Shown here one piece after another: positions 1 to 64,000 of a stretch of DNA of 64,000 nucleotides. The notes under the pieces are model-generated. The model ran no database searches and was not told the DNA's origin. It saw only the letters and a list, made by a program, of their open reading frames with translations. Source of the stretch: Curtobacterium sp. MCLR17_032 (GTDB lineage: Bacteria > Actinomycetota > Actinomycetes > Actinomycetales > Microbacteriaceae); NCBI RefSeq assembly GCF_003234795.2, contig NZ_CP126268.1:2914001-2978000 (forward strand), written 5' to 3'. The first letter of the stretch is position 1, and every line of letters starts with the position of its first letter. A program made the translations under genes and the position numbers.

Positions 1-2
1 TC

Positions 3-683
3 TCCCGGGCGCGGGCGCACCTGGTCGACGGGCTGGTCCTCAACCCGGTGTCGCTCGATGCCAGCACCCTCGCGAACACCGCCGGACTGCCGCCCACCGT
101 CGTGATCGGCGAGGTCGAACCGGAGCACGTCGACCAGGTGCACGTCGACAGCCGGGCGGCGGCGCGCGAGGTCACGACGATGCTGCTCGACCGCGGGCAC
201 CGACGGATCGCGATCGTCGGTGCCGAGCAGGACGACGCGGTCACCGCAACCGCCCGCCTGCGGCAGCTCGGCCACGAGGACGCGCTCGCCGCACAGCTGG
301 TCCCCGTCGACCCGGCCCTGCGGGTCCCGCTGCCGGAGTGGACGACCTCGGCCGCAGCGAGGACGTTCGGCGAGTGGCTCGACCGGAACCCGCTGCCCGA
401 CGCGGTGTTCGCGTTCACCGATTCGATCGCGTTCGGCGTGCTGCACGTCCTGGCCAGCCGGGGCGTCCGTGTGCCGGAGCAGGTGAGCGTCGTCGGGTTC
501 GACGACGTCGACCAAGCGGCGTTCGCGGTGCCCGCGCTGACGACGGTGTCGTTCGACCGGCGGGACTTCGCGGCGGCGGCCCTCGACCTGCTCGAGCGGC
601 GCATCGAGGACCGGGAGGCGCCGGTCCGGACCGTCGTCGTGCCGCACCGGATCGTCGAGCGCGCGAGCGTCGCGGGGCACTGA
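3..683 (+). CDS. LacI-family transcriptional regulator, 3' part
   Basis: This is the sugar-binding-like C-terminal part of a LacI/GalR repressor whose HTH N-terminus lies before the window. The open frame continues to base 3, so the GTG at 48 is internal. Visible family hallmarks are the ligand-domain segments DGLVLNP, DRGHRRIAIVG near the middle, PDAVFAFTDSIAFGVLHVL, and the SVVGFDDVDQAAFAVPALTTV stretch that usually precedes the dimer C-subdomain. It presumably represses a carbohydrate uptake or catabolic operon upstream of the window; the ligand cannot be told from this part. A hairpin overlaps the stop codon. Confidence 0.9.
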   Translation, partial: SRARAHLVDGLVLNPVSLDASTLANTAGLPPTVVIGEVEPEHVDQVHVDSRAAAREVTTMLLDRGHRRIAIVGAEQDDAVTATARLRQLGHEDALAAQLVPVDPALRVPLPEWTTSAAARTFGEWLDRNPLPDAVFAFTDSIAFGVLHVLASRGVRVPEQVSVVGFDDVDQAAFAVPALTTVSFDRRDFAAAALDLLERRIEDREAPVRTVVVPHRIVERASVAGH

Positions 684-719
684 GGACGCTCGGGGTGACG
701 GGTCCGGGGGCGTCCTCAG
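680..719 (+). terminator. Hairpin at the end of the LacI gene
   Basis: CTGAGGACGC (680-689) pairs perfectly with GCGTCCTCAG (710-719) across a 20-nt loop. The TGA stop lies inside the left arm. There is no T-tract, as is common for high-GC terminators. It probably ends the LacI transcript. Confidence 0.45.
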
Positions 720-918
720 CCCCGAGGTCGCATGAACTGCTGCCACCGGGTACCCGCGACGGCAGATTGTGCGACCTCAGCTCGGGGCGGCCGGCATGTC
801 GTGCGACCACGGCAGGAGCGTCGCCGTCGTGAGTGACCTGGAGGAGGACATCGCGACCGGCCACATCCCGTCCCGGCGCGCGGCGGTCGACGGCGTCCTC
901 GACATCTGACCCGGACGG
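720..918. other. Intergenic stretch with a nested imperfect palindrome
   Basis: No convincing gene is seen here. An outer inverted repeat pairs CCCCGAGGTCGCA (from about 720) with TGCGACCT...CTCGGGG (to about 788, with a 3-nt bulge), and an inner one surrounds GGGTACCC. A 37-codon open frame at 796-909 has no clear ribosome site and was not called. Confidence 0.4.
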
Positions 919-1590
919 CTACGTCCGCGCCTCGGTCCGCCGCGGCTTCAACCGCTCGGGGGCGTCCGTCGCCGGCACCCATTCGCAGGTGAACGACCCG
1001 CGGTAGCCGAAGAGGAACCCGAACAGCCGGTTGCGGACCTCGAGGTCGACGTGGAACGACTCGTCCTCGTCCGACCACCACTCGTGCAGGGTCGCCCGCC
1101 CGCTGAACAGCATCGGGAACCGGAACGACAGCGGTCCCTCGTGGAACCGCTGCGCGTCCGAGGTCAGGACGAGTCCACCGCGCTCGTCGACGGCCAGGTC
1201 GAGGTCGACCGCCAGGTGCTGGTGCGAGCCCAGGTAGTCGAGCACCCGACCGTCGACGAGCACCATCGTCGCGTCGAACCGTGCCGTGCGGCCGGAGCGG
1301 ACGGAGTACGTCCGCACGAAGGTCACCGTCTCGCGGCCGAGGGCATCGCGGTACGGGTAGTTCTCGATCGTGAACGGGACGTCGTCACCGACGTCGGGGA
1401 CCAAGATGTTCCGGAGCCGGCCGATCTGCAGGAACGGCACCGTCCACCAGGGCCCGCGGCGGATCGACTGCATGACACCGCGTCCGACGCACGCCTCGGC
1501 GGCGTCGAGTCCGACGCCGAACCGGCGCTGCATCATCGGGTGCAGCCGGTCGAAGTCGGCACCGAGCGCCTCCTGGAACACCGAGGTCAT
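919..1590 (-). CDS. DUF4166 domain protein
   Basis: The 223-residue soluble protein matches the DUF4166 family, whose function is unknown. Recognisable parts are an N-terminal QEALGADFDRLHPMMQRRFG segment, RGVMQSIRRGPWW near residue 40, and a C-terminal GFLFGYRGSFTCEW strand. The start ATG at 1590 is chosen because it has a good ribosome site (GGAGGA, 5 nt before it) and overlaps the stop of the upstream SRPBCC gene by 4 bp (ATGA), so the two are translationally coupled. DUF4166 proteins often sit beside SDR or SRPBCC-type genes, and the pairing here fits, but no reaction can be assigned. Confidence 0.75.
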   Translation of the reverse strand: MTSVFQEALGADFDRLHPMMQRRFGVGLDAAEACVGRGVMQSIRRGPWWTVPFLQIGRLRNILVPDVGDDVPFTIENYPYRDALGRETVTFVRTYSVRSGRTARFDATMVLVDGRVLDYLGSHQHLAVDLDLAVDERGGLVLTSDAQRFHEGPLSFRFPMLFSGRATLHEWWSDEDESFHVDLEVRNRLFGFLFGYRGSFTCEWVPATDAPERLKPRRTEART

Positions 1591-2234
1591 GCCGTTCCTC
1601 CGGGTCGGGACGTCGCACTGGGTCGGGCGAGGGACGCCAGGCTCGCCGGGGCGTCCCGCAGGTGGTCGGCTCGGCGCGTCCCGCCGGCGGGTGCGCGGAG
1701 CGTCCGGGAGGCCCGTGGCCGGTCCCGCCGCCAGACCGCCAGCACGCTGCCGAGCGGCCACGCCTCCGGCGCGGCTCCGCCCTCGAGCCAGATGCGGAGC
1801 CGGTCGAAGCTCCAGGCGGTCGCCCACCCGAGCAGCGGCCGGACGACGAGGTCGAGCGGCCCCCATCCGGATTCGTAGTCGTAGCCGGTGATGAACCGCG
1901 TCCGGCCGTCGTCGGTGGGCATGTACCGCCAGTAGCCGCGGCCGGTCCGGATCGGGGACAGCCGGTCCTCGGTGGCGAAGCGGAGAGCCGAGGTGCGCGT
2001 CCCGTCGTCGCGACGCCGCTCCCCGATCGAGATGCCGGTGCCGTGCACGTCGTGGACGGCGGACCGACGGACGTAGGTGAACCGAGCCGATCCGTCCGGT
2101 TCGGCTGGCTCGGGGAGGATCTCGGAGAACCGGATGTCCCAGCGCACGTGCTGCCGCGGGTCCTGCGTGGCGGCCCAGACCGCGTCGACTTCGGCGTCGA
2201 TCACCGTCTCGACGTAGATGCTCCGGCTGGCCAC
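1587..2234 (-). CDS. SRPBCC-fold (START-like) protein
   Basis: This 215-residue protein looks like a polyketide-cyclase/START-like ligand-binding protein. The first 25 residues, with AEVDAVWAATQDPRQHVRWD, are the usual opening strand-helix of SRPBCC proteins, and strands such as GRGYWRYMPTDDGRTRFITGYDYESGWG follow. The residues after WSFDRLRIWLEGG are rich in Arg and Ala and poorly conserved-looking. The GTG at 2234 is preferred because upstream residues in this frame do not look like protein. It heads a two-gene unit with the DUF4166 gene. Ligand and role are unknown. Confidence 0.7.
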   Translation of the reverse strand: MASRSIYVETVIDAEVDAVWAATQDPRQHVRWDIRFSEILPEPAEPDGSARFTYVRRSAVHDVHGTGISIGERRRDDGTRTSALRFATEDRLSPIRTGRGYWRYMPTDDGRTRFITGYDYESGWGPLDLVVRPLLGWATAWSFDRLRIWLEGGAAPEAWPLGSVLAVWRRDRPRASRTLRAPAGGTRRADHLRDAPASLASLARPSATSRPGGTA

Positions 2235-2286
2235 GGGGCTGAGCGTAGTGCCGGCCCGAGCGCCACCACCAGCGACACCGACGCCG

Positions 2287-3021
2287 TCAGTCCCCGTCCG
2301 CCGCCCGCAAGACGGCAGCCGCCGTGCGCCGATCGCCGAGGATCCGGAAGTGCCCGCCGAGGTCGAGCCGCACGTTCTCGGCACCCGTCAGCTCGCTGCC
2401 GCCCGGGATCAGGGTGTCGAACACCGCGTAGACCGAGGTGATCCGGGCGTTCGCGTCGAGCTCCCGAGCAAGGCCCGCCAGCACCGGGTCGGCGGCACGG
2501 AACACCCGGAGGTGCCGGACGGGTGCCAGGACGGCGTACTTCGAGCCGGCGAACGGCGTCGACACCGCCACCATCCGGTCGATGCGGCCGTGCGGATCGA
2601 GCCGGGTCATCGCGTACTTGCCGATGAGGCCGCCCTTGCTGTGCGCCAGGACGAGCGCTCCGTGCAGGTCGTGCTCGTCGAGGTACGCCATCACCTCCTC
2701 CGCGGACAGCGGCACCGGTTTGACGTTGTGCCGGAGGACGGTGAGCACGTGCACCGGGTGGCCGCGGTCGTGCAGCACGTCCATCAGCGGGCGCATGAAG
2801 TGCCAGGTCTCGTACACGCCCGGGATCACGACGACGGGCTGGCGGTCGCCGGTCCGGTAGTCGTCGGCGGTGGTCGGTCCCCCGCTGCGGACCTGCCAGA
2901 CGACGGCGTAGACCCAGTCCAGCAGCGCCCACCGTGCGCGTCGCACGAGTCCGACACGGACAGGAGGCACGGCTCCCGTCGTCCGTGTCTCCCCGCCCCC
3001 GCCGGTGGTCGCGTCGGTCAC
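2287..3021 (-). CDS. Lipase-like alpha/beta hydrolase
   Basis: This 244-residue hydrolase resembles the triacylglycerol lipase/PGAP1-like branch, which acts on esters. The nucleophile elbow is AHSKGG with Ser at about residue 128; candidate acid and base are Asp near 203 (FDTLIPGG) and His near 223 (GGHFRILG). The motif VVVIPGVYETWHFM near residue 64 corresponds to the oxyanion-loop region. No signal peptide is evident, although residues 31-43 are hydrophobic. Its start overlaps the stop of the upstream hydrolase by 4 bp (ATGA), so the two hydrolases form one transcript. Substrate unknown. Confidence 0.75.
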   Translation of the reverse strand: MTDATTGGGGETRTTGAVPPVRVGLVRRARWALLDWVYAVVWQVRSGGPTTADDYRTGDRQPVVVIPGVYETWHFMRPLMDVLHDRGHPVHVLTVLRHNVKPVPLSAEEVMAYLDEHDLHGALVLAHSKGGLIGKYAMTRLDPHGRIDRMVAVSTPFAGSKYAVLAPVRHLRVFRAADPVLAGLARELDANARITSVYAVFDTLIPGGSELTGAENVRLDLGGHFRILGDRRTAAAVLRAADGD

Positions 3022-3806
3022 TGCGGCACCTCGTCACGACTGGCCTCGAGGGTCTGCACCCGGCGGAACTCCTCGATGAGCCGGGCGACGGCGACCGGCT
3101 GGCGCTCCTGCACGTGGTGGCCGCCCGGTAGCTCGACGAGCGCCCCGCGGGAGGCGGCGCCGACGACCCGCTGCCCCCAGTCGTGCTTCGCGATCGGGTC
3201 CTGTTCGCCGCGGAGGACGAGCACCGGCACGGTGAGTGCTCGGACCCGGTCGAGCATCCGGTAGTCGCGCATCGGTCGGAGCTCGCGGAGGTACTGGGCT
3301 GCGCTCCGGAGGTAGTCGGTGAGGACGACGGCGTTCATGCGGACGCCCTCGAACGTGCAGTCGACGGCGAGCGCGGTGGCGAGCCGGACCAGCGAGCGTC
3401 GGTGGTCGTCGACGACGGGGCCGATGAGCACGACGGAGGACACGACGTCGGTGTGCCGGAGGCCCGCTTCGACGGCGACCTGGGTGCCCATCGACTGGCC
3501 GACGACGACGAGGTCCCCGGCGCCGCGCTCGGTGACCGCCCGGACGACGAGGTCGGCGTACTCGTGGGCCTCGAAGCGACGGCCGGAGTACGGCAGCCCG
3601 CCGAAGCCGGGCAGGTCGACGGCGACGGTGCGGTGGCTGCGCGAGAGCGCGGCCTGCAGTCGGCGGAAGGAGCGGTGCGACATGCCGATGCCGTGCACCA
3701 GGACGACGGTGGGGGCGAACGCGTCGTGCAGGCGGCCGGCGGGCGCCACCGTCCGGAGTCGGACGCGGTGTCCGTCGACCCGGACCGTCTCCACCAGCGC
3801 GCGCAT
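3018..3806 (-). CDS. Alpha/beta hydrolase
   Basis: This 262-residue protein has a classic alpha/beta hydrolase layout: oxyanion loop VVLVHGIGMS near residue 36, DLPGFG near 64, nucleophile GQSMG with Ser105, acid Asp near 208 (GEQDPIAKHDW) and His near 236 (PGGHHVQERQP). These residues support an esterase or C-C hydrolase, but the substrate is not apparent. The ATG at 3806 lies 6 nt after a TAGTCT -10 box, so the message should be leaderless. It is the first gene of the two-hydrolase unit. Confidence 0.8.
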   Translation of the reverse strand: MRALVETVRVDGHRVRLRTVAPAGRLHDAFAPTVVLVHGIGMSHRSFRRLQAALSRSHRTVAVDLPGFGGLPYSGRRFEAHEYADLVVRAVTERGAGDLVVVGQSMGTQVAVEAGLRHTDVVSSVVLIGPVVDDHRRSLVRLATALAVDCTFEGVRMNAVVLTDYLRSAAQYLRELRPMRDYRMLDRVRALTVPVLVLRGEQDPIAKHDWGQRVVGAASRGALVELPGGHHVQERQPVAVARLIEEFRRVQTLEASRDEVPQ

Positions 3807-3812
3807 CCCCCG

Positions 3813-3818
3813 AGACTA
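3813..3818 (-). promoter_or_regulatory. -10 box, leaderless promoter of the hydrolase pair
   Basis: TAGTCT on the minus strand ends 6 nt before the ATG at 3806, so transcription should begin at or next to the start codon. Confidence 0.55.
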
Positions 3819-3924
3819 TGCCGGGGGCCGACCGCCACCTGGGAGAGCTGCGCAGCCCGTGATCCGCAGCGCGGGGACAGCCTGGTCTTCGACTCCTGCA
3901 AGGTCCGCGGGGTGCACTACGGCC

Positions 3925-4407
3925 ATGACCGACACGACCCCTCCGGAACGACGACCCGACGAACGGCACGGCGAACGCCACGACCAGCGCCCTGACGCCT
4001 GGGCCGCTGCTCCGGCCGCAGCGCCGACCGCCACCCTCTCGCCGCCCCCACCGTCCTGGTACGGCACGCCGACCCCGGCCCCGACCCCTGCCACTGGCCC
4101 GGGCACCGCACCCGCGGGTCGGAGCACCCCGCACCCGCCGTGGTTCTGGCCGGTCATCGCGGCGGCGATCGGCCTCGGCGCCCTGCTGGTCGGCGGTGGC
4201 GTCGGCTTCGCGGTCGGGCACGCGGTCGCGAGCCACAACGTCTCCTCGTTCACCGGCCCGGGCACCGGCCAGTACGGCCCGCGCGGGCAGTCCGGGAGCG
4301 GGCAGTCCGGAACCGGCGGGAACGGGACCGACGGGAGCGGCAGCACGAGCAACGGCAGCACGCAGGAGCTGCCGGGCGGCGCCGCCGTCAGCCCCCAGGG
4401 GAGCTGA
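3925..4407 (+). CDS. Proline-rich single-pass membrane protein
   Basis: I do not recognise this 160-residue protein. Residues 1-70 are a cytoplasmic, charged then Pro/Ala/Thr-rich tail. One transmembrane helix lies at about 74-97 (WPVIAAAIGLGALLVGGGVG). The remainder is a low-complexity Gly/Ser/Thr/Gln tail probably outside the membrane. This tail-helix-tail plan is common in actinobacterial envelope proteins of unknown role. It precedes the NADH dehydrogenase gene on the same strand by 148 bp; a shared transcript is possible but not shown. Confidence 0.6.
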   Translation: MTDTTPPERRPDERHGERHDQRPDAWAAAPAAAPTATLSPPPPSWYGTPTPAPTPATGPGTAPAGRSTPHPPWFWPVIAAAIGLGALLVGGGVGFAVGHAVASHNVSSFTGPGTGQYGPRGQSGSGQSGTGGNGTDGSGSTSNGSTQELPGGAAVSPQGS

Positions 4408-4511
4408 GCCGACCGGGGTGCGGGACGCTGCCGGCGGACCCGACCCGCGCCTCCCGGCTGGATGCAGACCGGAGGTCGGCAGAGGTGGACCGCGGGGACG
4501 CCTGACCGGCG

Positions 4512-4517
4512 TACCCT
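4512..4517 (+). promoter_or_regulatory. Possible -10 box of the NADH dehydrogenase gene
   Basis: TACCCT lies 38 nt before the ATG at 4556, giving a leader of about 32 nt. No clear -35 box is seen. Confidence 0.3.
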
Positions 4518-4555
4518 TCTGGGTGGCCCAGACCGCACGACAACCGGAGCTCACC

Positions 4556-5854
4556 ATGCCGCAGGACACCCGCCCGCACGTCGTCATCGTCGGCGGTGGA
4601 TTCGCCGGGATCGCCGCCATGCGTGAGCTGAAGGACGCTCCGGTGCGGGTCACCCTCGTCGACCGCCACGTCTACAACATGTTCCAGCCGCTCATGTACC
4701 AGGTGGCGACCGGCGGCCTGAACGCCGGCGACGTGACCTACTTCCTCCGCAGCCTGCGCGCCCGCCAGTCGAACGCCGACTTCCGCCACGGCCTGCTCAC
4801 CGGCATCCGGCACGACGAGCGGATCGCCGAGATGTCCGACGGCGAACACCTGCAGTACGACTACCTGATCCTCGCGAACGGCGTGAACACCAGCTACTTC
4901 GGGACGCCCGGCGCCTACGAGTACGCGTACTCGATGTACTCCCGCTCGCAGGCGCTCCGCATCCGCGACGAGCTCTTCACCCGCCTGGAGCAGGCCGCGG
5001 CGAAGCAGGGCCCGGACGAGATCCGCGTCGTCATCGTCGGCGGCGGTGCGACCGGCGTCGAGATGGCCGGCGCGCTCGCCGAACTCCGTGACCAGGCGCT
5101 GGTCGGCGCGTACCCGGAGATCGAACGCGGCAACATCTCGATCACGCTCGTGCACCGCAGCGGCGAGCTCCTCAAGCCGTTCGCTCCGCGCCTGCGCCGG
5201 TACGCGGCGAAGATCCTGCGGAAGCGCGGTGTCGTGCTGCGCCTGAACGCCGGCGTCGAAGAGGTCATGCCCGACGGCGTCCGGATCGCCGGCGGCGAGG
5301 TCATCCCGGCCTCCCAGGTGATCTGGGCGACCGGTGTGTCGGCACACAAGGAGGTCGGCAACTGGGGTCTGCCGCAGACCCACGGTGGCCGCATCCAGGT
5401 GAACGACGACCTGAGCGTCAAGGGCGTCGAGCGCGTGTTCTCCGCCGGTGACATCGCCGCGCAGGACAGCGCGCTGGCGCAGCTCGCGCAGCCGGCACTG
5501 CAGGGCGGCAAGCACGCGGCCGAGCAGATCAAGCGGCTCCTGGCCGGCAAGCCGACCGAGCGGTTCAAGTACTTCGACAAGGGCACGATGGCGACGATCG
5601 GCACGAACGCCGCGGTCGCCCAGCTCCGTGGCGGGATCACCATGGTCGGGCCGGTCGCGTGGGCGGCGTGGGTGTTCGTCCACATCACCAGCCTGCTCGG
5701 CAACGGCAACCGGATGTCGACGCTGACCCACTTCTTCGTCCGCTACGTGTGGTTCATGCGGAAGCGCTCGATCCCGATCGTCGGCGACGTGCGCCCGGTC
5801 CGTCCGAACGGCGACCGCGAGCCGGAGCCCTGGCAGCTGCAGAAGGCGGAGTAG
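4556..5854 (+). CDS. ndh: Type II NADH dehydrogenase (NDH-2 family)
   Basis: A 432-residue flavoprotein that should pass electrons from NADH to menaquinone at the inner face of the membrane without pumping protons. Two dinucleotide folds are visible: FAD site VVIVGGGFAG at residues 9-18 and NADH site VVIVGGGATGVEMAG near 162. A third conserved region, RVFSAGDIAA near 297 and LAQPALQGGKHAAEQ, is the FAD-contact motif of the family. The hydrophobic C-terminal segment (about 360-385, GPVAWAAWVFVHI) is the usual membrane anchor. The ATG at 4556 begins just before the first strand. A 49-bp near-palindrome follows the gene. Confidence 0.9.
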   Translation: MPQDTRPHVVIVGGGFAGIAAMRELKDAPVRVTLVDRHVYNMFQPLMYQVATGGLNAGDVTYFLRSLRARQSNADFRHGLLTGIRHDERIAEMSDGEHLQYDYLILANGVNTSYFGTPGAYEYAYSMYSRSQALRIRDELFTRLEQAAAKQGPDEIRVVIVGGGATGVEMAGALAELRDQALVGAYPEIERGNISITLVHRSGELLKPFAPRLRRYAAKILRKRGVVLRLNAGVEEVMPDGVRIAGGEVIPASQVIWATGVSAHKEVGNWGLPQTHGGRIQVNDDLSVKGVERVFSAGDIAAQDSALAQLAQPALQGGKHAAEQIKRLLAGKPTERFKYFDKGTMATIGTNAAVAQLRGGITMVGPVAWAAWVFVHITSLLGNGNRMSTLTHFFVRYVWFMRKRSIPIVGDVRPVRPNGDREPEPWQLQKAE

Positions 5855-5883
5855 CCGCCACCGCACGACAGCCGTCACCACGT

Positions 5884-5932
5884 GACGGACGGGAGGCTCC
5901 CCACCGGTCCGGTGGGGAGCCTCCCGTCCGTC
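5884..5932 (+). terminator. Long palindrome of the GACGGACGGGAGGC family, copy 1
   Basis: A 24-nt arm (5884-5907) beginning GACGGACGGGAGGCTCCC is exactly complementary to 5909-5932 with one central base. It lies 30 bp after ndh and before the acyltransferase gene. There is no T-tract. A terminator or RNA-stability element is the likely role; three more copies of the same arms occur at 29895, 45038 and 59103. Confidence 0.65.
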
Positions 5933-6004
5933 GTGTGGTCCATCGTTCAGCCGGGACCGGACAGCACTGAGCCGGTTCATGGACTGCCGGAGCACACTGG
6001 CCGG

Positions 6005-7207
6005 ATGACCCGGACCGCAGCCCCGGCGCCATCCCCGACGACCGTCCACCGGACGGGGACCGCAGCCGTCAGTACACAATCGAGCGCGCCCGCACCCCTC
6101 GCCTCCCGCGCCCTGGCCCTCGACGGCCTGCGCACCGTCGCGATCGTCATGGTGATCCTGTACCACCTGCACGTGCCGCAGTTCGAGGGCGGGTGGATCG
6201 GCGTCACCGTGTTCTTCGTGCTCTCCGGCTACCTGATCACCACGCTGCTGCTCCGCGAACGCCGGAAGACCGGCACCGTGCGACTCGGCACGTTCTGGTG
6301 GAAGCGCCTGCTGCGGCTCTACCCGGCGCTGGTCGCCCTCGTCGTCGCCGGACTGCTGCTCTGGAACTGGGTCGGCGACTACAAGGGCGCCTCGTTCTCG
6401 GCGGGCGAGGCCGCGTTCATCGCCCTCACCTACACGGGCAACCTCTACCGCTCGTTCTGGGACACCACGCAGGGCGTGTTCGCGCACACGTGGAGCCTGT
6501 CGATGGAGGAGCAGTTCTACCTGGTCTGGCCGCCGGTGCTCGTGGTCCTGCTCGCTCTCGGACGCCGTCGTCGCGCACTCGTCATCGGGCTGTCCGCGGT
6601 GATCGTCGCCGCCTCCGCCGCGACCTGGCTGAGCTACCGCACCCCCTCCGGCGGGTCCACGCCGGACGTGTACTTCTCCCCCGTGCTCGGTGTCGTGCCG
6701 CTCGCCACCGGGTGCCTGCTCGCCCTGCTGCTCGACGACGACCGGTTCCGGGCGTTCGCCGCGGGGCTCGCCGGACACGTCGGCACCTGGATCGGTGCGG
6801 CCGTGGTGCTCGGGGTGCAGTTCTGGATCGGCGACGACTGGACCGAGCACGCCTGGACCTTCGGCCTGCTCATGCCGGTGACCGGGCTCTTCGCCGCGGT
6901 GCTGATCGGCGGACTCGTCTCGGTGCGGACTCCGGTGTCCCGGGCGCTGTCCTGGAGCCCGATCGCCTGGTTCGGCCGCCGGGTGTCGTACTCCGCGTAC
7001 CTCTGGCACCCGCTGGTCATCGCGCTGCTCGGCACGTTCGCGATCGGCTGGTTCGGCAACGTCTGGCTCTTCGCTGCCGCTGTCGTGGTGTCGATCGGGG
7101 CTGCCTACGCGGTCGAGGTGCCGGTCGAGAAGCTCCGCGCCCGCGCCCGGGAGGCCCGCCGACTGGTCGCCGAGGACCGCGCCGCGCGCAGCGCCGCTAC
7201 GAGCTGA
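6005..7207 (+). CDS. Membrane acyltransferase (acyltransferase 3 family)
   Basis: This 400-residue integral membrane protein has about ten transmembrane helices and belongs to the OafA/acyltransferase-3 family, which moves acetyl or other acyl groups from the cytoplasm onto cell-surface glycans or lipids. Key signs are the early LDGLRTVAIVMVILYHLHV segment, with the conserved His near residue 57, the GGWIGVTVFFVLSGYLITTLL motif, and HTWSLSMEEQFYLVWP near 165. There is no SGNH domain. The ATG at 6005 is preferred over an in-frame GTG at 5882 because the latter would translate the palindrome. CACACT lies 6 nt upstream, so a leaderless start is possible. The acceptor is unknown. Confidence 0.85.
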   Translation: MTRTAAPAPSPTTVHRTGTAAVSTQSSAPAPLASRALALDGLRTVAIVMVILYHLHVPQFEGGWIGVTVFFVLSGYLITTLLLRERRKTGTVRLGTFWWKRLLRLYPALVALVVAGLLLWNWVGDYKGASFSAGEAAFIALTYTGNLYRSFWDTTQGVFAHTWSLSMEEQFYLVWPPVLVVLLALGRRRRALVIGLSAVIVAASAATWLSYRTPSGGSTPDVYFSPVLGVVPLATGCLLALLLDDDRFRAFAAGLAGHVGTWIGAAVVLGVQFWIGDDWTEHAWTFGLLMPVTGLFAAVLIGGLVSVRTPVSRALSWSPIAWFGRRVSYSAYLWHPLVIALLGTFAIGWFGNVWLFAAAVVVSIGAAYAVEVPVEKLRARAREARRLVAEDRAARSAATS

Positions 7208-7249
7208 CGGCCCCGGTCAGCGGCGGCGGCTGGCCTGCCGTCTGGTGAG

Positions 7250-7279
7250 GTGGTGTGGTGTCGGGTGGTGTGGTGTCGG
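7250..7279. repeat. 15-bp perfect tandem duplication
   Basis: GTGGTGTGGTGTCGG occurs twice in a row in the gap between the convergent acyltransferase and MFS genes. No function is apparent. Confidence 0.6.
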
Positions 7280-7312
7280 GCGTGACCGCACGCGGGACCG
7301 GAGCCTGCGGGA

Positions 7313-8551
7313 TCAGGCGAGTCGTGCCTCCAGGACCGTCACCCGCCGGACGCTCGGCGTCACCGCGGCCGCCACGGTGGCGACGACGATGAGCACCGCG
7401 CACCCGAGCAGGGTCGGCGTGGTGCCGACCGTGTGTGCGAGCGGGCCGACGAGTGCCTCGCCGAACGGCACGGCGACGACCGACCCGACGGCGTCGTACG
7501 AGTAGACGCGGGCCAGGACGTCCCGTGGCACGTTCGTCTGCAGGGACTGGTCCCACGCGATCGAGAAGACCTCGATGGCGGCTCCGGCGACCGCGAACGA
7601 CACGATCAGCGCCGGCACGGAGGGGCGGATCGCCAGGGTGAGGACCGGCACCGCGGCCACGACCATGAGCGCCACCCCGATGCCGAGCGCGTGGCGGGGG
7701 TGCCAGCGGAGCGCGACCACCGCGCCGACCGCGAGTCCGACCGACAGCGCGGCGACGACGAGGCCCCACGCCGCCCTGCCGAACGACGCGTCGGCGACGA
7801 CGGGCCCGAGCACCGCCGTCGCTCCGACGAAGGCGGCGTTGAGCACGGCGAACTGCAGCACCACGATCCAGACCCAGCGGCGGCCGACGAACTCGCGCCA
7901 GCCCTCCCGGAGGTCCGCGACGACCGAGGTGCGCTCCGTCCGGCCGGCGTCGGCGGCCCCGCGCGGCAGTCGCATCCGCCCGAACAGGACCCCGGCCACG
8001 GCGAAGCCCGCCGCGTCGACGGCGAGCCCCCACCCGGGTCCGACCACCGCGACCAGTCCGGCGCCGGCCGAGGCGCCGAGGATGCTCCCGCCGTTGAGGC
8101 CGAGGCGGAGCAGGGCGTTCGCCGGCCGGAGCTGCGTCTCGGGGACGGTGTCGGGCACGAGTGCTCCCGCGGCGGGCAGGCTGACGGCGGCGACCGCTCC
8201 GTTCAGGACGCTCAGCACCACGAGCGACGAGATGCTCGCCGACCCGGTGATGACGAGCACTGCCACGGCGCCCTGCGTGACGGCGGCCGCGAACGACGTC
8301 CCGACCAGGACCACGTCCCGCGGCAGCCGGTCCGCGATCACCCCGCCGAACAGCAGGACGGCGACGTTCGCGACCGAGCGGGACGCCACGACGAGGCCCA
8401 GGTCCGCCGCGGACCCGGTCAGGTCGAGCACTGCGAACGCCAGGGCGATCGGGACGACGGCGTTGCCGAGGATGCTCGTCGTCCGCGCTGCCAGCAGCCA
8501 CCGGAAGGGCGCAGACCGGAGCGGACCGAACCGGTCGACCGTGGCGCTCAC
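7313..8551 (-). CDS. MFS exporter
   Basis: A 412-residue major facilitator with 12 predicted helices, of the MFS_3/EntS-like drug or siderophore exporter type. It opens with RSAPFRWLLAARTTSILGNA and carries the loop motif GGVIADRLPRDVVLVGT (residues about 69-85), the MFS motif-A position between helices 2 and 3. A long cytoplasmic loop follows helix 6. Its start overlaps the upstream ArsR-like remnant by 4 bp (ATGA). Such exporters are commonly co-transcribed with an ArsR-type regulator, matching the remnant here. The substrate cannot be inferred. Confidence 0.85.
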   Translation of the reverse strand: MSATVDRFGPLRSAPFRWLLAARTTSILGNAVVPIALAFAVLDLTGSAADLGLVVASRSVANVAVLLFGGVIADRLPRDVVLVGTSFAAAVTQGAVAVLVITGSASISSLVVLSVLNGAVAAVSLPAAGALVPDTVPETQLRPANALLRLGLNGGSILGASAGAGLVAVVGPGWGLAVDAAGFAVAGVLFGRMRLPRGAADAGRTERTSVVADLREGWREFVGRRWVWIVVLQFAVLNAAFVGATAVLGPVVADASFGRAAWGLVVAALSVGLAVGAVVALRWHPRHALGIGVALMVVAAVPVLTLAIRPSVPALIVSFAVAGAAIEVFSIAWDQSLQTNVPRDVLARVYSYDAVGSVVAVPFGEALVGPLAHTVGTTPTLLGCAVLIVVATVAAAVTPSVRRVTVLEARLA

Positions 8552-8772
8552 GAGCGGCGCAGGGGGCAGAGGGCGGCCGTGACGGACTCCGGACGCGTGC
8601 CGGGCGTCCGCGGGGGCCGGGCGGCTGCGTGCAGGATCGCGGACGCCTGTCCGATGTGCTGCACCACCCGACGCCAGGTCTCCGGGTCGACCCAGAGTTC
8701 GGCGTCCGTGGTGACCCCGGGGCCGTCAGCCTGCGCGTGGGCGGTCGCGCGGAGCTCGTCGACGGTGGACAT
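8548..8772 (-). CDS. Short ArsR-regulator-like tail protein, HTH missing
   Basis: A 74-residue product that resembles only the C-terminal end of the HTH proteins that often precede MFS exporters: LWVDPETWRRVVQHIGQAS then LHAAARPPRTPGT. No helix-turn-helix remains. The ATG at 8772 was chosen; an in-frame ATG at 8832 would read into the divergent promoter. It overlaps the MFS start (ATGA), so it could still serve to couple translation. Either it is a decayed regulator or a genuine small protein. The family resemblance is from memory of the motif and has not been checked by alignment. Confidence 0.5.
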   Translation of the reverse strand: MSTVDELRATAHAQADGPGVTTDAELWVDPETWRRVVQHIGQASAILHAAARPPRTPGTRPESVTAALCPLRRS

Positions 8773-8876
8773 GAGGGCATCGTGGCAGCCGGGCCACACG
8801 ACCGTCAAAGGGCTCTTTGGGGGTCCGGCCATCGTTCACGATCCGCACCCCGACCGCCCGCACGCCCGGCCCTGCG

Positions 8877-8882
8877 TAGGCT
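8877..8882 (+). promoter_or_regulatory. -10 box, leaderless promoter of the FAD oxidoreductase
   Basis: TAGGCT ends 6 nt before the GTG at 8889. Confidence 0.6.
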
Positions 8883-8888
8883 CGCCCC

Positions 8889-10088
8889 GTGACCACGGAC
8901 ACCACGGACGTCCTCGTCGTCGGCGGCGGACCGGTCGGCCTGTTCCTCGGCGCGCTCCTCGCAGCACGCGGCACCGCGGTCCAGGTGTGGGAACGCCGGA
9001 CCACCGAACCGGTCGGCTCCCGCGCCATCGGCATCCACCCGCCGTCGCTCGACGCGTTCGCCGAGGTCGGCCTGGCCGGTCCGGTGCTCGAGGAGGCCGT
9101 GCTCGTCCGCACCGGTGTCGCCCGCAGCCGCGGCCGGGTGCTCGGCGCGCTGTCGTTCGACCGGGCCTCTGACACCCACCCGTACGTGGCGACGCTCGAC
9201 CAGCACCGCACCGAGACCCTGCTGCGCGAGCGGTTGGTCGCCGCCGCGCCCGAGGCCCTCCGGACCGGCACCGCACTCGTCGATCTCGCCCGCCACACCG
9301 GCCACGTCGACGCGACCGGTACCGACCGGGACGGCCGGACGGTCAGCGTCCGGGCCTCGTTCGTGATCGGTGCCGACGGCGCCCGCAGCGTCGTCCGGGA
9401 CCTGCTCGGCATCGGCACGACCGGCCGCGACTACCCCGACCGCTACGTGATGGGCGACTTCGCGGACCCCGAGGACGCCGATGCCCGGGCGACCGCACTC
9501 GTCGACGTCGGATCGGCCGGGGTCGTCGAGTCCTTCCCCCTCCCGCGCGGCCGCCGCCGCTACGTCGCGCTCCTCCCGGACGACGACCCGCTCGTCGACG
9601 AGTCCGCCCCGACCACCGCAGCCGACGCACCGGAGGCGGGTCGGGCCTCCCGGCTGGCCGCGATCGTCCGCGACCGCACCGGCGTCGCACCCGACCCGGC
9701 CACCTGCTCGATGCTCAGCGGGTTCCGTGTCCGCCGGCGGACCGCCGACCGCATCGGCGTGGGACGCGTCGTCCTGGTCGGCGACGCGGCCCACGAGATC
9801 AGCCCGATCGGCGGGCAGGGCATGAACCTCGGTTGGCTGGACGCGGCGGACCTCGCGCCCCTGCTCAGCGACGCGGTGCGCACCGGTGCGGCCGGACCGT
9901 GGCCGTCCTACGCACGGCGCCGACAGGCCGCCGCCCGTCGAGCGGGTCGGCAGGCCGAGGCGAACATGGCCCTCGGACGTGCCGTCCCGGACGCGGTCGG
10001 TGTCGGCCGGGAGGCGCTGCTCCGGTCCGTCCTGGCCCTCCCGACCTCGGGTGCGCTCGCCCGGCTCTACGCGATGGCGTGGGCGTAG
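8889..10088 (+). CDS. FAD-dependent monooxygenase-like oxidoreductase
   Basis: A 399-residue flavoprotein of the aromatic-hydroxylase (FAD_binding_3, UbiH/PheA-like) superfamily, using NAD(P)H and oxygen on an unknown substrate. The Rossmann motif VLVVGGGPVGLFLGALLA is at residues 8-25, the DG-type motif VIGADGARSVVRDLLG near 158-173, and the GD motif VVLVGDAAHEISPIGGQGMNLG near 295-316, where the active-site FAD loop lies. The GTG start is fixed by the TAGGCT box 6 nt upstream. In relatives such genes accompany type III polyketide synthases; no synthase is present here. A palindromic repeat lies just downstream. Confidence 0.85.
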   Translation: MTTDTTDVLVVGGGPVGLFLGALLAARGTAVQVWERRTTEPVGSRAIGIHPPSLDAFAEVGLAGPVLEEAVLVRTGVARSRGRVLGALSFDRASDTHPYVATLDQHRTETLLRERLVAAAPEALRTGTALVDLARHTGHVDATGTDRDGRTVSVRASFVIGADGARSVVRDLLGIGTTGRDYPDRYVMGDFADPEDADARATALVDVGSAGVVESFPLPRGRRRYVALLPDDDPLVDESAPTTAADAPEAGRASRLAAIVRDRTGVAPDPATCSMLSGFRVRRRTADRIGVGRVVLVGDAAHEISPIGGQGMNLGWLDAADLAPLLSDAVRTGAAGPWPSYARRRQAAARRAGRQAEANMALGRAVPDAVGVGREALLRSVLALPTSGALARLYAMAWA

Positions 10089-10145
10089 TCGGTCCGGTCG
10101 GACAGACGGACGGACGGGCGGCTCATCGAGACGGGCCCGACTGTG

Positions 10146-10194
10146 CAGGACGCCGCCGAGCGCCCAGGACGCCGCAGGATTCGGCGGCGTCTCG
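10146..10194. repeat. 19-bp-period GACGCC repeat, two units plus palindromic end
   Basis: CAGGACGCCGCCGAGCGCC (10146) is followed exactly 19 bp later by CAGGACGCCGCAGGATTCGG and then CGGCGGCGTCTCG. It lies between the convergent FAD oxidoreductase and dehydrogenase genes and belongs to the family seen at 33285, 53047, 59000 and 59306. Confidence 0.65.
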
Positions 10195-10238
10195 GGCCGA
10201 CCGACGTGTCTCGGCCAGACGCCGTTCCGGTCGCCTCG

Positions 10239-11405
10239 TCAGGCGGTGACCGCGTGCGGGTACTCGGTCGCACGACCCTGGAACGCCAGGATCGCGTCGT
10301 TGCGGACCTGCCCGTCCTCGATCTCGATCGCCCGGCGGATCGTGTCGGACTCGGCCCAGGCCGACGGCCCCGACATCACGGTCCGGAGGAACGGCATCAG
10401 CGCCTCGCTGATCTCCCACGTCGACGAGTTCCAGAGCAGTGACGGGCTGTGGTCGACGGCGTAGTAGTTCGTCGAGTCGCCGACCGTGACCATCGGTTCG
10501 GCGAAGGACGTCGAGCGTGCCCAGTCGAAGCCCATGCCCTCGTCGATCGACACGTCCACGATGAGGCTGCCGGGACGGAAGGCGTCGAGGTCCTCGGTCC
10601 GCAGGTAGGTCAGCGGCGCGTTCGGGTCCTGCAGCGTGCAGTTCACGACGATGTCGTTCTCGGCCAGGTAGGGCGCCAGCGGCACCGGGCCGTCGGGCGT
10701 CCGGACCGTGCTCGCGAAGGGCTCGTGGTCGTCGTGCTCGAACTGCAGGATGTCGACCGACGGGATCGGCGACCCGACCGCCGCGATGTCCCGGTTCGTC
10801 AGGACGCGGACGTCGTGGACCCCGTGCGCGTTCAACGCCGTGACGGCCCCACGAGCCGTGGCACCGAAGCCGATCACGACGGCGGTCAGGCGACGGCCGT
10901 AGTCCCCCGTCGAGCCGCAGAGCTGCAGGCCGTGCAGCACCGAGCAGTACCCGGCGAGCTCGTTGTTCTTGTGGAACACGTGCAGGCTGAAGCCGCCGTC
11001 CTCGCGCCAGTGGTTCATGGCCTCCCAGGCGATCAGGGTGAGCCGCTTGTCGATCGCGAGCTGCGTCAGCTCCTGGTCCTGCACGCAGTGCGGCCACCCC
11101 CAGAGCACCTGCCCGTCGCGGAGGTCGGCGAGGTCGGCGGCGAGCGGCTTCGGCAGGAGCACCACGTCGGCGGTGGCGATGATCTCGTCGCGCGTGGCCA
11201 TGCCGGCGACGAGCGGCTCGAGGTCGGCGTCGGGCACACCGAACCGGTCCCCGTACCCACGTTCCAGGACCATCTGCGCTCGGAGGTCCGGGTCGATGCG
11301 CCCGAGGTGGGCGGGGTGGATCGGCAGGCGACGTTCGTCGGCCTTCCGGGAGACGGCCAACACCCCGAGCCGGAGCAGGAGGGAGGTGGGCGTGGTTTCG
11401 GTCAT
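10239..11405 (-). CDS. N5-(carboxyethyl)ornithine synthase-like / alanine dehydrogenase-family enzyme
   Basis: A 388-residue NAD(P)-dependent dehydrogenase of the alanine dehydrogenase/transhydrogenase family. The N-terminus (SRKADERRLPIHPAHLGRI) carries the Lys/Arg and His region that contacts the keto acid in AlaDH. The central nucleotide fold is AVVIGFGATARGAVTALNAHG near residue 175. It is closest, as I remember the family, to Ceo, which condenses pyruvate with ornithine or lysine, though this protein is longer than the roughly 310-residue Lactococcus enzyme. The ATG is set by TACAGT 5 nt upstream. It stands alone; convergent with the FAD oxidoreductase. Alternative: an alanine dehydrogenase variant. 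Confidence 0.65.
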   Translation of the reverse strand: MTETTPTSLLLRLGVLAVSRKADERRLPIHPAHLGRIDPDLRAQMVLERGYGDRFGVPDADLEPLVAGMATRDEIIATADVVLLPKPLAADLADLRDGQVLWGWPHCVQDQELTQLAIDKRLTLIAWEAMNHWREDGGFSLHVFHKNNELAGYCSVLHGLQLCGSTGDYGRRLTAVVIGFGATARGAVTALNAHGVHDVRVLTNRDIAAVGSPIPSVDILQFEHDDHEPFASTVRTPDGPVPLAPYLAENDIVVNCTLQDPNAPLTYLRTEDLDAFRPGSLIVDVSIDEGMGFDWARSTSFAEPMVTVGDSTNYYAVDHSPSLLWNSSTWEISEALMPFLRTVMSGPSAWAESDTIRRAIEIEDGQVRNDAILAFQGRATEYPHAVTA

Positions 11406-11410
11406 GGTGC

Positions 11411-11416
11411 ACTGTA
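11411..11416 (-). promoter_or_regulatory. -10 box, leaderless promoter of the Ceo-like gene
   Basis: TACAGT on the minus strand ends 5 nt before the ATG at 11405. Confidence 0.5.
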
Positions 11417-11436
11417 GCGGCGCACCCGAGCGGGAC

Positions 11437-12306
11437 TCAGGCCACGAGGGCTGCTCCGGCGAACCCGAGCTCGACGACGAGCACGAGCGACGACGCGATG
11501 ACGAGCCGGAACAGCGTGCGCGTCGGCGGGCCGGTGAGCACGAGCCGGACCCCGACCACCGCGAGGACGACCACCACGACGGCACCGAGGACCGCGAGCA
11601 CCGCCCCGACACCACGGACCGGGTCGTCGCCACCGATCTGCCCGACGAGCACCAGGACGGCAGCGACGACGAGCGAGCCGAACGCCACGATCCCGGAGGC
11701 GTGCAGTCCGAGGCGGTGCGGGAAGCCCCGGACCCCGGTGGCCGCGTCGTCGACCAGGTCGGGCAGGACGTTGGTGCAGTGGATCGCGATGCCGAACACC
11801 GCTCCGGTGGCGATCGCCCACGTCGCCGGCCACCCACCGTCGGGGCCTGCGGCGACCGCGACGACCGGCAGCAGTCCGAACGCCACGACGAACGGCACGA
11901 CCGAGGCGACGGACCGCTTCAGTCCGGCGTCGTAGGCCCAGCCGGCCGCGACGAGGACGACGTGGGCGACGGCGGCGACCGGGCCGAGGAACAGCGAGAG
12001 GACGACGGCGACCCCGGCGGTCACGAACGCGGCGGTCCGGACGGTGCCGACGGCGATCAGGCCACGGGCGACCGGCTTGTCGCTCCGCCCCACCGCACGG
12101 TCACGGTCGGCGTCGATCCAGTCGTTCGCGAGCCCGATCGACAGCTGACCGGCGACCACGGCGAGCGCCACGAGCAGCACGACCCAGAACGGGTGCCCGA
12201 CCGCGGTGGCGATGACCGCGGCGAGGACGGTGACGGTGACGGTCGGGCCGGGGTGCGAGGACGCGAAGAGCAGGCGGACCGTCGAGGTGGTCGGGGCGTC
12301 GGGCAC
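11437..12306 (-). CDS. UbiA-family prenyltransferase
   Basis: A 289-residue integral membrane protein of the UbiA superfamily, which attaches an isoprenyl chain from a polyprenyl diphosphate to an aromatic or similar acceptor. The first Asp-rich motif, NDWIDADRDRAVGRSDKPV, is at residues 61-79 and binds Mg-diphosphate; the second, NVLPDLVDDAATGVRGFP, is near 180-197. About eight helices are predicted. The GTG start is supported by TACGCT 6 nt upstream. It could work on menaquinone, or on a specialised acceptor together with the nearby FAD oxidoreductase; the sequence does not decide. Confidence 0.8.
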   Translation of the reverse strand: MPDAPTTSTVRLLFASSHPGPTVTVTVLAAVIATAVGHPFWVVLLVALAVVAGQLSIGLANDWIDADRDRAVGRSDKPVARGLIAVGTVRTAAFVTAGVAVVLSLFLGPVAAVAHVVLVAAGWAYDAGLKRSVASVVPFVVAFGLLPVVAVAAGPDGGWPATWAIATGAVFGIAIHCTNVLPDLVDDAATGVRGFPHRLGLHASGIVAFGSLVVAAVLVLVGQIGGDDPVRGVGAVLAVLGAVVVVVLAVVGVRLVLTGPPTRTLFRLVIASSLVLVVELGFAGAALVA

Positions 12307-12312
12307 CCGGCC

Positions 12313-12318
12313 AGCGTA
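12313..12318 (-). promoter_or_regulatory. -10 box, leaderless promoter of the UbiA gene
   Basis: TACGCT on the minus strand ends 6 nt before the GTG at 12306. Confidence 0.55.
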
Positions 12319-12339
12319 CGGGCCGGGCGGTGCCGCCGG

Positions 12340-13248
12340 TCACACCGTCGAGGCCGCGACCCGTCGCCGCCGCGCCCCGAGCAGCCCGGAGGCCAAGGCG
12401 ATCCCGGCGAGCACGACCAGCCCGCCCACGGGCTCGTTCCACCGCAGCGGCTCACCGAGCACGAGGACGCCGAGCGCGACCCCGACGACCGGCGTCAGGT
12501 AGGTCACCGTGGAGGCCCGGCCCGCGCCCCACGCACCGACCAGCCGGGTGTTCCACGCGTAGGCCAGCCCCGTGCCCACGGCACCCAGCGCGACCATGGC
12601 GCCCACGATCCTCCAGTCCAGCTGCACCGGACCGGTGGCGACGACGGGCGCGACCACCAGCATCAGCCCGGCCGCCAGGGTGAGCTGCACCGTCGCGACG
12701 GTGGTCGGGTCGTACCCGCCGCCGACGCCGAAGCGGCGGAGCCACGCGAGGCCGATGCCGTACGAGGCGGTCATGCCGAGCAGCGCGACCTGGCCGGGGA
12801 CGCTCGCCAGGACCTCCGGGTCGCCGAGGACGTCCCACGGCCCGACCAGGACCAGCACCCCGACGATGCCGAGGACGATCCCGGCCACCTGCCGACGGCT
12901 CAGCCGTTCGGTGGGGACCAGCACGGCCAACGCGAGCAGCGTCATGATCGGCGTCGTCGCGTTGTAGATGCTCGCGAGGCCCGACGGCACGGTCTGCTCC
13001 GCCCACGCCATCAGCGACGACGGGACGGCGTTGAGGAACACCGCGACGACGAGCAGGTGCCCCCAGACCCGCTTCTCCCGCGGCCAGCGACGCCGCGTGA
13101 CGACGAGCACCACGACGAGCGTCAGCGCACCGAGCACGGTGCGGACGGTGGCGACCTGCTGGGGGGCCAGGCCGTCGAGCCCGATCTTCGCGAAGAAGAA
13201 GCTCGATCCCCAGGTCAGGGCGACGAGCACGTAGAGGACGGCGTTCAT
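12340..13248 (-). CDS. EamA/DMT-family transporter
   Basis: A 302-residue ten-helix protein with two EamA repeats, an exporter of metabolites, amino acids or drugs. The first repeat opens with ALTWGSSFFFAKIGLDGLAPQ and contains NAVPSSLMAWAEQTVPSGLASI; the second contains TGLAYAWNTRLVGAWGAGRAS and ends in LGEPLRWNEPVGGLVVLAG, where LxEP is typical. It is transcribed divergently from a LysR gene across a 70-bp gap holding an ideal LysR box, so control by that regulator is likely. Confidence 0.85.
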   Translation of the reverse strand: MNAVLYVLVALTWGSSFFFAKIGLDGLAPQQVATVRTVLGALTLVVVLVVTRRRWPREKRVWGHLLVVAVFLNAVPSSLMAWAEQTVPSGLASIYNATTPIMTLLALAVLVPTERLSRRQVAGIVLGIVGVLVLVGPWDVLGDPEVLASVPGQVALLGMTASYGIGLAWLRRFGVGGGYDPTTVATVQLTLAAGLMLVVAPVVATGPVQLDWRIVGAMVALGAVGTGLAYAWNTRLVGAWGAGRASTVTYLTPVVGVALGVLVLGEPLRWNEPVGGLVVLAGIALASGLLGARRRRVAASTV

Positions 13249-13275
13249 GTGGCCTAGTCTCGGCACACCACGCAC

Positions 13276-13290
13276 ATGCGGCAAACGCAT
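13276..13290. promoter_or_regulatory. LysR box (T-N11-A palindrome)
   Basis: ATGCGGCAAACGCAT is an inverted repeat (ATGCG-gcaaa-CGCAT) matching the T-N11-A rule for LysR regulators. It sits in the middle of the EamA/LysR divergent gap. Confidence 0.6.
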
Positions 13291-13318
13291 GGACCTCATG
13301 CCGACATGAAGGAGACGC

Positions 13319-14167
13319 ATGACCGTCTCGCTCCCCCAGCTCCGCGCCTTCGTCGCGACCGTCGACGCCGGCTCGTTCACCACGGCGGCCGTCGCCCTCG
13401 GGGTCGGCCAGTCCGCCGTCTCGCACGCCGTCGCCGGACTCGAGCGCGAGGTCGGCGGCCCCGTCGTCCGCCGCGGCTCCGCGACCGTCCCGACCCCGCT
13501 GGGCGAGCGGCTGCTGGCCCACGCCCGCAGCGTGCTCGCCTCCGTCGACGCCCTGGAGGCCGTGGTCCGGCCCGCCACGGCCCGCGGCACCGTGCGCCTC
13601 GCCGCGGTGCCGACCGTGTGCCAGGGACTGCTCCCGCGCCTCCGGGAACTCTGGTCGGTGACGCTGCCGGACGTCGACGTGCAGGTCTACGAGGGCGACG
13701 ACGACGAGATGCCGGAGTGGCTCGAGGTCGGGACGGTCGACGCCGCGGTGCTCGTCGACCCGGTCACGGTGCCGGACGGCGGGGTCGTCGTGGCGAGGGA
13801 CGAGATGGCCGCCGTGGTGCGACGCGACCACCCGCTCGCCGATGCCGAGGCGTTGACGCTCGACGACCTGCACGACGACGGCCTGGTCGCCGGCGGCGGG
13901 GGCTGCGAGCACCAGATCCAGCGGATGCACGAGCTCGCGGGGCAGCCCTTCCGGTACGCCCATCGGGTGCGGGAGATGAGCACGATGTTCGGCATGATCG
14001 AGCGTGGCGAAGGGGTGTCGATCGTGCCGACCCTCGGCCGCGTGATGCTGCCCGCGGGGCTCGTGATGCTGCCGGTGGCGCCGCGGTACGAGCGGACCCT
14101 GGTGCTGTCGGGGCCGTCGTCGCGGGCGTGGCACCCGTTGGCGCGGGCGCTGGTCGACGCGGTGTGA
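13319..14167 (+). CDS. LysR-family transcriptional regulator
   Basis: A 282-residue LTTR. The winged HTH covers about residues 1-60: LPQLRAFVATVDAGSFTTAAVALGVGQSAVSHAVAGLEREVG is typical of the family. The effector domain follows, with GTVRLAAVPTVCQGLLPRLRELW near 90 as its first strand. The start ATG has a strong ribosome site (AAGGAG, 4 nt before it), unlike many neighbours. It probably controls the divergent EamA transporter and itself through the T-N11-A box between them. The effector is unknown. Confidence 0.9.
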   Translation: MTVSLPQLRAFVATVDAGSFTTAAVALGVGQSAVSHAVAGLEREVGGPVVRRGSATVPTPLGERLLAHARSVLASVDALEAVVRPATARGTVRLAAVPTVCQGLLPRLRELWSVTLPDVDVQVYEGDDDEMPEWLEVGTVDAAVLVDPVTVPDGGVVVARDEMAAVVRRDHPLADAEALTLDDLHDDGLVAGGGGCEHQIQRMHELAGQPFRYAHRVREMSTMFGMIERGEGVSIVPTLGRVMLPAGLVMLPVAPRYERTLVLSGPSSRAWHPLARALVDAV

Positions 14168-14212
14168 GGCGTGCGCGGTGAGCGCGGTGAGCGCTCGTCG
14201 GGCGTGCGCGGG

Positions 14213-14218
14213 CAGGAT
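14213..14218 (+). promoter_or_regulatory. Possible -10 box of the fructosamine kinase gene
   Basis: CAGGAT ends 6 nt before the ATG at 14225, consistent with a leaderless start. Confidence 0.4.
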
Positions 14219-14224
14219 GGGGTG

Positions 14225-15037
14225 ATGTCGGAGACCTACGTCAAGACCTTCACCAGCCCGGACGAGGCCGCTGCCGAGGCGGCCGGACTGGAGTGGCTCG
14301 CCGAGGCCGAGGACGCCGGCGGCACCCGCATCGCCCGGGTCGTGGCGCGCCCACGTCCGACGGTGTTCGAGCTCGAGTTCATCTCCGACGCAGCACCGTC
14401 GGCGGCACAGGCGGAGCGCTTCGGTCGTTCGCTCGCCCACACCCACGCTGCCGGGGCGTCGCACTGGGGAGCGCCGTCGCCCGGGTTCCCCGCGAACGGG
14501 CCGCTGCGGATGGGGCGCTCGCGGACGCCGTTCGTGCCCGCTGCCGAGGCGCCCGACAGCTGGGGCGAGTTCTTCGCCGAGTACCGGATCCGCGACTACG
14601 TGCAGCGCATCGTCGACGCGGGCGGCTACGACGGGTCCGAGGCCGCCGTGTTCGAGCGCGTCTGCGACCGGCTGGAGGACGGCACGCTCGGCTCCCCGCA
14701 GCCCGCACTGGTCGGTGACGGCCCGGCCCGACTGCACGGGGACCTCTGGGCCGGCAACGTGCTGTGGCCCAGGGACCGGTCCGAGCCGACCGGAGCGGTG
14801 CTCATCGACGCGAACCCGCACGGTGGGCACGCCGAGACGGACCTGGCGCTGCTCGCACTGTTCGGGCTGCCCCGGCTCGAGACCGTCCTGGCCGCGTACG
14901 ACGCCGAGTCGCGCCTGGCGGCCGGGTGGCAGGAGCGCGTCGAGCTGCACCAGCTGGCACCGCTGCTGTTGCACGTGCTGCTGTTCGGCGGCTCGTACAC
15001 GGATGCGGCCCTGCGCGCAGCCCGCCGCTACGCCTGA
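14225..15037 (+). CDS. Fructosamine kinase family protein
   Basis: A 270-residue kinase of the fructosamine/ketosamine kinase group, related to aminoglycoside phosphotransferases. The catalytic loop LHGDLWAGNVLW near residue 168 supplies the catalytic Asp and metal-binding Asn; the second metal Asp is in LIDANPHGGHAETDLALLALFG near 195. These proteins phosphorylate sugar moieties of glycated amines and so help remove Maillard adducts. The ATG at 14225 fits the position of the -10-like box; an upstream in-frame start at 14171 adds an unconvincing Arg/Gly-rich leader. A nested palindrome follows. Confidence 0.85.
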   Translation: MSETYVKTFTSPDEAAAEAAGLEWLAEAEDAGGTRIARVVARPRPTVFELEFISDAAPSAAQAERFGRSLAHTHAAGASHWGAPSPGFPANGPLRMGRSRTPFVPAAEAPDSWGEFFAEYRIRDYVQRIVDAGGYDGSEAAVFERVCDRLEDGTLGSPQPALVGDGPARLHGDLWAGNVLWPRDRSEPTGAVLIDANPHGGHAETDLALLALFGLPRLETVLAAYDAESRLAAGWQERVELHQLAPLLLHVLLFGGSYTDAALRAARRYA

Positions 15038-15125
15038 CCCCTCCCGCAACCCGCAACGTCGGCGGCATCTCGCAGCGGTGTCCCGTTGCGGAGCGTCGCC
15101 GACGTTGCGTCTCGCGGAGGGGTCA
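15036..15125. terminator. Nested palindrome after the fructosamine kinase gene
   Basis: Outer arms GACCCCTCC/GGAGGGGTC enclose inner arms GCAACGTCGGCG (15053-15064) and CGCCGACGTTGC (15097-15108). The left arm overlaps the stop codon. Probably a terminator; the inner part includes a TCGGCGGCATCTCG motif resembling the ends of the 19-bp-period repeats. Confidence 0.45.
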
Positions 15126-15136
15126 GGGGGAGCGCC

Positions 15137-15142
15137 TAGCCT
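15137..15142 (+). promoter_or_regulatory. -10 box, leaderless promoter of the HAD gene
   Basis: TAGCCT ends 6 nt before the ATG at 15149. Confidence 0.6.
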
Positions 15143-15148
15143 GGGCCG

Positions 15149-15904
15149 ATGACGGTCGAGCAGGCGGGTACCCCGGTCCTCGCGTTCTTCGACGTGGACA
15201 ACACCCTGATCCACGGCGCGAGCGCGTTCCACCTGGTGCGCGGACTCCGTGCCGCCGGGCTCATCACCACGCGGGACATCCTCAGTGCAGGGTGGAAGCA
15301 CGCCCGGTTCAAGGTGCGGGGCGAGAACGACCGGCACCTTGCCTCTGCCCAGACCCGCGGGCTCGAGGTCATCACCGGCATCACCGTCGCCGACATGGCG
15401 AAGCTCTCCGACGACGTCTACGTCCGCCACACCGCCGCGACCGTGTGGCCGGAGACCGCCGCCCTGGCACAGGAGCACCTGGCGAAGGGCCACCAGGTGT
15501 GGCTCGTCACCGCGACGCCGACCTTCCTGGCCGAGGTCATCGCCCGCAGCCTCGGCCTCACCGGCGCGCTCGGCAGCGTCTTCGAGACCAGCGACGGCGC
15601 CTACACGGGCCGGCTCGAGGGCGCGTTCCTGCACGGCGAGCACAAGGCCGTGGCCGCGCGTCGCCTGCTCAGCGAGACCGGTGCCGACCCGGCCGTGTGC
15701 TGGGCGTACTCCGACTCACGCCACGACATCCCGCTGCTCTCGCTCGTCGGGAACCCGGTGGTGGTCAACCCGGACCAGGGACTCGCGGCGCACGCACGTG
15801 CGGCGGGCTGGCCCTCGATGCGGATGCAGCGTTCGAGCCTCCGGGAGGCCCGTCGCCGGGTCCGACGGGACGCCGCGACCGCGGGCGGCACGCCCACCGC
15901 CTGA
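15149..15904 (+). CDS. HAD-IB family phosphatase
   Basis: A 251-residue cytoplasmic HAD hydrolase of the SerB/CicA-like IB subclass. Motif I is AFFDVDNTLIHG with the nucleophile Asp15 and acid Asp17; motif II is WLVTATPTF near residue 115; motif III/IV is the Lys in HGEHKAVAARRLL and AYSDSRHDIPLLSLVG near 190. The family dephosphorylates small molecules such as phosphoserine or phospholipid intermediates. Substrate unknown. The start is fixed by a TAGCCT box 6 nt upstream. It precedes the surface glycosylation block on the same strand, but a separate promoter for that block is likely. Confidence 0.9.
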   Translation: MTVEQAGTPVLAFFDVDNTLIHGASAFHLVRGLRAAGLITTRDILSAGWKHARFKVRGENDRHLASAQTRGLEVITGITVADMAKLSDDVYVRHTAATVWPETAALAQEHLAKGHQVWLVTATPTFLAEVIARSLGLTGALGSVFETSDGAYTGRLEGAFLHGEHKAVAARRLLSETGADPAVCWAYSDSRHDIPLLSLVGNPVVVNPDQGLAAHARAAGWPSMRMQRSSLREARRRVRRDAATAGGTPTA

Positions 15905-15960
15905 CCGCCGGTCTTAGGCGGTCCACAGCAGACCCATCGGCCGGGTCGACCCCCGACCGC

Positions 15961-15966
15961 GATGCT
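15961..15966 (+). promoter_or_regulatory. -10 box, possible leaderless promoter of the GT39 gene
   Basis: GATGCT ends 7 nt before the ATG at 15974. The same hexamer and spacing occur before 39352 and 49373. The ATG inside it (15962) is an alternative start. Confidence 0.45.
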
Positions 15967-15973
15967 CGCTGCC

Positions 15974-18157
15974 ATGACCACCTACCCGGTACCCGTGACC
16001 GATCGTCGCGACCGCGCGCGCAGTGACGCGCCGGTCCGGCGTCGCCCGCCCCTCACTCGCCTGTTCCTCGGCGAGCGCGAGGACGCCCGCTGGCTCCGGC
16101 CGGCGTTCTGGGCACTCCTCGCCCTGACCGCCGTGCTGTACCTCTGGGACCTCAGCGTCTCCGGCTACGCCAACAGCTTCTACGCCGCCGCCGTGCAGGC
16201 CGGCACGAAGTCGTGGACGGCGTTCTTCTTCGGCTCGCTCGACCCGTCGAACTTCATCACGGTCGACAAGCCCCCGGCGTCGCTGTGGGTGATGGTGCTG
16301 TCCGCGCGGCTGTTCGGCTTCTCGAGCACCAGCCTGCTGCTCCCCCAGGCGCTGATGGCCGTCGGGACCGTCGCACTGGTCTGGGGCACGGTCCGCCGGA
16401 CCCTGGCGCGGCTGGGATCGACCACGGCGGGGGTCGGCGGGCTGCTCGCGGGCCTCGTCGTCGCAGCCACCCCGGCGGCGGCGCTGATGTTCCGCTTCGA
16501 CAACCCGGACGCCCTGCTCGTGTTCCTCATGACCGCCGGGGCGTACGCGACCGTGCGTGCCCTGCCGCGGGGCAGCTGGCGGTGGCTCGCCCTGGCCGGG
16601 GTCGCGCTCGGGTTCGCGTTCCTGACGAAGATGCTGCAGGGGCTGCTCGTGCTGCCGGCGTTCGGCCTGGTGTACCTCGTCGCTGCCCGGACCTCGTGGC
16701 CGCGACGCATCGTCGGGCTGCTCATCGCCGCGGTCTCGCTCGTCGTCGCGGCCGGCTGGTGGGTCCTCGCCGTCGCACTGTGGCCGGCGGACGCCCGACC
16801 GTACATCGGCGGGTCGACGAACGACACGGTGCTCGACCTGGTCTTCGGGTACAACGGGCTCGGCCGGATCTTCGGCGGCTCGGGCAACGGCGGAGGCGGC
16901 GGCGCGACCGGCGGCACCGCGGGGTCGTCCTTCGGCGGCGCGACCGGACTCGACCGGCTGTTCTCGTCCGAGATGGGCCTCGAGATCTCGTGGCTCCTGC
17001 CGGCCGCACTCATCGCCCTCGTGCTCGGCCTGGTCGTCGTCGGCCGGCGCCGCCTCGCCGACCCGGCCCGCGCCGGACTCGTCCTCTGGGGCGGCTGGCT
17101 GCTCGTCACCGGGCTGGTCTTCTCGTACATGTCCGGCACGATCCACCCGTACTACACGGTCGCGCTCACCCCGGCGATCGCCGGACTGGTCGGGACCGGT
17201 GGTGCCCTGCTCTGGCACGCCCGACACCGCACGACCGGGCGCCTGGGCCTCGCCGCGATGACCGGTGCGACCGCGGCCTGGAGCTGGTGCCTGCTCAACG
17301 AGAACCCGGACTGGCTGCCCTGGCTGCGGTGGCTGGTGCTCGCCGGCGGCCTGCTCTCGGCCGCGCTCATCGTGATCGGCAGCGTCCCGCAACTGCGTCG
17401 CCTCGTCGCCGTCGGCGTCCTCGTCGGTACGCTCTGCGGCCTCACCGGCACCACCGCCTACGCGGTCGTCACCACCACGGTCGGGCACTCCGGTTCGATC
17501 CCGAGCGTCGGTCCGGCCGGCACCTCGGGTGGCATGGGCGGCATGCCGGGAGGCACGAACGGCCCCGGCGGATCGGCCGCCGGCACCGGGGACGACAGCT
17601 CCGACAGCGGCGACTCCGGCACACAGGGCGGTCCCGGCGGGACACCGCCGTCCGGCGCCGACGGCGGCCAGCCGCCGGCGATGCCGGGTGGGACCACGGA
17701 AGACGGGACCACCGGGGACGGGACCAACGCGTCGGGGTCGGGGACGAGCCTCCCGTCCGACAGCAGCGACGGCGGCTCCCGGACCGGTGGCGGCATGGGC
17801 GGCGGCGCCTCGACGTCCTCGGCGCTCGAGGAGCTGCTCCGATCGACCGACACCACCTGGTCCGCCGCGGTCGGCGGCTCGCAGTCCGCCGCACAGCTCG
17901 AACTCGACACCGACACCGCCGTGATGGCGATCGGCGGCTGGTCGAGCGACCCCACCCCGACCCTGGCGGAGTTCCAGGCGGACGTGGCGGCGGGCAGGAT
18001 CGGCTACTACATCGCCTCGGGAACCGGCGGCGGCACCGGCGGCGGCATGGGCGGCGGCTCGTCCACCGCGAGCGCCATCGCGGAGTGGGTCGCGGCGAAC
18101 TACGACGCGACGACCGTCGGCGGGCAGACCGTCTACGACCTCGGCGCTGGAGGGTAG
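15974..18157 (+). CDS. GT39-family membrane glycosyltransferase
   Basis: A 727-residue polytopic membrane protein of the ArnT/protein mannosyltransferase type (GT39), which moves a sugar from a polyprenyl-phosphate donor to an extracytoplasmic acceptor. The first large outer loop holds DLSVSGYANSFYAAAVQAG and SLDPSNFITVDKPPASLW; acidic residues there are the usual catalytic and metal ligands. About eleven helices occupy residues 40-500. An unusual tail, roughly 500-640, is low-complexity Gly/Ser/Thr/Asp with many GGM and GGT steps, followed by a folded-looking C-terminal domain. It is followed by a two-component system and a GT2/GtrA fusion that could make and flip the lipid-linked sugar. Confidence 0.85.
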   Translation: MTTYPVPVTDRRDRARSDAPVRRRPPLTRLFLGEREDARWLRPAFWALLALTAVLYLWDLSVSGYANSFYAAAVQAGTKSWTAFFFGSLDPSNFITVDKPPASLWVMVLSARLFGFSSTSLLLPQALMAVGTVALVWGTVRRTLARLGSTTAGVGGLLAGLVVAATPAAALMFRFDNPDALLVFLMTAGAYATVRALPRGSWRWLALAGVALGFAFLTKMLQGLLVLPAFGLVYLVAARTSWPRRIVGLLIAAVSLVVAAGWWVLAVALWPADARPYIGGSTNDTVLDLVFGYNGLGRIFGGSGNGGGGGATGGTAGSSFGGATGLDRLFSSEMGLEISWLLPAALIALVLGLVVVGRRRLADPARAGLVLWGGWLLVTGLVFSYMSGTIHPYYTVALTPAIAGLVGTGGALLWHARHRTTGRLGLAAMTGATAAWSWCLLNENPDWLPWLRWLVLAGGLLSAALIVIGSVPQLRRLVAVGVLVGTLCGLTGTTAYAVVTTTVGHSGSIPSVGPAGTSGGMGGMPGGTNGPGGSAAGTGDDSSDSGDSGTQGGPGGTPPSGADGGQPPAMPGGTTEDGTTGDGTNASGSGTSLPSDSSDGGSRTGGGMGGGASTSSALEELLRSTDTTWSAAVGGSQSAAQLELDTDTAVMAIGGWSSDPTPTLAEFQADVAAGRIGYYIASGTGGGTGGGMGGGSSTASAIAEWVAANYDATTVGGQTVYDLGAGG

Positions 18158-18198
18158 ACGCACGTGCACGACGACCAGGACGCGGACGGGACCGTGGG

Positions 18199-18204
18199 TA
18201 GGCT
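18199..18204 (+). promoter_or_regulatory. -10 box, leaderless promoter of the response regulator
   Basis: TAGGCT ends 7 nt before the GTG at 18212, which decides that start over an in-frame GTG at 18164. Confidence 0.55.
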
Positions 18205-18211
18205 CGCCCCC

Positions 18212-18937
18212 GTGGCAGGCACCCCGCTCGCACGGACCGACGGCACCCCCGTCCGTGTCCTCGTCGTCGACGACGAACACGCCCTGGCCGAGGCGGTCGG
18301 GCTGGCGTTCGCCGCCGACGGGTGGGCCGTGCAGACCGTCCACCGCGGACGGGACGTGCTCTTCGCCGCCCGCGCGGGCCAGCCCGACGTCATCGTCCTC
18401 GACGTGATGCTGCCGGACATCGACGGCTTCGCCGTGCTCGACCGACTCCGGGATGCCCGCGACGACGTCCGGGTGCTGTTCCTCACCGCCCGGGACGCCG
18501 CCGAGGACCGGCTCGCGGGACTCACCCGCGGCGGGGACGACTACCTGACGAAGCCGTTCGGGATCGACGAACTCGTCGCCCGGGCTCGGATCCTCGCCCG
18601 GACCTCGGCCCGGGTCGCGGCGAGCACGGCGGCGGACACCGGCGTCGTGGTCGGTGACCTCCGGCTCGACGAGGAGACCCGCACCGTCAGCCGCGGGGAC
18701 GACCCGATCGACCTCACCCCCACCGAGTACGAACTGCTGCGGCACCTGGCCCGGAACGCCAACCGGGTGTTGTCGCGCGAACACCTGCTGGCACACGTGT
18801 GGGGCATGGACTTCGGGTCGTCGTCGAACCTCGTGGACATGTACGTGTCGTACCTGCGGAAGAAGGTCGACGCCGGACGCGAGCCGCTGATCCACACCGT
18901 CCGCGGAGCCGGGTACGTGCTCCGGCCGTCCCCGTGA
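18212..18937 (+). CDS. OmpR/PhoB-type response regulator
   Basis: A 241-residue two-domain regulator. The receiver (about residues 11-125) shows the acidic pair VVDDEH, phospho-acceptor Asp near 62 in IVLDVMLPDIDGF, switch Thr in LFLTARD, and the conserved Lys in DYLTKPFG. The winged-helix DNA-binding domain (about 145-240) contains LTPTEYELLRHLARNANRVLSREHLLAHVWG and VDMYVSYLRKKVD. Its stop overlaps the GTG of the sensor kinase by 4 bp (GTGA), so the pair is coupled. Flanked on both sides by glycosyltransferase genes, which are plausible targets. Confidence 0.92.
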   Translation: MAGTPLARTDGTPVRVLVVDDEHALAEAVGLAFAADGWAVQTVHRGRDVLFAARAGQPDVIVLDVMLPDIDGFAVLDRLRDARDDVRVLFLTARDAAEDRLAGLTRGGDDYLTKPFGIDELVARARILARTSARVAASTAADTGVVVGDLRLDEETRTVSRGDDPIDLTPTEYELLRHLARNANRVLSREHLLAHVWGMDFGSSSNLVDMYVSYLRKKVDAGREPLIHTVRGAGYVLRPSP

Positions 18938-20478
18938 GCCGTCGGAGCGGGCGGGTGCCGTCGCTGCGGTGGCGGATCGTCGCCGCCGTCGCCCTGTTGC
19001 TCGTCGCGACGAACGTCGTCGTCGGGGCGGTGACCGTCGTCGCGTACCGCGGGTACCTGGTCGGGCGGCTCGACGCCGAGCTCGCGACGGCCGCGAGCCG
19101 GGTGGTCGGTGGGCCGCCCGGTGGGATGCCGACCGGTTCGCCGTCCGGGTCGTCGTCGGGATCGTCGTCGTCTGGGTCCTCGTCTTCGTCGGGCTCGTCG
19201 TCGGCTGCGCCCGATCCCGACAACACGTTCATCGGCGCTCCCGGGCAGTCCGCGGGCACGGTGATCGCGATCTACCGGGACGGCGACGTGGTCCTCGGTG
19301 GCTACACCGACGCGCGAGGACGCCAGCACACCCTGACCGCGGCGCAGCAGCGGACCCTCGCCGCGTTGGACCCAACCGGACAACCGGTCACGACCGGTCT
19401 CGGCAGCCTCGGGGCCTTCCGCGCGCAGGCCGTCGGCTCGGACGGGGACGTCTTCGTCACGGCGCTGCCGCTCGATGACCTCGACGCGTCGATCGGTCGT
19501 CTGCTGCTCGTCATCGCGGCGGTCACCCTCGTCGGACTGCTCGTCGCCTGCTGGGCCGGCGCACTGCTCGTCCGCCGGTCCCTGCGGCCGCTCGAGCACG
19601 TCGCCGCGGTGGCGTCGAGCGTCACCACCCTCGACCTCGACCGGGGCGAACCAGACATCCCCGCCCGGGTCGCGGACGCCGACCTCGCCGCCAGTCGCGA
19701 GGTCGGCCAGGTCGGCACCGCACTCAACCGGCTGCTCGGCCACGTCGCCCGTGCCCTGACCGTCCGCCGCGACGCCGAGGCCGGCATGCGGACCTTCGTC
19801 GCCGACGCCTCCCACGAGCTCCGCACCCCGATCGCCACCGTCCGCGCCTACGCCGAGCTGACCGGGCGCACCGACGACCCCGCCGAGGTCCGGCGGAACG
19901 TCGACCGGATCGGCACCGAAGCCCGCCGGATGGGCGACCTGGTCGAGGAGCTCCTGCTGCTGGCCCGGCTCGACGCCGCTGCGGTCGCGGCAGGCCCGAC
20001 CACTGCCGGCTCGACCACGTCCAGGACCGCCGAACCGGTGGACCTGACGTCGATCGTCGTCGAGGCGACGATGGACGCCCGCACCACCGCCCCCGGCCAC
20101 CGCTGGACGCTGCAGGTCGACGACGACCCCGTCGTGATCGACGGTGATGCCGGGGCACTCCGCCGTGTGGTCACGAACCTGCTGACGAACGCCCGGACCC
20201 ACACGCCCGCCGGGACCGCGGTCGTGGTGTCCCTCCGCCGAGCCGCGGGCGCGGTGCACTTCGTCGTCGCCAACGACGGCCCGCCGATCCCCGCCGAGGC
20301 GCTGCCGACGCTGTTCGACCGGTTCACCCGCGGGGCGGCATCACGCTCTCGGGAGCACGGCACGAGCGGGCTGGGCCTGGCGATCGTCCGCGCCGTCGTG
20401 GAGGCCGAGGGCGGCACGGTCCGCGTCGTCTCGGACGAAGCGCGGACCGCCTTCACGGTCACCCTGCCCCTCCGCTGA
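18934..20478 (+). CDS. Sensor histidine kinase
   Basis: A 514-residue HisKA-type kinase. A first helix at about 13-37 is followed by an external sensor region that begins with a Ser/Gly-rich stretch (about 66-92), then a second helix near 190-213 and a HAMP-like region. The dimerisation and phosphotransfer helix has FVADASHELRTPIATVRAYAEL, with the acceptor His near residue 292. ATP-binding boxes are seen: N box VTNLLTNARTHTP, G1 VANDGPPI and G2 GTSGLGLAIV. It phosphorylates the overlapping OmpR-type regulator. The signal is unknown; the low-complexity sensor start might associate with wall polymers. Confidence 0.92.
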   Translation: MSRRSGRVPSLRWRIVAAVALLLVATNVVVGAVTVVAYRGYLVGRLDAELATAASRVVGGPPGGMPTGSPSGSSSGSSSSGSSSSSGSSSAAPDPDNTFIGAPGQSAGTVIAIYRDGDVVLGGYTDARGRQHTLTAAQQRTLAALDPTGQPVTTGLGSLGAFRAQAVGSDGDVFVTALPLDDLDASIGRLLLVIAAVTLVGLLVACWAGALLVRRSLRPLEHVAAVASSVTTLDLDRGEPDIPARVADADLAASREVGQVGTALNRLLGHVARALTVRRDAEAGMRTFVADASHELRTPIATVRAYAELTGRTDDPAEVRRNVDRIGTEARRMGDLVEELLLLARLDAAAVAAGPTTAGSTTSRTAEPVDLTSIVVEATMDARTTAPGHRWTLQVDDDPVVIDGDAGALRRVVTNLLTNARTHTPAGTAVVVSLRRAAGAVHFVVANDGPPIPAEALPTLFDRFTRGAASRSREHGTSGLGLAIVRAVVEAEGGTVRVVSDEARTAFTVTLPLR

Positions 20479-20556
20479 GGCGCCATCCACCCGTTCTTAC
20501 CCGCACCACAGCGCCCTGCTCCGGCCCCCACTGTCCCGCTGCCGAGCATGATCCGC

Positions 20557-21831
20557 ATGACGGAGACGAACCCCACCCTCGACATCGACATCGTCGTCCC
20601 GTGCCACGACGAGCAGGACACCCTCGCCGCGCACGTCCGACGGCTGCACGCCTTCTGCACGACGTCACTGCACCACTCGTGGCGCATCACGATCGCCGAC
20701 AACGCCTCGACCGACGACACCGCCCGCATCGCCGACGACCTGGCCGCGATGCTGCCCGGGGTCCACGCCGTGCACCTGCCGCTGAAGGGCCGCGGCCGCG
20801 CGCTGAAGGCCGTGTGGGGAGCGTCGCCGGCCCGCGTGCTCGTGTACGTCGACGAGGACCTGTCCACCGACCTCGCCGCGCTCGAGCCCCTGGTCGCCCC
20901 GCTGCTGTCCGGCCACTCGGACCTGGCGATCGGGACCCGGCTGGCCGGCACCTCCCGCGTGGTCCGGGGCAGCAAGCGCGAGTTCATCTCGCGCTCGTAC
21001 AACGCACTGCTCCGGACGACGATGGGGGTGGCCTTCTCGGACGCGCAGTGCGGGTTCAAGGCCGTCACCGCCGAGGCCGCCCACCACCTGCTGCCGCTCT
21101 GCGAGGACGACGCGTGGTTCTTCGACACCGAGATGCTCGTCCTGGCCGAGCACGCCGGCCTGCGCATCCACGAGGTCCCGGTCGACTGGGTCGACGACGT
21201 CAACTCCTCCGTGCACATCGCCTCGACCGCGACCGAGGACCTCCGGGGCATGTGGCGGGTCTCGCGTGGTCTGGCCTCGGGACGCGTGCCGATCGCGCCG
21301 GTGTACGAGGCGATCGGCCGCCGCCCCTTCACCCCGGCGCACGTCGGGCTCGGTGGCCAGGTGCTCCGGTTCGGTGCCGTGGGTGTGCTGTCGACGGTCG
21401 CGTTCGCCGTGCTGTACGCCCTGTTCCGTCCGGCGATCGGCGCGCAGTCCGCGGACTTCCTCGCGCTGCTGCTCACCGCGGTCGGCAACACGGCGCTGAA
21501 CCGCCGGTTCACCTTCGGGGTGCGCGGCCGAGCCGGTTCGGGACGGCACCAGGTCCAGGGGCTCGTGGTGTTCGCGATCGCCTGGGCGATGACCTCCGGC
21601 TCACTCGTGGTGCTGCACGCCGTCGCCCCGGGCTCGACGCACACGGCGGAGATCGCGGTGCTGACCGGCGCGAACCTCGTGGCCACGGTCGTCCGGTTCG
21701 TCCTGTTCAAGGCGTGGGTGTTCCGGTCTGGTCGTCGTCACCCGGTCCGGACCGGCACGACGCCCGCGACCGAGGCGGGCACCGCCTCCGAACCGACCCC
21801 GGTCACGATCCCGGGACGGGCGGTCCGCTGA
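20557..21831 (+). CDS. GT2 glycosyltransferase fused to a GtrA domain
   Basis: A 424-residue fusion. Residues about 1-235 are a DPM1-like GT2 enzyme (IDIVVPCHDEQDTLAAHV, IADNASTDDTARIAD, the metal-binding DEDLSTDLAAL, and GSKREFISRSYNALL), which loads a sugar onto polyprenyl phosphate at the cytoplasmic face. Residues about 265-395 are a four-helix GtrA domain (LRFGAVGVLSTVAFAVLYALF ... FKAWVF) linked to flipping the lipid-linked sugar. It should supply the donor for the nearby GT39 enzyme. An in-frame ATG nine bases upstream (20548) is an alternative start; GAGCAT 7 nt before 20557 favours the one given. Confidence 0.88.
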   Translation: MTETNPTLDIDIVVPCHDEQDTLAAHVRRLHAFCTTSLHHSWRITIADNASTDDTARIADDLAAMLPGVHAVHLPLKGRGRALKAVWGASPARVLVYVDEDLSTDLAALEPLVAPLLSGHSDLAIGTRLAGTSRVVRGSKREFISRSYNALLRTTMGVAFSDAQCGFKAVTAEAAHHLLPLCEDDAWFFDTEMLVLAEHAGLRIHEVPVDWVDDVNSSVHIASTATEDLRGMWRVSRGLASGRVPIAPVYEAIGRRPFTPAHVGLGGQVLRFGAVGVLSTVAFAVLYALFRPAIGAQSADFLALLLTAVGNTALNRRFTFGVRGRAGSGRHQVQGLVVFAIAWAMTSGSLVVLHAVAPGSTHTAEIAVLTGANLVATVVRFVLFKAWVFRSGRRHPVRTGTTPATEAGTASEPTPVTIPGRAVR

Positions 21832-21966
21832 CGGTCACGCCGGCACTGCGGACGGGAGGCACGCCCCGCGCACCGCGGGTCGCCGCACGTCCGGCGCCGG
21901 CCCGGCCTGGTCTCGCCTGGCCTGGCTCGGCCCGACCAGACCCGCGTCCGCGCGGACCGACGACGG

Positions 21967-22173
21967 TCAGCCCAGCCCGGTGACCGTCAGCTCCGCGATC
22001 CGCTCCCGCCCGCGCGCCCCCGCGCTGGCGAACGGCGCACCGCGGACGACCTGCGTGTGCACGACGTCGACGGCGTTGCAAGCCGGGTCGCGGAACGGTG
22101 GCAGCCACTGCTGCTCCCGGTGGTTCCGCGTGGTCGCCGGCGCCAGGCCGGGATGGGTCTCGTGCCGGGTCAT
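21967..22173 (-). CDS. Small protein of unknown function, 68 residues
   Basis: I do not recognise this product (MTRHETHPGLAPATTRNHRE... to ...RERIAELTVTGLG). It is charged, soluble, with one Cys and no membrane segment. Support for coding comes from nearly all codons ending in G or C, a 4-bp ATGA overlap with a 13-codon leader frame at 22170-22211 that has a good ribosome site (AGGGAGG), and a TAGCGT -10 box further upstream at 22268. It lies alone between the GT2/GtrA gene and the mevalonate operon. It could be a chance frame in GC-rich DNA. Confidence 0.4.
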   Translation of the reverse strand: MTRHETHPGLAPATTRNHREQQWLPPFRDPACNAVDVVHTQVVRGAPFASAGARGRERIAELTVTGLG

Positions 22174-22211
22174 GATGCCGCTCCGGCTCGCGGTGTCCGT
22201 CGTGCGTCCAT
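22170..22211 (-). CDS. Possible 13-residue leader peptide
   Basis: ATG at 22211 follows AGGGAGG by 5 nt and encodes MDARRTPRAGAAS before a TGA that overlaps the ATG of the 68-residue frame (ATGA). It may couple translation of the next frame or act as an attenuator-like leader. Purely a sequence-based suggestion. Confidence 0.3.
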   Translation of the reverse strand: MDARRTPRAGAAS

Positions 22212-22267
22212 GACGCCTCCCTGGTCCTCGCGGCACTGCTCCCTGGTGCGGTGCCGCTCGTCCCTCG

Positions 22268-22273
22268 ACGCTA
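22268..22273 (-). promoter_or_regulatory. Possible -10 box for the leader/68-residue genes
   Basis: TAGCGT in the context CGTAGCGTCG, the same context as before the ABC transporter (47233) and the tiny-gene cassette (51679). No clear -35. Confidence 0.35.
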
Positions 22274-22402
22274 CGTCCGGATCCGTCCCCCGACCAGGGG
22301 GTACCGGTCATCCGCGGATCACGTACACGGAGTACCGCGCACGCCGGATGAGCGCACGGCCACACGGCCCGACGAGCGGACTGGCGGACGGTGGCCGGTC
22401 TC

Positions 22403-22425
22403 GGGAGGCCGATCACGGGCCTCCC
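22403..22425 (-). terminator. Hairpin at the end of the mevalonate operon
   Basis: GGGAGGCC (22403-22410) pairs with GGCCTCCC (22418-22425) across a 7-nt loop, 12 bp after the mvaS stop. Likely terminator for the operon. Confidence 0.55.
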
Positions 22426-22436
22426 GGGACCGCGGT

Positions 22437-23609
22437 TCAGACGCCGGTGGCCTCGTAGTGCCGCGCGCCGCCGGACACCCCGGCGAACCGGAACGGTGCC
22501 GACGTGACGCGGGGACGGTCGACGTCCTCGCTGGTGGCCGCGCCGGCGGCGTGCAGTTCGCGGTAGGCCTCGACCGACAGCGGCACGCGCGCGGCGAGCA
22601 GCTCGCGCACCCGGCCGGTGCGGCGGTGCTGCTGGTACTCGGGGCGGACGATGCCCGTCATGAGTTCGCCGACGCTGCCCGAGCCGTAGCTGAACATGCC
22701 GATGCGGGCGCCGGCCAGGTCGTCGTCCAGGTCGAGCAGCGCACCGAGGGCGATCCACAGCGACGCCGTGTAGGTGTTGCCGGTCTGCCGGTTGTACGTG
22801 AAGCCGATCGCGAGTTCGGTCTCCTCGAACGGCACGCCCACGTGCTGGGCGAGCTTCCGGTGCGCCTTGATCGCCATCTTCGTGAACGGCTGGTGGTGGA
22901 CGAAGCGGTCGATCGTCTCGATGCCGGGGCCGCCGCGTGCTGCGAGGTCGTCCCAGGCGCCGAGGAACGAGTCGACGTAGGCGGTGACCGACAGCCGGCC
23001 GTCGACGAGGGCGGTGGAGCGGTCGTTCGGCCGCCAGAAGTCGTCGACGTCCGCGGTGAACAGGCCGGACCGGGGCTCGAGCTCGATCAGGTCGGGGTCG
23101 GCGGCTATGAGCATCGCGACCGCACCGGCACCCTGGGTCGGCTCGGCAGCGGTCTCGACGTCGTAGCGGGCGACGTCGGCGGCGATGACGAGCACGCGTT
23201 CGCTCGGGTCGCGGGCGATGATGCCGAGGGCCATCTGCACCGCCGCGGTCCCGCCGTAGCAGGCCTGCTTCAGCTCGACGACGCGGACGTTGCGCGGCAG
23301 GCCGAGCAGCCCGTGGACGTACACGCCCGCGGCCTTCGACTGGTCGACACCGGACTCGGTGGCGAACAGCACCGTGCGGATGCCGTCGACGCCGTGGCGG
23401 TCGAGCACCTGCTTCGCGGCGGCGGCGCCCATGGTGACGATGTCCTCGTCGGGGGCGGGGACACTGAAGGCGTCCTGGCCGATGCCGACGTGGTACTTCG
23501 CCGGGTCGACGCCGTTCGCGGCGGCCAGGTCGTCGAGGTCGAGCACGTGGTGCCCCGTCGCGATGGCGAGGTCGTGGATGCCCAGTGCGAGTGGGTGCTG
23601 GGCGGTCAT
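22437..23609 (-). CDS. mvaS: Hydroxymethylglutaryl-CoA synthase
   Basis: A 390-residue thiolase-fold enzyme that condenses acetyl-CoA with acetoacetyl-CoA to HMG-CoA, the first committed step of the mevalonate route. The nucleophile is Cys117 in VELKQACYGGTAAVQMA; Glu85 in LFATESGVDQSKAAG is the general acid/base; the catalytic His is in DRFVHHQPFTKMA near residue 230; GSGSVGELMTG near the C-terminus is typical. Length is usual for bacterial MvaS. It is the last of five genes; its ATG overlaps the mvaA stop (ATGA). Confidence 0.93.
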   Translation of the reverse strand: MTAQHPLALGIHDLAIATGHHVLDLDDLAAANGVDPAKYHVGIGQDAFSVPAPDEDIVTMGAAAAKQVLDRHGVDGIRTVLFATESGVDQSKAAGVYVHGLLGLPRNVRVVELKQACYGGTAAVQMALGIIARDPSERVLVIAADVARYDVETAAEPTQGAGAVAMLIAADPDLIELEPRSGLFTADVDDFWRPNDRSTALVDGRLSVTAYVDSFLGAWDDLAARGGPGIETIDRFVHHQPFTKMAIKAHRKLAQHVGVPFEETELAIGFTYNRQTGNTYTASLWIALGALLDLDDDLAGARIGMFSYGSGSVGELMTGIVRPEYQQHRRTGRVRELLAARVPLSVEAYRELHAAGAATSEDVDRPRVTSAPFRFAGVSGGARHYEATGV

Positions 23610-24670
23610 GCCGAGGCTCCTTCGGGTCGGTGGCCGCGGCGTTCCATCGCGACGTGGGCTGCCATCAGCTCGCCCGGGTTCGTCTGGGCGGCGAGCAGCG
23701 AGAGTTCCCCGCACAGCACGGTGGCGGCACAGAGCGCGGCCAGGCGGCGGGCGTTGGCGCCGGGCTCGCGGTCCTCCCGGCAGCCGAGGCGCACCAGGGC
23801 GTCCTCGACGACGGGCAGGTCGTTGCCCTTGCCGTTGCCGACGGTGCCGACGATCAGGTGCGGCAGCGAGCACGAGAAGTACAGGTCGTCGCCGCGGGCC
23901 TGCGCGAGCGTGATGCCCTGCGAGCCCTCGACGATGTTCGCGGCGTCCTGCCCGGTGGCCAGGTAGAAGCCGAGCAGCATGTTGGCGTAGTGCGCGTTCG
24001 CCGAGCGCAGGGCTCCGGCGATCGTCGACCCGACCAGGTTCTTCGCGGTGTTGAGCTCGACGATCCGCTCGGTGGAGGACCGCAGGCGCTTCTCGACGAC
24101 CTCGCCCGGGATCACGATCTCGGCGATGGTGTTCCGCCCGCGCCCGCGGATGCCGTTCACCGCGGTGGCCTTCTTGTCGGAGCAGAAGTTGCCGGAGATC
24201 GACACGTAGCGGAGCTCGGGCTCCCAGGCCAGGATCGCCGGCAGCAGGGTGTCCGCCGCCTGGGTCACCATGTTGTGGCCGGAGGCGTCGCCCGTGGTGA
24301 ACGCGAAGCGCAGGAACAGCAGGTCCCCGACGATCTCCGGGTGCACCTCGATGAGCTTCGCGAACCGGCTCTGCCCGGCGACGATCGTCTCGAGTTCGCT
24401 CTGGCGGGCCAGGATCCGGCCGGCGGAGATGTGGGCGGCGGCCGCACTGGCGGCACGGACCACGACGGAGCGGGTCATCCGCTCGTCGACGACGGTCGAG
24501 ACGATGCCGCCCTCGATCATCCGCGAGATCCGCGCGCCACGGCCGACGGAGGGCCAGAGCGGCGACTCGTAGGTAGCGAGGGGCACCTCGTGCTCGCCCT
24601 CGACGGCGTTGCCGCTGACGCGGATCGGTCCGACCCACTTCGTGGGGATCGGGGTCTGCAGCTCGCTCAT
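23606..24670 (-). CDS. mvaA: Hydroxymethylglutaryl-CoA reductase
   Basis: A 354-residue HMG-CoA reductase that reduces HMG-CoA to mevalonate. Conserved parts are PLATYESPLWPSVGRGARI, the substrate Glu region near residue 50, the nucleotide motif TTGDASGHNMVTQAAD near 127 (class I enzymes usually show DAMGMNM here), the catalytic Lys in SGNFCSDKKATAVN, and a C-terminal His in LMAAHVAMERR. There is no membrane domain. Class is not certain from inspection. It overlaps pmk upstream and mvaS downstream by 4 bp each, so all are translationally coupled. Confidence 0.92.
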   Translation of the reverse strand: MSELQTPIPTKWVGPIRVSGNAVEGEHEVPLATYESPLWPSVGRGARISRMIEGGIVSTVVDERMTRSVVVRAASAAAAHISAGRILARQSELETIVAGQSRFAKLIEVHPEIVGDLLFLRFAFTTGDASGHNMVTQAADTLLPAILAWEPELRYVSISGNFCSDKKATAVNGIRGRGRNTIAEIVIPGEVVEKRLRSSTERIVELNTAKNLVGSTIAGALRSANAHYANMLLGFYLATGQDAANIVEGSQGITLAQARGDDLYFSCSLPHLIVGTVGNGKGNDLPVVEDALVRLGCREDREPGANARRLAALCAATVLCGELSLLAAQTNPGELMAAHVAMERRGHRPEGASA

Positions 24671-25746
24671 CGCGTGCTCCCTTCCTCGGGTTGCACCGCG
24701 ACGCTGAGGTGCCTGATGTCGTGCGCCTCCCAGGCGCGGAAGATGTCGGCGGCGTCGCTGTCCACGGGGACGAGCGCGATGCCGCAGTCGCCGCCGCCGG
24801 CACCGGAGGGCTTCGCGGCCCCGCCGGCGGCCTCGACGACGTCGCACAGGGTCGCGAGCCGGGGGGTCTCGATCTGCGAGCCGACGGACGTGCCGAGGCC
24901 CTGGAGCAGACCGCGGGCACGGCGGAGCGCGGCGAGCGTGCGCTCGGCGTCGCCGGTGCGGAGGCCCTCGGTCAGGTCGTCGACGCAGGCCCGGCTGGCG
25001 TCGAGGAACGCCGCGTAGTCACCGTCACGGTGTCGGCGGACGACGCCGACGAGCTTGGTGGTGGACGCCGGCGAACCGGTCCACCCGACCAGGAGGCGGA
25101 GGTCCGCCGGTGCGGGCAGGTGTTCGACGTCGAAGCCGGCCCAGGCCTGGTCGTCGTCGAGGATCGCGGAGACCGAGCGCTCGTCGAGCAGGCCGGCCAG
25201 GGCCTCCCGGTCGGGCGCGCTGTACCGGAGCCAGCCGCCGAACGTGCTGGCCGCGAGGTCGCCGCCGGACGCACGCGGGGCGACCCGGATCGTGGCGAGC
25301 AGCGCCACCATGAAGCGCCGGCGCTGCGAGAGGCCGAGCCCGTAGAACCGGTCGAGGGCGCCGACGGTCGCGACGGTCACCGCGGCCGAGGACCCGAGTC
25401 CGAACTTCCGGCCGCTGGCGTCGTCGAGCTGGCTCTCGATGCGCAGGTCGTGGAAGCGCGGTGCGATGCCGAGCTCAGCGCGGAGCTTCTCGACCAGGTC
25501 GATCGTCGCCATCACGTAGTCGTAGGGGTGGTGCTCGCGGTCGAGCGCCAGGCCGTCCTCGGCACGGGTCCAGGTCAGCGGGAGGTTGCCGTACTCCTCC
25601 GAGTGCACGCTGCCGGCGCCGTGCCCCTCGGTCACCCGGGCGGTGATGGCCCGGTCGAGGGCGATGAGCACCGACGGCTGTCCGGGCTCGACGACGGCGT
25701 ACTCGCCGGCCACGAACAGCTTGCCGTGGGCTCGGAACTCGATCAT
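24667..25746 (-). CDS. Phosphomevalonate kinase
   Basis: A 359-residue GHMP kinase converting phosphomevalonate to diphosphomevalonate. The opening FRAHGKLFVAGEYAVVEPGQPSVLIALDR is typical of phosphomevalonate kinases; the GHMP ATP-binding loop is FGLGSSAAVTVATVGAL near residue 112; the C-terminal motif KPSGAGGGDCGIALV near 320 completes the fold. It overlaps the mvaD stop and the mvaA start by ATGA junctions. The symbol mvaK2 is used for this enzyme in Gram-positive cocci; I leave it blank because usage differs in actinobacteria. Confidence 0.9.
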   Translation of the reverse strand: MIEFRAHGKLFVAGEYAVVEPGQPSVLIALDRAITARVTEGHGAGSVHSEEYGNLPLTWTRAEDGLALDREHHPYDYVMATIDLVEKLRAELGIAPRFHDLRIESQLDDASGRKFGLGSSAAVTVATVGALDRFYGLGLSQRRRFMVALLATIRVAPRASGGDLAASTFGGWLRYSAPDREALAGLLDERSVSAILDDDQAWAGFDVEHLPAPADLRLLVGWTGSPASTTKLVGVVRRHRDGDYAAFLDASRACVDDLTEGLRTGDAERTLAALRRARGLLQGLGTSVGSQIETPRLATLCDVVEAAGGAAKPSGAGGGDCGIALVPVDSDAADIFRAWEAHDIRHLSVAVQPEEGSTR

Positions 25747-26738
25747 CTGGTGCGCTCCTCTGCCTCGGGGGTCTCCCCCGTGCCTTCGGAGCGGAGCAGG
25801 CGGGCGGCTGGTCCGGTGCCGGACTCGATGACCGCGCCGTACCCGTCGAGCGCGGTCGCCACCCGGGCCCGGTCCGCCGGACGGCAGAGCACGACGACGT
25901 TCGGGCCGGCGTCCGCCGTGGCGTACGCCTCGAGTCCGTCGGCCCGCATCGCGGCGACGGCGTCGAACACGGCGACGCTGCGGCTGTTCAGGTAGCGGAT
26001 GGGCGGGAAGGCGCCCTCGATCGTGGCGTGCATGCGGAGCGCGTTGCTCTCGGTGAGCTCGCCGATCCGGGTGAAGTCGCCCGCGGCGCACGCGGCGAGC
26101 ATGTCGTCCACGGTGACGGTCGTCGAGGTGACCCACGCCGGGTAGAACGGCGACGTCGCGATGGTGCGACGCATCGCCTCGCGCGAGCCGATCTCCTTCG
26201 GGCCGTCGTTGATCGTGACGACCACCATGGCCATCGGCGGCGCGGGGACGGTCTCGGCGAACGAGGCCTGGTCGTCGCCGGCATGCCAGACGGACACCCC
26301 GCCGGGGATCGACCGCGTGGCCGAACCGGAACCGCGACGGGCGAGTCGGGAGAGGTCCCGCGCCGACAGGTCGAGCCCGTACGCGTCGGCGGCGGCGACC
26401 GCGAGGGCGGCGAAGCCCGACGCGCTCGAGGCCAGGCCGGCGCCGGTGGGCACGGTGTTCTCCGAGACGACGGCGGCACGGGCGTCCGAGCCGGCGAGCT
26501 GGCGGACCAGGTCGAGGAAGCGTTCGACCCGCACCAGGGCACCGTCGTCGACGACGCGGCCGTTGAGCGTGAAGGCGTCCGGCTCACCCTGGTCGAGCAG
26601 GGTGACGGAGGTCGTGGTGGGGAAGACGTCGAGGCCCATCGAGACGCTGCCGGTGGCGGGCAGCGCGAGGTCGGCGTCCGCCTTGCCCCAGTACTTCACG
26701 AGCGCGATGTTGGGGTGCGCGACGGCGGTGGAGGTCAT
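25743..26738 (-). CDS. mvaD: Diphosphomevalonate decarboxylase
   Basis: A 331-residue GHMP-fold enzyme giving isopentenyl diphosphate from diphosphomevalonate, with ATP and loss of CO2. Hallmarks are HPNIALVKYWGKADADLALPATGSVS at the N-terminus, the ATP loop ENTVPTGAGLASSASGFAAL near residue 95, GSGSATRSIPGGVSVW near 135, and the catalytic Asp in TADAGPNVVVLC near 280. Its ATG overlaps the mvk stop by one base (TGATG). Confidence 0.93.
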   Translation of the reverse strand: MTSTAVAHPNIALVKYWGKADADLALPATGSVSMGLDVFPTTTSVTLLDQGEPDAFTLNGRVVDDGALVRVERFLDLVRQLAGSDARAAVVSENTVPTGAGLASSASGFAALAVAAADAYGLDLSARDLSRLARRGSGSATRSIPGGVSVWHAGDDQASFAETVPAPPMAMVVVTINDGPKEIGSREAMRRTIATSPFYPAWVTSTTVTVDDMLAACAAGDFTRIGELTESNALRMHATIEGAFPPIRYLNSRSVAVFDAVAAMRADGLEAYATADAGPNVVVLCRPADRARVATALDGYGAVIESGTGPAARLLRSEGTGETPEAEERTR

Positions 26739-27742
26739 CAGGCGCGGGCTCCGATCGAGGTGGTCCAGGTGGCGGTCGCCCCGGCGGTGCGCAGTGCGGT
26801 CGCGATGCGGGCGGCGTGTTCGTCGTCGGCGGCGAGGGCCAGGACGCATCCGCCGCGGCCGCCGCCGGTGAGCTTCGCGCCGAGGGCGTCCGCGCTGCGT
26901 GCGGCACCGACGAGCCGGTCGAGGTCCGCACTCGACACGTCGAGGGTGGTGAGCAGTTCGTGCGCGGCGTCCATGGTGACACCGAGGCCCTGGGCATCGC
27001 CGTCCACGAGTGTCCCCCGCGCGGCCCGGGCGAGTCCACCGATGCGCTCGACGACGGCGTCGACCATCTCGGGGGCACGGTCGTGGCGTTCCCGGACGGC
27101 GGCGACGGCTTCGCGGGTGTGGCCCGGCACGCCGGTGTCGGCGACCACGAAGACGAAGCGGCCGGTGACCTGCACGGGCTCGATGACCCCGGCGGCGAAC
27201 CAGACGGGCTCGGAGGCGACGACCCCGCGGGCGTCGAGTCCGGAGGGGCGGCCGTGCGCGACGCGCTCGCACTGCTGGATGAGTTCGTGGTGGGTGTCGG
27301 TGTCGAGCGCGACGCCGAACACGTCGGCGACGGCGGCGGTCACGGCAGCGGCGACGGCGGCGCTCGAGCCCATACCCCGGGCGGTGGGCACCTGGCTGTC
27401 GACCAGGACGTGCAGCGGCGTGGCCTCGGCCTCCGGGTGGCCGGTCTGCGCCAGGTGGCGGAGCGTGGCCGTGACGGCGGTGACGGTGGGCAGGACCGCG
27501 GCGGGCGCGCTGCCGAGCGGCCCGGTGTGGACCGTCGACTCCAGCGTCGGCTCGGCGCCGGCCGACAGCGGGGTCGCGGTGGCGGTCACACGGACGTCGG
27601 TCACCGGCAGGACGAGGGCGGGTGCGCCGTAGACCACGGCGTGTTCGCCGATGAGGATCGTCTTGCCGTGGGACGCCGAGGAGCCGACTCGCGGGATCGC
27701 TGTGGTCGTCGTCGGTGCGGAGGCTGGGTGGTTGCTGGTCAT
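26738..27742 (-). CDS. mvk: Mevalonate kinase
   Basis: A 334-residue GHMP kinase, first gene of the operon, which phosphorylates mevalonate. Motif 1 is GSSASHGKTILIGEHAVVYGAPAL near residue 20; the ATP loop is TARGMGSSAAVAAAVTAAVADV near 122; motif 3 is KLTGGGRGGCVLALA near 295. The start ATG lies 14 bases after a TAGGCT box on the opposite side of the gap from ohrR, giving a leader of about 6 nt. With the four following genes it forms a complete acetyl-CoA to isopentenyl diphosphate route except for acetoacetyl-CoA thiolase; no IPP isomerase lies in the window. Confidence 0.92.
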   Translation of the reverse strand: MTSNHPASAPTTTTAIPRVGSSASHGKTILIGEHAVVYGAPALVLPVTDVRVTATATPLSAGAEPTLESTVHTGPLGSAPAAVLPTVTAVTATLRHLAQTGHPEAEATPLHVLVDSQVPTARGMGSSAAVAAAVTAAVADVFGVALDTDTHHELIQQCERVAHGRPSGLDARGVVASEPVWFAAGVIEPVQVTGRFVFVVADTGVPGHTREAVAAVRERHDRAPEMVDAVVERIGGLARAARGTLVDGDAQGLGVTMDAAHELLTTLDVSSADLDRLVGAARSADALGAKLTGGGRGGCVLALAADDEHAARIATALRTAGATATWTTSIGARA

Positions 27743-27755
27743 CGTCGGTCCGGCC

Positions 27756-27761
27756 AGCCTA
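27756..27761 (-). promoter_or_regulatory. -10 box of the mevalonate operon
   Basis: TAGGCT on the minus strand, 13 nt before the mvk ATG; the leader would be very short. No convincing -35 box. Confidence 0.5.
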
Positions 27762-27876
27762 ACCGGCTCCGACGACACCCGTCCCGACGTGCGCTGCCAG
27801 CACACCGCCGTCGTGCAGCCCGGACGCTGTGCAGCCGAACCCCGGGCATCCGGACCCTGGGCATCCGGTGAACTGA

Positions 27877-27903
27877 GTTGTGCGCAATCCGGTCGCGTGC
27901 AAC
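27877..27903. promoter_or_regulatory. Candidate OhrR operator
   Basis: An imperfect inverted repeat, GTTGTGCGC (27877-27885) and GCGTGCAAC (27895-27903), with two mismatches. It overlaps the AACAGT -10-like box (27901-27906) that lies 7 nt before the ohrR ATG, so binding would block transcription. Confidence 0.4.
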
Positions 27904-27913
27904 AGTGGTGGAC

Positions 27914-28363
27914 ATGTCCGTGACCGACGAGATGGTGTGCTTCTCCCTCTACGCAGCGACCCGGGCGACCACCCAGGCGTACCGCACCCTGCTCGACCCC
28001 TGGGGCCTCACCTACCCGCAGTACCTGGTCCTCGTGACCCTGTGGGTGGAGGGCGACCAGACCGTCTCGAGCCTCGGCGAACACCTGCAGCTCGACTCCG
28101 GCACGCTCTCCCCGCTGCTCAAGCGCATGGAGCAGGCCGACCTGGTCCGCCGCGAACGCCGCAGCACCGACGAGCGCGTCGTCACCGTCACGACCGGCGA
28201 CCGCGGGCTCGCACTCCGCACCGAACTCGCCCACGTCCCGGCACGCATCGCCGCGGGCACCGGGCTCACCGACGAGCAGTCGGCCCTCGAACTCATCGCG
28301 ACCCTGCAGCACCTCACCGAGGCGATGCACCGAGCGGCGGCCGCTCCCCCCACTTCGGGCTGA
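27914..28363 (+). CDS. ohrR: Organic hydroperoxide resistance regulator (OhrR, MarR family)
   Basis: A 149-residue MarR-type repressor. Its only cysteine, Cys9 in VCFSLYAATRATTQAYR, matches the peroxide-sensing Cys of OhrR, so this is the one-cysteine type that is inactivated by mixed disulfide formation with a small thiol. The winged HTH is in VSSLGEHLQLDSGTLSPLLKRMEQADLVRRERRSTDERVV. The adjacent ohr gene confirms the assignment. It should repress itself and ohr until organic peroxides oxidise Cys9. Confidence 0.92.
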   Translation: MSVTDEMVCFSLYAATRATTQAYRTLLDPWGLTYPQYLVLVTLWVEGDQTVSSLGEHLQLDSGTLSPLLKRMEQADLVRRERRSTDERVVTVTTGDRGLALRTELAHVPARIAAGTGLTDEQSALELIATLQHLTEAMHRAAAAPPTSG

Positions 28364-28462
28364 GCGACACCGCTCGCCCCGATCGGCCCGAGTCCTGTCG
28401 CCCAGCGCGGAACCCGGCGCCGTACGCACACCACACAGACCCCACGAAGGAAGGAACCCCAC

Positions 28463-28885
28463 ATGGACGTCCTCTACACCGCAGAAGCCCTGTCCACCGG
28501 CGAAGGCCGCAACGGCAAGGTCCAGACCAGCGACGGCACGTTCGAGCTGGACATGGCCATCCCCAAGGAGATGGGCGGCTCCGGCGCCGGCGCCAACCCC
28601 GAGCAGCTCTTCGCCGCCGGCTACGCCGCGTGCTTCCACTCCGCTCTGCAGGGCGTCGCCCGCTCGCAGAAGGTCAAGGTCGCCGACTCCTCCGTCGGCG
28701 GTCGCGTCCAGATCGGCCCGAACGGCCAGGGCGGCTTCCAGCTCGCCGTCATGCTCGAGGTCGTCATCCCGGGCATGGACCACGACCAGGCCCAGGCCCT
28801 CGCGGACGCCGCCCACCAGGTGTGCCCGTACTCGAACGCGACGCGCGGCAACATCGACGTCACGATCACCGTCTCGGAGGACTAG
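28463..28885 (+). CDS. ohr: Organic hydroperoxide reductase Ohr
   Basis: A 140-residue OsmC/Ohr-family peroxidase that reduces organic and lipid hydroperoxides to alcohols. The reactive Cys is in FAAGYAACFHSALQ near residue 60 and the resolving Cys in AHQVCPYSNATRGNIDV near 125; ANPEQLFAAG carries the conserved Glu. A good ribosome site (GAAGGAAGGAA) precedes the ATG. It is followed 3 bp later by a quinone-reductase gene, and both probably belong to the OhrR regulon. Confidence 0.95.
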   Translation: MDVLYTAEALSTGEGRNGKVQTSDGTFELDMAIPKEMGGSGAGANPEQLFAAGYAACFHSALQGVARSQKVKVADSSVGGRVQIGPNGQGGFQLAVMLEVVIPGMDHDQAQALADAAHQVCPYSNATRGNIDVTITVSED

Positions 28886-28888
28886 ACC

Positions 28889-29881
28889 ATGGCAGACCAG
28901 AACACGATGCGCGCCGTCGTCCACCCGCAGTTCGGCGAGCCCGCCGACGTCCTGACCGTCGAGCAGCGCCCCGTCCCCACCCCGGGCGCCGGCCAGGTCC
29001 TCGTCCGGACCGTGCTCTCCCCGATCCACAACCACGACCTGTGGACCATCCGCGGCACCTACGGCTTCAAGCCCGAGCTGCCCGCCCAGTCCGGCACCGA
29101 GGCACTCGGCGTCGTCGAGTCCCTGGGCGAGGGCGTCACGAACCTCACCGTCGGCCAGCGCGTCGCCGGTGGCACGTTCGGCGTCTGGGCCGAGTACTAC
29201 GTCGCCGACGCGGCCGGCCTGATCCCCGTGCCGGACGCGATGCCCGACGAGGCCGCCGCCCAGCTCGTCTCGATGCCGTTCAGCGCGATCAGCCTGCTGC
29301 ACTCGCTCGACCTGCACGAGGGCGACTGGCTCATCCAGAACGCCGCCAACGGCGCGGTCGGCCGCATGGTCGCCCAGCTCGGCGCCGCCCGCGGCATCAA
29401 CGTCATCGGTCTGGTGCGTCGCGCCGCCGGTGTCGAGGAACTGCGCGAGCAGGGCATCGAGCGCGTCGTCGCCACCGACGCGGACGACTGGCAGGACCAG
29501 GTCACCGCGATCACCGGCGGCGCCCCGATCATCGCCGGCGTCGAGTCCGTCGGCGGCAAGGCCGCGGGCGACATCGCCTCGGTTCTCGGTGAGGACGCCA
29601 CGCTCGTCGTCTTCGGCGCGATGGCCTCCCCCACGCTCGAGATCCCGTCCGGCAAGGTCATCTTCGGCCAGCTGACCGTCAAGGGCTTCTGGGGCAGCGT
29701 CGTCAGCCGCACGATGCCGGCCGAGACGAAGCAGCAGCTCTTCGGCGAGCTCATCACGCGCGTGCTCGACGGGTCGCTCACGCTGCCCGTCTCCGAGACG
29801 TTCGCGTTCGAGGACGCCCGTGACGCCGCTCGCGCGAGCGACACCGCGGGTCGCGTCGGCAAGGTGCTCCTGCGCCCGTAG
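28889..29881 (+). CDS. Zinc-free MDR-family quinone/enoyl reductase
   Basis: A 330-residue medium-chain dehydrogenase/reductase without zinc-binding cysteines. The GroES-like domain covers about residues 1-120 (GAGQVLVRTVLSPIHNHDLW, SGTEALGVVE) and the nucleotide fold contains NAANGAVGRMVAQLGAARGI near 150. It resembles NADPH quinone oxidoreductases and mitochondrial enoyl reductases. The 3-bp gap from ohr makes co-transcription nearly certain and suggests it removes quinones or enals formed during peroxide stress. The exact substrate is inference. Confidence 0.85.
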   Translation: MADQNTMRAVVHPQFGEPADVLTVEQRPVPTPGAGQVLVRTVLSPIHNHDLWTIRGTYGFKPELPAQSGTEALGVVESLGEGVTNLTVGQRVAGGTFGVWAEYYVADAAGLIPVPDAMPDEAAAQLVSMPFSAISLLHSLDLHEGDWLIQNAANGAVGRMVAQLGAARGINVIGLVRRAAGVEELREQGIERVVATDADDWQDQVTAITGGAPIIAGVESVGGKAAGDIASVLGEDATLVVFGAMASPTLEIPSGKVIFGQLTVKGFWGSVVSRTMPAETKQQLFGELITRVLDGSLTLPVSETFAFEDARDAARASDTAGRVGKVLLRP

Positions 29882-29894
29882 GACGCACGCACAT

Positions 29895-29942
29895 GACGGA
29901 CGGGAGGCCCGGTACCAGCTGGTACCGGGCCTCCCGTCCGTC
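29895..29942 (+). terminator. Perfect 48-bp palindrome of the GACGGACGGGAGGC family, copy 2
   Basis: Arms of 24 nt meet without a spacer at an AGCT centre. It lies between the convergent quinone reductase and sugar transporter genes, so it could terminate from both sides. The bases after it, GTGTGGTC, are the same as after copy 1. Confidence 0.65.
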
Positions 29943-29985
29943 GTGTGGTCGCGACGACCGCGATGGCGACCGCCGCGGGACCGCG

Positions 29986-31446
29986 TCAGTGCGTGCGGCG
30001 ACCCGCCTTGTCGACGGTGAAGATGTTGCCGGTCGTGACGCCCTCTTCGACCTCTTCGAGGGTGCGGCCGCGGCTCTCCGGCACGAACTTCCAGATGAAG
30101 AACAGCGCCAGCAGACCGACGATGCCGAAGCCGAAGAACGTGCCGGTGATGCCGGTCGCGGCGACGATCGTCGGGAAGTACAGCCCCAGGAAGGCGTTCG
30201 CGATCCAGAGGCAGAACACCGAGATGCCCATGCCGAGCGCGCGGATCTGCGTCGGGAAGATCTCAGACAGGACGACCCAGACGGCGATGTTGAGGAAGGT
30301 CTGCATCGACCCGACGAACGCGACGACGAGGAACAGGATCACCCAGGGGCGGGCCGGGTTGCCATCGGGCAGGGCGACCGAGGCGATGCCGATGAGGAAG
30401 TGGCAGACCGTCGTCAGCGAGAACCCGATGATCAGGGTGGTCCGGCGGTTGATGCGTTCCATGTTCATGATCGCGATGACGCCACCGATGACGGCGATGA
30501 CCCCGGGCGCGATGTTGGCGATGAGGGCGGCCGAGGCCTGGAAGCCGGACTCGATGAGGACCGTCTGGCCGTAGTACATGATCGAGTTGATGCCGGTGAG
30601 CTGCTGCGCGACGCCGAGGCCGGCACCGATGAGCACGATCCGGATCAGCCACTTGTTGCCGAGCAGGGTGCGCCAGCCGCTCTCGTGCTGGATCTGCGCC
30701 TCGAGCTCGTTGCTGCGCTTGATGTCCTCGATCTCGGCCTCGGCACGGTCGTCGGAGCGGATCTGGCGCAGGACGTCGAGCGCCTCGGCGTTGCGGCCCT
30801 TCGAGGCGAGCCACCGGGGCGACTCCGGCACCCGCAGCATGCCGACGAAGAGCGCGATCGCGGGCAGGGCGCAGACGGCGAGCATGACGCGCCAGACGCC
30901 GTTGCCCTCACCCCACAGGCTGCCGATGACCGCGTTCACCAGGAAGGCGGCGAGCTGGCCGATGACGATCATCAGTTCGTTGCGGCCGGACAGCGACCCG
31001 CGGATCTCGTACGGGGCCAGTTCGGCCAGGAACACCGGGACGACCGTCGACGCCCCGCCGACCGCCAGCCCGAGGAGCACACGGCCGACGACGATCACGC
31101 CGAAGGTCGGGGCGAACACGCACGCCAGGGTGCCGACGAAGAACGTCACCGCCAGCACCAGGATCGTCTTGCGTCGGCCCCAGCCGTCGGCGATGCGGCC
31201 GCCGAGCATGGCACCGATGGCGGCACCGAAGAGCAGGGAGCTGGTGACGACCCCCTCGGTGAAGTTCGTCAGGCCGAGCTCGATGGTCATCGGCCGCAGG
31301 GCGCCGTTGATCACCCCGGTGTCGTAGCCGAAGAGCAGCCCGCCGAAGGTGGCGACCAGCGCCAGCATCCCGAGGCGTCGCTGGTGGGGACCGGCGCCGT
31401 TCGGGGGCAGGGCGACAGTCGGTCCTGCCGGTTTGATGTCGACCAT
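29986..31446 (-). CDS. Sugar porter (MFS)
   Basis: A 486-residue twelve-helix sugar:proton symporter of the sugar porter family. Diagnostic motifs are GGLLFGYDTGVINGAL in helix 1, GRIADGWGRRKTILV between helices 2 and 3, PESPRWL near residue 205, the QQLTGINSIMYYG sugar-site motif in helix 7, and PESRGRTLEEVE at the end of helix 12. A ribosome site (AAGGAG) precedes the ATG. Two inverted repeats lie in the promoter, suggesting repression by a sugar-responsive regulator. Xylose, glucose or inositol are all possible substrates. Confidence 0.92.
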   Translation of the reverse strand: MVDIKPAGPTVALPPNGAGPHQRRLGMLALVATFGGLLFGYDTGVINGALRPMTIELGLTNFTEGVVTSSLLFGAAIGAMLGGRIADGWGRRKTILVLAVTFFVGTLACVFAPTFGVIVVGRVLLGLAVGGASTVVPVFLAELAPYEIRGSLSGRNELMIVIGQLAAFLVNAVIGSLWGEGNGVWRVMLAVCALPAIALFVGMLRVPESPRWLASKGRNAEALDVLRQIRSDDRAEAEIEDIKRSNELEAQIQHESGWRTLLGNKWLIRIVLIGAGLGVAQQLTGINSIMYYGQTVLIESGFQASAALIANIAPGVIAVIGGVIAIMNMERINRRTTLIIGFSLTTVCHFLIGIASVALPDGNPARPWVILFLVVAFVGSMQTFLNIAVWVVLSEIFPTQIRALGMGISVFCLWIANAFLGLYFPTIVAATGITGTFFGFGIVGLLALFFIWKFVPESRGRTLEEVEEGVTTGNIFTVDKAGRRTH

Positions 31447-31492
31447 GTCGGTGACTCCTTCGTCCGTGATCGCGCGTCATCGCGTGGGAGTG

Positions 31493-31521
31493 ATCGTGAC
31501 CCAGAAACTTTGTCCTGTCAA
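31493..31521 (-). promoter_or_regulatory. Promoter of the sugar porter gene
   Basis: On the minus strand TTGACA (31516-31521) and CACGAT (31493-31498) are 17 bp apart. The leader would be about 40 nt, consistent with the ribosome site used. Confidence 0.55.
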
Positions 31522-31548
31522 CCGGACAACAAGTCGTATTGCGACTTG
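31510..31548. promoter_or_regulatory. Two adjacent operator-like inverted repeats
   Basis: TTGTCC-N8-GGACAA (31510-31529) covers the -35 box, and CAAGTCG-N5-CGACTTG (31530-31548) lies just upstream of it. Both are perfect in their arms. They are good candidates for repressor and activator sites of the sugar porter. Confidence 0.5.
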
Positions 31549-31667
31549 GACCGGTCCATGAAAGCCCTGGTCAGCATCGGAGCGGTCCACTGCGCGTTCG
31601 GAGGTGTTCCCGCTCGCGGAGTGGACCGTCTCTGATCTTCCCACCGGGCCGCTGACGTCGACGCCGG

Positions 31668-31673
31668 TAGGCT
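31668..31673 (+). promoter_or_regulatory. Possible -10 box of the LysM lipoprotein gene
   Basis: TAGGCT lies 62 nt before the ATG at 31736, implying a leader with a ribosome site, unlike the leaderless genes. Confidence 0.35.
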
Positions 31674-31735
31674 CTCCGGGTCAGAAGTCGACGATCCGTC
31701 AGCCAGGGGTCGCGCGGCACGAACACAGGGGGACC

Positions 31736-32674
31736 ATGCAGCACGGCGACGGACACCAGGGGAACAGCCGACGACGGACGGCGGCACTCGCGCTCGCCGT
31801 CCTGGTCACGACCGCCACGGCCGGGTGCTCGCTGCTGCGTGGGCCGGACGAGTTCCCCGCGCCACAGCGGACCACCGCCAGCACCGCCCCGGCCACGCCC
31901 GAGGCCGACCCGAGCGCCAGCGCCGAGGCCCGCCGGATCGCCGAGTCCGCCTCGCCCCGCACGCCGACAGCGGTCCCCACGGAGGCCGCTGCCCCGGACC
32001 CCACCGTCTCGCCGATCCCGGTCGGCAGCGTCCTCAGCGAAGCCGACGTCGTCACACCGAAGGGCAGCGTCCGGTTCCACTACCGCGTCGTCGTCGGCGC
32101 GGACGGCACCCCGACCGCGCAGTGGTCGAGCTTCGCCTCCACCCTGCCCGTCCCCGTCGCGACCACGTTCCTCGAGACGCCACCCTCGGTCGGCGACGGC
32201 ATCACCTGGCACGGCGTCGGCGACACCACGCTCGGCGGTGGCCCCGGGGCAGCGGCAGCGCCCGCGTCGACGGCGCTCGACCCCGGCCGCGCGGACCCGT
32301 CCTGGCTCGGCGCGATCGTCGTCTACTCGGCGGCTGCCTCGGCCGGCCCGGACCTGCCGGTCGAGATCGGCCCCGGCAAGGTGCTCGCCGTGCAGCCGGT
32401 CCGGTGGTCGGTGCCGGCCCGCACGACGAACGTGCACCCGGTCGACGGCGGTGCCCGGCAGAACGCCACCGGGAAGTCCAGCAGCGACGGATCGACCGAC
32501 GGCGCCCCGACCGCGTACCGGATCGCGTCCGAGGACCTCATCGGCTCGGTCGCGGCTCGCTTCGGGCTGTCGGTGAAGGACCTGGTCTGGCTGAACCCGG
32601 ACGTCACGGTCTACGGGGACCAGCAGTACCTCTACGAGGACACGGTCCTCAACCTGGACCCCTACCGGCGGTAG
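31736..32674 (+). CDS. LysM-domain lipoprotein
   Basis: A 312-residue exported protein. The N-terminus has an Arg-rich start, a hydrophobic stretch (ALALAVLVTTATAG) and a lipobox-like TAGC, so it should be anchored at the outer face of the membrane. A Thr/Pro/Ala-rich linker follows. The last 50 residues (YRIASEDLIGSVAARFG ... LVWLNPDV ... LNLDPYRR) form a LysM-type peptidoglycan-binding domain. It probably tethers to the wall; the central domain (PKGSVRFHYRVVVGADG...) is unrecognised. It converges with the next gene with a 12-bp gap. Confidence 0.75.
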   Translation: MQHGDGHQGNSRRRTAALALAVLVTTATAGCSLLRGPDEFPAPQRTTASTAPATPEADPSASAEARRIAESASPRTPTAVPTEAAAPDPTVSPIPVGSVLSEADVVTPKGSVRFHYRVVVGADGTPTAQWSSFASTLPVPVATTFLETPPSVGDGITWHGVGDTTLGGGPGAAAAPASTALDPGRADPSWLGAIVVYSAAASAGPDLPVEIGPGKVLAVQPVRWSVPARTTNVHPVDGGARQNATGKSSSDGSTDGAPTAYRIASEDLIGSVAARFGLSVKDLVWLNPDVTVYGDQQYLYEDTVLNLDPYRR

Positions 32675-32686
32675 CGCGGACGGACG

Positions 32687-33235
32687 TCAGCGCTCGGTGT
32701 CGTCCGGCAGGTCCCGCTCGTCCGGCAGGTCCAGCTCGACCGGCTCGGCACGCTCGACCGGCCCGGCGTCGAGGACGTCGCCGATCGCCGACATGCCGGC
32801 ACCGTGATCCGTGTACCGACGGACCGTCCGTCGTGCGGCCGCCCGGGCCGCCCCGGTCAGCCGTTCGTTGCGGCGCGCGGCGTCGGCGACCCGGCCGGCG
32901 TGCCCCGCGGTGGAGAGCAGCACGTTCGCGAAGGCCCGGGCGTCCCCCTGCTCCGGGATCCCGGTGACCGTCCACGCACTCCGCACCTGCGCGTCCGGCG
33001 TCACCCCGCGACGGGTGCCCATCCGGCGCCAGTCCGACAGCGCACCCTCGGTGCGGTCGGCAGCCCGGCCGGACTCCGCGGCGCGTTCGGCGTCCGCGGA
33101 CCGACGGCGCTCCGGTGCGGGCGCGGCCGAGGCGGCCTCGGCACGGTCGCGTGCGGCGGTGTCGTCACCGCCCGCGGCGGCGATGCGGGCGGCGTGGGCC
33201 GCTGCTGCGGCCGCGAGGATCTCGGAACGGTCCAT
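32687..33235 (-). CDS. Alanine/arginine-rich protein of unknown function
   Basis: I do not recognise this 182-residue protein. Residues 1-75 are mostly Ala, Arg, Glu and Asp and probably helical; the middle has a more regular segment with WTVTGIPEQGDARAFANVLLSTAGHAGRV; the end is acidic (LDLPDERDLPDDTER). No signal peptide or membrane segment is seen. The ATG at 33235 is supported by a TACCGT box 6 nt upstream. The tandem 19-bp repeat array lies directly upstream of that promoter. Confidence 0.6.
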   Translation of the reverse strand: MDRSEILAAAAAAHAARIAAAGGDDTAARDRAEAASAAPAPERRRSADAERAAESGRAADRTEGALSDWRRMGTRRGVTPDAQVRSAWTVTGIPEQGDARAFANVLLSTAGHAGRVADAARRNERLTGAARAAARRTVRRYTDHGAGMSAIGDVLDAGPVERAEPVELDLPDERDLPDDTER

Positions 33236-33241
33236 GCGACG

Positions 33242-33247
33242 ACGGTA
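33242..33247 (-). promoter_or_regulatory. -10 box, leaderless promoter of the Ala-rich gene
   Basis: TACCGT on the minus strand ends 6 nt before the ATG at 33235. Confidence 0.55.
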
Positions 33248-33284
33248 CCCCGGACGACCGACCGTGCCGAGCCTCCCGGCCGGT

Positions 33285-33426
33285 GCGACGCCCTGCCGGA
33301 CGCGAGACGTCACGCTGCCGTCGAGACGCCGCCCGGTCGCCGAGACGCCACGCTGCCGTCGAGACGCCACGCGGCCGTCGAAACGCCGCCCTGTCGTCGA
33401 GACGCCGCCACATCCGGCGGTGTCTC
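33285..33426. repeat. Tandem array with a 19-bp period, ending in a hairpin
   Basis: GAGACG-type motifs start at 33285 (GCGACG), 33304, 33323, 33342, 33361, 33380 (GAAACG) and 33399, exactly 19 bp apart. Typical unit: GAGACGCCACGCTGCCGTC. The last unit (33399) folds with GGCGGTGTCTC (33416-33426) into a hairpin. The array fills the gap between the Ala-rich gene and the NmrA-like gene. Confidence 0.85.
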
Positions 33427-33489
33427 GAGCACTCGGCACCGTCTCGGCGGCGCGAAGGCGTCCCAGCGCGCCCGAGGGTGCCCTCCGGG

Positions 33490-34389
33490 TCAGACCCCGA
33501 CGTGCGCCGCCAACACGTCCCGCACCGACGTCCACCCGTGCGGGCCGTAGCGGTCGTTGCGCACGTGCCGCAGCTCGGCCTCGCCGCTGAACATGCTCAC
33601 GAAGTACTGCATCCCCTGCCAGGCCGGGAAGGTCTCGTCCTCGGTCGACGACAGCCGCCGCCCGGTCCGTGCCATCGCGGACAGGAGGCCCGTGGTGCCG
33701 GCCCACTGCAGCCGGAACGTCCGCCCCGTGATCCGGGACATCGTGGCCGCCAGTTCCCGCGAGGTCACCCGGTCCCCCGCCACCTCAACGACCCGCGGGG
33801 CGTCGGCGTCGAGCGCCACGTGCGCGGTGACCCAGGCGACGTCGTCCTTCGTCGTGAAGTCGAGCACCTGGTCCGGCGATGACCAGAACAGCACGCGCTG
33901 CCGGTCGAACAGCACCAGCGGCGCCTGCCCGGTGAGCATGTCGGCGAAGGCGCCGTTGAGCACCGAGGTCGCCCGGATCGAGGCGGCGTCGACGTCGGCG
34001 GCGAACTCGCGGCGGAGCTCGAAGTTCCGGTTCGTCCCGGGCGTGACCGAGCGGTAGTCGGCGGCGTAGTCGGACGGCACGAAGCGCTGCACGCCGGCGT
34101 CCACGGCGGCGGCGAGCAGTGCCCGCTGCGCGTCGACGATGACCGAGCGGGTGCCGCTGACGGCCGAGACGACGACCTCGACGCCCTCGAGCGCCCGGAG
34201 CAGTGCGGCCCGGTCGGTGTAGTCGGCGACGACGACCTCGACCCGGTCCTGCCCGGCGAACTGCTCGGCGGCACGGCTCGAGGCCCCGCGGGTGAGGACG
34301 CGCACGTGCGTGTCGTGGAGCAGGAGTTCGCGGACGATGCGCGAACCGAGGTCGCCGGTGGCACCGGCGACGAGGACAGAGGTGGTCAT
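33490..34389 (-). CDS. NmrA-like NAD(P)-binding protein
   Basis: A 299-residue atypical short-chain dehydrogenase. The nucleotide motif VLVAGATGDLGSRIVRELL is at residues 5-23; VVVADYTDRAALLRALEGVEVVVSAV follows; FVPSDYAADY near 110 is typical of NmrA/isoflavone-reductase-like proteins, which lack the full Tyr-Lys catalytic set and often act as redox sensors or reductases. It lies 10 bp after oleD, but its own -10 box overlaps the oleD stop codon, so it need not belong to the olefin operon. Confidence 0.8.
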   Translation of the reverse strand: MTTSVLVAGATGDLGSRIVRELLLHDTHVRVLTRGASSRAAEQFAGQDRVEVVVADYTDRAALLRALEGVEVVVSAVSGTRSVIVDAQRALLAAAVDAGVQRFVPSDYAADYRSVTPGTNRNFELRREFAADVDAASIRATSVLNGAFADMLTGQAPLVLFDRQRVLFWSSPDQVLDFTTKDDVAWVTAHVALDADAPRVVEVAGDRVTSRELAATMSRITGRTFRLQWAGTTGLLSAMARTGRRLSSTEDETFPAWQGMQYFVSMFSGEAELRHVRNDRYGPHGWTSVRDVLAAHVGV

Positions 34390-34396
34390 GTCCACC

Positions 34397-34402
34397 ACGC
34401 TA
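34397..34402 (-). promoter_or_regulatory. -10 box, leaderless promoter of the NmrA-like gene
   Basis: TAGCGT ends 7 nt before the ATG at 34389. Its first three bases (34402-34400) are the TAG stop codon of oleD. Confidence 0.55.
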
Positions 34403-35389
34403 CGGACGGCGGATGTGCCCGTCCGCATCGGCTGCGGCGGCGAGTGCGCGCAGTCCCTGGTCGATCGAGACGGACGGCGTCCAGTCGAGGTCCGACCGGG
34501 TGCGGCGCTGGTCGAACCAGTGCGAGGTGGAGAGCTGTTCGGCGAGGAACCGGGTCATCGGCGGTTCGTCGGTGCCGGGGCGGACACGCCAGACGGCCTC
34601 GATCGCAGACCCGGCGACGCGGGCCAGCGCGGCCGGCAGGTGCCACCGCGGCGCGGCGACGCCGGAGGCCGTGCAGATGCCGGCGAGGAGCTCCCCGACC
34701 GGACGCGGTTCCCCGTTCGTCACGACGTACGCCTGGCCGTGGACGGCCTCGGCACGGTGCAGCGCGGCGACCATCGCGGTGGCGGCGTTGTCGACGTAGC
34801 AGGTGTCGATCAGGGCCGCGCCGGAGTCCAGGACCGGCAGGCGTCCGCTCCGGGCCCGGTCGACGATGCGGCCGACGAGTTGCTCGTCGCCCGGCCCCCA
34901 CACCAGGTGCGGGCGGACGGCGACGACCGCGAAGCCGGGGGCGTCGGCGGCCAGCGCCAGGCGTTCGGCGGCGGCCTTGGTCCGGGCGTAGTCGCCGCGG
35001 GCGGTCTCCGGGGACGCCGGGGTGGCGTCGTCGCCGGCGATCGACGCCCCGGTGTGGGCGACGGAGGGCGACGAGACGAACACGAAGCTGGCCGCTCCTC
35101 CGGCACGGGCGGCGGCGAGCAGGTCGCGCGTCCCGTCGACGTTGACCCGCTCGAAGTCGGCGGGGTCCCCGGCGAGGGACACCTTGGCGGCCAGGTGCAC
35201 GACCGCCTCGACCCCGTCGACCGCGGAACGGACCGCTGCCGGGTCGGTCATCGTGCCGAGCACGTCGATGACGCCGTCGACACCGGAGGGCCGACGCTGG
35301 AACGTCCGGACCTCGTGCCCGGCGTCCCGGACGGCAGCGGCGACCGCGCGGCCGAGGAAGCCGCTCGCGCCGGTGACCAGCACCCTCAC
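34400..35389 (-). CDS. oleD: OleD, 2-alkyl-3-ketoalkanoate reductase (olefin biosynthesis)
   Basis: A 329-residue extended SDR of the 3-beta-HSD group. The NADPH site is VLVTGASGFLGRAVAAAV at residues 3-20; the catalytic pair is in DYARTKAAAERLA (YxxxK) near residue 143, with Ser in FVFVSSPSVAH. In the Ole pathway OleD reduces the beta-keto acid from OleA to a beta-hydroxy acid. Assignment rests mainly on the operon: oleA, oleBC and oleD overlap by 4 bp each (GTGA, ATGA). Confidence 0.87.
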   Translation of the reverse strand: MRVLVTGASGFLGRAVAAAVRDAGHEVRTFQRRPSGVDGVIDVLGTMTDPAAVRSAVDGVEAVVHLAAKVSLAGDPADFERVNVDGTRDLLAAARAGGAASFVFVSSPSVAHTGASIAGDDATPASPETARGDYARTKAAAERLALAADAPGFAVVAVRPHLVWGPGDEQLVGRIVDRARSGRLPVLDSGAALIDTCYVDNAATAMVAALHRAEAVHGQAYVVTNGEPRPVGELLAGICTASGVAAPRWHLPAALARVAGSAIEAVWRVRPGTDEPPMTRFLAEQLSTSHWFDQRRTRSDLDWTPSVSIDQGLRALAAAADADGHIRRP

Positions 35390-38142
35390 GGGCGGGTCAT
35401 CCGTCCCCCGGCGAGCACCGACGACGACCAGCGGGAGAGCCGCGCCCGGTCGACCTTGGAGTTGTGCCGGATGTCGGTCGGCAGCACGGGCACGACGAGG
35501 ACCGCGGCGACCGGTACCCCGGCGGCAGCACGGACCGCGTCGGCGAGTGCGGGCGCAGCCGGGCCGGGGCGTCGTGCGGCCGGGACGGTCTCGACGACGG
35601 CGACGACCTGCTGCGTGCCGGCCGGACCGATGCCCGCGATGCCGACACGGCCGATGCCGGAGACCCGTTCGATGCGCTGTTCGGGGCCGACCGGTGTGAC
35701 GACGCCGTCCGGGGTGGTCACCACGTGCTGCATGCGGCCCTCGACCCAGAGCTGGCCGGAGGCGTCGAGGTGCCCGACGTCGCCGGTGCGGTGGCCGCGC
35801 GGGTCGCTGACGCCGAGGCGCGAGGCCCGGTCGGTCCGCCAGAGCCGGTCGTAGTGGTCGCGCACGTGCGGGGCGACGACGACGATCTCGCCGGTGACGT
35901 CGGGCGCCTCGGTCAGTGCTCCGGTCGCGCGGCCGTCGGCGTCGAGCGGGGCGATCCGCACCCGCACCGACGCAGCCGGCCGGCCGACGCAGATGCCCTC
36001 GGCCCCGGACGCCCCGGCAGCGCGGACACCGTCCAGGTCGACGTCCGTCATGAGCAGCCCCTCGGTCATGCCGTAGGGGGTGTGCGCGCTGGCGTTGGGC
36101 ATCAGCTCGGTCGCCGCGGTGAGCAGCGCAGCGGACACCGGGGCGCCGGCGGACAGGAACAGCCGGACCCGGCCGAGGGCGCGCCGGTCGTCGTCGGTCA
36201 GGGCGTAGGCCGTCGCGACCACGTTCGCCAGGGCCGCCGGCGAGAGGAACACCACGGTGGCGTCGGCCGCCCCGACGGCGTCCGCGACCGCACGGGCGGT
36301 CAGGGTCCGGGGTGCGGTGACGTCCATGTCGGGAGCGACCGAGCGGGCGCCGAGGGCGGGGCCGAGCAGCGCGAACGGTGCGAAGCCCGCCACCAGGCCG
36401 GTGCCGACACCGACGTCGTACTGGCCGGCGAGGGCGTCCCGCACCGCGCCGAGCTGCCCGTGCGTGTACACGACGCCCTTCGCGGGGCCGGTCGACCCGG
36501 AGGTGAACAGGACCGCGGCCGGGGCGTCGGCAGCGGGAGCTTCCGGCAGCGCGGAACCGGCGGCCAGGCGTGCGGCACCGCGACGGGCGACGGCGGCGAG
36601 GGTGTGCTCGACCCGCAGCGCCCGACGAGCGGGGGCGGGCAGGGCCACGGTCGCGATCCGGCGTCCGGGCCAGCCGAGGGCCCGCGCCGCGGCGAGTCCG
36701 GGCAGGGCACCGATGATCCAGTCGGGACGGGCCCCACGGACGGCGCGGGTCAGACCGCCGAGTCCGAGTCCGGCGTCCGCGACCACGACGACCGCGCCGA
36801 TCCGGATGCAGGCGTAGAGGGCGGCGGTCAGGTCAGCACCGGGGGTCACCAGGAGCGAGACCCGGTCGCCGTGTCGGACGCCGAGGTCGAGCAGTCCGGC
36901 GGCGACCTCGTCGATGCGTCGGGCCAGCAGCCGCCAGGTGATCGTGCGGGTCCCGCCGGGTGCGGCCATCTCGACCAGGGCCGGCTCGTCGCTGTCGCGG
37001 AGCTCGGTCAGGTGCGTCCAGAGCGGGCGGTGGGTGCTGTCGGCGTCGGACTCGCGGTCGGGCGCGTCCGTGTCGGCGCCGGCGCCGGTGTCGGCATCGG
37101 CGTCGGCCGGGAGGCCCGGGTCGGCCGGGGTGGGCGCGGTGCCGTCCGGCAGGTGGTCGCCGAGCCAGTCGAAGACCGTCCCGGCGACGTCGGCGTCGTC
37201 CGGCAGCAGGTGTCCGGCACCCTCGAAGCGGTGCACGTCGGCCTGCGGCAGCCGGGCGGCGAGGTCGTCGAGGTAGCGCTCGAGGAACACCGGGTCGCGC
37301 GGCCCCCAGAGGAGCAGGGCGGGGACCTGCAGCGCAGCGACCCCGGCAGCGATGCGGTCGAGTTCGACCGCGCTCGGGTGGGACGCGTCGACGGGGATGT
37401 CCGCGACGAACCCACCGACCGCACCCCGTCGGGCAGCACCGCGGTAGGGCGCCCGGTAGGCGTCGGCGGTGGCCCGGTCGAGCTTCGGGTGCGCGATCGC
37501 CAGGGTGGTCTCGATGAACGCCGGGGTGATGACCGTGGCTCGCCCGAGCAGCTGCGGGCGGAGCGCCAGACGGAGCGGAGCCGGGATCGGGGCGTCCGCG
37601 CTCTGGTGCACGGCGGTGTTGCAGGTCGTCACCGCGACGACGAGGTCCGGGTGGTCGACGGCCCAGCCGAGGGAGACGACACCGCCCCAGTCGTGGCCGA
37701 GCGTGACGACGGGGCCCGCGAGCCCGAGCTCGTCGGTCAGCGCGCCGAGGTCGGCGACCCGGTCGGCCAGGCGGTGGTCGACGCCGGTGCGCTCCGAGAA
37801 GCCCATGCCGAGCTGGTCGACGGCGACGACGCGCCAGGCCGGGCCGCCGGCAGCGGCGACCGCGAGCGACTTCGCGACGACGGATCGCCACAGGTAGGAC
37901 CAGGTCGGGTTGCCGTGCACGCAGAGCAGCGTGCCGACGGGCTCGACGCCGAGTGCGGTCAGGGACGCGGCCGTGTCGAGGAGGTGCCAGGTGCGCGCGG
38001 GGCGAGCCGGGCCTCCCGGACGATCCGACGGCGATGCCGGGACCGTGACCAGGCGGGACCAGGCCGGGTCGAGTCCGGGCAGGGGCGGCGGGAGCGTCGC
38101 CGGAGCCGTGCTCGTGGCGACGCGGGGCAACCGCGGTGTCAC
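35386..38142 (-). CDS. oleBC: OleB-OleC fusion: beta-lactone decarboxylase and beta-lactone synthetase
   Basis: A 918-residue fusion. Residues about 1-320 are an OleB, haloalkane-dehalogenase-like alpha/beta hydrolase: CVHGNPTWSYLWR, nucleophile Asp in TLGHDWGGVVSLGW, and His in FEGAGHLLPDD; it removes CO2 from a beta-lactone to give a cis-olefin. A linker rich in Asp/Ala/Thr (about 320-365) follows. Residues about 365-918 are OleC, an ANL-superfamily enzyme (LFTSGSTGPAKGVVYTHG, TPYGMTEGLL, GHRTGDVGHL) that closes the beta-hydroxy acid to a beta-lactone with ATP. Such fusions are known from actinobacteria. The GTG start overlaps the oleA stop (GTGA). Confidence 0.9.
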   Translation of the reverse strand: MTPRLPRVATSTAPATLPPPLPGLDPAWSRLVTVPASPSDRPGGPARPARTWHLLDTAASLTALGVEPVGTLLCVHGNPTWSYLWRSVVAKSLAVAAAGGPAWRVVAVDQLGMGFSERTGVDHRLADRVADLGALTDELGLAGPVVTLGHDWGGVVSLGWAVDHPDLVVAVTTCNTAVHQSADAPIPAPLRLALRPQLLGRATVITPAFIETTLAIAHPKLDRATADAYRAPYRGAARRGAVGGFVADIPVDASHPSAVELDRIAAGVAALQVPALLLWGPRDPVFLERYLDDLAARLPQADVHRFEGAGHLLPDDADVAGTVFDWLGDHLPDGTAPTPADPGLPADADADTGAGADTDAPDRESDADSTHRPLWTHLTELRDSDEPALVEMAAPGGTRTITWRLLARRIDEVAAGLLDLGVRHGDRVSLLVTPGADLTAALYACIRIGAVVVVADAGLGLGGLTRAVRGARPDWIIGALPGLAAARALGWPGRRIATVALPAPARRALRVEHTLAAVARRGAARLAAGSALPEAPAADAPAAVLFTSGSTGPAKGVVYTHGQLGAVRDALAGQYDVGVGTGLVAGFAPFALLGPALGARSVAPDMDVTAPRTLTARAVADAVGAADATVVFLSPAALANVVATAYALTDDDRRALGRVRLFLSAGAPVSAALLTAATELMPNASAHTPYGMTEGLLMTDVDLDGVRAAGASGAEGICVGRPAASVRVRIAPLDADGRATGALTEAPDVTGEIVVVAPHVRDHYDRLWRTDRASRLGVSDPRGHRTGDVGHLDASGQLWVEGRMQHVVTTPDGVVTPVGPEQRIERVSGIGRVGIAGIGPAGTQQVVAVVETVPAARRPGPAAPALADAVRAAAGVPVAAVLVVPVLPTDIRHNSKVDRARLSRWSSSVLAGGRMTRP

Positions 38143-39212
38143 CAGCGCAGTTCCATCATCGCCGTGTTGATGCCGGAGCCGACACCGCCGAGGAACACGC
38201 GGTCGCCGGGGCGGATCGAGCCGCGGGCGACCTCGTCCGCCAGGGTGATCGGGATCGACGCCGGGCCGACGTTGCCGAAGCGTTCGTACGTGGTGGGGAC
38301 CTTGTCGCGCGGGACGCCGATCGCGGCGACGAACGCGTTCGTGTGCACGTCGGAGACCTGGTGCAGCACGTACCGGTCCATGTCGGTCCAGTCGAAGTGG
38401 GCGCGCGCTTCGTTCCAGGCGGCGACGACGAGCTCCATGCCGCCCTTGAGCAGCATCTTGGCGTCCGTGAACATGCCGTCGACGCTGCCGACGCACAGGT
38501 CGTACCACTGGGTCGCCGCACGGGTGACACCACCGACGATGCGGTGGCCGGTCGGGTGCAGGTCCGCCGGGCCGAGCACGGCCGCGGCGGCACCGGAGCC
38601 GAGCGTCAGGCTGGCGAACTCGCTCATGAAGTCCTTGCGGTTCCGGCCGCCCTGGTTCAGGCGGTCGATGGTGTTGAGCTGCACCTGGTCGGCGTCCTCG
38701 CCGTCGACGACGAGGGCGTACTTGATCTGGCCGGAGTCGATCATGCCGGCGGCGACGCTCATGGCGTTGACGAAGCCCAGGCAGGCGTTCGCGATGTCGA
38801 AGTTGATCGCCGACGTCGGCAGGCCCAGACCGTGGTGCAGTCGCACGGCCACCGAGGGCTCGAGGTGCGGACGCGTCACCGAGGTGTTGATGAGCAGGCC
38901 GACGTCCTCGGGCTTGATGCCCGCGGCGGCCATGGCACGACGTCCGGCGTCGATCGCGGCGTCCTGGAAGGACTGGTTCTCACCCCAGTTGCGGCGCTCC
39001 CGCACGCCGGCGACGCGCTCGAGCAGACCCATCGGCAGGCGGAGACGACGGAGCACGCCGCCGAGCTTCTCCTCGATGTCCGCGGAGGTGGTCACGCGGT
39101 CCGCGACGGTGGTCTCGACGGCCAGGACAGCGGCGTTGCGGAAGCGGACGGTCGCGTTGCCGGGTCGCTCCGTCTCGGCGCTCGGGGTGTCCTGCTGAGG
39201 CCGCTCGGTCAT
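38139..39212 (-). CDS. oleA: OleA, thiolase-fold fatty acyl-CoA condensing enzyme
   Basis: A 357-residue KAS III-like enzyme that joins two fatty acyl-CoAs head-to-head to start long-chain olefin synthesis. The nucleophile is Cys144 in NFDIANACLGFVNAMS; Glu118 in TRPHLEPSVAVRLHHGLG corresponds to the catalytic Glu of Xanthomonas OleA (Glu117, Cys143), which separates OleA from ordinary FabH. The His/Asn pair is in VLHQVSDVHTN and RFGNVGPASIPITLADE. First gene of the oleA-oleBC-oleD unit. The product would be a long-chain internal alkene in the membrane. Confidence 0.92.
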   Translation of the reverse strand: MTERPQQDTPSAETERPGNATVRFRNAAVLAVETTVADRVTTSADIEEKLGGVLRRLRLPMGLLERVAGVRERRNWGENQSFQDAAIDAGRRAMAAAGIKPEDVGLLINTSVTRPHLEPSVAVRLHHGLGLPTSAINFDIANACLGFVNAMSVAAGMIDSGQIKYALVVDGEDADQVQLNTIDRLNQGGRNRKDFMSEFASLTLGSGAAAAVLGPADLHPTGHRIVGGVTRAATQWYDLCVGSVDGMFTDAKMLLKGGMELVVAAWNEARAHFDWTDMDRYVLHQVSDVHTNAFVAAIGVPRDKVPTTYERFGNVGPASIPITLADEVARGSIRPGDRVFLGGVGSGINTAMMELRW

Positions 39213-39339
39213 GATCGTCACTTGCACATACTTCCGTATCGATGCTGGGTCTCCGTTGCGACTGCGCCGGACGGACCCCGGGAACGTCGTCGCCGTTGCC
39301 GATCCGGCAATCGTACTGGCCGTCCCCGAGCACCGGTGG

Positions 39340-39345
39340 GATGCT
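39340..39345 (+). promoter_or_regulatory. Possible -10 box of the methyltransferase gene
   Basis: GATGCT ends 6 nt before the ATG at 39352, suggesting a leaderless start. Confidence 0.45.
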
Positions 39346-39351
39346 GCGCGG

Positions 39352-40041
39352 ATGACCGCAGAACCCACTCCCGGCACGGATGCCGAGGCCTACTGGACCG
39401 ACCGCTACGGGGACGCCCCGATCTGGTCGGGGGCGCCGAACGCGTCACTCGTCGAGACGGTGGGACGACTCGCGCCCGACGGCGACCCGGCGGCAGCTGG
39501 CGTGGCATCTGGCGGCGCTGCTCGTGCGCGCCGGGCGCTCGACCTCGGCAGCGGTGAGGGCGGCGACGCGCTCTGGATGGCCGCGCAGGGGTGGCAGGTC
39601 ACCGCGGTGGACATCGCGGCGAACGCCCTCGCCCGCGGACGCGCCGAGGCCGAGCGCGTCGGACTCGGTGACCGGGTGACCTGGGTGCAGGCCGACCTGG
39701 CGACCTGGGACACCGACGACCGGTTCGACCTGGTCACGGCGTCGTTCCTGCACTCGTCGGTGTCGTTCCCCCGGGCCGCGGTGCTCCGTCGGGCGACGAC
39801 ACTCGTGGCACCCGGCGGGCACCTGGTCGTCGTCGGGCACGCCGGGTCCCCGTCCTGGGCGTCGCATGCCGAGCACGCGCACGCCGAACCCCTGGTCGGT
39901 CCGGCGGAGCAGGTCTCACAGCTCGCACTCGACGACGGTTGGGACGTCGAGGTTGCGGAGCTCCGCACCCGGCAGGTCACTGCACCGGACGGCAGCCCGG
40001 CGACGCTGGAGGACTCGGTGGTCCTGGTCCGGCGGCGCTGA
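39352..40041 (+). CDS. Class I SAM-dependent methyltransferase
   Basis: A 229-residue methyltransferase of the TehB/thiopurine-like type. It opens with AEAYWTDRYGDAPIWSGAPN, as in TehB-like proteins, then has the SAM motif ALDLGSGEGGDALWMAAQGWQVTAVDIA near residue 62, and post-motifs WVQADLATWDTDDRFDLVTASFLH and LVAPGGHLVVVGH. The acceptor is unknown; detoxification of an oxyanion or small molecule is possible. It is divergent from oleA and convergent with pgi, with a strong two-way hairpin after it. Confidence 0.85.
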   Translation: MTAEPTPGTDAEAYWTDRYGDAPIWSGAPNASLVETVGRLAPDGDPAAAGVASGGAARARRALDLGSGEGGDALWMAAQGWQVTAVDIAANALARGRAEAERVGLGDRVTWVQADLATWDTDDRFDLVTASFLHSSVSFPRAAVLRRATTLVAPGGHLVVVGHAGSPSWASHAEHAHAEPLVGPAEQVSQLALDDGWDVEVAELRTRQVTAPDGSPATLEDSVVLVRRR

Positions 40042-40076
40042 TGGCGGTCTCGGACCGCGGTCTGCGGCCCGTGACG

Positions 40077-40114
40077 CACGAGAGGCCCGTCGCCGGAGCG
40101 ACGGGCCTCTCGTG
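40077..40114. terminator. Two-way terminator between the methyltransferase and pgi genes
   Basis: A 17-bp perfect stem, CACGAGAGGCCCGTCGC (40077-40093) with its complement at 40098-40114, and a CGGA tetraloop. It lies 36 bp after one stop and 13 bp after the other. Confidence 0.75.
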
Positions 40115-40126
40115 TGCGGCGTCGGA

Positions 40127-41848
40127 TCAGCCGCGCAGCTCGAGGTACTTGGCGATGAGCGCCTTCGTCGACGAGTCCTGCGCGTCGAGGGCGTCCTGGT
40201 CGCCGTCGACCGCCGGGGCGACCTGCAGCGCGAGCTGCTTGCCGAGCTCGACACCCCACTGGTCGAACGAGTCGATGCCCCAGATGGTGCCCTCGGTGAA
40301 CACGATGTGCTCGTAGAGGGCGATCAGCTGGCCGAGGACGCTCGGGGTGAGCTCCGGCGCGAGGATCGACGTGCTCGGCTTGTTGCCGGTGAAGGTGCGG
40401 GCCGCGACGATCATCTCGTCGGTGGTGCCCTCGGCACGGACCTCGTCGGCGGTCTTGCCGAACGCCAGCGCCTTCGACTGCGCGAAGAAGTTCGCCAGGA
40501 ACAGCGAGTGGACGTCCTGGCCGGGCTGCACGGCCTTGCCGTCGCCGGTCTGGTCGGCGAGGGCGTGGGCGGGCTTCGCGACCGTGATGAAGTCGGCCGG
40601 GATCAGGCGCGTGCCCTGGTGGATGAGCTGGTAGAACGCGTGCTGGCCGTTCGTACCGGGCTCGCCCCAGAAGACCTCGCCCGTGTCGGTGACGACGTCC
40701 GAGCCGTCCCAGCGGACGCGCTTGCCGTTCGACTCCATGGTGAGCTGCTGCAGGTAGGCCGGGAAGCGGTGCAGGTACTGCGTGTACGGCAGGACCGCGT
40801 GGCTCTGGGCGCCGAGGAAGTTCGTGTACCAGACGTTGAGCAGGCCCATCAGGACGGGGACGTTCTGCTCGAGCGGGGCGGTGCGCATGTGCTCGTCGAT
40901 GGCGTGGAAGCCGGCGAGGAACTGCTCCCAGTTCTCCTGGCCGATCGCGATGACGACGCTGGTGCCGATGGCCGAGTCGACCGAGTAGCGGCCGCCGACC
41001 CAGTCCCAGAAGCCGAAGGCGTTCTCCGGGTCGATGCCGAACGCGGCGACCTTGTCGAGGGCGGTGGAGACGGCGACGAAGTGCTTCGCGACGGCGTCCT
41101 TCTTCTCGTCGTCACCGGCGTCGGCGAGGCCCAGGCCCGCCCAGAGCCACTGGCGCGCCAGACGGGCGTTCGTCAGGGTCTCGAGGGTGCCGAAGGTCTT
41201 CGACGCGACGATGAACAGCGTGGTCTCGGGGTCGAGGCCGACGGTCTTCTCGTGGATGTCGGCGGGGTCGATGTTCGAGACGAACCGGACCTCGAGCCCC
41301 TGCTGCACGTACGGCTTGAGGGCTTCGTAGACCATGACCGGGCCGAGGTCGGAGCCGCCGATGCCGATGTTGACGACGGTCTCGATGCGCTTGCCGGTGA
41401 CACCGGTCCAGGCGCCGGAACGGACCTGCTCGGCGAAGCCGTAGACCTTGTCGAGCGTGGCGTGCACGTCGGCGTCGACGTCCTGGCCGTCGACGGTCAG
41501 GGGTGCGGCGGGGACCAGGCCCTCGGTCGCCTTGGGTCGGCGGAGCGCGGTGTGCAGGACGGCACGGTCCTCGGTGACGTTGATGCGTTCACCGGAGATC
41601 ATCGCCTGGTAGCGCTCGGCGACGCCGGTGTCCTCCGCGACCTGCAGCAGTGCCTGCAGGACCTCTTCGGTCACCAGGCCCTTCGACAGGTCGACGGTCA
41701 GGTCCGCGGCCTGGAAGGTGTACTTCTCGGCACGACCGGGGTCGGCGTCGAACCACCCCCGGAGGTCCGGGGAGAAGCCGGCGGCGATGCCGTCGAGCTG
41801 CTTCCATCCTGCGGTCGATGTGGGGTCGACGGGTGCGGAATCGGTCAC
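40127..41848 (-). CDS. pgi: Glucose-6-phosphate isomerase
   Basis: A 573-residue cytoplasmic enzyme that interconverts glucose 6-phosphate and fructose 6-phosphate. Clear signatures are [18 protein letters not shown] near residue 160, [21 protein letters not shown] near 215, the Glu in [19 protein letters not shown] and [27 protein letters not shown] near 395, and a C-terminal Lys in [11 protein letters not shown]. The GTG at 41848 has a strong ribosome site (AGGAGGACC) and gives the usual family length. It stands alone. Confidence 0.97.
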
Positions 41849-42044
41849 TTCGGTCCTCCTGGACGCCAGAGCTGGACGGCCCGCAGACCTGGCGCAGCAT
41901 CGCGTCGCGGGCCGGGTCCGAGCGTAGTGCCGTTCCACCGACCTCGCGCACAGGACCGCATCGCCTGTGGAGAACACGGACACGCCGGACACGACTTCGT
42001 CAGGATCGTCGATCCGCGGACATTGCTGTAGTGAAGGAGGCACC

Positions 42045-42590
42045 GTGGACACCGAGACCGACACCGACGCAGACGTCGCCCTCACCCGACGACTGGCGGG
42101 CGGGGACCGCGCTGCGCTGGCGGACGCGTTCGACCGGTTCGCGCCGACGCTCACCCGCTACGCGTGGGCGCTGGCCGGCAGCCGGCAGGACGTCGAGGAA
42201 CTCGTGCAGGACACGTTCCTGACGCTCTGGCAGAAGGCCGACACCCTGCAGCTGTCGACGCGTGCGCTCCTCCCGTGGTTGCTGGTGGTCTGCCGGAACC
42301 ACGCACGCAACCAGGCCCGGGCGGTCGCGGGACGGGCCGCCGACGAGCTGCCCGCCGAACTCGCGGTGCCGGAGGCCGACCAGGAGGCCCGTGAGCGCCT
42401 CCGGTGGGTCCGTGACGAGATCGACGCACTCCCGCCGCTCGACCGGCGGATCTGCGAACTCTGCCTGATCGAGGGCCACTCGTACACCGAGGCGGCCGCG
42501 ATGCTCGGGCTGAGCGTCGGCGCCGTCACCCAGCGGGTCTCCCGCTCCCGAGCACGACTGAAGAAGGCGGTGACGCACGATGAACACTGA
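42045..42590 (+). CDS. ECF (group 4) RNA polymerase sigma factor
   Basis: A 181-residue sigma-70 factor lacking regions 1 and 3. Region 2 is [40 protein letters not shown] (about residues 25-65); region 4 is [47 protein letters not shown] (about 127-173). The GTG at 42045 follows AAGGAGG by 4 nt. The next gene starts inside its last codons, so the two are coupled; the partner lacks a recognisable zinc-finger anti-sigma domain. Confidence 0.92.
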
Positions 42591-43809
42591 GCCCCCCACC
42601 GGAGACGACCTGCAGCGGATGCTCGTCTCGATGAAGCAGAACGTCCTCGAGCACGCCGAGGAACGTCACCCGAAGCCCAAGCGCCACCGCAGCCGCATCG
42701 TCATCGCCACCATCGCCCTCCTCGCCCTCGGCACCGCCGGTGGCGCCGTCGCCCTCGCCGTCGTCCCGCAGGTCCAGCAGGCCGCGCCGGCACCGAGCCC
42801 GACGACCGAGCCGTCGGTGCCGGCGAGCACGCCGGCGTCCGCGCCGGTCGTCGACACCCCGGCTCCGAAGCCGTCCGCATCGAGCGCCGCCGCGCCGTCG
42901 CGGTACCCGTCCGACTGCCGAGCGCTGTACTCCGACGCGGACCGGGAGCGGCTCTTCGGCAGGACGCCCCTCACCCAGAGCCCCGCGCACCCGGACGGCA
43001 CGACCGTGCCCGCACCGTCGACGATGCCGTACGCCGGCGGCACCTGGACCGCTTCCGAGTGGCTCGACTGCGTCTGGGCGGATCCCCGCGCCGACGTCAG
43101 CGGCATCCACGTGACCATCGGCAGCGCCTCGGCCGCGGCGCTGTCGGGTCGCGAGGACGGGTTGCGCGCGGCCGGTGCCGACTGCGCTCCGGGCGACGGC
43201 GGGACGGTCTGCTCGCGCAGGTTCCGAGCTGACCCGTCCCCGGAGGACGGCACCGAGACCTCGTGGTGGGACGGCGACGGTCGCTGGATCACGATCAGCC
43301 AGGTCAACGCACCCACCTCGGGCCTGCTGTCGGCGACCATCGCCGGGCTCTCGTCCGACCGCGTCGGACCGGGCTCCTGGGTCGTGAGCGGCGCGGGCGT
43401 CGGACCGATCACCATCGGCAGCGCCTACCAGGACGTGGTGGCGGCGGTCGGACCGGTGGTGCCGCAGGCGAACGGCTCCTGCCCGAACCCGAACGTCGGG
43501 ATCTTCGACTCCGGTGACCTGCACCTCGTCGTCCAGCAGGCGGACGGCAAGGTCATCGGCGTCGAGGCCGGCGGACTGACCACCGCGGCCGGGATGGGCC
43601 GGGGCAACAGCCTCGACCAGCTCCGGGCGGCCTACCCGGACCTCACCCGCACGCCGGGCTACGGCGACGACTCGTCTCCCTCGTTCGCCTACTGGAGCGT
43701 CCGTGACGGCGACCGGTCGGTGACGTTCGAGATGGACGACGCCGGCACGTCGGTGATCGGCGTGTGGGTCGGCGTGGATCCGCGGCCGCCGTACGAGTAC
43801 TGCGGCTGA
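42580..43809 (+). CDS. Membrane-anchored protein coupled to the ECF sigma factor
   Basis: A 409-residue protein with a short cytoplasmic N-terminus (GDDLQRMLVSMKQNVLEHAEE), one transmembrane helix at about 39-62, a Pro/Thr/Ser linker and a large external domain. The outer part has several Cys (SDCRALYS, LDCVWADP, ADCAPGDG, VCSRRF, SCPNPNVG, YEYCG), probably disulfides, and a repeat-like C-terminal half. It overlaps the sigma gene by 11 bp. By position it could be an anti-sigma factor or sensor of a new type; no known anti-sigma fold is recognised, so the role is inference. Confidence 0.65.
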   Translation: MNTEPPTGDDLQRMLVSMKQNVLEHAEERHPKPKRHRSRIVIATIALLALGTAGGAVALAVVPQVQQAAPAPSPTTEPSVPASTPASAPVVDTPAPKPSASSAAAPSRYPSDCRALYSDADRERLFGRTPLTQSPAHPDGTTVPAPSTMPYAGGTWTASEWLDCVWADPRADVSGIHVTIGSASAAALSGREDGLRAAGADCAPGDGGTVCSRRFRADPSPEDGTETSWWDGDGRWITISQVNAPTSGLLSATIAGLSSDRVGPGSWVVSGAGVGPITIGSAYQDVVAAVGPVVPQANGSCPNPNVGIFDSGDLHLVVQQADGKVIGVEAGGLTTAAGMGRGNSLDQLRAAYPDLTRTPGYGDDSSPSFAYWSVRDGDRSVTFEMDDAGTSVIGVWVGVDPRPPYEYCG

Positions 43810-43827
43810 GTCCCCGCGGCGGACGGG

Positions 43828-43878
43828 CTGCGGCCTTCCCGGGGCTGCACCCTTCCCGGGTCTGCACCCTTCCCGGGC
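43828..43878. repeat. Three 17-bp tandem repeats upstream of the Old Yellow Enzyme gene
   Basis: CTGCGGCCTTCCCGGGG (43828), CTGCACCCTTCCCGGGT (43845) and CTGCACCCTTCCCGGGC (43862) follow each other directly. They lie just ahead of the operator-like palindrome at 43884. Confidence 0.7.
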
Positions 43879-43883
43879 AATCG

Positions 43884-43901
43884 GTACGACGACAGTCGTA
43901 C
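43884..43901. promoter_or_regulatory. Operator-like palindrome overlapping the OYE promoter
   Basis: GTACGAC-N4-GTCGTAC is perfect in both arms. Its right arm runs into TACTGT (43899-43904), a likely -10 box, so a repressor bound here should block the promoter. Confidence 0.55.
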
Positions 43902-43942
43902 TGTGGACGAGCCCACGAACCGAACAACCGGGAAGGACCCGC

Positions 43943-45025
43943 GTGACCCACGCACTCTTCGACCCCATCACCCTCCGCGGACTCGAGATCCGGAACCGCG
44001 TCTGGATCCCGCCGATGTGCCAGTACATGGTCGAGGCGCAGGACGGCGTCCCCACGCCCTGGCACCTCGTGCACCTGGGCGGTCTGGCCCGCGGCGGTGC
44101 CGGCGCAGTGGTCGTCGAGGCCACCGGCGTCGTCCCCGAGGGCCGCATCAGCCCGCAGGACCTCGGCCTCTGGAACGACGAGCAGCGCGACGCGTTCCGG
44201 CCGATCACCGACTTCATCCACAGCCAGGGGGCCGTCGCCGGCATCCAGCTCGCCCACGCCGGCCGCAAGGCCTCCACCAGCCGCGAGTGGGGTCCCACCG
44301 CGGGCGGCGGCAACGTCGCGCCGGAGCAGGGCGGGTGGCAGCCGGTCGGCCCGTCGCCGGTCGCGTTCCCCGGCCTGCACGTCCCCACCGAGCTGACCGT
44401 CGAGGGCATCGCCGACGTGGTCCGGGCCTTCGCGGTCGCCGCACGCCGCGCCGTCGACGCCGGCTTCGACCTGCTGGAACTGCACGGAGCCCACGGGTAC
44501 CTGCTGCACGAGTTCCTGTCGCCCCTGTCGAACGAGCGCACCGACCAGTACGGCGGCTCGCTCGAGAACCGCGCCCGTGCCCTCCTCGAGACGGTCGACG
44601 CCGTCCGGGCCGAGGTCGGCGAGGACGTCCCGCTCGTGGTCCGTCTGTCCGCGACCGACTGGGTCGAGGGCGGCTGGGACCTCTCCGAGTCCGAGCAGCT
44701 GTCCGCCTGGCTCGGCGAGCACGGGGTCGACCTCGTGTCGGTGTCGACCGGCGGCAACGTCCAGAACGCCCCGATCCCGGTCGGCCCCGGCTACCAGCTG
44801 CCGTTCGCGACCGCGATCCGGCAGGCCACGGGCGTGCCGGTCGCGGCCGTCGGGATGATCGACGACCCGTTCCAGGCGGAGCAGATCGTCGCCCTCGGGC
44901 AGGCCGACGTGGTGCTCATCGGGCGGGGCGCGCTGCGCGACCCGAACTTCCCGATCCGTGCCGCGCAGGCGCTCCGGGTGGACCTGCCGTACAAGCCGGC
45001 ACCGTACGAGCGCGCCTACCGCTGA
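43943..45025 (+). CDS. Old Yellow Enzyme family NADPH:flavin oxidoreductase (YqjM-like)
   Basis: A 360-residue FMN enzyme that reduces activated C=C bonds of enals, enones and nitro compounds. It is of the YqjM class: Cys26 in IPPMCQYMVE is the flavin-tuning Cys, the substrate pair is in IQLAHAGRKAS (His-x-x-x region), the FMN loop is LLELHGAHGYLLHEFLSPLSNERTDQYGGSLENR, and the phosphate site is LIGRGALRDPNFP near the C-terminus. GTG with ribosome site GGAAGGA. The upstream palindrome suggests induction by electrophiles. Confidence 0.93.
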   Translation: MTHALFDPITLRGLEIRNRVWIPPMCQYMVEAQDGVPTPWHLVHLGGLARGGAGAVVVEATGVVPEGRISPQDLGLWNDEQRDAFRPITDFIHSQGAVAGIQLAHAGRKASTSREWGPTAGGGNVAPEQGGWQPVGPSPVAFPGLHVPTELTVEGIADVVRAFAVAARRAVDAGFDLLELHGAHGYLLHEFLSPLSNERTDQYGGSLENRARALLETVDAVRAEVGEDVPLVVRLSATDWVEGGWDLSESEQLSAWLGEHGVDLVSVSTGGNVQNAPIPVGPGYQLPFATAIRQATGVPVAAVGMIDDPFQAEQIVALGQADVVLIGRGALRDPNFPIRAAQALRVDLPYKPAPYERAYR

Positions 45026-45037
45026 TGCGCGCGAGGT

Positions 45038-45075
45038 GACGGACGGGAGGCCCGCACCACGGCCTCCCGTCCGTC
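45038..45075 (+). terminator. Palindrome of the GACGGACGGGAGGC family, copy 3
   Basis: GACGGACGGGAGGCC (45038-45052) pairs perfectly with 45061-45075 over an 8-nt loop, 12 bp after the OYE stop. Likely terminator. Confidence 0.65.
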
Positions 45076-45152
45076 GCCCTCCACAGGTGGCCGGGTCCCG
45101 ACCACCGTCCACAGGTCGGTGTCGCCGCGGCGGCCCTGCCGACATGAGCCGC

Positions 45153-45158
45153 TACCGT
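45153..45158 (+). promoter_or_regulatory. -10 box, leaderless promoter of the NarL-type kinase
   Basis: TACCGT ends 7 nt before the ATG at 45166. The in-frame GTG at 45157 would start inside the box and is rejected. Confidence 0.55.
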
Positions 45159-45165
45159 GGTCCCC

Positions 45166-46464
45166 ATGACGGGCACGGGGGTGACCGCCGGGGACGGACC
45201 GGCGCGCAGCGAGGAGTGGTCGCGGCTACCGGTGGGGCGGCGCGAACACCGGCAGGACGCGGTCCTGGCGCTCGTGCTCGCCGCCGCGCTCACGGTGTCG
45301 ATGACCCTCTACGGCGCGATCGGCCTGTACGACGACCCGGCTCCGTGGTGGGTGTCCGCGCTGATGGTCGTCGCGAACGCCGGACCCCTGGCCTTCCGCC
45401 GGCGTTTCCCGATGTCGGTCGCCGTCGTCACGGCGCTGGCCTTCGCCGCGACCCAGCTCCTGCACGTGCCAGAGGGGCTGTTCCTCAACTTCACGCTGTT
45501 CATCGCCCTGTACACGGTCGGTGCCTGGTGCTCCGACCGGACCCGCGCCGAACTGGTGCGCTGGGTCCTCATCCTCGGCATGTTCGCGTGGGTGTTCCTG
45601 GCGATCGTGTTCCGGTGGTCGGTGCCGAGCGCGCTGCCCGACGACGGTGACTCGGCGATCCCGCCGTACGTGGCGAACTCCCTGCTGGCGATCGTCATCA
45701 ACCTCGTGTACTTCGGCGCGGCCTGGTACTCCGGCAACCGTGCCTGGACGGCCGCGGTCGCCAAGCACGACCTCGACGAGCGCACCGTCGAGCTGGCCGC
45801 CGAGCGGGAACGGTCCGCGGCGCAGGCGGTCGCGCTCGAACGGGTCCGGATCGCCCGCGAACTCCACGACGTCGTCGCCCACCACGTGTCGCTGATGGGC
45901 GTGCAGGCCGGTGCCGCCCGACGGGTGCTCGAGCGCGATGCGGAGCAGGCCGCCGCGTCCCTCGCCGTCGTCGAGGACAGCGCCCGGACCGCGGTCGAGG
46001 AACTCCGCCGGATGCTCGGCACCCTCCGCCAGACCGACGCCGACGGGCACACGCTGCCCGCGGACGCGCCGAGCACCGAGGGGCTCGCGCGCCTGCCGGA
46101 GCTCGCGGCCGCCGCGACGACCGCCGGGCACGCGACCGGCTTCAGCGTCGTCGGCGACGAACGCGCCGTCCCGCCGACCGTCGCCTCGGTCACCTACCGG
46201 ATCGCCCAAGAGGCGGTGACGAACGTCCTCAAGCACGCCGGCCCGGACGCCCGCGCCGACCTGCGGCTGCGCTACCTGCCGGACGCCCTCGAGCTCGAGG
46301 TGACCGACACGGGTGCCGGGGCACGGGCCTCCCGGTCGACCGCGGGCAGCGGACTCGGCCACGTCGGGATGCGCGAGCGCGTCGACGCGGTCGGCGGACG
46401 GATCGAGATCGGGCCCCGAGCCCGCGGCGGCTACCTGGTGCGGGCATGGCTGCCGACGGCGTGA
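45166..46464 (+). CDS. Sensor histidine kinase, HisKA_3 (NarL/DesK-type)
   Basis: A 432-residue kinase with about five N-terminal membrane helices (residues 28-190) and no large external domain, as in intramembrane-sensing kinases such as LiaS and DesK. The HisKA_3 motif is ERVRIARELHDVVAHHVSLMGVQAG with the phospho-His near residue 238. The ATPase domain has YRIAQEAVTNVLKHA and SGLGHVGMRERVDAVGG. It overlaps its response regulator by GTGA. It probably senses membrane or antibiotic stress and drives the ABC exporter next door. Confidence 0.92.
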   Translation: MTGTGVTAGDGPARSEEWSRLPVGRREHRQDAVLALVLAAALTVSMTLYGAIGLYDDPAPWWVSALMVVANAGPLAFRRRFPMSVAVVTALAFAATQLLHVPEGLFLNFTLFIALYTVGAWCSDRTRAELVRWVLILGMFAWVFLAIVFRWSVPSALPDDGDSAIPPYVANSLLAIVINLVYFGAAWYSGNRAWTAAVAKHDLDERTVELAAERERSAAQAVALERVRIARELHDVVAHHVSLMGVQAGAARRVLERDAEQAAASLAVVEDSARTAVEELRRMLGTLRQTDADGHTLPADAPSTEGLARLPELAAAATTAGHATGFSVVGDERAVPPTVASVTYRIAQEAVTNVLKHAGPDARADLRLRYLPDALELEVTDTGAGARASRSTAGSGLGHVGMRERVDAVGGRIEIGPRARGGYLVRAWLPTA

Positions 46465-47153
46465 TCCGGGTGGTCCTGGCCGACGACCAGGACCTGGTGC
46501 GGGCGGGCTTCCGGGTGATCCTCGAGTCCGAACCCGGCGTGCGGGTCGTGGCCGAGGCCCGCGACGGTGCGGCAGCGGTCGCGGCCGTCGCCGAGCACCG
46601 CCCGGACGTGGTGTGCCTCGACGTGCAGATGCCCGGCGTCGACGGGCTCGAGGCGGCACGGCGGATCACCGCGACGGACGACCCGCCGGCGGTGCTCGTG
46701 CTGACCACGTTCGACACCGACGAGTACCTGTTCGACGCCCTCGCGGCCGGTGCCAGCGGGTTCCTGCTGAAGAACGCCTCCCCCGAGAAGCTCATCGAGG
46801 CGGTGCGGACCGTCGCCGCCGGGGACGCCCTGCTCGCCCCCGACGTGACCCGGCGGGTGATCAGCCGCGCGACGACGGCGAGCGTGCCCGTGGTGACGCC
46901 GGCTGCCGAGCCGCCGACCGTCAGCCCCGAACCCTGCGCGGCTCCGGTGCCCGGCCTGACCGAGCGTGAGACCGAGGTGCTCCGGCTGCTCGGACGGGGA
47001 CTCAGCAACGCCGAGATCGCCCGGCTGCTCTTCGTCGGGGACGCCACCGTGAAGACCCACGTGTCGAACGTGCTGCAGAAGCTCGGCCTGCGCGACCGGA
47101 TCCAGGCCGTCGTGTGGGCGTACGAGAACGGCGTGGTCCGCTCCGGCGACTGA
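46461..47153 (+). CDS. NarL/LuxR-type response regulator
   Basis: A 230-residue regulator. The receiver begins IRVVLADDQDLVRAGFRVIL, the phospho-Asp is in VVCLDVQMPGVDGL near residue 54, and the Lys in GFLLKNASPEKL. A linker rich in Pro/Ala (residues 140-165) leads to the LuxR HTH: LTERETEVLRLLGRGLSNAEIARLLFVGDATVKTHVSNVLQKL. GTG at 46461 overlaps the kinase stop (GTGA); an in-frame ATG at 46446 is possible but adds residues not typical of the family. Confidence 0.92.
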   Translation: MIRVVLADDQDLVRAGFRVILESEPGVRVVAEARDGAAAVAAVAEHRPDVVCLDVQMPGVDGLEAARRITATDDPPAVLVLTTFDTDEYLFDALAAGASGFLLKNASPEKLIEAVRTVAAGDALLAPDVTRRVISRATTASVPVVTPAAEPPTVSPEPCAAPVPGLTERETEVLRLLGRGLSNAEIARLLFVGDATVKTHVSNVLQKLGLRDRIQAVVWAYENGVVRSGD

Positions 47154-47232
47154 CCTGGCCTCCCCCGCGCGGCGGAGACGACGCCGGCGCGATCCCCGTC
47201 GCGTGTGGGAGGCACCGAACCGCCCGCTCTCG

Positions 47233-47238
47233 TAGCGT
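47233..47238 (+). promoter_or_regulatory. -10 box of the ABC exporter genes
   Basis: TAGCGT in the context CGTAGCGTCG, 38 nt before the ATG. The leader carries the ribosome site GGAAGGGA. Confidence 0.45.
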
Positions 47239-47276
47239 CGGAGGCGCAGCGACGGCCGCTGCGGAAGGGACCCGCC

Positions 47277-48158
47277 ATGCTCAGCATCGAGGGAGTGACC
47301 AAGCACTTCGGCGAGCGCCAGGTGCTCGATGACGTCGGCTTCACCGTCGGCCGCGGACGGTTGACCGGGTTCGTCGGCGGCAACGGCGCCGGCAAGACCA
47401 CCACCATGCGCATCATGCTCGGCGTGCTCGACGCCGACAGCGGCACGGTCGCGATCGACGGCGTCCCGATCGGCCCCGCCGACCGACGTCGGTTCGGGTA
47501 CATGCCCGAGGAGCGCGGCCTCTACCCCAAGATGCCGGTCGCCGAGCAGGTCACCTACCTGGCGCGGCTGCACGGCGTCGACCGCCGGACCGCGGCCGCC
47601 CGGACGACCGAGCTGCTCGAGCGGCTCGAACTCGGCGCGCACGCCACGGACCCGGTGGAGAAGCTCTCGCTCGGCAACCAGCAGCGGGTGCAGGTCGCCG
47701 CGGCCCTGGCGCACCGACCCGAGGTCCTGGTGCTCGACGAGCCGTTCTCCGGGCTCGACCCGATGGCCGTCGACACGGTCCTCGGCGTCCTCCGCGAGAC
47801 GGCGGCGGACGGGGTGCCGGTGCTGTTCTCCAGCCACCAGCTCGACGTCGTCGAACGGCTCTGCGACGACGTCGTCGTGATCGCCGGCGGTCGGATCCGG
47901 GCCGCCGGGCCGCAGGACGAGCTCCGTCGCAACGCCGGTCCCGCCGCGTGGGAGATCCTGGTGGCGGACGACGTCGCCTGGCTCCGCGACGAACCCGGGG
48001 TCACCATCCGGGCCTTCGACGGCGGGTACGCCCTGTTCGAGGCGGACGAGTCCGTCGCCCAGACCGTCCTGCAGCGCGCGGTCGCCCGTGGCGGAGTGGC
48101 GTCGTTCGGCGCGCGGGTTCCCCGGCTCAGCGAGGTCTTCACGGAGGTCGTCCGATGA
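47277..48158 (+). CDS. ABC exporter ATP-binding protein (NatA-like)
   Basis: A 293-residue ATPase. Walker A is GGNGAGKTTTMRIM near residue 37, the signature is KLSLGNQQRVQVAAAL near 128, Walker B is VLVLDEPFSGLDPMAVD near 152, and the H-loop is LFSSHQLDVVERL near 185. The C-terminal extension (about 215-293) is the DUF4162-like domain found in NatA and drug-exporter ATPases. It overlaps the permease by ATGA. Placement after a NarL-type two-component system fits antibiotic- or stress-induced export. Confidence 0.9.
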   Translation: MLSIEGVTKHFGERQVLDDVGFTVGRGRLTGFVGGNGAGKTTTMRIMLGVLDADSGTVAIDGVPIGPADRRRFGYMPEERGLYPKMPVAEQVTYLARLHGVDRRTAAARTTELLERLELGAHATDPVEKLSLGNQQRVQVAAALAHRPEVLVLDEPFSGLDPMAVDTVLGVLRETAADGVPVLFSSHQLDVVERLCDDVVVIAGGRIRAAGPQDELRRNAGPAAWEILVADDVAWLRDEPGVTIRAFDGGYALFEADESVAQTVLQRAVARGGVASFGARVPRLSEVFTEVVR

Positions 48159-49255
48159 GCGCCGTCCAGCGCGGCATCCTGCAGCGCAGCACCGTCGACG
48201 CCGTCCGGCTCGTCACCGTGCGGGAGATCCAGGCCCGGCTCCGCAGCAAGGCATTCGTCGTCTCCGCGGTGATCCTGCTCGTGATGGTCGTGGCGGGCAT
48301 CGTCGTCGCGGGCATCGTCGGGAAGTCGACGGCGAACGCGACGACCCCGGTCGCCGTGGTCAGCGGGGTGACCCTGCCGAGCTCGGACGGGCTCGACGTG
48401 ACCAGGACGTCCGACCGTGCCGCGGCCGAGCAGCTCGTCCGTGACGGCGAGGTGGACGCCGCGATCGTCCCCGACGGCGGGCAGCTCGGCTTCCGTGTCG
48501 TCGGCCTCGACAGCGCCCCGACCGACGTCGTCCAGGCGCTCAGTGTCTCGCCCGAGGTCGACCTGCTCGACCCCGGCGCCCTGCCGCCCGGTCTGGTGTC
48601 CCTGGTGGGCATCGCGTTCGGTGTGGTGTTCTTCGCCTCGGCCGTCACCTTCGGCCAGTCGATCGCGCAGAGCGTCGTGGAGGAGAAGTCCACCCGGGTC
48701 GTGGAGATCCTGATGGCGGCGATCCCGGCTCGGGCGCTGCTGGCGGGCAAGGTGATCGGCAACAGCGTGATGGCGCTCGGCCAGATCGTGGCGATCGCGG
48801 TCGCGGCCGCCGTGGCCCTGGCGGTGACCGGGCAGGACAACCTCTTCACGCTGCTCGGCCCGAGCGCGCTCTGGTTCGTCGGGTTCTTCGCGGTCGGGTT
48901 CGTCCTCATCGCGGCGCTGTTCGCGGCCTCGGCAGCACTGGTGTCCCGGCAGGAGGACGTCGGCAGCGTGACCACCCCGGTGATGATGCTGCTGATGATC
49001 CCGTACTTCCTCATCGTGTTCGCCGCGGACGACCCGACGATCCTCGGGATCATGTCGTACGTGCCGTTCAGCGCTCCGATCGGCATGCCGGTCCGGATCT
49101 TCCTGGGAACGGCCGAGTGGTGGGAGCCCCTGCTGTCGCTGGTCGTCGTCGCGGTGTCCGCCCTGGTCGTCGTGCTCCTCGGTGCGCGGGTCTACGAGAA
49201 CGCCCTGCTCCGCACCGGTGGCCGGGTGAAGCTGGCCGAGGCGATCCGCGGCTGA
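48155..49255 (+). CDS. ABC-2 type exporter permease (NatB-like)
   Basis: A 366-residue permease with one helix near residue 30, a long extracellular loop (about 55-145) and five or six helices from about 150 to 355, the topology of NatB/ABC2_membrane_3 proteins. The cytoplasmic motif QSVVEEKSTRVVEILMAAIPARALLAGKV is the typical coupling region of this family. It works with the ATPase that overlaps it. Substrate may be sodium, a peptide or a drug. Confidence 0.9.
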   Translation: MSAVQRGILQRSTVDAVRLVTVREIQARLRSKAFVVSAVILLVMVVAGIVVAGIVGKSTANATTPVAVVSGVTLPSSDGLDVTRTSDRAAAEQLVRDGEVDAAIVPDGGQLGFRVVGLDSAPTDVVQALSVSPEVDLLDPGALPPGLVSLVGIAFGVVFFASAVTFGQSIAQSVVEEKSTRVVEILMAAIPARALLAGKVIGNSVMALGQIVAIAVAAAVALAVTGQDNLFTLLGPSALWFVGFFAVGFVLIAALFAASAALVSRQEDVGSVTTPVMMLLMIPYFLIVFAADDPTILGIMSYVPFSAPIGMPVRIFLGTAEWWEPLLSLVVVAVSALVVVLLGARVYENALLRTGGRVKLAEAIRG

Positions 49256-49359
49256 CCCGCGGTGATGCGGTGACGCGGTGATGGTCCGCAGGACGCGGCC
49301 GGTCGGTCCCCCGTGGCGGTTCCCGGACACCGGGCTGCCACGGGGGACGGCCGTCGTGG

Positions 49360-49365
49360 GATGCT
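49360..49365 (+). promoter_or_regulatory. Possible -10 box of the AraC-family gene
   Basis: GATGCT ends 7 nt before the ATG at 49373, the same arrangement as at 15961 and 39340. Confidence 0.45.
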
Positions 49366-49372
49366 TCGCCTG

Positions 49373-50347
49373 ATGCCGATCGACGACGCGATGCCGGTGC
49401 GTCTCGACGTGACGGGGACGGACCTCGGAGAGGCCGCGAGCTTCATCGCGGACCTCTACGGTGCCGACCTGCACGTCGGGCCCGTCACGACGCCGTTCTC
49501 GTTCCGGTACGTCGCCCTCGGCGACAGCACGATGTCGCTGCACACGTCGCAGTTCGCCGGTCACGTCGACGGGGACCTGCCGCCCTCCGACGCCGTCATC
49601 GTGCAGTGGCTGCAGTCCGGGTCCTCGCGGCTCGACACCGGGGGCACGGTGCTCGAGATGGAGCCCGGCATCCCCGTGCCCCTGCTCCCCGACCGCACGT
49701 TCTCGTTCGCGATGGACGACTACGAACAGCGACTCGTGCACCTGTCCCGCGAGGCCGTCGAACGCGTCGCGGCCGAGCAGGGCGCCGACCTGTCCGCCGG
49801 GCTGCGCTTCGACCACCTGACCGCACCCTCCGAGCAGTCCGTGCGGACCTGGCACAACACGGTGTCCCTCATCTCGCACACCCTCCGCGACGGGACGCCC
49901 GGGCGGCTGCTGCACGCCGAGATGGCCCGGCTGGCGGCGGCGTCCCTGCTGGAGATGTACCCGCAGCAACGTCCGGTGCGTCGGCGCCCCGAGGGCACCG
50001 CGCTGTCGGTGCACGTCCGCGCGGCCGTCGAGTACATCCAGGACCACGCCCGGATGCCGATCACGACGAGTTCCCTGGCGCGCCACCTCGACGTCAGTCT
50101 GCGCGCGCTGCAGGAGGCCTTCCAGCGGGACCTGCAGACCACGCCGAACGCCTACATCCGGCAGGTCCGCCTGGACCGGGTGCGCCAGGAGTTGCTCGTC
50201 TCCGACCCGACCGCCGTCTCGGTGCGCGAGGTCGCCGCGGCCTGGGGGTTCGCTCACCTCGGACGCTTCGCGCAGCAGTACGCGGCGGAGTTCGGCGAGA
50301 GCCCGAGGGACACGCTCGAACGGTCGGACGAGCTTCGGCCTAGATGA
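49373..50347 (+). CDS. AraC-family transcriptional regulator
   Basis: A 324-residue regulator. Residues about 1-190 are a variable sensing domain of the AraC-binding-like (cupin-like) type; residues about 215-320 hold the two-HTH AraC domain (VRAAVEYIQDHARMPITTSSLARHLDVSLRALQEAFQRDLQTTPNAYIRQVRLDRVRQELL ... VREVAAAWGFAHLGRFAQQYAAEFGESPRDTL). The ATG at 49373 follows a GATGCT box by 7 nt. Its last 8 bp overlap the end of the convergent TetR gene. Targets are unknown. Confidence 0.88.
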   Translation: MPIDDAMPVRLDVTGTDLGEAASFIADLYGADLHVGPVTTPFSFRYVALGDSTMSLHTSQFAGHVDGDLPPSDAVIVQWLQSGSSRLDTGGTVLEMEPGIPVPLLPDRTFSFAMDDYEQRLVHLSREAVERVAAEQGADLSAGLRFDHLTAPSEQSVRTWHNTVSLISHTLRDGTPGRLLHAEMARLAAASLLEMYPQQRPVRRRPEGTALSVHVRAAVEYIQDHARMPITTSSLARHLDVSLRALQEAFQRDLQTTPNAYIRQVRLDRVRQELLVSDPTAVSVREVAAAWGFAHLGRFAQQYAAEFGESPRDTLERSDELRPR

Positions 50348-50939
50348 AGTCGGTGTGCGCGCTGGGCGCGTAGGCCGTCATGAGGGTGGCCGCCGCGAGC
50401 CGGGCGGATCGCGCCGGGCGGGTGGTGCGGTGGATCGCCGACTCGACCTTGGCGCCCTCGACCAGCAGGGAGAGCGCATCGGCCACGTGCACGGGCAGAC
50501 CGGCGCGACCGGCGAGGGCGTGCAGGTGCGCCTCGATGCCGCGCAGGTGTTCGTGGGCCAGCGCGGCGACGCGGGACTCGGAGCGGCCGAGTTCGCCGTA
50601 GCCGTTGATGAACGCGCAACCGGTCCAGGTCGGGTCACGGAAGCAGGCCTCGAGGTGCGCGAACACGGTGAGGATCTCGTCCCGGGCATCTGCGGCTCCG
50701 AGGGCGGCCTCGGCGAGCCCGTCGTTCCACTGCGCGTGCCGGTGTTCCAGCACGGCGACGACGACGTCGATCGGGTCCGGGAAGTACGCCCGGACCGTGT
50801 CCGGGTCCGTCCCGGCGAGCGTCGCGACGGTGGCGTGGTCGAGGCCGGCGGCACCCTCGGCGGTGAAGACCCGGTCGGCGGCGTCGACGACGCGAGCACG
50901 GTCCCAGCGGTGCGGTTCGTGCTCGACGTCGACGCCCAC
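50340..50939 (-). CDS. TetR-family regulator of the tiny-gene cassette
   Basis: A 199-residue regulator. The HTH is at about 15-58: WDRARVVDAADRVFTAEGAAGLDHATVATLAGTDPDTVRAYFPDPIDVVVAVLEHR, a somewhat divergent TetR motif with the usual YF after the recognition helix. The C-terminal ligand domain has CFRDPTWTGCAFINGYGELG, similar to the PWTGC/GCL motifs of TetR_C proteins. The GTG start lies one base after the stop of the upstream 54-residue gene, so it is the last gene of a five-gene coupled unit. It probably autoregulates through a palindrome near 51691. Confidence 0.78.
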   Translation of the reverse strand: MGVDVEHEPHRWDRARVVDAADRVFTAEGAAGLDHATVATLAGTDPDTVRAYFPDPIDVVVAVLEHRHAQWNDGLAEAALGAADARDEILTVFAHLEACFRDPTWTGCAFINGYGELGRSESRVAALAHEHLRGIEAHLHALAGRAGLPVHVADALSLLVEGAKVESAIHRTTRPARSARLAAATLMTAYAPSAHTDFI

Positions 50940-50940
50940 G

Positions 50941-51105
50941 TCAGATGGTCGTCGTCGTCGTGGTGCGGAGCGCGGTGCTCCGGGCGGTGCGCTCGGCACA
51001 GAGTGCCTCGAGGCGTCCGAGGCGGGCCCAGACGACCCGGTGGTCGGCACTCAGCCCGGACGAGTCGGCCGTCACGCGGACCGGTCCCTGCTCGAAGGCG
51101 ATCAC
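50941..51105 (-). CDS. Tiny gene D of the TetR cassette, 54 residues
   Basis: Unrecognised. It starts with GTG overlapping the previous stop (GTGA) and encodes VIAFEQGPVRVTADSSGL... ending in a run of six Thr and Ile. The middle, RVVWARLGRLEALCAERTARS, could form an amphipathic helix; there is one Cys. Coupling on both sides (GTGA before, one base to the TetR start after) argues that it is translated. Confidence 0.5.
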   Translation of the reverse strand: MIAFEQGPVRVTADSSGLSADHRVVWARLGRLEALCAERTARSTALRTTTTTTI

Positions 51106-51266
51106 GCGGCGGCCTGGAAGAAGTCGGCGTACGTCGGGTCGGTGCTGACACCGATGCCGAGCCGGCTGATCACGATCCGGTCGATCTCGAGGGGCGAGGA
51201 CATGCCTCGACGGTGCCACTCCAGCGGGTCGGAGCGGAGTTCCTGCATCAGGGTGGAGTCACGCAC
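51102..51266 (-). CDS. Tiny gene C of the TetR cassette, 54 residues
   Basis: Unrecognised. It encodes VRDSTLMQELRSDPLEWHRRG then MSSPLEIDRIVISRLGIGV and a C-terminal TDPTYADFFQAAA. No Cys, no signal peptide. A good ribosome site (AGGAGG) lies 6 nt before its GTG, inside gene B. The alternation of charged and hydrophobic residues suggests a small helical, possibly DNA- or protein-binding, module. It overlaps B by 8 bp and D by 4 bp. Confidence 0.55.
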   Translation of the reverse strand: MRDSTLMQELRSDPLEWHRRGMSSPLEIDRIVISRLGIGVSTDPTYADFFQAAA

Positions 51267-51357
51267 GGAGGGCCTCCTGTTCGCGCATCAGCGCGGTCAT
51301 GTCGATGGGTTCGGTCAGCGCGACGACGTCGTACGGCGCTGGTGCTGCGGTGATCAC
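51259..51357 (-). CDS. Tiny gene B of the TetR cassette, 32 residues
   Basis: Unrecognised peptide beginning VITAAPAPYDVVALTEPID and ending MREQEALRA. Its GTG overlaps the stop of gene A (GTGA) and its stop overlaps the start of gene C. It may be a real peptide or only carry translation from A to C. Confidence 0.4.
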   Translation of the reverse strand: MITAAPAPYDVVALTEPIDMTALMREQEALRA

Positions 51358-51551
51358 GAGGCGACCACCAGGGCGATCACGGCGAGCGTGAACGTGCTGA
51401 CGGCGGCGAGGCCGACGACGAGCGCGCTCGCGGTCAGGATGCGACCGCGGGTGGCTTCTCGGACCTCGGTGAAGGCCTCGGTGCGCGTCGGCCGGCGGAG
51501 GGCCGGGCCGCCGGCGAGGGGTGTCGGGATGGCGGTGATGGTGGCGGGCAT
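51354..51551 (-). CDS. Tiny gene A of the TetR cassette, 65-residue membrane peptide
   Basis: First gene of the cassette. The ATG has a strong ribosome site (AGGAGG, 8 nt upstream). The product has a basic N-terminal half (PALRRPTRTEAFTEVREATRG) and one hydrophobic helix at about 41-64 (TASALVVGLAAVSTFTLAVI), so it should be a single-pass membrane peptide. I do not recognise it. A role as a membrane-active or sensor peptide controlled by the TetR protein is inference. Confidence 0.55.
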   Translation of the reverse strand: MPATITAIPTPLAGGPALRRPTRTEAFTEVREATRGRILTASALVVGLAAVSTFTLAVIALVVAS

Positions 51552-51678
51552 GAGCGTCGCCTCCTCTGCAGGGACCTCGTTCGGTCCCACGTCGACCGGG
51601 GCGACCGCTGCGGCCAGGCCACCGCGGATCGCGGGGGATGTCGGGGCACGCGGGATGGTGTTCGTCCTGGTGTCTCCG

Positions 51679-51727
51679 ACGCTACGACACCCGCTCGAGC
51701 GGACACGAACGCGTCCGCGGATCCGCG
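51679..51727 (-). promoter_or_regulatory. Promoter and two palindromes ahead of the tiny-gene cassette
   Basis: TAGCGT (51679-51684, minus strand) is a likely -10 box. A perfect 12-bp palindrome, CCGCTCGAGCGG, lies at 51691-51702 in the -35/-10 spacer, and a second, CGCGGATCCGCG, at 51716-51727. The leader to gene A is about 120 nt. The first palindrome is a good TetR operator candidate. Confidence 0.45.
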
Positions 51728-51800
51728 AATCGCGACGGATCCGGGCCGCGCATCCCGACCGGGGGCCACGCCCCGACCCGCGCAACGCAGCGCAGCGCGT

Positions 51801-52298
51801 TCAGCGGAGCGCGCGCCGGTACCGCCAGCGGACGACGACCTGCGCGGCACGGAGCACCGGGAACACCAGTGCCCAGGCGCGGGTGGTCGACGGCCGGGTC
51901 AGGGACCGCAGCGTCAACCAGACGGTGTCGCCGTCGCGGCTGACGATGAACGACTCCTCGCCGTCGACGGGGTGGCCGGGCAGGGTCCGGTAGGCGAACC
52001 CGACCCGGTCGTCGGTGCGCACCACCGCGACGACCTCGACCGGCTCCCGCACGACGACCGGGCCGATCCGGAAGCGCACCTCGAGCCGCCGGCCCGGCTG
52101 CACCTCGACGTCGTCCGGCACCGAGAAGCCGCTGCGGGTCTTCACACCCCAGCGGAGCACCGACCGGGAGGCCCGCTCCCACGCCGCCTCGCCGGTCCCG
52201 ACCGCGGACCGCCGCTCGTACCGCCGGTGGGTCGGCGCGGTGGGTCCCCAGACGGCGGACGCGGGATCCGTCCGCGCCGTCCCCTCGTCGCTGCCCAT
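51801..52298 (-). CDS. DUF1990 family protein
   Basis: A 165-residue soluble protein matching DUF1990, an uncharacterised family common in actinobacteria. Typical parts are ERASRSVLRWGVKTRSGF near residue 45, PVEVVAVVRTDDRVGFAYRTLPGHPVDGEESFIV near 85, and RPSTTRAWALVFPVLRAAQVVVRWRYRRAL at the end. The ATG at 52298 is preferred over 52307 because CAGGAT lies 7 nt before it. Function unknown. Confidence 0.82.
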   Translation of the reverse strand: MGSDEGTARTDPASAVWGPTAPTHRRYERRSAVGTGEAAWERASRSVLRWGVKTRSGFSVPDDVEVQPGRRLEVRFRIGPVVVREPVEVVAVVRTDDRVGFAYRTLPGHPVDGEESFIVSRDGDTVWLTLRSLTRPSTTRAWALVFPVLRAAQVVVRWRYRRALR

Positions 52299-52305
52299 GC
52301 CGGCC

Positions 52306-52311
52306 ATCCTG
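52306..52311 (-). promoter_or_regulatory. Possible -10 box of the DUF1990 gene
   Basis: CAGGAT on the minus strand ends 7 nt before the ATG at 52298. Confidence 0.4.
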
Positions 52312-52387
52312 CCCGAGTGCCGTGCCCGAGGACGCGGGACGACCCTCCCGGCGGGTCGCCGACCACCCCGTCATCAGGGCCCGCGCG

Positions 52388-52393
52388 TACCGT
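52388..52393 (+). promoter_or_regulatory. -10 box, leaderless promoter of the NAD(P)-binding gene
   Basis: TACCGT ends 7 nt before the ATG at 52401. Confidence 0.6.
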
Positions 52394-52400
52394 CCACGTC

Positions 52401-53042
52401 ATGAGCAACGCCATCATCCTCGGCGGCCACGGCCGCGTCGCCCTCCTCACCGCGCAGCTCCTGACGGGCCGCGGCGACACCGTCTCGTCGGTCATCCGGA
52501 AGGCCGAGCAGCAGGACGACGTCCGCGCCACCGGTGCGGAGCCCGTCGTCGCCGACATCGAGCAGCTCGACATCGCCGGCCTCACCGACCTGGTCCGCGG
52601 CCACGACGCGATCGTCTGGGCAGCCGGCGCCGGCGGGGGTTCCGCCGAGCGCACCTGGGCCGTCGACCGGGACGCCGCGATCCGCTCGATGCACGCCGCC
52701 CTCGAGGCCGAGGTCCAGCGCTTCGTCCTCGTCTCCTGGTCGGACGCGGGCCTCGGCCACGGTGTCCCCGAGGACGACGACTTCTTCGCCTACGCCGAGG
52801 CGAAGACCGTCGCCGACGCGGTCCTCCGCGACTCGGCGCTCGACTGGACGATCGTCGCCCCGAGCACCCTGACCGACGACGACGCGACCGGCTCCGTCGA
52901 GACCGCCGACCCGTCCTCGAGCATCGCCCGCGCGGACGTCGCCGCGCTGGTCGCCGCGTCCCTGCACGACGACGCGTCGGTCGGCAAGACCTTCCGCGTC
53001 AACACCGGCGACGTCGCGATCGAGCAGTTCGTCCGCGACTGA
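52401..53042 (+). CDS. NAD(P)H-binding (atypical SDR) protein
   Basis: A 213-residue protein of the NAD(P)H-binding NmrA/YhfK-like SDR group. The nucleotide motif is AIILGGHGRVALLTAQLLTGRGDTV at residues 4-28, a GxGxxA-like variant of GxxGxxG; DAIVWAAGAGGGSAERTW near 75 and FAYAEAKTVADAVLRDSALDWTIVAPSTLTD near 135 are typical of the family, with the YxxxK pair. Related proteins are flavin or quinone reductases, or redox sensors. The start is fixed by TACCGT 7 nt upstream. A palindromic repeat follows. Confidence 0.85.
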   Translation: MSNAIILGGHGRVALLTAQLLTGRGDTVSSVIRKAEQQDDVRATGAEPVVADIEQLDIAGLTDLVRGHDAIVWAAGAGGGSAERTWAVDRDAAIRSMHAALEAEVQRFVLVSWSDAGLGHGVPEDDDFFAYAEAKTVADAVLRDSALDWTIVAPSTLTDDDATGSVETADPSSSIARADVAALVAASLHDDASVGKTFRVNTGDVAIEQFVRD

Positions 53043-53046
53043 GCCC

Positions 53047-53132
53047 CAGCGTCTCCGTTCCTTGCGAGACGCCTCCGACCTGCCGAGACGCCGCCGGATC
53101 CGGCGGCGTCTCGCGCATTCGGCGGCGTCTCA
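53047..53132. repeat. 19-bp-period GAGACGCC repeat, copy between convergent genes
   Basis: GAGACG motifs at 53066 and 53085 are exactly 19 bp apart; GCGTCTC upstream pairs with GAGACGC at 53066. The second unit is the left arm of a perfect 28-bp palindrome (53085-53112; arms GAGACGCCGCCGGA and complement). A further CGGCGGCGTCTC follows at about 53120. Confidence 0.7.
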
Positions 53133-53148
53133 CGGAGACGGGCCCGCC

Positions 53149-53706
53149 TCAGGGCAGCAGCGCCGTGGCCACCGCCCGCGCGGTCGCGGTGTCGTCGGCG
53201 TCGCCCCGGAGGCGCATCGCCAGCGCCCCGGAGACCACGAGGAGCAACCGGTCCGCCAAGCCGTCCGCCTCCCCCACCCCGACCAGGGGCACCGTGGCGT
53301 CGTGCAGCCGTGACCGCAGCGTGGCCGTCTCGTGGTGCAGCACCACGGTGATCTCGTCCGGAGCGTCGGCGTACTCCGACGCCGTCCCGAGGAACGCGCA
53401 CCACCGCGACCCGGAGGGCGTCGAGCGGAAGGCGTCGAGCGCGTCGAAGACCGCGAGCGCCCGGCCACGGTCATCGGACGCGCGGGCGAGCGCCTCGTCC
53501 CACACCCGCAACCACTCGTCGTGCCGTCGCTCGAGGGCGGCGGCGACCAGCGCCTCCTTGCTGGCGTACCCGCGGTAGAGCGTGGCGGCGGAGACCCCGG
53601 CACGTTCGAGGACGGCGTCGATCGGGGTCGCGGCGATGCCCCGTGTGAAGAACAGCTCCTCCGCGGCGTCGAGGAGCTTCCGCTCGGTTCCTGGACGCAT
53701 CGTCAT
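53149..53706 (-). CDS. TetR-family repressor
   Basis: A 185-residue regulator. The HTH (about 8-52) reads LLDAAEELFFTRGIAATPIDAVLERAGVSAATLYRGYASKEALVAAALERR. The ATG at 53706 follows a TAGGGT box by 6 nt. It is divergent from an MFS transporter, with a perfect palindrome, AAACGTACGTTT, in the gap; repression of the transporter and itself is the natural reading. The ligand is probably a substrate of the transporter. Confidence 0.9.
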   Translation of the reverse strand: MTMRPGTERKLLDAAEELFFTRGIAATPIDAVLERAGVSAATLYRGYASKEALVAAALERRHDEWLRVWDEALARASDDRGRALAVFDALDAFRSTPSGSRWCAFLGTASEYADAPDEITVVLHHETATLRSRLHDATVPLVGVGEADGLADRLLLVVSGALAMRLRGDADDTATARAVATALLP

Positions 53707-53712
53707 GCCTGC

Positions 53713-53718
53713 ACCCTA
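53713..53718 (-). promoter_or_regulatory. -10 box, leaderless promoter of the TetR gene
   Basis: TAGGGT on the minus strand ends 6 nt before the ATG at 53706. Confidence 0.55.
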
Positions 53719-53732
53719 GGCTCTGAAAAGAG

Positions 53733-53744
53733 AAACGTACGTTT
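53733..53744. promoter_or_regulatory. TetR operator candidate
   Basis: AAACGTACGTTT, a perfect 12-bp palindrome with near-symmetric flanks, in an unusually AT-rich patch between the divergent TetR and MFS genes. Confidence 0.6.
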
Positions 53745-53765
53745 TCGTTCTTCGCCACGCCCGCC

Positions 53766-55058
53766 GTGCTCATCGGCAGCGGCACGGCCCTCGTCGCGGC
53801 GACCTACGGTCTCGTCCGGCTGGCCTACGGGCTGTTCCTGCCCGACGTGCAGGACTCGATCGGCCTCGGCGACGGACCCGCGGGCTGGATCGCCTCGGGG
53901 TCCTCGGTCGTCTACTGCATCGGCGCGCTGGTCGGCTTCGTGCTGGCTCCGGCGCGCCCACGTACCGCGGTCGTCCTCGCTGCGCTGACGGCCGGACTCG
54001 GAGTCGCCGGGATGGCAGCGAGCACCACCCCACTCGTGTTCGGCACCGCCGCGGTCGTCAGCTCGGCGGGTGCCGGACTGGCGTCGCCCGCACTCGTCCG
54101 GCTCGTGCAGCGGGACCTGTCGGCCGAGCGGGTGAACGGGGCGCAGGCGGTGGTCAACTCCGGCACCGGGCCCGGCCTCGTCGCCGCGGGCGTCCTCGCC
54201 CTGGTGCTGCTGCCGGACTGGCGGGTGGCCTGGGCGGTGGCCGCCGTCGTCACGGTCACCGCCGGGGCCGCCGTCCTGCTCGCCGACCGAGCCGCGGCAC
54301 CGGTGCCGACGGGGACCGGGCCCACGACGGGGACGGGGAGGGCAACGGACACGGAGCGCCGCCCGAGCCCCGTCCCACCCCGGGCGTGGTTCGCCGCCCA
54401 CCGCGGCCCGGTCCTGGTCGCACTGCTCCTCGGTGCCGGCTCGGCCGCGGTCTGGACCTACGGCCGCACCCTGCTCGTCGACGCCGGCGCCCCGACGGTC
54501 CTGTCGGTGGTGGCGTGGATCGCCCTGGGCACCGGAGGCGCGACTGTCGGCCTCACCTCGCGGTGGCTCGGACGCCTGCCGGCCCACACGGCGTGGGCCC
54601 GCACGGCGGCGGCGGTCGCCCTCGCCACCCTCGGCCTCGGTCTGGCCGCGCAGCTGCACGGCATCACACTGGCCGCGGTCGCCCTGGTCAGCTGTGCGCT
54701 GTTCGGCTGGGGCTACACCGCGGCGACGGGCGCCCTGATCTCGTGGACGACCGAACTCGACCGGGACCGCGCGGCATCGGGTACCTCGGTGCTCTTCGTG
54801 GTCCTCGTCCTCGGGCAGGCGCTCGGTGCGGCCGTAGCGGGCAGCGCGCTCCCCGCCGTCGGCGCGGGCCCGGTGTTCGTCGTCGCAGCGGTGGTCGTCG
54901 CACTCGGGGTGGTCCCGGCGCTCGCGGTGGTCCCGGCGCTCAGGGGGCTCCCGGCACTCAGAAGTCCTCGCCGATGTCCGGCACGTCGGTCATCTCCGCG
55001 TTCCACGCCGGCCGAGCCGGCTGGAGACGCAGCGTCTCCGCCTCGAGGTACTCGATGA
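53766..55058 (+). CDS. MFS transporter with an unusual C-terminal tail
   Basis: A 430-residue major facilitator with about twelve helices (from GTALVAATYGLVRLAYGLFLPDV to VFVVAAVVVALGVVPALAVV). The GTG at 53766 is the only reasonable start, but the frame is open further upstream, so it is uncertain. After about residue 395 the product becomes an Arg/Pro/Ser-rich tail whose DNA overlaps the opposite-strand gene at 54958-55290 by 101 bp. The tail looks like read-through of a lost stop codon. Probably a drug exporter controlled by the divergent TetR. Confidence 0.8.
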   Translation: MLIGSGTALVAATYGLVRLAYGLFLPDVQDSIGLGDGPAGWIASGSSVVYCIGALVGFVLAPARPRTAVVLAALTAGLGVAGMAASTTPLVFGTAAVVSSAGAGLASPALVRLVQRDLSAERVNGAQAVVNSGTGPGLVAAGVLALVLLPDWRVAWAVAAVVTVTAGAAVLLADRAAAPVPTGTGPTTGTGRATDTERRPSPVPPRAWFAAHRGPVLVALLLGAGSAAVWTYGRTLLVDAGAPTVLSVVAWIALGTGGATVGLTSRWLGRLPAHTAWARTAAAVALATLGLGLAAQLHGITLAAVALVSCALFGWGYTAATGALISWTTELDRDRAASGTSVLFVVLVLGQALGAAVAGSALPAVGAGPVFVVAAVVVALGVVPALAVVPALRGLPALRSPRRCPARRSSPRSTPAEPAGDAASPPRGTR

Positions 55059-55290
55059 CCTGCTGGTCGAACGGCTCGTCGGCACTGTCCGGCACCGGCG
55101 TGGAGAAGATCTCGCTCGCCGGCCCGATGAGCAGGTGCGCGTAGACCGTGCCGCCGCCCTCGGTGAGCACCGGGATCTGCACGACGTCGGACGTCCCCGC
55201 CACAGCCAGGGCACGGCAGTAACGGAGGAGGGCCTTGCAGGTGCGGTCCCCGGTGAGGATGTGACTGTCCACGTAGTGGATACGGCGCAT
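54958..55290 (-). CDS. Conserved-looking hypothetical protein, 110 residues
   Basis: I do not recognise this soluble acidic protein. It begins RRIHYVDSHILTGDRTCKALLRYCRALAVAG, has TVYAHLLIGPASEIFSTPV in the middle and ends EMTDVPDIGEDF. It is divergent from the DUF7882 gene across 82 bp, and shares the small-protein style of that cluster (a domain of about 100 residues with VTLEGGG-like and LLIGPAS segments, compare LLISPAT in the gene at 55684). The two may be related or form part of one system. Confidence 0.65.
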   Translation of the reverse strand: MRRIHYVDSHILTGDRTCKALLRYCRALAVAGTSDVVQIPVLTEGGGTVYAHLLIGPASEIFSTPVPDSADEPFDQQVIEYLEAETLRLQPARPAWNAEMTDVPDIGEDF

Positions 55291-55326
55291 GTCGGCCAGG
55301 CTGTCGGACGGCTCCTGGGGGACGTT

Positions 55327-55332
55327 TAAGAT
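55327..55332 (+). promoter_or_regulatory. Possible -10 box of the DUF7882 gene
   Basis: TAAGAT in the divergent gap, 40 nt before the ATG at 55373. The leader carries a GGAAGGA ribosome site. Confidence 0.4.
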
Positions 55333-55372
55333 CGGCCGGAGCCGGACAGACGGCGCGGAAGGACACACCACC

Positions 55373-55687
55373 ATGGGCAAACTCGTCTACGACTCCACGT
55401 TCACCGCCGAGTTCGACGACCGCCTGCTGACGCACCTGCAGATCGTCATCGGGATGAAGCTCCGGCGTGGTGAGTCCTTCATGTTCTCGTGGAAGGACGA
55501 CGTCGAGCTCGGGGACGGCCGGACCGCGATCTGGCTCGACCGCTCGATGCCCCTGGTCTTCCGGTACTCCGGCAGCCGCATCCCCGCCGTGAACCGTGCC
55601 TGGGTCGAAGCGCTCGGCCTGACCGCCGGGTCGTCCGCGGGCCTCCGCATCGTGCCGGAACCGACCGACTCCGGAGACACCCTGTGA
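55373..55687 (+). CDS. DUF7882 family protein
   Basis: A 104-residue protein of a family typical of Microbacteriaceae: MGKLVYDSTFTAEFDDRLL, HLQIVIGMKLRRGESFMFSWKDD, AIWLDRSMPLVFRYSGSRIP and a C-terminal NRAWVEALGLTAGSS. Relatives are sometimes mislabelled as ATP-dependent DNA ligase, but no ligase motif (KxDG) is present. The name DUF7882 is from memory. Function unknown; the small beta-rich domain could bind a ligand. The next gene starts on its stop (GTGA). Confidence 0.75.
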   Translation: MGKLVYDSTFTAEFDDRLLTHLQIVIGMKLRRGESFMFSWKDDVELGDGRTAIWLDRSMPLVFRYSGSRIPAVNRAWVEALGLTAGSSAGLRIVPEPTDSGDTL

Positions 55688-55983
55688 AGCGCACGGTCCT
55701 GACCTACGGCGGCACCCAGTACACGATCGCGAACGAGGACACCGAGACCGTCCAGGCGCGCATCGACGCGGGCCTCCGGGAGCACCCGTTCATGTGGCTG
55801 CAGGTGAACTACGGCGACGGCCGGGCGACCCCCGCCATGCTGCTCATCTCCCCCGCGACGCCGGTGGCGATCATCACCGAGCGCGACGTCGACGAGCAGG
55901 ACGAGGACGGCTCCGTCGCCCGCTACCTGCTGCCGGAGCAGACCCGCCCGGCGTCGATCGAGATCGGCCCCACCGAGCACTAG
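55684..55983 (+). CDS. Hypothetical protein coupled to DUF7882, 99 residues
   Basis: Starts with GTG overlapping the previous stop (GTGA). The product begins KRTVLTYGGTQYTIANEDTETVQARID and contains PFMWLQVNYGDGRATPAMLLISPATPVAII followed by an acidic stretch DVDEQDEDG. It resembles the 110-residue protein on the other strand in size and in the LLISPATPV/LLIGPASEI segment. No known function; probably acts with DUF7882. Confidence 0.7.
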   Translation: MKRTVLTYGGTQYTIANEDTETVQARIDAGLREHPFMWLQVNYGDGRATPAMLLISPATPVAIITERDVDEQDEDGSVARYLLPEQTRPASIEIGPTEH

Positions 55984-56006
55984 CGGCTCCCGAGCCGAAC
56001 GGCGCG

Positions 56007-56699
56007 TCAGGCGACGAGGGGCGACAGCACGTCGACCACCAGGTCGGGTCGGGTGATGAACGGGTGGTGCCCGGTCGGCAGGTCGACCGACCGGGAGGCC
56101 CGCCTCGCGTGGTCCCGCTGCAAGCCGATCGAGGTGCTCCGGTCCGCCGTGCACACCAGGTAGGTGGAGTCGACGCCCTGCCAGCCCGCGGCCGTCGTCG
56201 GAGTGCCGAGGGCCACAACGGACTGGGCCGCCACCCGCTCCCAGGCCGCGCGCTGCACGGCGTCGCTGGCGTCCTGCAGGAAGCGCGCGCCGAACCGCGC
56301 CGCGTCGCACCCGTCGACGGCGACGAGGCCGTTCCCCACGTCGGCCACCGCGACCGGGTCCGGCTCGCCGGCCATGATCTGCGCCTGCGCCAGCCCGACG
56401 TCCGGCAGGTACGACGAGACGAGCACGAGGTACCGGACCGCCGGGTGCGCCCCCGCTTCCGCGATCACCGTGCCGCCGTAGGAGTGCCCGACGAGGACCG
56501 CGTCGTCGACCTCGTCGAGGACCGCGCGGAGTGCTGCGGCATCGGCTGCGAGACCGCCGCGCTCCTCGGTCTCACCGCAGGACGGCAGGTGGACCGATCG
56601 GCTGCGGACACCGGTTCGTTCCTCGAGGAGGGCAGCGGTCGGCTGCCACCACCACTGCCCGTCGCGCACGAGTGCGCCGTGGACGAAGACGACTTCCAT
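56007..56699 (-). CDS. Alpha/beta hydrolase
   Basis: A 230-residue hydrolase of the AB_hydrolase_6, methylesterase-like type. Oxyanion loop: VVFVHGALVRDGQWWW at residues 3-18; nucleophile elbow: VLVGHSYGGTVI with Ser near 72; acid Asp near 185-190 (VCTADRS); His in PTGHHPFITRP near 212. A TetR gene lies 57 bp upstream on the same strand and may be co-transcribed. It probably hydrolyses a small ester. Confidence 0.85.
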   Translation of the reverse strand: MEVVFVHGALVRDGQWWWQPTAALLEERTGVRSRSVHLPSCGETEERGGLAADAAALRAVLDEVDDAVLVGHSYGGTVIAEAGAHPAVRYLVLVSSYLPDVGLAQAQIMAGEPDPVAVADVGNGLVAVDGCDAARFGARFLQDASDAVQRAAWERVAAQSVVALGTPTTAAGWQGVDSTYLVCTADRSTSIGLQRDHARRASRSVDLPTGHHPFITRPDLVVDVLSPLVA

Positions 56700-56756
56700 C
56701 GATGACTCCGTTCGTGGTCGACCACGTGGCCGCCCGTGCCGCCATCCAACGCCGGT

Positions 56757-57335
56757 TCAGCCCCGCCCGCCGCCGAGCAGCGCCCGCAGGGCGTCCTCGA
56801 GCGGCCGGGCCACCGCCTCGACGTCCGCGGAGGCCAGCGGCTCCACCTTCGTCGAGGTCCGCAGCATCGTCATGCCGAGCACCACAGAGAGGGCAATCTC
56901 GGCACGGACGAGCAGGTCGTCGTCGTCGTCGGACGAGCTGCCGGCACGGGCTGCACCGGCGAGCCGTTCGGCGTAGCCGCGGAGGGTCTCCCGCCGGATC
57001 CGGTCCACGGCCTCGTCCCCGGAGCCACGCAGCAGCAGGAGCAGCTGCATCGAGTCCTCGTCCGTCGGCGACCGGATGATGTGCCGGATGAGCCCGCCGA
57101 GCACCCGCTCGAGATCGGACCCCGACGGCGCGGCCTCCTGCTCGGGGGTCGCCCGGTCGAGACAGGCGCGGAACAGCCCCTCCTTCGACCCGAAGTACCG
57201 GTTGATGAGCGCCACGTTCACCCCGGCGTCGGCGGCGATGTCCCGCACCGTGGTGGCCCGGTAGCCGTCGAAGGCGAACCGATGCCGAGCGGCCTGCACG
57301 AGGGCCAGGCGGGTGGCAGCGGCGTCCTTGCTCAT
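56757..57335 (-). CDS. TetR-family repressor
   Basis: A 192-residue regulator with HTH RLALVQAARHRFAFDGYRATTVRDIAADAGVNVALINRYFGSKEGLFRACLDR (about residues 9-61). The C-terminal part matches the TetR_C tail with RSPTDEDSMQLLLLLRGSGDEAV. The ATG at 57335 follows a TACGCT box by 6 nt. It is divergent from a DHA2-type exporter and shares its promoter region, where inverted and direct repeats of GTTGACATCGA occur. Confidence 0.9.
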   Translation of the reverse strand: MSKDAAATRLALVQAARHRFAFDGYRATTVRDIAADAGVNVALINRYFGSKEGLFRACLDRATPEQEAAPSGSDLERVLGGLIRHIIRSPTDEDSMQLLLLLRGSGDEAVDRIRRETLRGYAERLAGAARAGSSSDDDDDLLVRAEIALSVVLGMTMLRTSTKVEPLASADVEAVARPLEDALRALLGGGRG

Positions 57336-57341
57336 GGCCCG

Positions 57342-57347
57342 AGCGTA
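57342..57347 (-). promoter_or_regulatory. -10 box, leaderless promoter of the TetR gene
   Basis: TACGCT on the minus strand ends 6 nt before the ATG at 57335. Confidence 0.6.
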
Positions 57348-57372
57348 GCGGGCGCGGCCGGGCGCTCGACAG

Positions 57373-57442
57373 CGATGTAATCAGGTGTTGACATCGATAG
57401 GGGAACGCGTACCCTCATGAAGTCAGCAGTTGTTGACATCGA
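57373..57442. promoter_or_regulatory. Exporter promoter with operator repeats
   Basis: TTGACA (57388-57393) and TACCCT (57410-57415) are 16 bp apart, a good promoter reading right. CGATGT (57373-57378) and ACATCG (57391-57396) form an inverted repeat over the -35 box, and GTTGACATCGA recurs at 57387-57397 and 57432-57442, the second within the leader. Confidence 0.6.
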
Positions 57443-57496
57443 CAGCGTCGTCGGTCCCCCACCCCGCACACACCCGATCCGACCAGACGGAGCACG

Positions 57497-58975
57497 ATGT
57501 CCACCGCCACCGCGAGCCCCCGCACGGGCTCCACCCCCACCGCCGACCACGGCCGTCGTCCGAACAGCACCGCGATCATCGTCTACCTGTCCCTCGGTGG
57601 CCTGTCGTTCGCGGTCCTGCAGTCCCTCGTCGCCCCCGCACTCTCCACGATCGGCACGGACCTCGGCGCCTCGACCAGCGCCGCCAGCTGGGTCCTCACC
57701 GCCTACCTGCTCTCGGCATCGGTGCTCACCCCGATCCTCGGCCGCCTGGGTGACATGGTCGGCAAGCGCAAGGTGCTCATCGTGGTCCTCACGATCCTCC
57801 TGGCCGGCGCCGTCCTCGCCGCCCTCGCCCCGAACCTCGGCGTCCTCATCGTGGCGCGTGCCCTGCAGGGTGCCGCCGGCGCGGTGATGCCGCTGTCCAT
57901 CGGCATCGTCCGCGACGAACTGCCGAAGGAGAAGGTGAGCGTCACCATCGGGCTGCTCTCCGCCATCTTCGGCATCGGCGCCGGCGTCGGCATCGTGGCC
58001 GCCGGCCCGATCGTCGAGCACCTGTCCTGGCACTGGCTGTTCTGGCTGCCCGCCGTCCTCGTCGTGATCGCCCTGCTCGGCGCCGTGTTCGGCATGCCCG
58101 AGTCGCCGGTCCGGAAGCCCGGCCGCCTGGACGTCGCCGGCACCGCGGTCCTCGCCGTGTCGCTCGTCGCGATCCTGCTCGCCGTCAGCGAGGGCCAGAC
58201 CTGGGGCTGGGCTGACGTGAAGACCGTCGGCCTGCTCGTCATCGGCGCCGTCGCGCTCGTCGCGTTCGTGTTCGTCGAACTCCGCGTCGCCGAGCCCCTC
58301 ATCGACGTGCGGCTCTTCGCCGTCCGCGGGGTCTGGACCGCCCACGTCGTCGCGCTCGTCTTCGGCTTCGCGATGTTCGGCACGTTCGTCCTCGTCCCGA
58401 CGATCCTGCAGCTGCCCAGCGCGCTCGGCTACGGCTTCGGCAAGGACGTCACCCAGGCCGGCCTGTTCCTGCTGCCGACCGTCGTGATGATGGTCATCGC
58501 GGGCCCGATCGCCGGCATCCTGGTCCGCAAGGTCGGCCCGAAGCCGCCGATGCTCATCGGTGGGGTCGCGATCGTCGCCGCGTTCCTGATCCCGGCGATC
58601 TCGCACGCGTCGATCGTCGAGATCGTGGTGTCCGGCATCCTCACCGGCGTCGGGATCGGCATGGCACTGGCCGCCTGCTCGAACGCCATCATCGAGAGCG
58701 TCCCGGCGAACCAGACCGGCGAGGCGATCAGCGCGAACACCGTCGTGCGGACCATCGGGTCGAGCGTCGGGACCGCCGTGATCGCCGCGCTCATCACCTC
58801 CCACAGCACTCCGCAGGGCCTGCCCACCGACGACGCGTTCACCATCGGCTTCTGGGCCTGCACGGCGGTGGCCGTCCTCGCGGTGGTCGCGGCCCTCGCG
58901 GCACCGTCGATGCGAGCACGCCGTGCCGCCGCCCTGGCCGCGGGTGTCGACGACTTCGACGCGGTCACGCGCTGA
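57497..58975 (+). CDS. DHA2-type MFS drug exporter
   Basis: A 492-residue transporter with about 14 helices. Family motifs: VAPALSTIGTDLGASTSAASWVLTAYLLSASVLTPILGRLGDMVGKRKVLI (residues about 50-100), with motif A GRLGDMVGKRK; ALQGAAGAVMPLSIGIVRDELP; and FGIGAGVGIVAAGPIVEHLSWHWLFWLP, the antiporter motif C region. It should expel drugs or quaternary cations with protons. The leader carries GGAGCACG before the ATG. Control by the divergent TetR is very likely. Confidence 0.93.
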   Translation: MSTATASPRTGSTPTADHGRRPNSTAIIVYLSLGGLSFAVLQSLVAPALSTIGTDLGASTSAASWVLTAYLLSASVLTPILGRLGDMVGKRKVLIVVLTILLAGAVLAALAPNLGVLIVARALQGAAGAVMPLSIGIVRDELPKEKVSVTIGLLSAIFGIGAGVGIVAAGPIVEHLSWHWLFWLPAVLVVIALLGAVFGMPESPVRKPGRLDVAGTAVLAVSLVAILLAVSEGQTWGWADVKTVGLLVIGAVALVAFVFVELRVAEPLIDVRLFAVRGVWTAHVVALVFGFAMFGTFVLVPTILQLPSALGYGFGKDVTQAGLFLLPTVVMMVIAGPIAGILVRKVGPKPPMLIGGVAIVAAFLIPAISHASIVEIVVSGILTGVGIGMALAACSNAIIESVPANQTGEAISANTVVRTIGSSVGTAVIAALITSHSTPQGLPTDDAFTIGFWACTAVAVLAVVAALAAPSMRARRAAALAAGVDDFDAVTR

Positions 58976-59105
58976 CCCGCTGAACGGGCCCGTCTCGCCG
59001 AGACGCCGCCGGATGCGGAGGACGCCGCCGAACTCGGCGGCGTCTCGCGGGCTCGCCGGCGTCCCGGACTGACGCCGGCGTCATCCGCCGGCGCAGCCGC
59101 ACCGG
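58975..59105. repeat. Duplicated non-coding block, copy 1
   Basis: Begins with ACCCGCTGAACGGGCCCGTC and contains the 19-bp-period units (GAGACG at 59000, AGGACG at 59019), a CGGCGGCGTCTC end and GACGCCGGCGTCATCCGCCG. A second version lies at 59281-59468. Located between the convergent exporter and hypothetical genes. Confidence 0.75.
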
Positions 59106-59161
59106 ACGGGAGGCCCGGATCAGGTGAGCAGACCGCTCACCGGATCCGGGCCTCCCGTCCG
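59103..59161. terminator. Palindrome of the GACGGACGGGAGGC family, copy 4
   Basis: A 27-nt arm (59103-59129) pairs with 59135-59161 with one mismatch and a 5-nt loop. It separates the two duplicated blocks and could terminate the exporter transcript. Confidence 0.6.
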
Positions 59162-59280
59162 TCAGCGCGGTCACGCCCCTGGACACGGCCCCCGCGGCGC
59201 CGAGAGCCCGCGGGCCGCTCGGAACGCCGCCGGGATGCGCGGTGCCGTGCTGACCCGTGCGGACCCGTGCGGCCGTGCGG

Positions 59281-59468
59281 ACCCGCTGAACGGGCCCGTC
59301 TCGCCGAGACGCCGCCGGATGCGTGGGACGCCGCCGAACTCGGCGGCGTCTCGCGGGCTCGGCGGCGTATCGGACTGACGCCGGCGTCTCGCGGGCCCGG
59401 CGGCGTCCCGCGGGCCCGGCGGCGTCCCGTACTGACGCCGGCGTCATCCGCCGACGCAGCCGCACCGG
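59281..59468. repeat. Duplicated non-coding block, copy 2 (expanded)
   Basis: Starts with the same ACCCGCTGAACGGGCCCGTC, has GAGACG at 59306 and GGGACG at 59325 (19 bp apart), then several extra GGCGGCGTCTCGCGGGC-like steps before the shared GACGCCGGCGTCATCCGCCG end (59434). The expansion suggests slippage or recombination between short units. Confidence 0.75.
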
Positions 59469-59471
59469 AAC

Positions 59472-59828
59472 TCAGGCGCGGTGGTGGTCCCGACCGAAGA
59501 GGGACGTGAGCGTCGCGACGATCGCCATCCGGAGCCGGACCCCCGCGGGCGGCGCCGGCGGCAGGGTCCGGATCGGCGCCGTGAACGCCAGGTCGTGCAG
59601 GTTGTTGCGCTTCGACCCGTCCCAGTTCGCGAACAGGTACGGCGTGCCGAGCGCCATCAGGCTGCGGACCGGTGCCGGACGCGTGCCGGAGGCGGCGACC
59701 GCGTAACCGGAGTGGCCGGCCGTGATCGCCTGGATGACGGTGTCCGCGTCGGTGACACCGTTGGCGGTCACCACGGTGGTGATGCCCGTGCGGTCGCGGG
59801 CGACGAATTCGATGATGTGTTCAGTCAC
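59472..59828 (-). CDS. Hypothetical protein, 118 residues
   Basis: I do not recognise this product. It begins TEHIIEFVARDRTGITTVVTANGVTDADTVIQAI and has TPYLFANWDGSKRNNLHDLAF in the middle; the end is hydrophobic then basic (RMAIVATLTSLFGRDHHRA). No signal peptide. The GTG at 59828 was chosen by protein-likeness; no ribosome site or -10 box decides it. Low-complexity repeats lie directly after its stop. Confidence 0.6.
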   Translation of the reverse strand: MTEHIIEFVARDRTGITTVVTANGVTDADTVIQAITAGHSGYAVAASGTRPAPVRSLMALGTPYLFANWDGSKRNNLHDLAFTAPIRTLPPAPPAGVRLRMAIVATLTSLFGRDHHRA

Positions 59829-59995
59829 GAGGTACTCAGGGTCGCGAGTCTCCGTCTCGGCGTGGGTGAGACGCACGAGGCTTGGCCGGAACCGACGTTG
59901 CTTCCGTCGTCGAGGATACGTCGCACCTGGCGGGACGGCGCACGGACGATCCCGATTGCGTACCCGCGTCGGGCACCACCGACCGCCGGCACGAG
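59829..59995. other. Gap between two minus-strand genes
   Basis: No gene, hairpin or clear promoter is seen in these 167 bp. Confidence 0.4.
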
Positions 59996-60772
59996 TCAGG
60001 CGACCCAGACGACGATGCCGTTGTACCCGTTCAGCAAGGCGGCGACCCCGGCGCGGAGCGCCCGGCCGGCCCGCTCGTCGGTGAACGTCGACGGGTCGTG
60101 GTGGCTCGAGGTGCCGAGACCCTCTCCTCGGAAGCCCGCGCCGGTCCAGTCCGCCGCGGTGACGTTGGCGGTCGGCTCCGCGATCTCGGCACCGAGCACC
60201 AGGAACTGCTGGTGGAGCGCCGAGGGCGAGATCGCGGCGATCGGGTCGACCAGCTCGTCCCCGACGCTGATCACCAGGTCGGCGCGCTCGCCGATCGCGG
60301 CGGCGACCGAGGGCAACCGGTCGTCGGCGCTGTCGGCCACGATCGGGACGACGGTGACGTCCTCGGCTCGTGCCCACGAGTCGACGGCGTCCACGAGGGT
60401 CTCGGTCTGCGCGTTCGGCTTCCCCGGCGAGAGGAGCACGACGCGGTACCCGGACGGCGGCGCGACGTCGTCCCACGAGTGCGGCGCCGGGGTGACGGTG
60501 GCCTCGGGGGCGGGCGGGGAGTCCGGGTCGACGAACCCCGGGCCGAGCGCGCCCTTCCCCCGCACCGGGGTGGGGGCGTCCGTCGGGACGGCCGCGGTCG
60601 CGGACCCGGTCCGGAGGCCCGTGGCCTGCTCCGTGCCGCCGGTCCGGCTGGTCTGCTCCGCACCGCTCGAGCACCCCGTGACGAGGACCGAGCCGGCCGC
60701 CACCAGGGCGGCGGCGGCGAGGACGGTGGTGGCGCGGCGGGTCAGACGGATCACGAGACGCCATGCAAGCAC
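59996..60772 (-). CDS. Lipoprotein of unknown function
   Basis: A 258-residue exported protein. The signal peptide (RRATTVLAAAALVAAGSVLV) ends in the lipobox VTGC near residue 34. A Thr/Pro/Ala-rich linker (about 35-95) leads to a domain with YRVVLLSPGKPNAQTETLVDAVDSWA, VTVVPIVADSADDRLPSVAAAIGERADLVISVGDEL and LVLGAEIAEPTANV, similar in layout to type I periplasmic-binding/BMP-like folds. It may bind a small ligand at the cell surface. It is divergent from the HupE/UreJ gene, whose possible start overlaps. Confidence 0.7.
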   Translation of the reverse strand: MLAWRLVIRLTRRATTVLAAAALVAAGSVLVTGCSSGAEQTSRTGGTEQATGLRTGSATAAVPTDAPTPVRGKGALGPGFVDPDSPPAPEATVTPAPHSWDDVAPPSGYRVVLLSPGKPNAQTETLVDAVDSWARAEDVTVVPIVADSADDRLPSVAAAIGERADLVISVGDELVDPIAAISPSALHQQFLVLGAEIAEPTANVTAADWTGAGFRGEGLGTSSHHDPSTFTDERAGRALRAGVAALLNGYNGIVVWVA

Positions 60773-60882
60773 AGCCCACGGCCGCGACGGTCCGGTGCGG
60801 CCCGCTGTCCAGAGCCCGTCCAGACGCTGGTCACCTGCTGTTCGCCTGCGCGTCGATCTCGGCCGCGATGGTCAGCCCGGTG

Positions 60883-62166
60883 ATGCACCGAACCACCCGT
60901 CCCGCTCGCAGCGGGCTCTCCCTCCTCTCCTTGCCCGCCCTCCCCCGGATCGCCACCCGGCTCGTCGCCCTGCTGGTGCTCGTCGGCACCGTCGTCGTCA
61001 GCCTGCTGACGGGGGCGTCCGCGGCGAGCGCCCACGGCTTCAGCTCCGTCGTCTACGCGGACGTCAGCGGGAAGGGGACGGGCGTGGTGCAGGCCCGGCT
61101 GGGGCTGGAGTACGACCTGATGCTCGTGTCGGTGGGGACGAGCGAGCACGACGACCGGCTCTACCGGCAGGGCCAGGCGGCCTGGGACGACGGCGACTAC
61201 CCGGGCATGGTGCGGGCTGCGGAAGCGCACCACGACTCCATCAGCAAGTACCTGTTCGACCGGTTCTCGGTGACCTCGGGCGGGAAGGAGTGCACCGGCA
61301 CCCTGCAGGACTCCCTGCGGGTCGACGTGCAGGACGAGGTCCCCTACGCCGAGGTCGTCGCGGACTTCGCGTGCCCGGCGCCGGGGCGGACCGACCCCGG
61401 TCACGTGGTGGAGTCGCGGCTCTTCCCGGACAGCGAGACGTTCGTCAAGGACACGAAGACGATCGTCACCTACGACGTCGACGCGAAGCAGGGCACCGCG
61501 ACGCTCGACGCGTCCCAGCCGACGTTCTCGACGGAGCAGTCGGCGGGGCAGCGGTTCTGGGAGTTCTTCACCCTGGGGGCGGAGCACCTGCTCACCGGGA
61601 TCGACCACATCCTGTTCCTCATCGCGTTGATCGCCGGCTCCCGACGGCTGCGCGAGGTCGTGTACACGGCGTCGGCGTTCACGATCGCGCACTCGATCAC
61701 GTTCATCCTGGCGGCGCTCGGGGTGGTCAGTCCGCCGTCGATCGTCGTCGAGCCGCTGATCGCCCTGTCCATCGCCGCGGTGGCCGGTTGGTACCTCTGG
61801 CGGCTGGCGACCCGGCGGTCGCGGGCGGACGAGCTGGTGCTGACCGCCCAGGGGCGGTTCGCGCTGGACCGGTCGGGGTGGTCGCGTCTGGCGGTGGTGT
61901 TCGCGTTCGGGCTCATCCACGGGCTCGGGTTCGCCGGGGCCCTCGGCATCCACGAGGCGTTCTCGTGGCAGCTGCTCGTGTCGCTGCTCATCTTCAACGT
62001 CGGCATCGAGGCCGTGCAGCTGGCGATCATCGTGATCGTGTTCCCGCCGCTGTCCCTGCTCCGCCGGAAGGCCCACCGGGCGTCGCTGTGGGTGACCGGC
62101 GTCGTCACGGCCGGGGTGTTCGTGATGGGGATGATCTGGTTCGTCCAGCGTCTGGTCGAGGGCTGA
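60883..62166 (+). CDS. HupE/UreJ-family membrane protein
   Basis: A 427-residue protein. An N-terminal signal-like helix (about 22-48) is followed by an external domain (residues 50-240) and then a six-helix HupE/UreJ-2 domain: HLLTGIDHILFLIALIAGSRRLREVVYTASAFTIAHSITFILAALG near 240-290, with His and Asp that could bind a metal, and FAFGLIHGLGFAGALGIHEAF near 345. HupE-type proteins import nickel or cobalt in some bacteria, but here the role is unknown. The ATG at 60883 is one of several in-frame starts (60763, 60868). Confidence 0.82.
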   Translation: MHRTTRPARSGLSLLSLPALPRIATRLVALLVLVGTVVVSLLTGASAASAHGFSSVVYADVSGKGTGVVQARLGLEYDLMLVSVGTSEHDDRLYRQGQAAWDDGDYPGMVRAAEAHHDSISKYLFDRFSVTSGGKECTGTLQDSLRVDVQDEVPYAEVVADFACPAPGRTDPGHVVESRLFPDSETFVKDTKTIVTYDVDAKQGTATLDASQPTFSTEQSAGQRFWEFFTLGAEHLLTGIDHILFLIALIAGSRRLREVVYTASAFTIAHSITFILAALGVVSPPSIVVEPLIALSIAAVAGWYLWRLATRRSRADELVLTAQGRFALDRSGWSRLAVVFAFGLIHGLGFAGALGIHEAFSWQLLVSLLIFNVGIEAVQLAIIVIVFPPLSLLRRKAHRASLWVTGVVTAGVFVMGMIWFVQRLVEG

Positions 62167-62210
62167 CAGGCGCGTTCCTGTCCGCTGAGCGGCGGTTCCC
62201 GTAGCGCCTG
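62167..62210 (+). terminator. Hairpin after the HupE/UreJ gene
   Basis: CAGGCGC (62167-62173) pairs with GCGCCTG (62204-62210), with an inner CCGC/GCGG stem. Likely terminator. Confidence 0.45.
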
Positions 62211-62238
62211 ATGGCTCCAAACCGTATGGACACACAGC

Positions 62239-62256
62239 GTTTACTCACGATCTACC
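62239..62256 (+). promoter_or_regulatory. Possible PHO box
   Basis: GTTTACT-N4-ATCTACC resembles the actinobacterial PhoP direct repeats (GTTCACC-N4-GTTCACC) but with several mismatches. It lies 55 bp before the secreted phosphatase gene. Confidence 0.25.
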
Positions 62257-62311
62257 AGGGCAATGCAGAGTCTGTCTGCTGCACCACCCCTCTCACTGAG
62301 AACGGAACCAC

Positions 62312-64000
62312 ATGAGTCTCCTGTCCGGCGCCCCCTCCCGGCGCAGAACCACCACCCTCCGCCTCGGCGGGGCCGTCATCGGCGCCGCCCTCATCGCCGG
62401 CGCCTGCCTGGTCGGCACCGGCTCCGCGAACGCGGCGACCGCCACCCCGACGACGAACATCTCGGCCGGTGGCCCGATCCACATCCTGCTCGGCGTCGGC
62501 GCGACCGAGAGCCAGCGCATCGCCTCGTGGTACTTCCCCGCCAACGTCGACCAGTCGGTCGAGATCCAGAAGACCGACTCGATGACCGGCGGCGTCTTCA
62601 CCGACGCGAAGAAGACCATCGCTGCGACGAAGAGCGCCAACACCGCTGCCGACTCCAGCACCGTCGACAGCAGCACCAAGGCGATCCCGGGCATCACGAA
62701 CGAGGCCGGCTACGTCAACGCACACGCCGTCATCGACGGCCTCGAGCCGAACACCACGTACACGTACCACGTGGGTGCCGCGGACGGTTCGGCCTGGTCG
62801 ACGTCGTACACCTTCACCACGAAGAGCTTCAGCGGCGACTTCGACTTCCTGTTCTTCGGTGACCCGCAGATCGGGTCGTCGGGCTTCGTCGACGACGACG
62901 GTGCCGGCTGGGCCGACACCCTGAAGTACGCCACCACGAAGGAGAAGGACGCCGAACTCCTGGTCTCCGGTGGCGACCAGGTCGAGAACGCCAACAACGA
63001 GTACCAGTGGGGTGCGTTCGCCGACAGCAGCGACGTCCTGAAGCGTTACCCGTGGGCCTCCACCATCGGCAACCACGACGTCGGCGGCAAGTCGTACGAG
63101 CAGCACAACCAGCTGCCGAACTCACTCAAGGTGCCGGACTTCTACCCGGGTGGCAACACCACCACGAACTCGGGTGGCGACTACTGGTACATGTACAAGG
63201 GCGTCCTGTTCATCGACATCAACTCGAACGCCTACTCGGGTGGTTCGGACGCAGCGCACGTCAACTACGTGCGTGACGTGATCACCCGCCACGGCGACGA
63301 CGCGAAGTGGACCGCGCTGGTCTACCACCACTCGATCTACTCGCCGGCCGACCACGCGAACGACAAGGACAACCAGCAGCGCCGGTTCGACTTCACCCGC
63401 GCGTTCTCGGACATGGGCGTCGACCTCGTCCTGCAGGGTCACGACCACTCGTACTCGCGCAGCTACGCGATCAAGAACGGCAAGAAGGCCAACCCGGCCG
63501 AGCAGCCGGGCGCCGACGAGGTCTTCGCCGGCCCCGGTGGCGTCATCTACCTGACCGCCAACACCGCGTCGGGCTCGAAGTACTACGACCTGACCACGCC
63601 GGACGCGACGCAGGGCGGCTACGGAGCCGACCCGCTCGACCCGACCGGTCAGCGCCACTTCGCCAACTCGGTGGAGAACCAGGAGCACGTCCGCACCTAC
63701 GTCAAGGTCGGCGTCTCGAACGACAACCTCGCCGTCACCACCGTCCGCGCCGGTGACTGCACCACGCTGAACTCGGCCGTCCAGCACGGCAAGGTCGACA
63801 GCTGCGGTGTCACCCTCAAGCCGACGGCCTCGGCCGACCCGGCGCCGATCGGCTCGACGGTCGACAAGTTCACCCTCGACGCCGCGCTGCCGGCGACCAC
63901 CACCACGCTGACCGCCTCGGCGGCCAAGCAGGTCTACAACACCGCCAAGCCCGTCACGATCACCGCCACCATCGGCGGCGGCGTCGGCGACAAGAGCGGC
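62312..64000 (+). CDS. Secreted metallophosphatase (purple acid phosphatase-like), 3' end outside window
   Basis: The frame is open from ATG 62312 to the last base (563 codons) and continues beyond. A signal peptide (LRLGGAVIGAALIAGACLVG ... SANA) covers about residues 1-41. An N-terminal fibronectin-like domain has GLEPNTTYTYHVGAADG as in purple acid phosphatases. The metallophosphatase motifs follow in order: FFGDPQIGSS, SGGDQVENANNE, TIGNHDVGG, YHHSIYS, and LQGHDHSYSRSY. The C-terminal part begins an Ig-like domain. It should release phosphate from organic esters outside the cell. The gap upstream is AT-richer than the rest. Confidence 0.93.
   Translation, partial: MSLLSGAPSRRRTTTLRLGGAVIGAALIAGACLVGTGSANAATATPTTNISAGGPIHILLGVGATESQRIASWYFPANVDQSVEIQKTDSMTGGVFTDAKKTIAATKSANTAADSSTVDSSTKAIPGITNEAGYVNAHAVIDGLEPNTTYTYHVGAADGSAWSTSYTFTTKSFSGDFDFLFFGDPQIGSSGFVDDDGAGWADTLKYATTKEKDAELLVSGGDQVENANNEYQWGAFADSSDVLKRYPWASTIGNHDVGGKSYEQHNQLPNSLKVPDFYPGGNTTTNSGGDYWYMYKGVLFIDINSNAYSGGSDAAHVNYVRDVITRHGDDAKWTALVYHHSIYSPADHANDKDNQQRRFDFTRAFSDMGVDLVLQGHDHSYSRSYAIKNGKKANPAEQPGADEVFAGPGGVIYLTANTASGSKYYDLTTPDATQGGYGADPLDPTGQRHFANSVENQEHVRTYVKVGVSNDNLAVTTVRAGDCTTLNSAVQHGKVDSCGVTLKPTASADPAPIGSTVDKFTLDAALPATTTTLTASAAKQVYNTAKPVTITATIGGGVGDKSG

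What the first reader, a model, noticed from the sequence alone, without database searches (positions are those of the whole stretch)
50340..51727. Five-gene cassette of four tiny, overlapping genes plus a TetR regulator
Four frames of 65, 32, 54 and 54 codons follow one another on the minus strand with GTGA or 8-bp overlaps, and the TetR gene begins one base after the last stop. Genes A and C have AGGAGG ribosome sites. Such tight coupling argues that all are translated. Gene A is a one-helix membrane peptide; B-D match nothing I know. A membrane peptide with small soluble partners under TetR control could be a new signalling, immunity or peptide system.
Basis: partly seen in the sequence, partly recalled or inferred. 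Interest (0 to 1): 0.75.

Follow-up and report, generated by a model that had tools for sequence, protein, structure and literature searches.

The report
Regulator-linked operon of four tiny proteins
In a Curtobacterium bacterium, four tiny genes overlapping end to end are very probably real protein genes that travel with two switch proteins (TetR and AraC types), and they belong to undescribed families of tiny proteins found in several copies per genome.

Summary
Genes A (65 aa), B (32), C (54), D (54) and a TetR-type gene follow one another on the minus strand with 4-, 8- and 4-nt overlaps and a 1-nt gap. All five are intact with the same junctions in the window and five relatives (6 of 6 examined), although A and D vary in length. 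C is under clear purifying selection (pN/pS 0.12; TetR 0.21); B alone is inconclusive, but its motif recurs in two other genera.

The convergent AraC gene belongs to the unit: 28 of 29 TetR-type loci have it in the held DNA, up to 4 kb away, and a Curtobacterium plasmid carries AraC-A-B-C-TetR. And the small proteins are multicopy families: C matches in 66 of 66 Curtobacterium genomes, 2-9 each; A reaches other Microbacteriaceae. No Pfam, NCBIfam, PHROGs or PADLOC family covers A-D (D has one sub-threshold NCBIfam match).

Best reading: a TetR/AraC-switched microprotein operon, probably an assembly at the inner membrane face. Conservation and linkage are shown; function is inferred. Immunity or peptide signalling is unsupported.

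The parts
51354..51551 (-). Gene A: 65-aa small membrane protein, Thr/Pro-rich N terminus, F(S/T)EVRxAxRxR juxtamembrane motif, one C-terminal hydrophobic helix
   Evidence: family in 57 of 66 Curtobacterium genomes, 32 of 299 family genomes in 11 of 85 genera, own genus included
51259..51357 (-). Gene B: 32-aa peptide with LTEPIDMTAL motif; starts in A's stop (GTGA)
   Evidence: pN/pS alone inconclusive
51102..51266 (-). Gene C: 54-aa soluble protein, P-x-E-W-x-R-R-G...P...YADFF; predicted helical; overlaps B by 8 nt
50941..51105 (-). Gene D: 54-aa protein with HRxVWxRLxRL motif; starts in C's stop (GTGA)
50340..50939 (-). TetR-type regulator, 199 aa, last gene of the operon
   Evidence: Pfam scores below the gathering cut-off; a 47.6%-identical homologue is annotated TetR family
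49373..50347 (+). AraC-type regulator (open frame from 49313; start at 49373 chosen by eye from the conserved N terminus in relatives), converging on and overlapping the TetR gene by 8 nt
   Evidence: Pfam HTH_18 and AraC_binding_2 above cut-off; linked in 28 of 29 TetR-type loci
51720..51734 (-). Candidate operator CGCGATTCGCGGATC (11-bp inverted repeat CGCGA-T-TCGCG) upstream of A
   Evidence: present upstream of A in 8 of 9 loci aligned, window included (7 exact, L004 differs in the central base, L067 degenerate); only site with at most 1 mismatch in this genome
51679..51684 (-). TAGCGT, possible -10 element (conserved columns only; the consensus promoter scan found none)
51560..51565 (-). 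AGGAGG ribosome-binding site of gene A

Best explanation
A locally switched microprotein operon. TetR, encoded at the end of the same operon, probably binds the private inverted repeat upstream of A and represses its own operon until it meets a ligand; the convergent AraC-type protein is a second, probably activating, input. The outputs are the microproteins themselves. A is anchored in the cytoplasmic membrane with its N-terminal FSEVR segment inside the cell; B, C and D are soluble partners made in fixed proportion by stop-start coupling, and probably assemble on A or on a larger membrane protein, C through its helices and YADFF tail. Shown: the genes, their conservation, overlaps, linkage to TetR and AraC, and a conserved inverted repeat found once in the genome. 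Inferred: repression by TetR, activation by AraC, membrane topology, assembly, and the unknown larger target.
For: Same junctions in 6 of 6 close loci; 8-nt B/C overlap in 15 of 15 TetR-type loci with B and on a plasmid. AraC with TetR in 28 of 29 loci in several layouts: convergent downstream, divergent upstream, co-directional downstream. TetR-AraC distance correlation 0.80, TetR-C 0.53, AraC-C 0.51, each with 0 of 2000 permutations as high (shared descent of the strains also contributes). The plasmid locus keeps AraC-A-B-C-TetR. In this genome the inverted-repeat 15-mer, at up to 1 mismatch, is only upstream of A. In other genera A, B and YADF(F) peptides lie beside genes that read by eye as MarR, TetR or AraC types: peptides as outputs of interchangeable regulators explains this best. 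C is predicted helical (pLDDT 82.8).
Against: No direct evidence of binding, expression or topology. By motif, A is missing from 7 of 29, B from 14 of 29 and D from 21 of 29 TetR-type loci, and in L117 A is not overlapped with B, so a fixed four-part complex is not required. 16 of 62 C loci, classed by hand, are solo genes with none of the four regulators searched for in the held DNA, so C also works without A or TetR. More distant homologues of this TetR occur without the cassette (for example L022-L030). The inverted repeat is not seen by eye in an alignment of seven other TetR-type loci. pTM of C is only 0.47. No constant larger target gene was noticed among neighbours read by eye.
Confidence: 0.45

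Rival explanations
1. The microproteins are co-regulators: B, C and/or D bind TetR or AraC and A tethers or releases the regulator at the membrane, in the way small DUF397 proteins act beside XRE regulators in Streptomyces.
For: Regulators are the only larger genes I found constantly linked; similar peptides lie beside MarR-, AraC- or TetR-type genes in other genera (by eye). Precedent: bldB paralogues beside whiJ paralogues (PMC10294661, abstract) and XRE-DUF397 pairs (PMC10364602, abstract).
Against: Three unrelated regulator families would have to be bound; 16 of 62 C loci are solo without the regulators searched for (classed by hand); C follows TetR and AraC divergence less closely (0.53, 0.51) than these follow each other (0.80), though C is short and its distances noisy.
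Confidence: 0.27
2. A is an accessory subunit of a nearby transporter that TetR and AraC control, in the manner of small efflux-pump subunits.
For: TetR is distantly like the efflux regulators EbrA and TtgR (E 1e-4 and 8e-4); genes that read by eye as MFS, TauE-like or aquaporin-like lie near some loci, an MFS gene is annotated on the plasmid, and ABC-transporter-like genes precede AraC in the window group (by eye).
Against: The neighbouring transporter differs between loci and many loci show none by eye.
Confidence: 0.1
3. Toxin-antitoxin or immunity cassette, A the membrane toxin and C the antitoxin.
For: A small hydrophobic protein coupled to small soluble proteins, multicopy; one copy on a plasmid.
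Against: No A found by motif at 36 of 62 C loci, and A without C (L174); C matches in 66 of 66 genomes of the genus rather than patchily; no PADLOC or PHROG family, no relative of C in IMG/VR, no phage-record match of one C homologue.
Confidence: 0.06
4. The small frames act as a leader whose translation sets the TetR level, and the peptides themselves do little.
For: Very tight junctions and a 1-nt gap to TetR; unusually low synonymous change in B.
Against: Protein motifs conserved across paralogues and genera; C copies without an adjacent TetR of this kind (33 of 62); pN/pS of C 0.12.
Confidence: 0.05
5. Exported peptide or pheromone system.
For: Small size and linked regulators.
Against: A's hydrophobic helix is at the C-terminal end, and no exporter or protease gene was noticed as constantly linked (by eye).
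Confidence: 0.04

Closest known systems
XRE-DUF397 pairs and whiJ-bldB loci of Streptomyces (PMC10364602, PMC10294661; abstracts read)
   Same: Multicopy loci in one actinobacterial genus that pair small proteins with transcription factors; for fourteen XRE-DUF397 pairs none behaved as a type II toxin-antitoxin system (abstract).
   Different: Regulators here are TetR, AraC or MarR types, not XRE; none of A-D matches DUF397 or any Pfam family; one partner is a membrane peptide and up to four small genes are coupled.
Small membrane subunits or modulators such as AcrZ, MgrB, KdpF, CydX (recalled; CydX seen in a search listing)
   Same: Tens of residues, one membrane helix.
   Different: No Pfam or NCBIfam match for A; here soluble microproteins and a regulator are coupled downstream.
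TetR-type efflux regulators EbrA and TtgR
   Same: Distant sequence relatives of the window's TetR.
   Different: Here the operon holds microproteins, not a pump, and has an AraC partner.
Streptomyces conservons (recalled, not looked up)
   Same: Multicopy four-gene operons thought to act at the membrane.
   Different: Conservon proteins are larger and of known kinds (recalled).

Membership tests
TetR/AcrR regulators | TetR_N DNA-binding domain | tested here: inconclusive
   Pfam TetR_N 13.4 bits against a cut-off of 24; weak NCBIfam matches to TetR-type models, all below cut-off; PDB TetR chains at E 7e-5 to 8e-4; homologue annotated TetR
TetR/AcrR regulators | about 200 aa with a ligand-binding C-terminal half | tested here: inconclusive
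   199 aa; TetR_C_13 15.5 bits against 27
AraC/XylS regulators | C-terminal HTH_18 and an N-terminal AraC-binding domain | tested here: met
   HTH_18 75.2 bits (cut-off 33.6), AraC_binding_2 36.8 (27)
XRE-DUF397 / BldB modules | DUF397 small protein beside an XRE regulator | tested here: not met
   no Pfam family for A-D at E up to 5; the constantly linked regulators are TetR and AraC types
Toxin-antitoxin systems | the two genes kept as a pair | tested here: not met
   no A by motif at 36 of 62 C loci; A without C at L174
Toxin-antitoxin systems | one product toxic without the other | not testable with these tools
   needs expression
Anti-phage defence systems | match to a known defence model | tested here: not met
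   0 PADLOC families for A-D, TetR and AraC; candidate systems outside that library not excluded
Small membrane protein modulators | one membrane helix | tested here: met
   22 A homologues: best 19-residue mean hydropathy 1.9-2.7
Small membrane protein modulators | binds a larger membrane protein | not testable with these tools
   needs pull-down or crosslinking

The most novel reading that the evidence does not exclude
Microbacteriaceae carry a mix-and-match set of microproteins, each little more than one or two short conserved motifs (FSEVR plus membrane helix; TQP[IL]D[ML]; HxxxWxRLxRL; YADFF; LSHExLV; YPKRRR), that are combined in different coupled operons under AraC-, TetR- or MarR-type switches and dock on a shared cellular machine, giving each switch its own effect on that machine.
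Probability: 0.25. Interest if true: 0.85.

Novelty: new variant of a known kind. Interest (0 to 1): 0.6.

Why it matters
Genes this short are easily left out of annotation: on plasmid pCspYC1 the 30-aa B frame has no listed gene although it lies between two listed ones (that gene table is incomplete by its own description). A conserved, multicopy, regulator-linked family with constant overlaps gives comparative support that 30-60-aa proteins are real, and offers a compact system (two regulators, four microproteins, one candidate operator) in which to ask what bacterial microproteins do. C matches in all 66 Curtobacterium genomes searched, so its partner is probably part of that genus's core biology (inference).

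Tried and rejected
Not coding or chance overlap: rejected. Mobile-element or phage cargo: no relative of C in IMG/VR; no match of one C homologue (L066) in the phage records; plasmids hold C in 3 records, all Curtobacterium. Known family: none for A-D in Pfam, PHROGs or PADLOC; in NCBIfam only D's weak match to an SDR oxidoreductase model (E 0.0012, 18.2 bits against a cut-off of 253), which I take as chance. Structured RNA in 48500-53500: none in Rfam at gathering scores. Sigma-70-like promoter or terminator in 50200-51900: none by consensus. Fold of C: no PDB match by Foldseek; PDB sequence matches only at E 0.31 or worse. C outside the genus: 7 of 299 family genomes match and all 7 are Curtobacterium, and 1 of 297 order genomes, G000 itself; only the best-looking candidates per genome were scored there. 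Weak A hits in two genomes of other families lie in long frames and I take them as chance, likewise the weakest family hits (E above 1e-5; L168 reads as a 181-aa frame). Rows: of 62 C loci, five (L080, L104, L108, L113, L122) fit no class and several may be spurious; they stay in the denominators. Two YADF-pattern hits (L189, L193) fall in a protein of about 200 aa and are not C-like; 14 of the 23 hit loci were read, and for L188 the script showed the neighbouring L183 match. Literature: (listings only) returned no paper whose listing concerns this system. The loci are related by descent, so co-occurrence and correlation counts are not independent events.

Full report
What is there. On the minus strand, genes A (51551-51354, 65 aa), B (51357-51259, 32 aa), C (51266-51102, 54 aa), D (51105-50941, 54 aa) and a TetR-type gene (50939-50340, 199 aa) follow with overlaps of 4, 8 and 4 nt and a 1-nt gap. 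The window lies in a 3.71-Mb single-contig genome. All 62 named loci encoding relatives of C are titled Curtobacterium or, in a few cases, Microbacteriaceae bacterium, so I take the host to be Curtobacterium.

Are they genes? Codon-usage scores for A-D are positive in the stated frame and negative in the other five. In the window and five relatives (TetR 72-90% identical) all five frames are intact and the junctions are the same, while length changes in A (65-81 aa) and D (52-59 aa) keep the frame. Pooled pN/pS for the four closest is A 0.47, B 0.95, C 0.12, D 0.39, TetR 0.21, and for all six 0.59, 0.40, 0.34, 0.51, 0.35; 9 of 10 shifted-frame controls give 1 or more, B frame +1 giving 0.60. 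B is too short and too little changed for this test, but its motif T(Q/E)P(I/L/F)D recurs at 9 loci of two other unnamed genera, 8 of them with a 4-nt A/B overlap.

They are families. C has a consensus LR..P.EW.RRG(L/M)..P..(I/L)...V..R...(D/E)P(S/T)YADFF, with ten columns invariant in 22 diverse copies. It matches in 66 of 66 Curtobacterium genomes, 2-9 matches each, 6 in this one; in 7 of 299 genomes of the family sample, all 7 Curtobacterium; and in 1 of 297 of the order sample, G000 itself. A matches in 57 of 66 Curtobacterium genomes and 32 of 299 family genomes from 11 of 85 genera, own genus included; hits at E 1e-6 or better fall in four further, unnamed genera. Frigoribacterium proteins match A at E 2e-6 to 4e-4 and may or may not be one of these. 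The 62 named C loci sort by hand into: TetR-type 29; MarR plus A plus C 4; AraC-C-AraC 5; MarR directly after C 1; AraC overlapping C 1; B plus C 1; solo C 16; unclassified 5. Of the 16 solo loci, 15 lie behind a gene of about 1200 aa (subtilase in the one tested, L096) and 9 show a purA-like gene (by eye) starting within about 1 kb downstream.

The unit is larger than reported. Of 29 TetR-type loci, 28 have an AraC gene of the window's kind (E below 1e-60) in the held DNA (up to 4 kb each side), while 1 of 33 C loci without the TetR has one at that threshold; five more of those 33 have AraC-type genes at E 1e-49 to 1e-35 next to C. The missing one, L089, may have it further away. Each of 8 genomes searched has 11-13 AraC-like matches at E below 1e-15, so chance proximity is unlikely, though the loci share descent. 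Layouts differ: AraC convergent downstream (window type), divergent upstream, co-directional downstream. TetR and AraC distances correlate at 0.80 over 28 loci, TetR and C at 0.53, AraC and C at 0.51, none reached in 2000 permutations. Plasmid pCspYC1 of Curtobacterium sp. YC1 carries AraC divergent from A-B-C-TetR with the same 4- and 8-nt overlaps; D is absent there (72 nt between C and TetR) and B has no listed gene. More distant homologues of this TetR, in Curtobacterium and in another family, stand without such genes (L022-L030).

Control region. Upstream of A a CGCGATTCGCGGATC block containing an 11-bp inverted repeat is present in 8 of 9 loci aligned, window included (7 exact, L004 with another central base; L067 degenerate), followed by TAGCGT in most and an AGGAGG-type site. 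The inverted repeat occurs once in the 64-kb window, and the 15-mer with up to one mismatch once in this genome, reversed control 0; in three relatives it is exact upstream of the cassette, with one extra 1-mismatch site in two of them. This suggests a private operator, but which protein binds it is unknown, and an alignment of seven TetR-type loci of another group does not show it by eye.

Other genera. Near A homologues in other genera are B-like peptides, small proteins ending in (D/E)P(S/T)YADF and some carrying YPKRRR or LSHExLV-like segments, and genes that read by eye as MarR, TetR or AraC types. Pfam confirmed MarR or AraC-type HTH domains only for the three Curtobacterium representatives tested (L077, L173, L170). 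A DNA pattern for [DE]P[ST]YxDF gave 23 hits in 9 of 13 genomes, reversed control 0; two of the hits are in a larger unrelated protein.

How it probably works. The constant linkage to regulators, the coupled order with TetR last, and a candidate operator found once in the genome fit a negatively autoregulated local switch with AraC as a second input. As the linked regulators belong to different families while the peptides recur, the peptides are more likely the outputs than cofactors of one regulator fold. A's conserved FSEVR segment beside one hydrophobic helix suggests a membrane anchor with a specific cytoplasmic contact; C is predicted all-helical with YADFF in its last helix (pLDDT 82.8, pTM 0.47). 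All steps after 'conserved, coupled and linked' are inference.

Novelty. No family model covers A-D (one sub-threshold match of D), no PDB fold match was found for C, and the literature searches made (listings) showed no description in the open-access library held. The nearest working analogue is the Streptomyces XRE-DUF397 and bldB-whiJ loci (abstracts), of which this is not a member.

Noticed in passing
L092, L095-L098, L100-L103, L105-L107, L109-L111, L119 (16 of 62 C loci); L169 in this genome: Solo C genes: 15 of 16 lie behind a gene of about 1200 aa (Pfam Peptidase_S8 in the one tested), and 9 of 16 show a purA-like gene (by eye) close downstream; L169 has both.
   Followed up: partly
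L174; L146: An A homologue coupled to a D-like gene (L174), or to an 88-aa and a D-like gene (L146), so A and D occur together without C or TetR.
   Followed up: partly
L146 1644-1910 (reverse-complement coordinates); L112, L148, L152, L158: A further small family of about 70-90 aa (W..AD..FW.A...G.F.GTID..G.H...F.RY.GDF) seen by eye next to A homologues; no Pfam or NCBIfam match for the L146 member.
   Followed up: partly
L156, L160, L165, L167: 29-aa peptides ending in DH..YFDT..DDDLD follow A-B-(LSHExLV-like) genes in another genus, upstream of a gene that looks MarR-like by eye.
   Followed up: no
window 51259-51357: Synonymous change in B is unusually low among the four closest loci (pS 0.065 against 0.248 for TetR), perhaps an RNA-level or overlap constraint, or small numbers.
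   Followed up: no
window 55373-55687 and 54961-55290: A DUF7882 protein; the divergent neighbouring frame has no Pfam match and has look-alikes by eye near C genes in L099 and L170.
   Followed up: partly
window 51801-52307: DUF1990 gene upstream of the cassette on the same strand, ending 249 nt before A.
   Followed up: no
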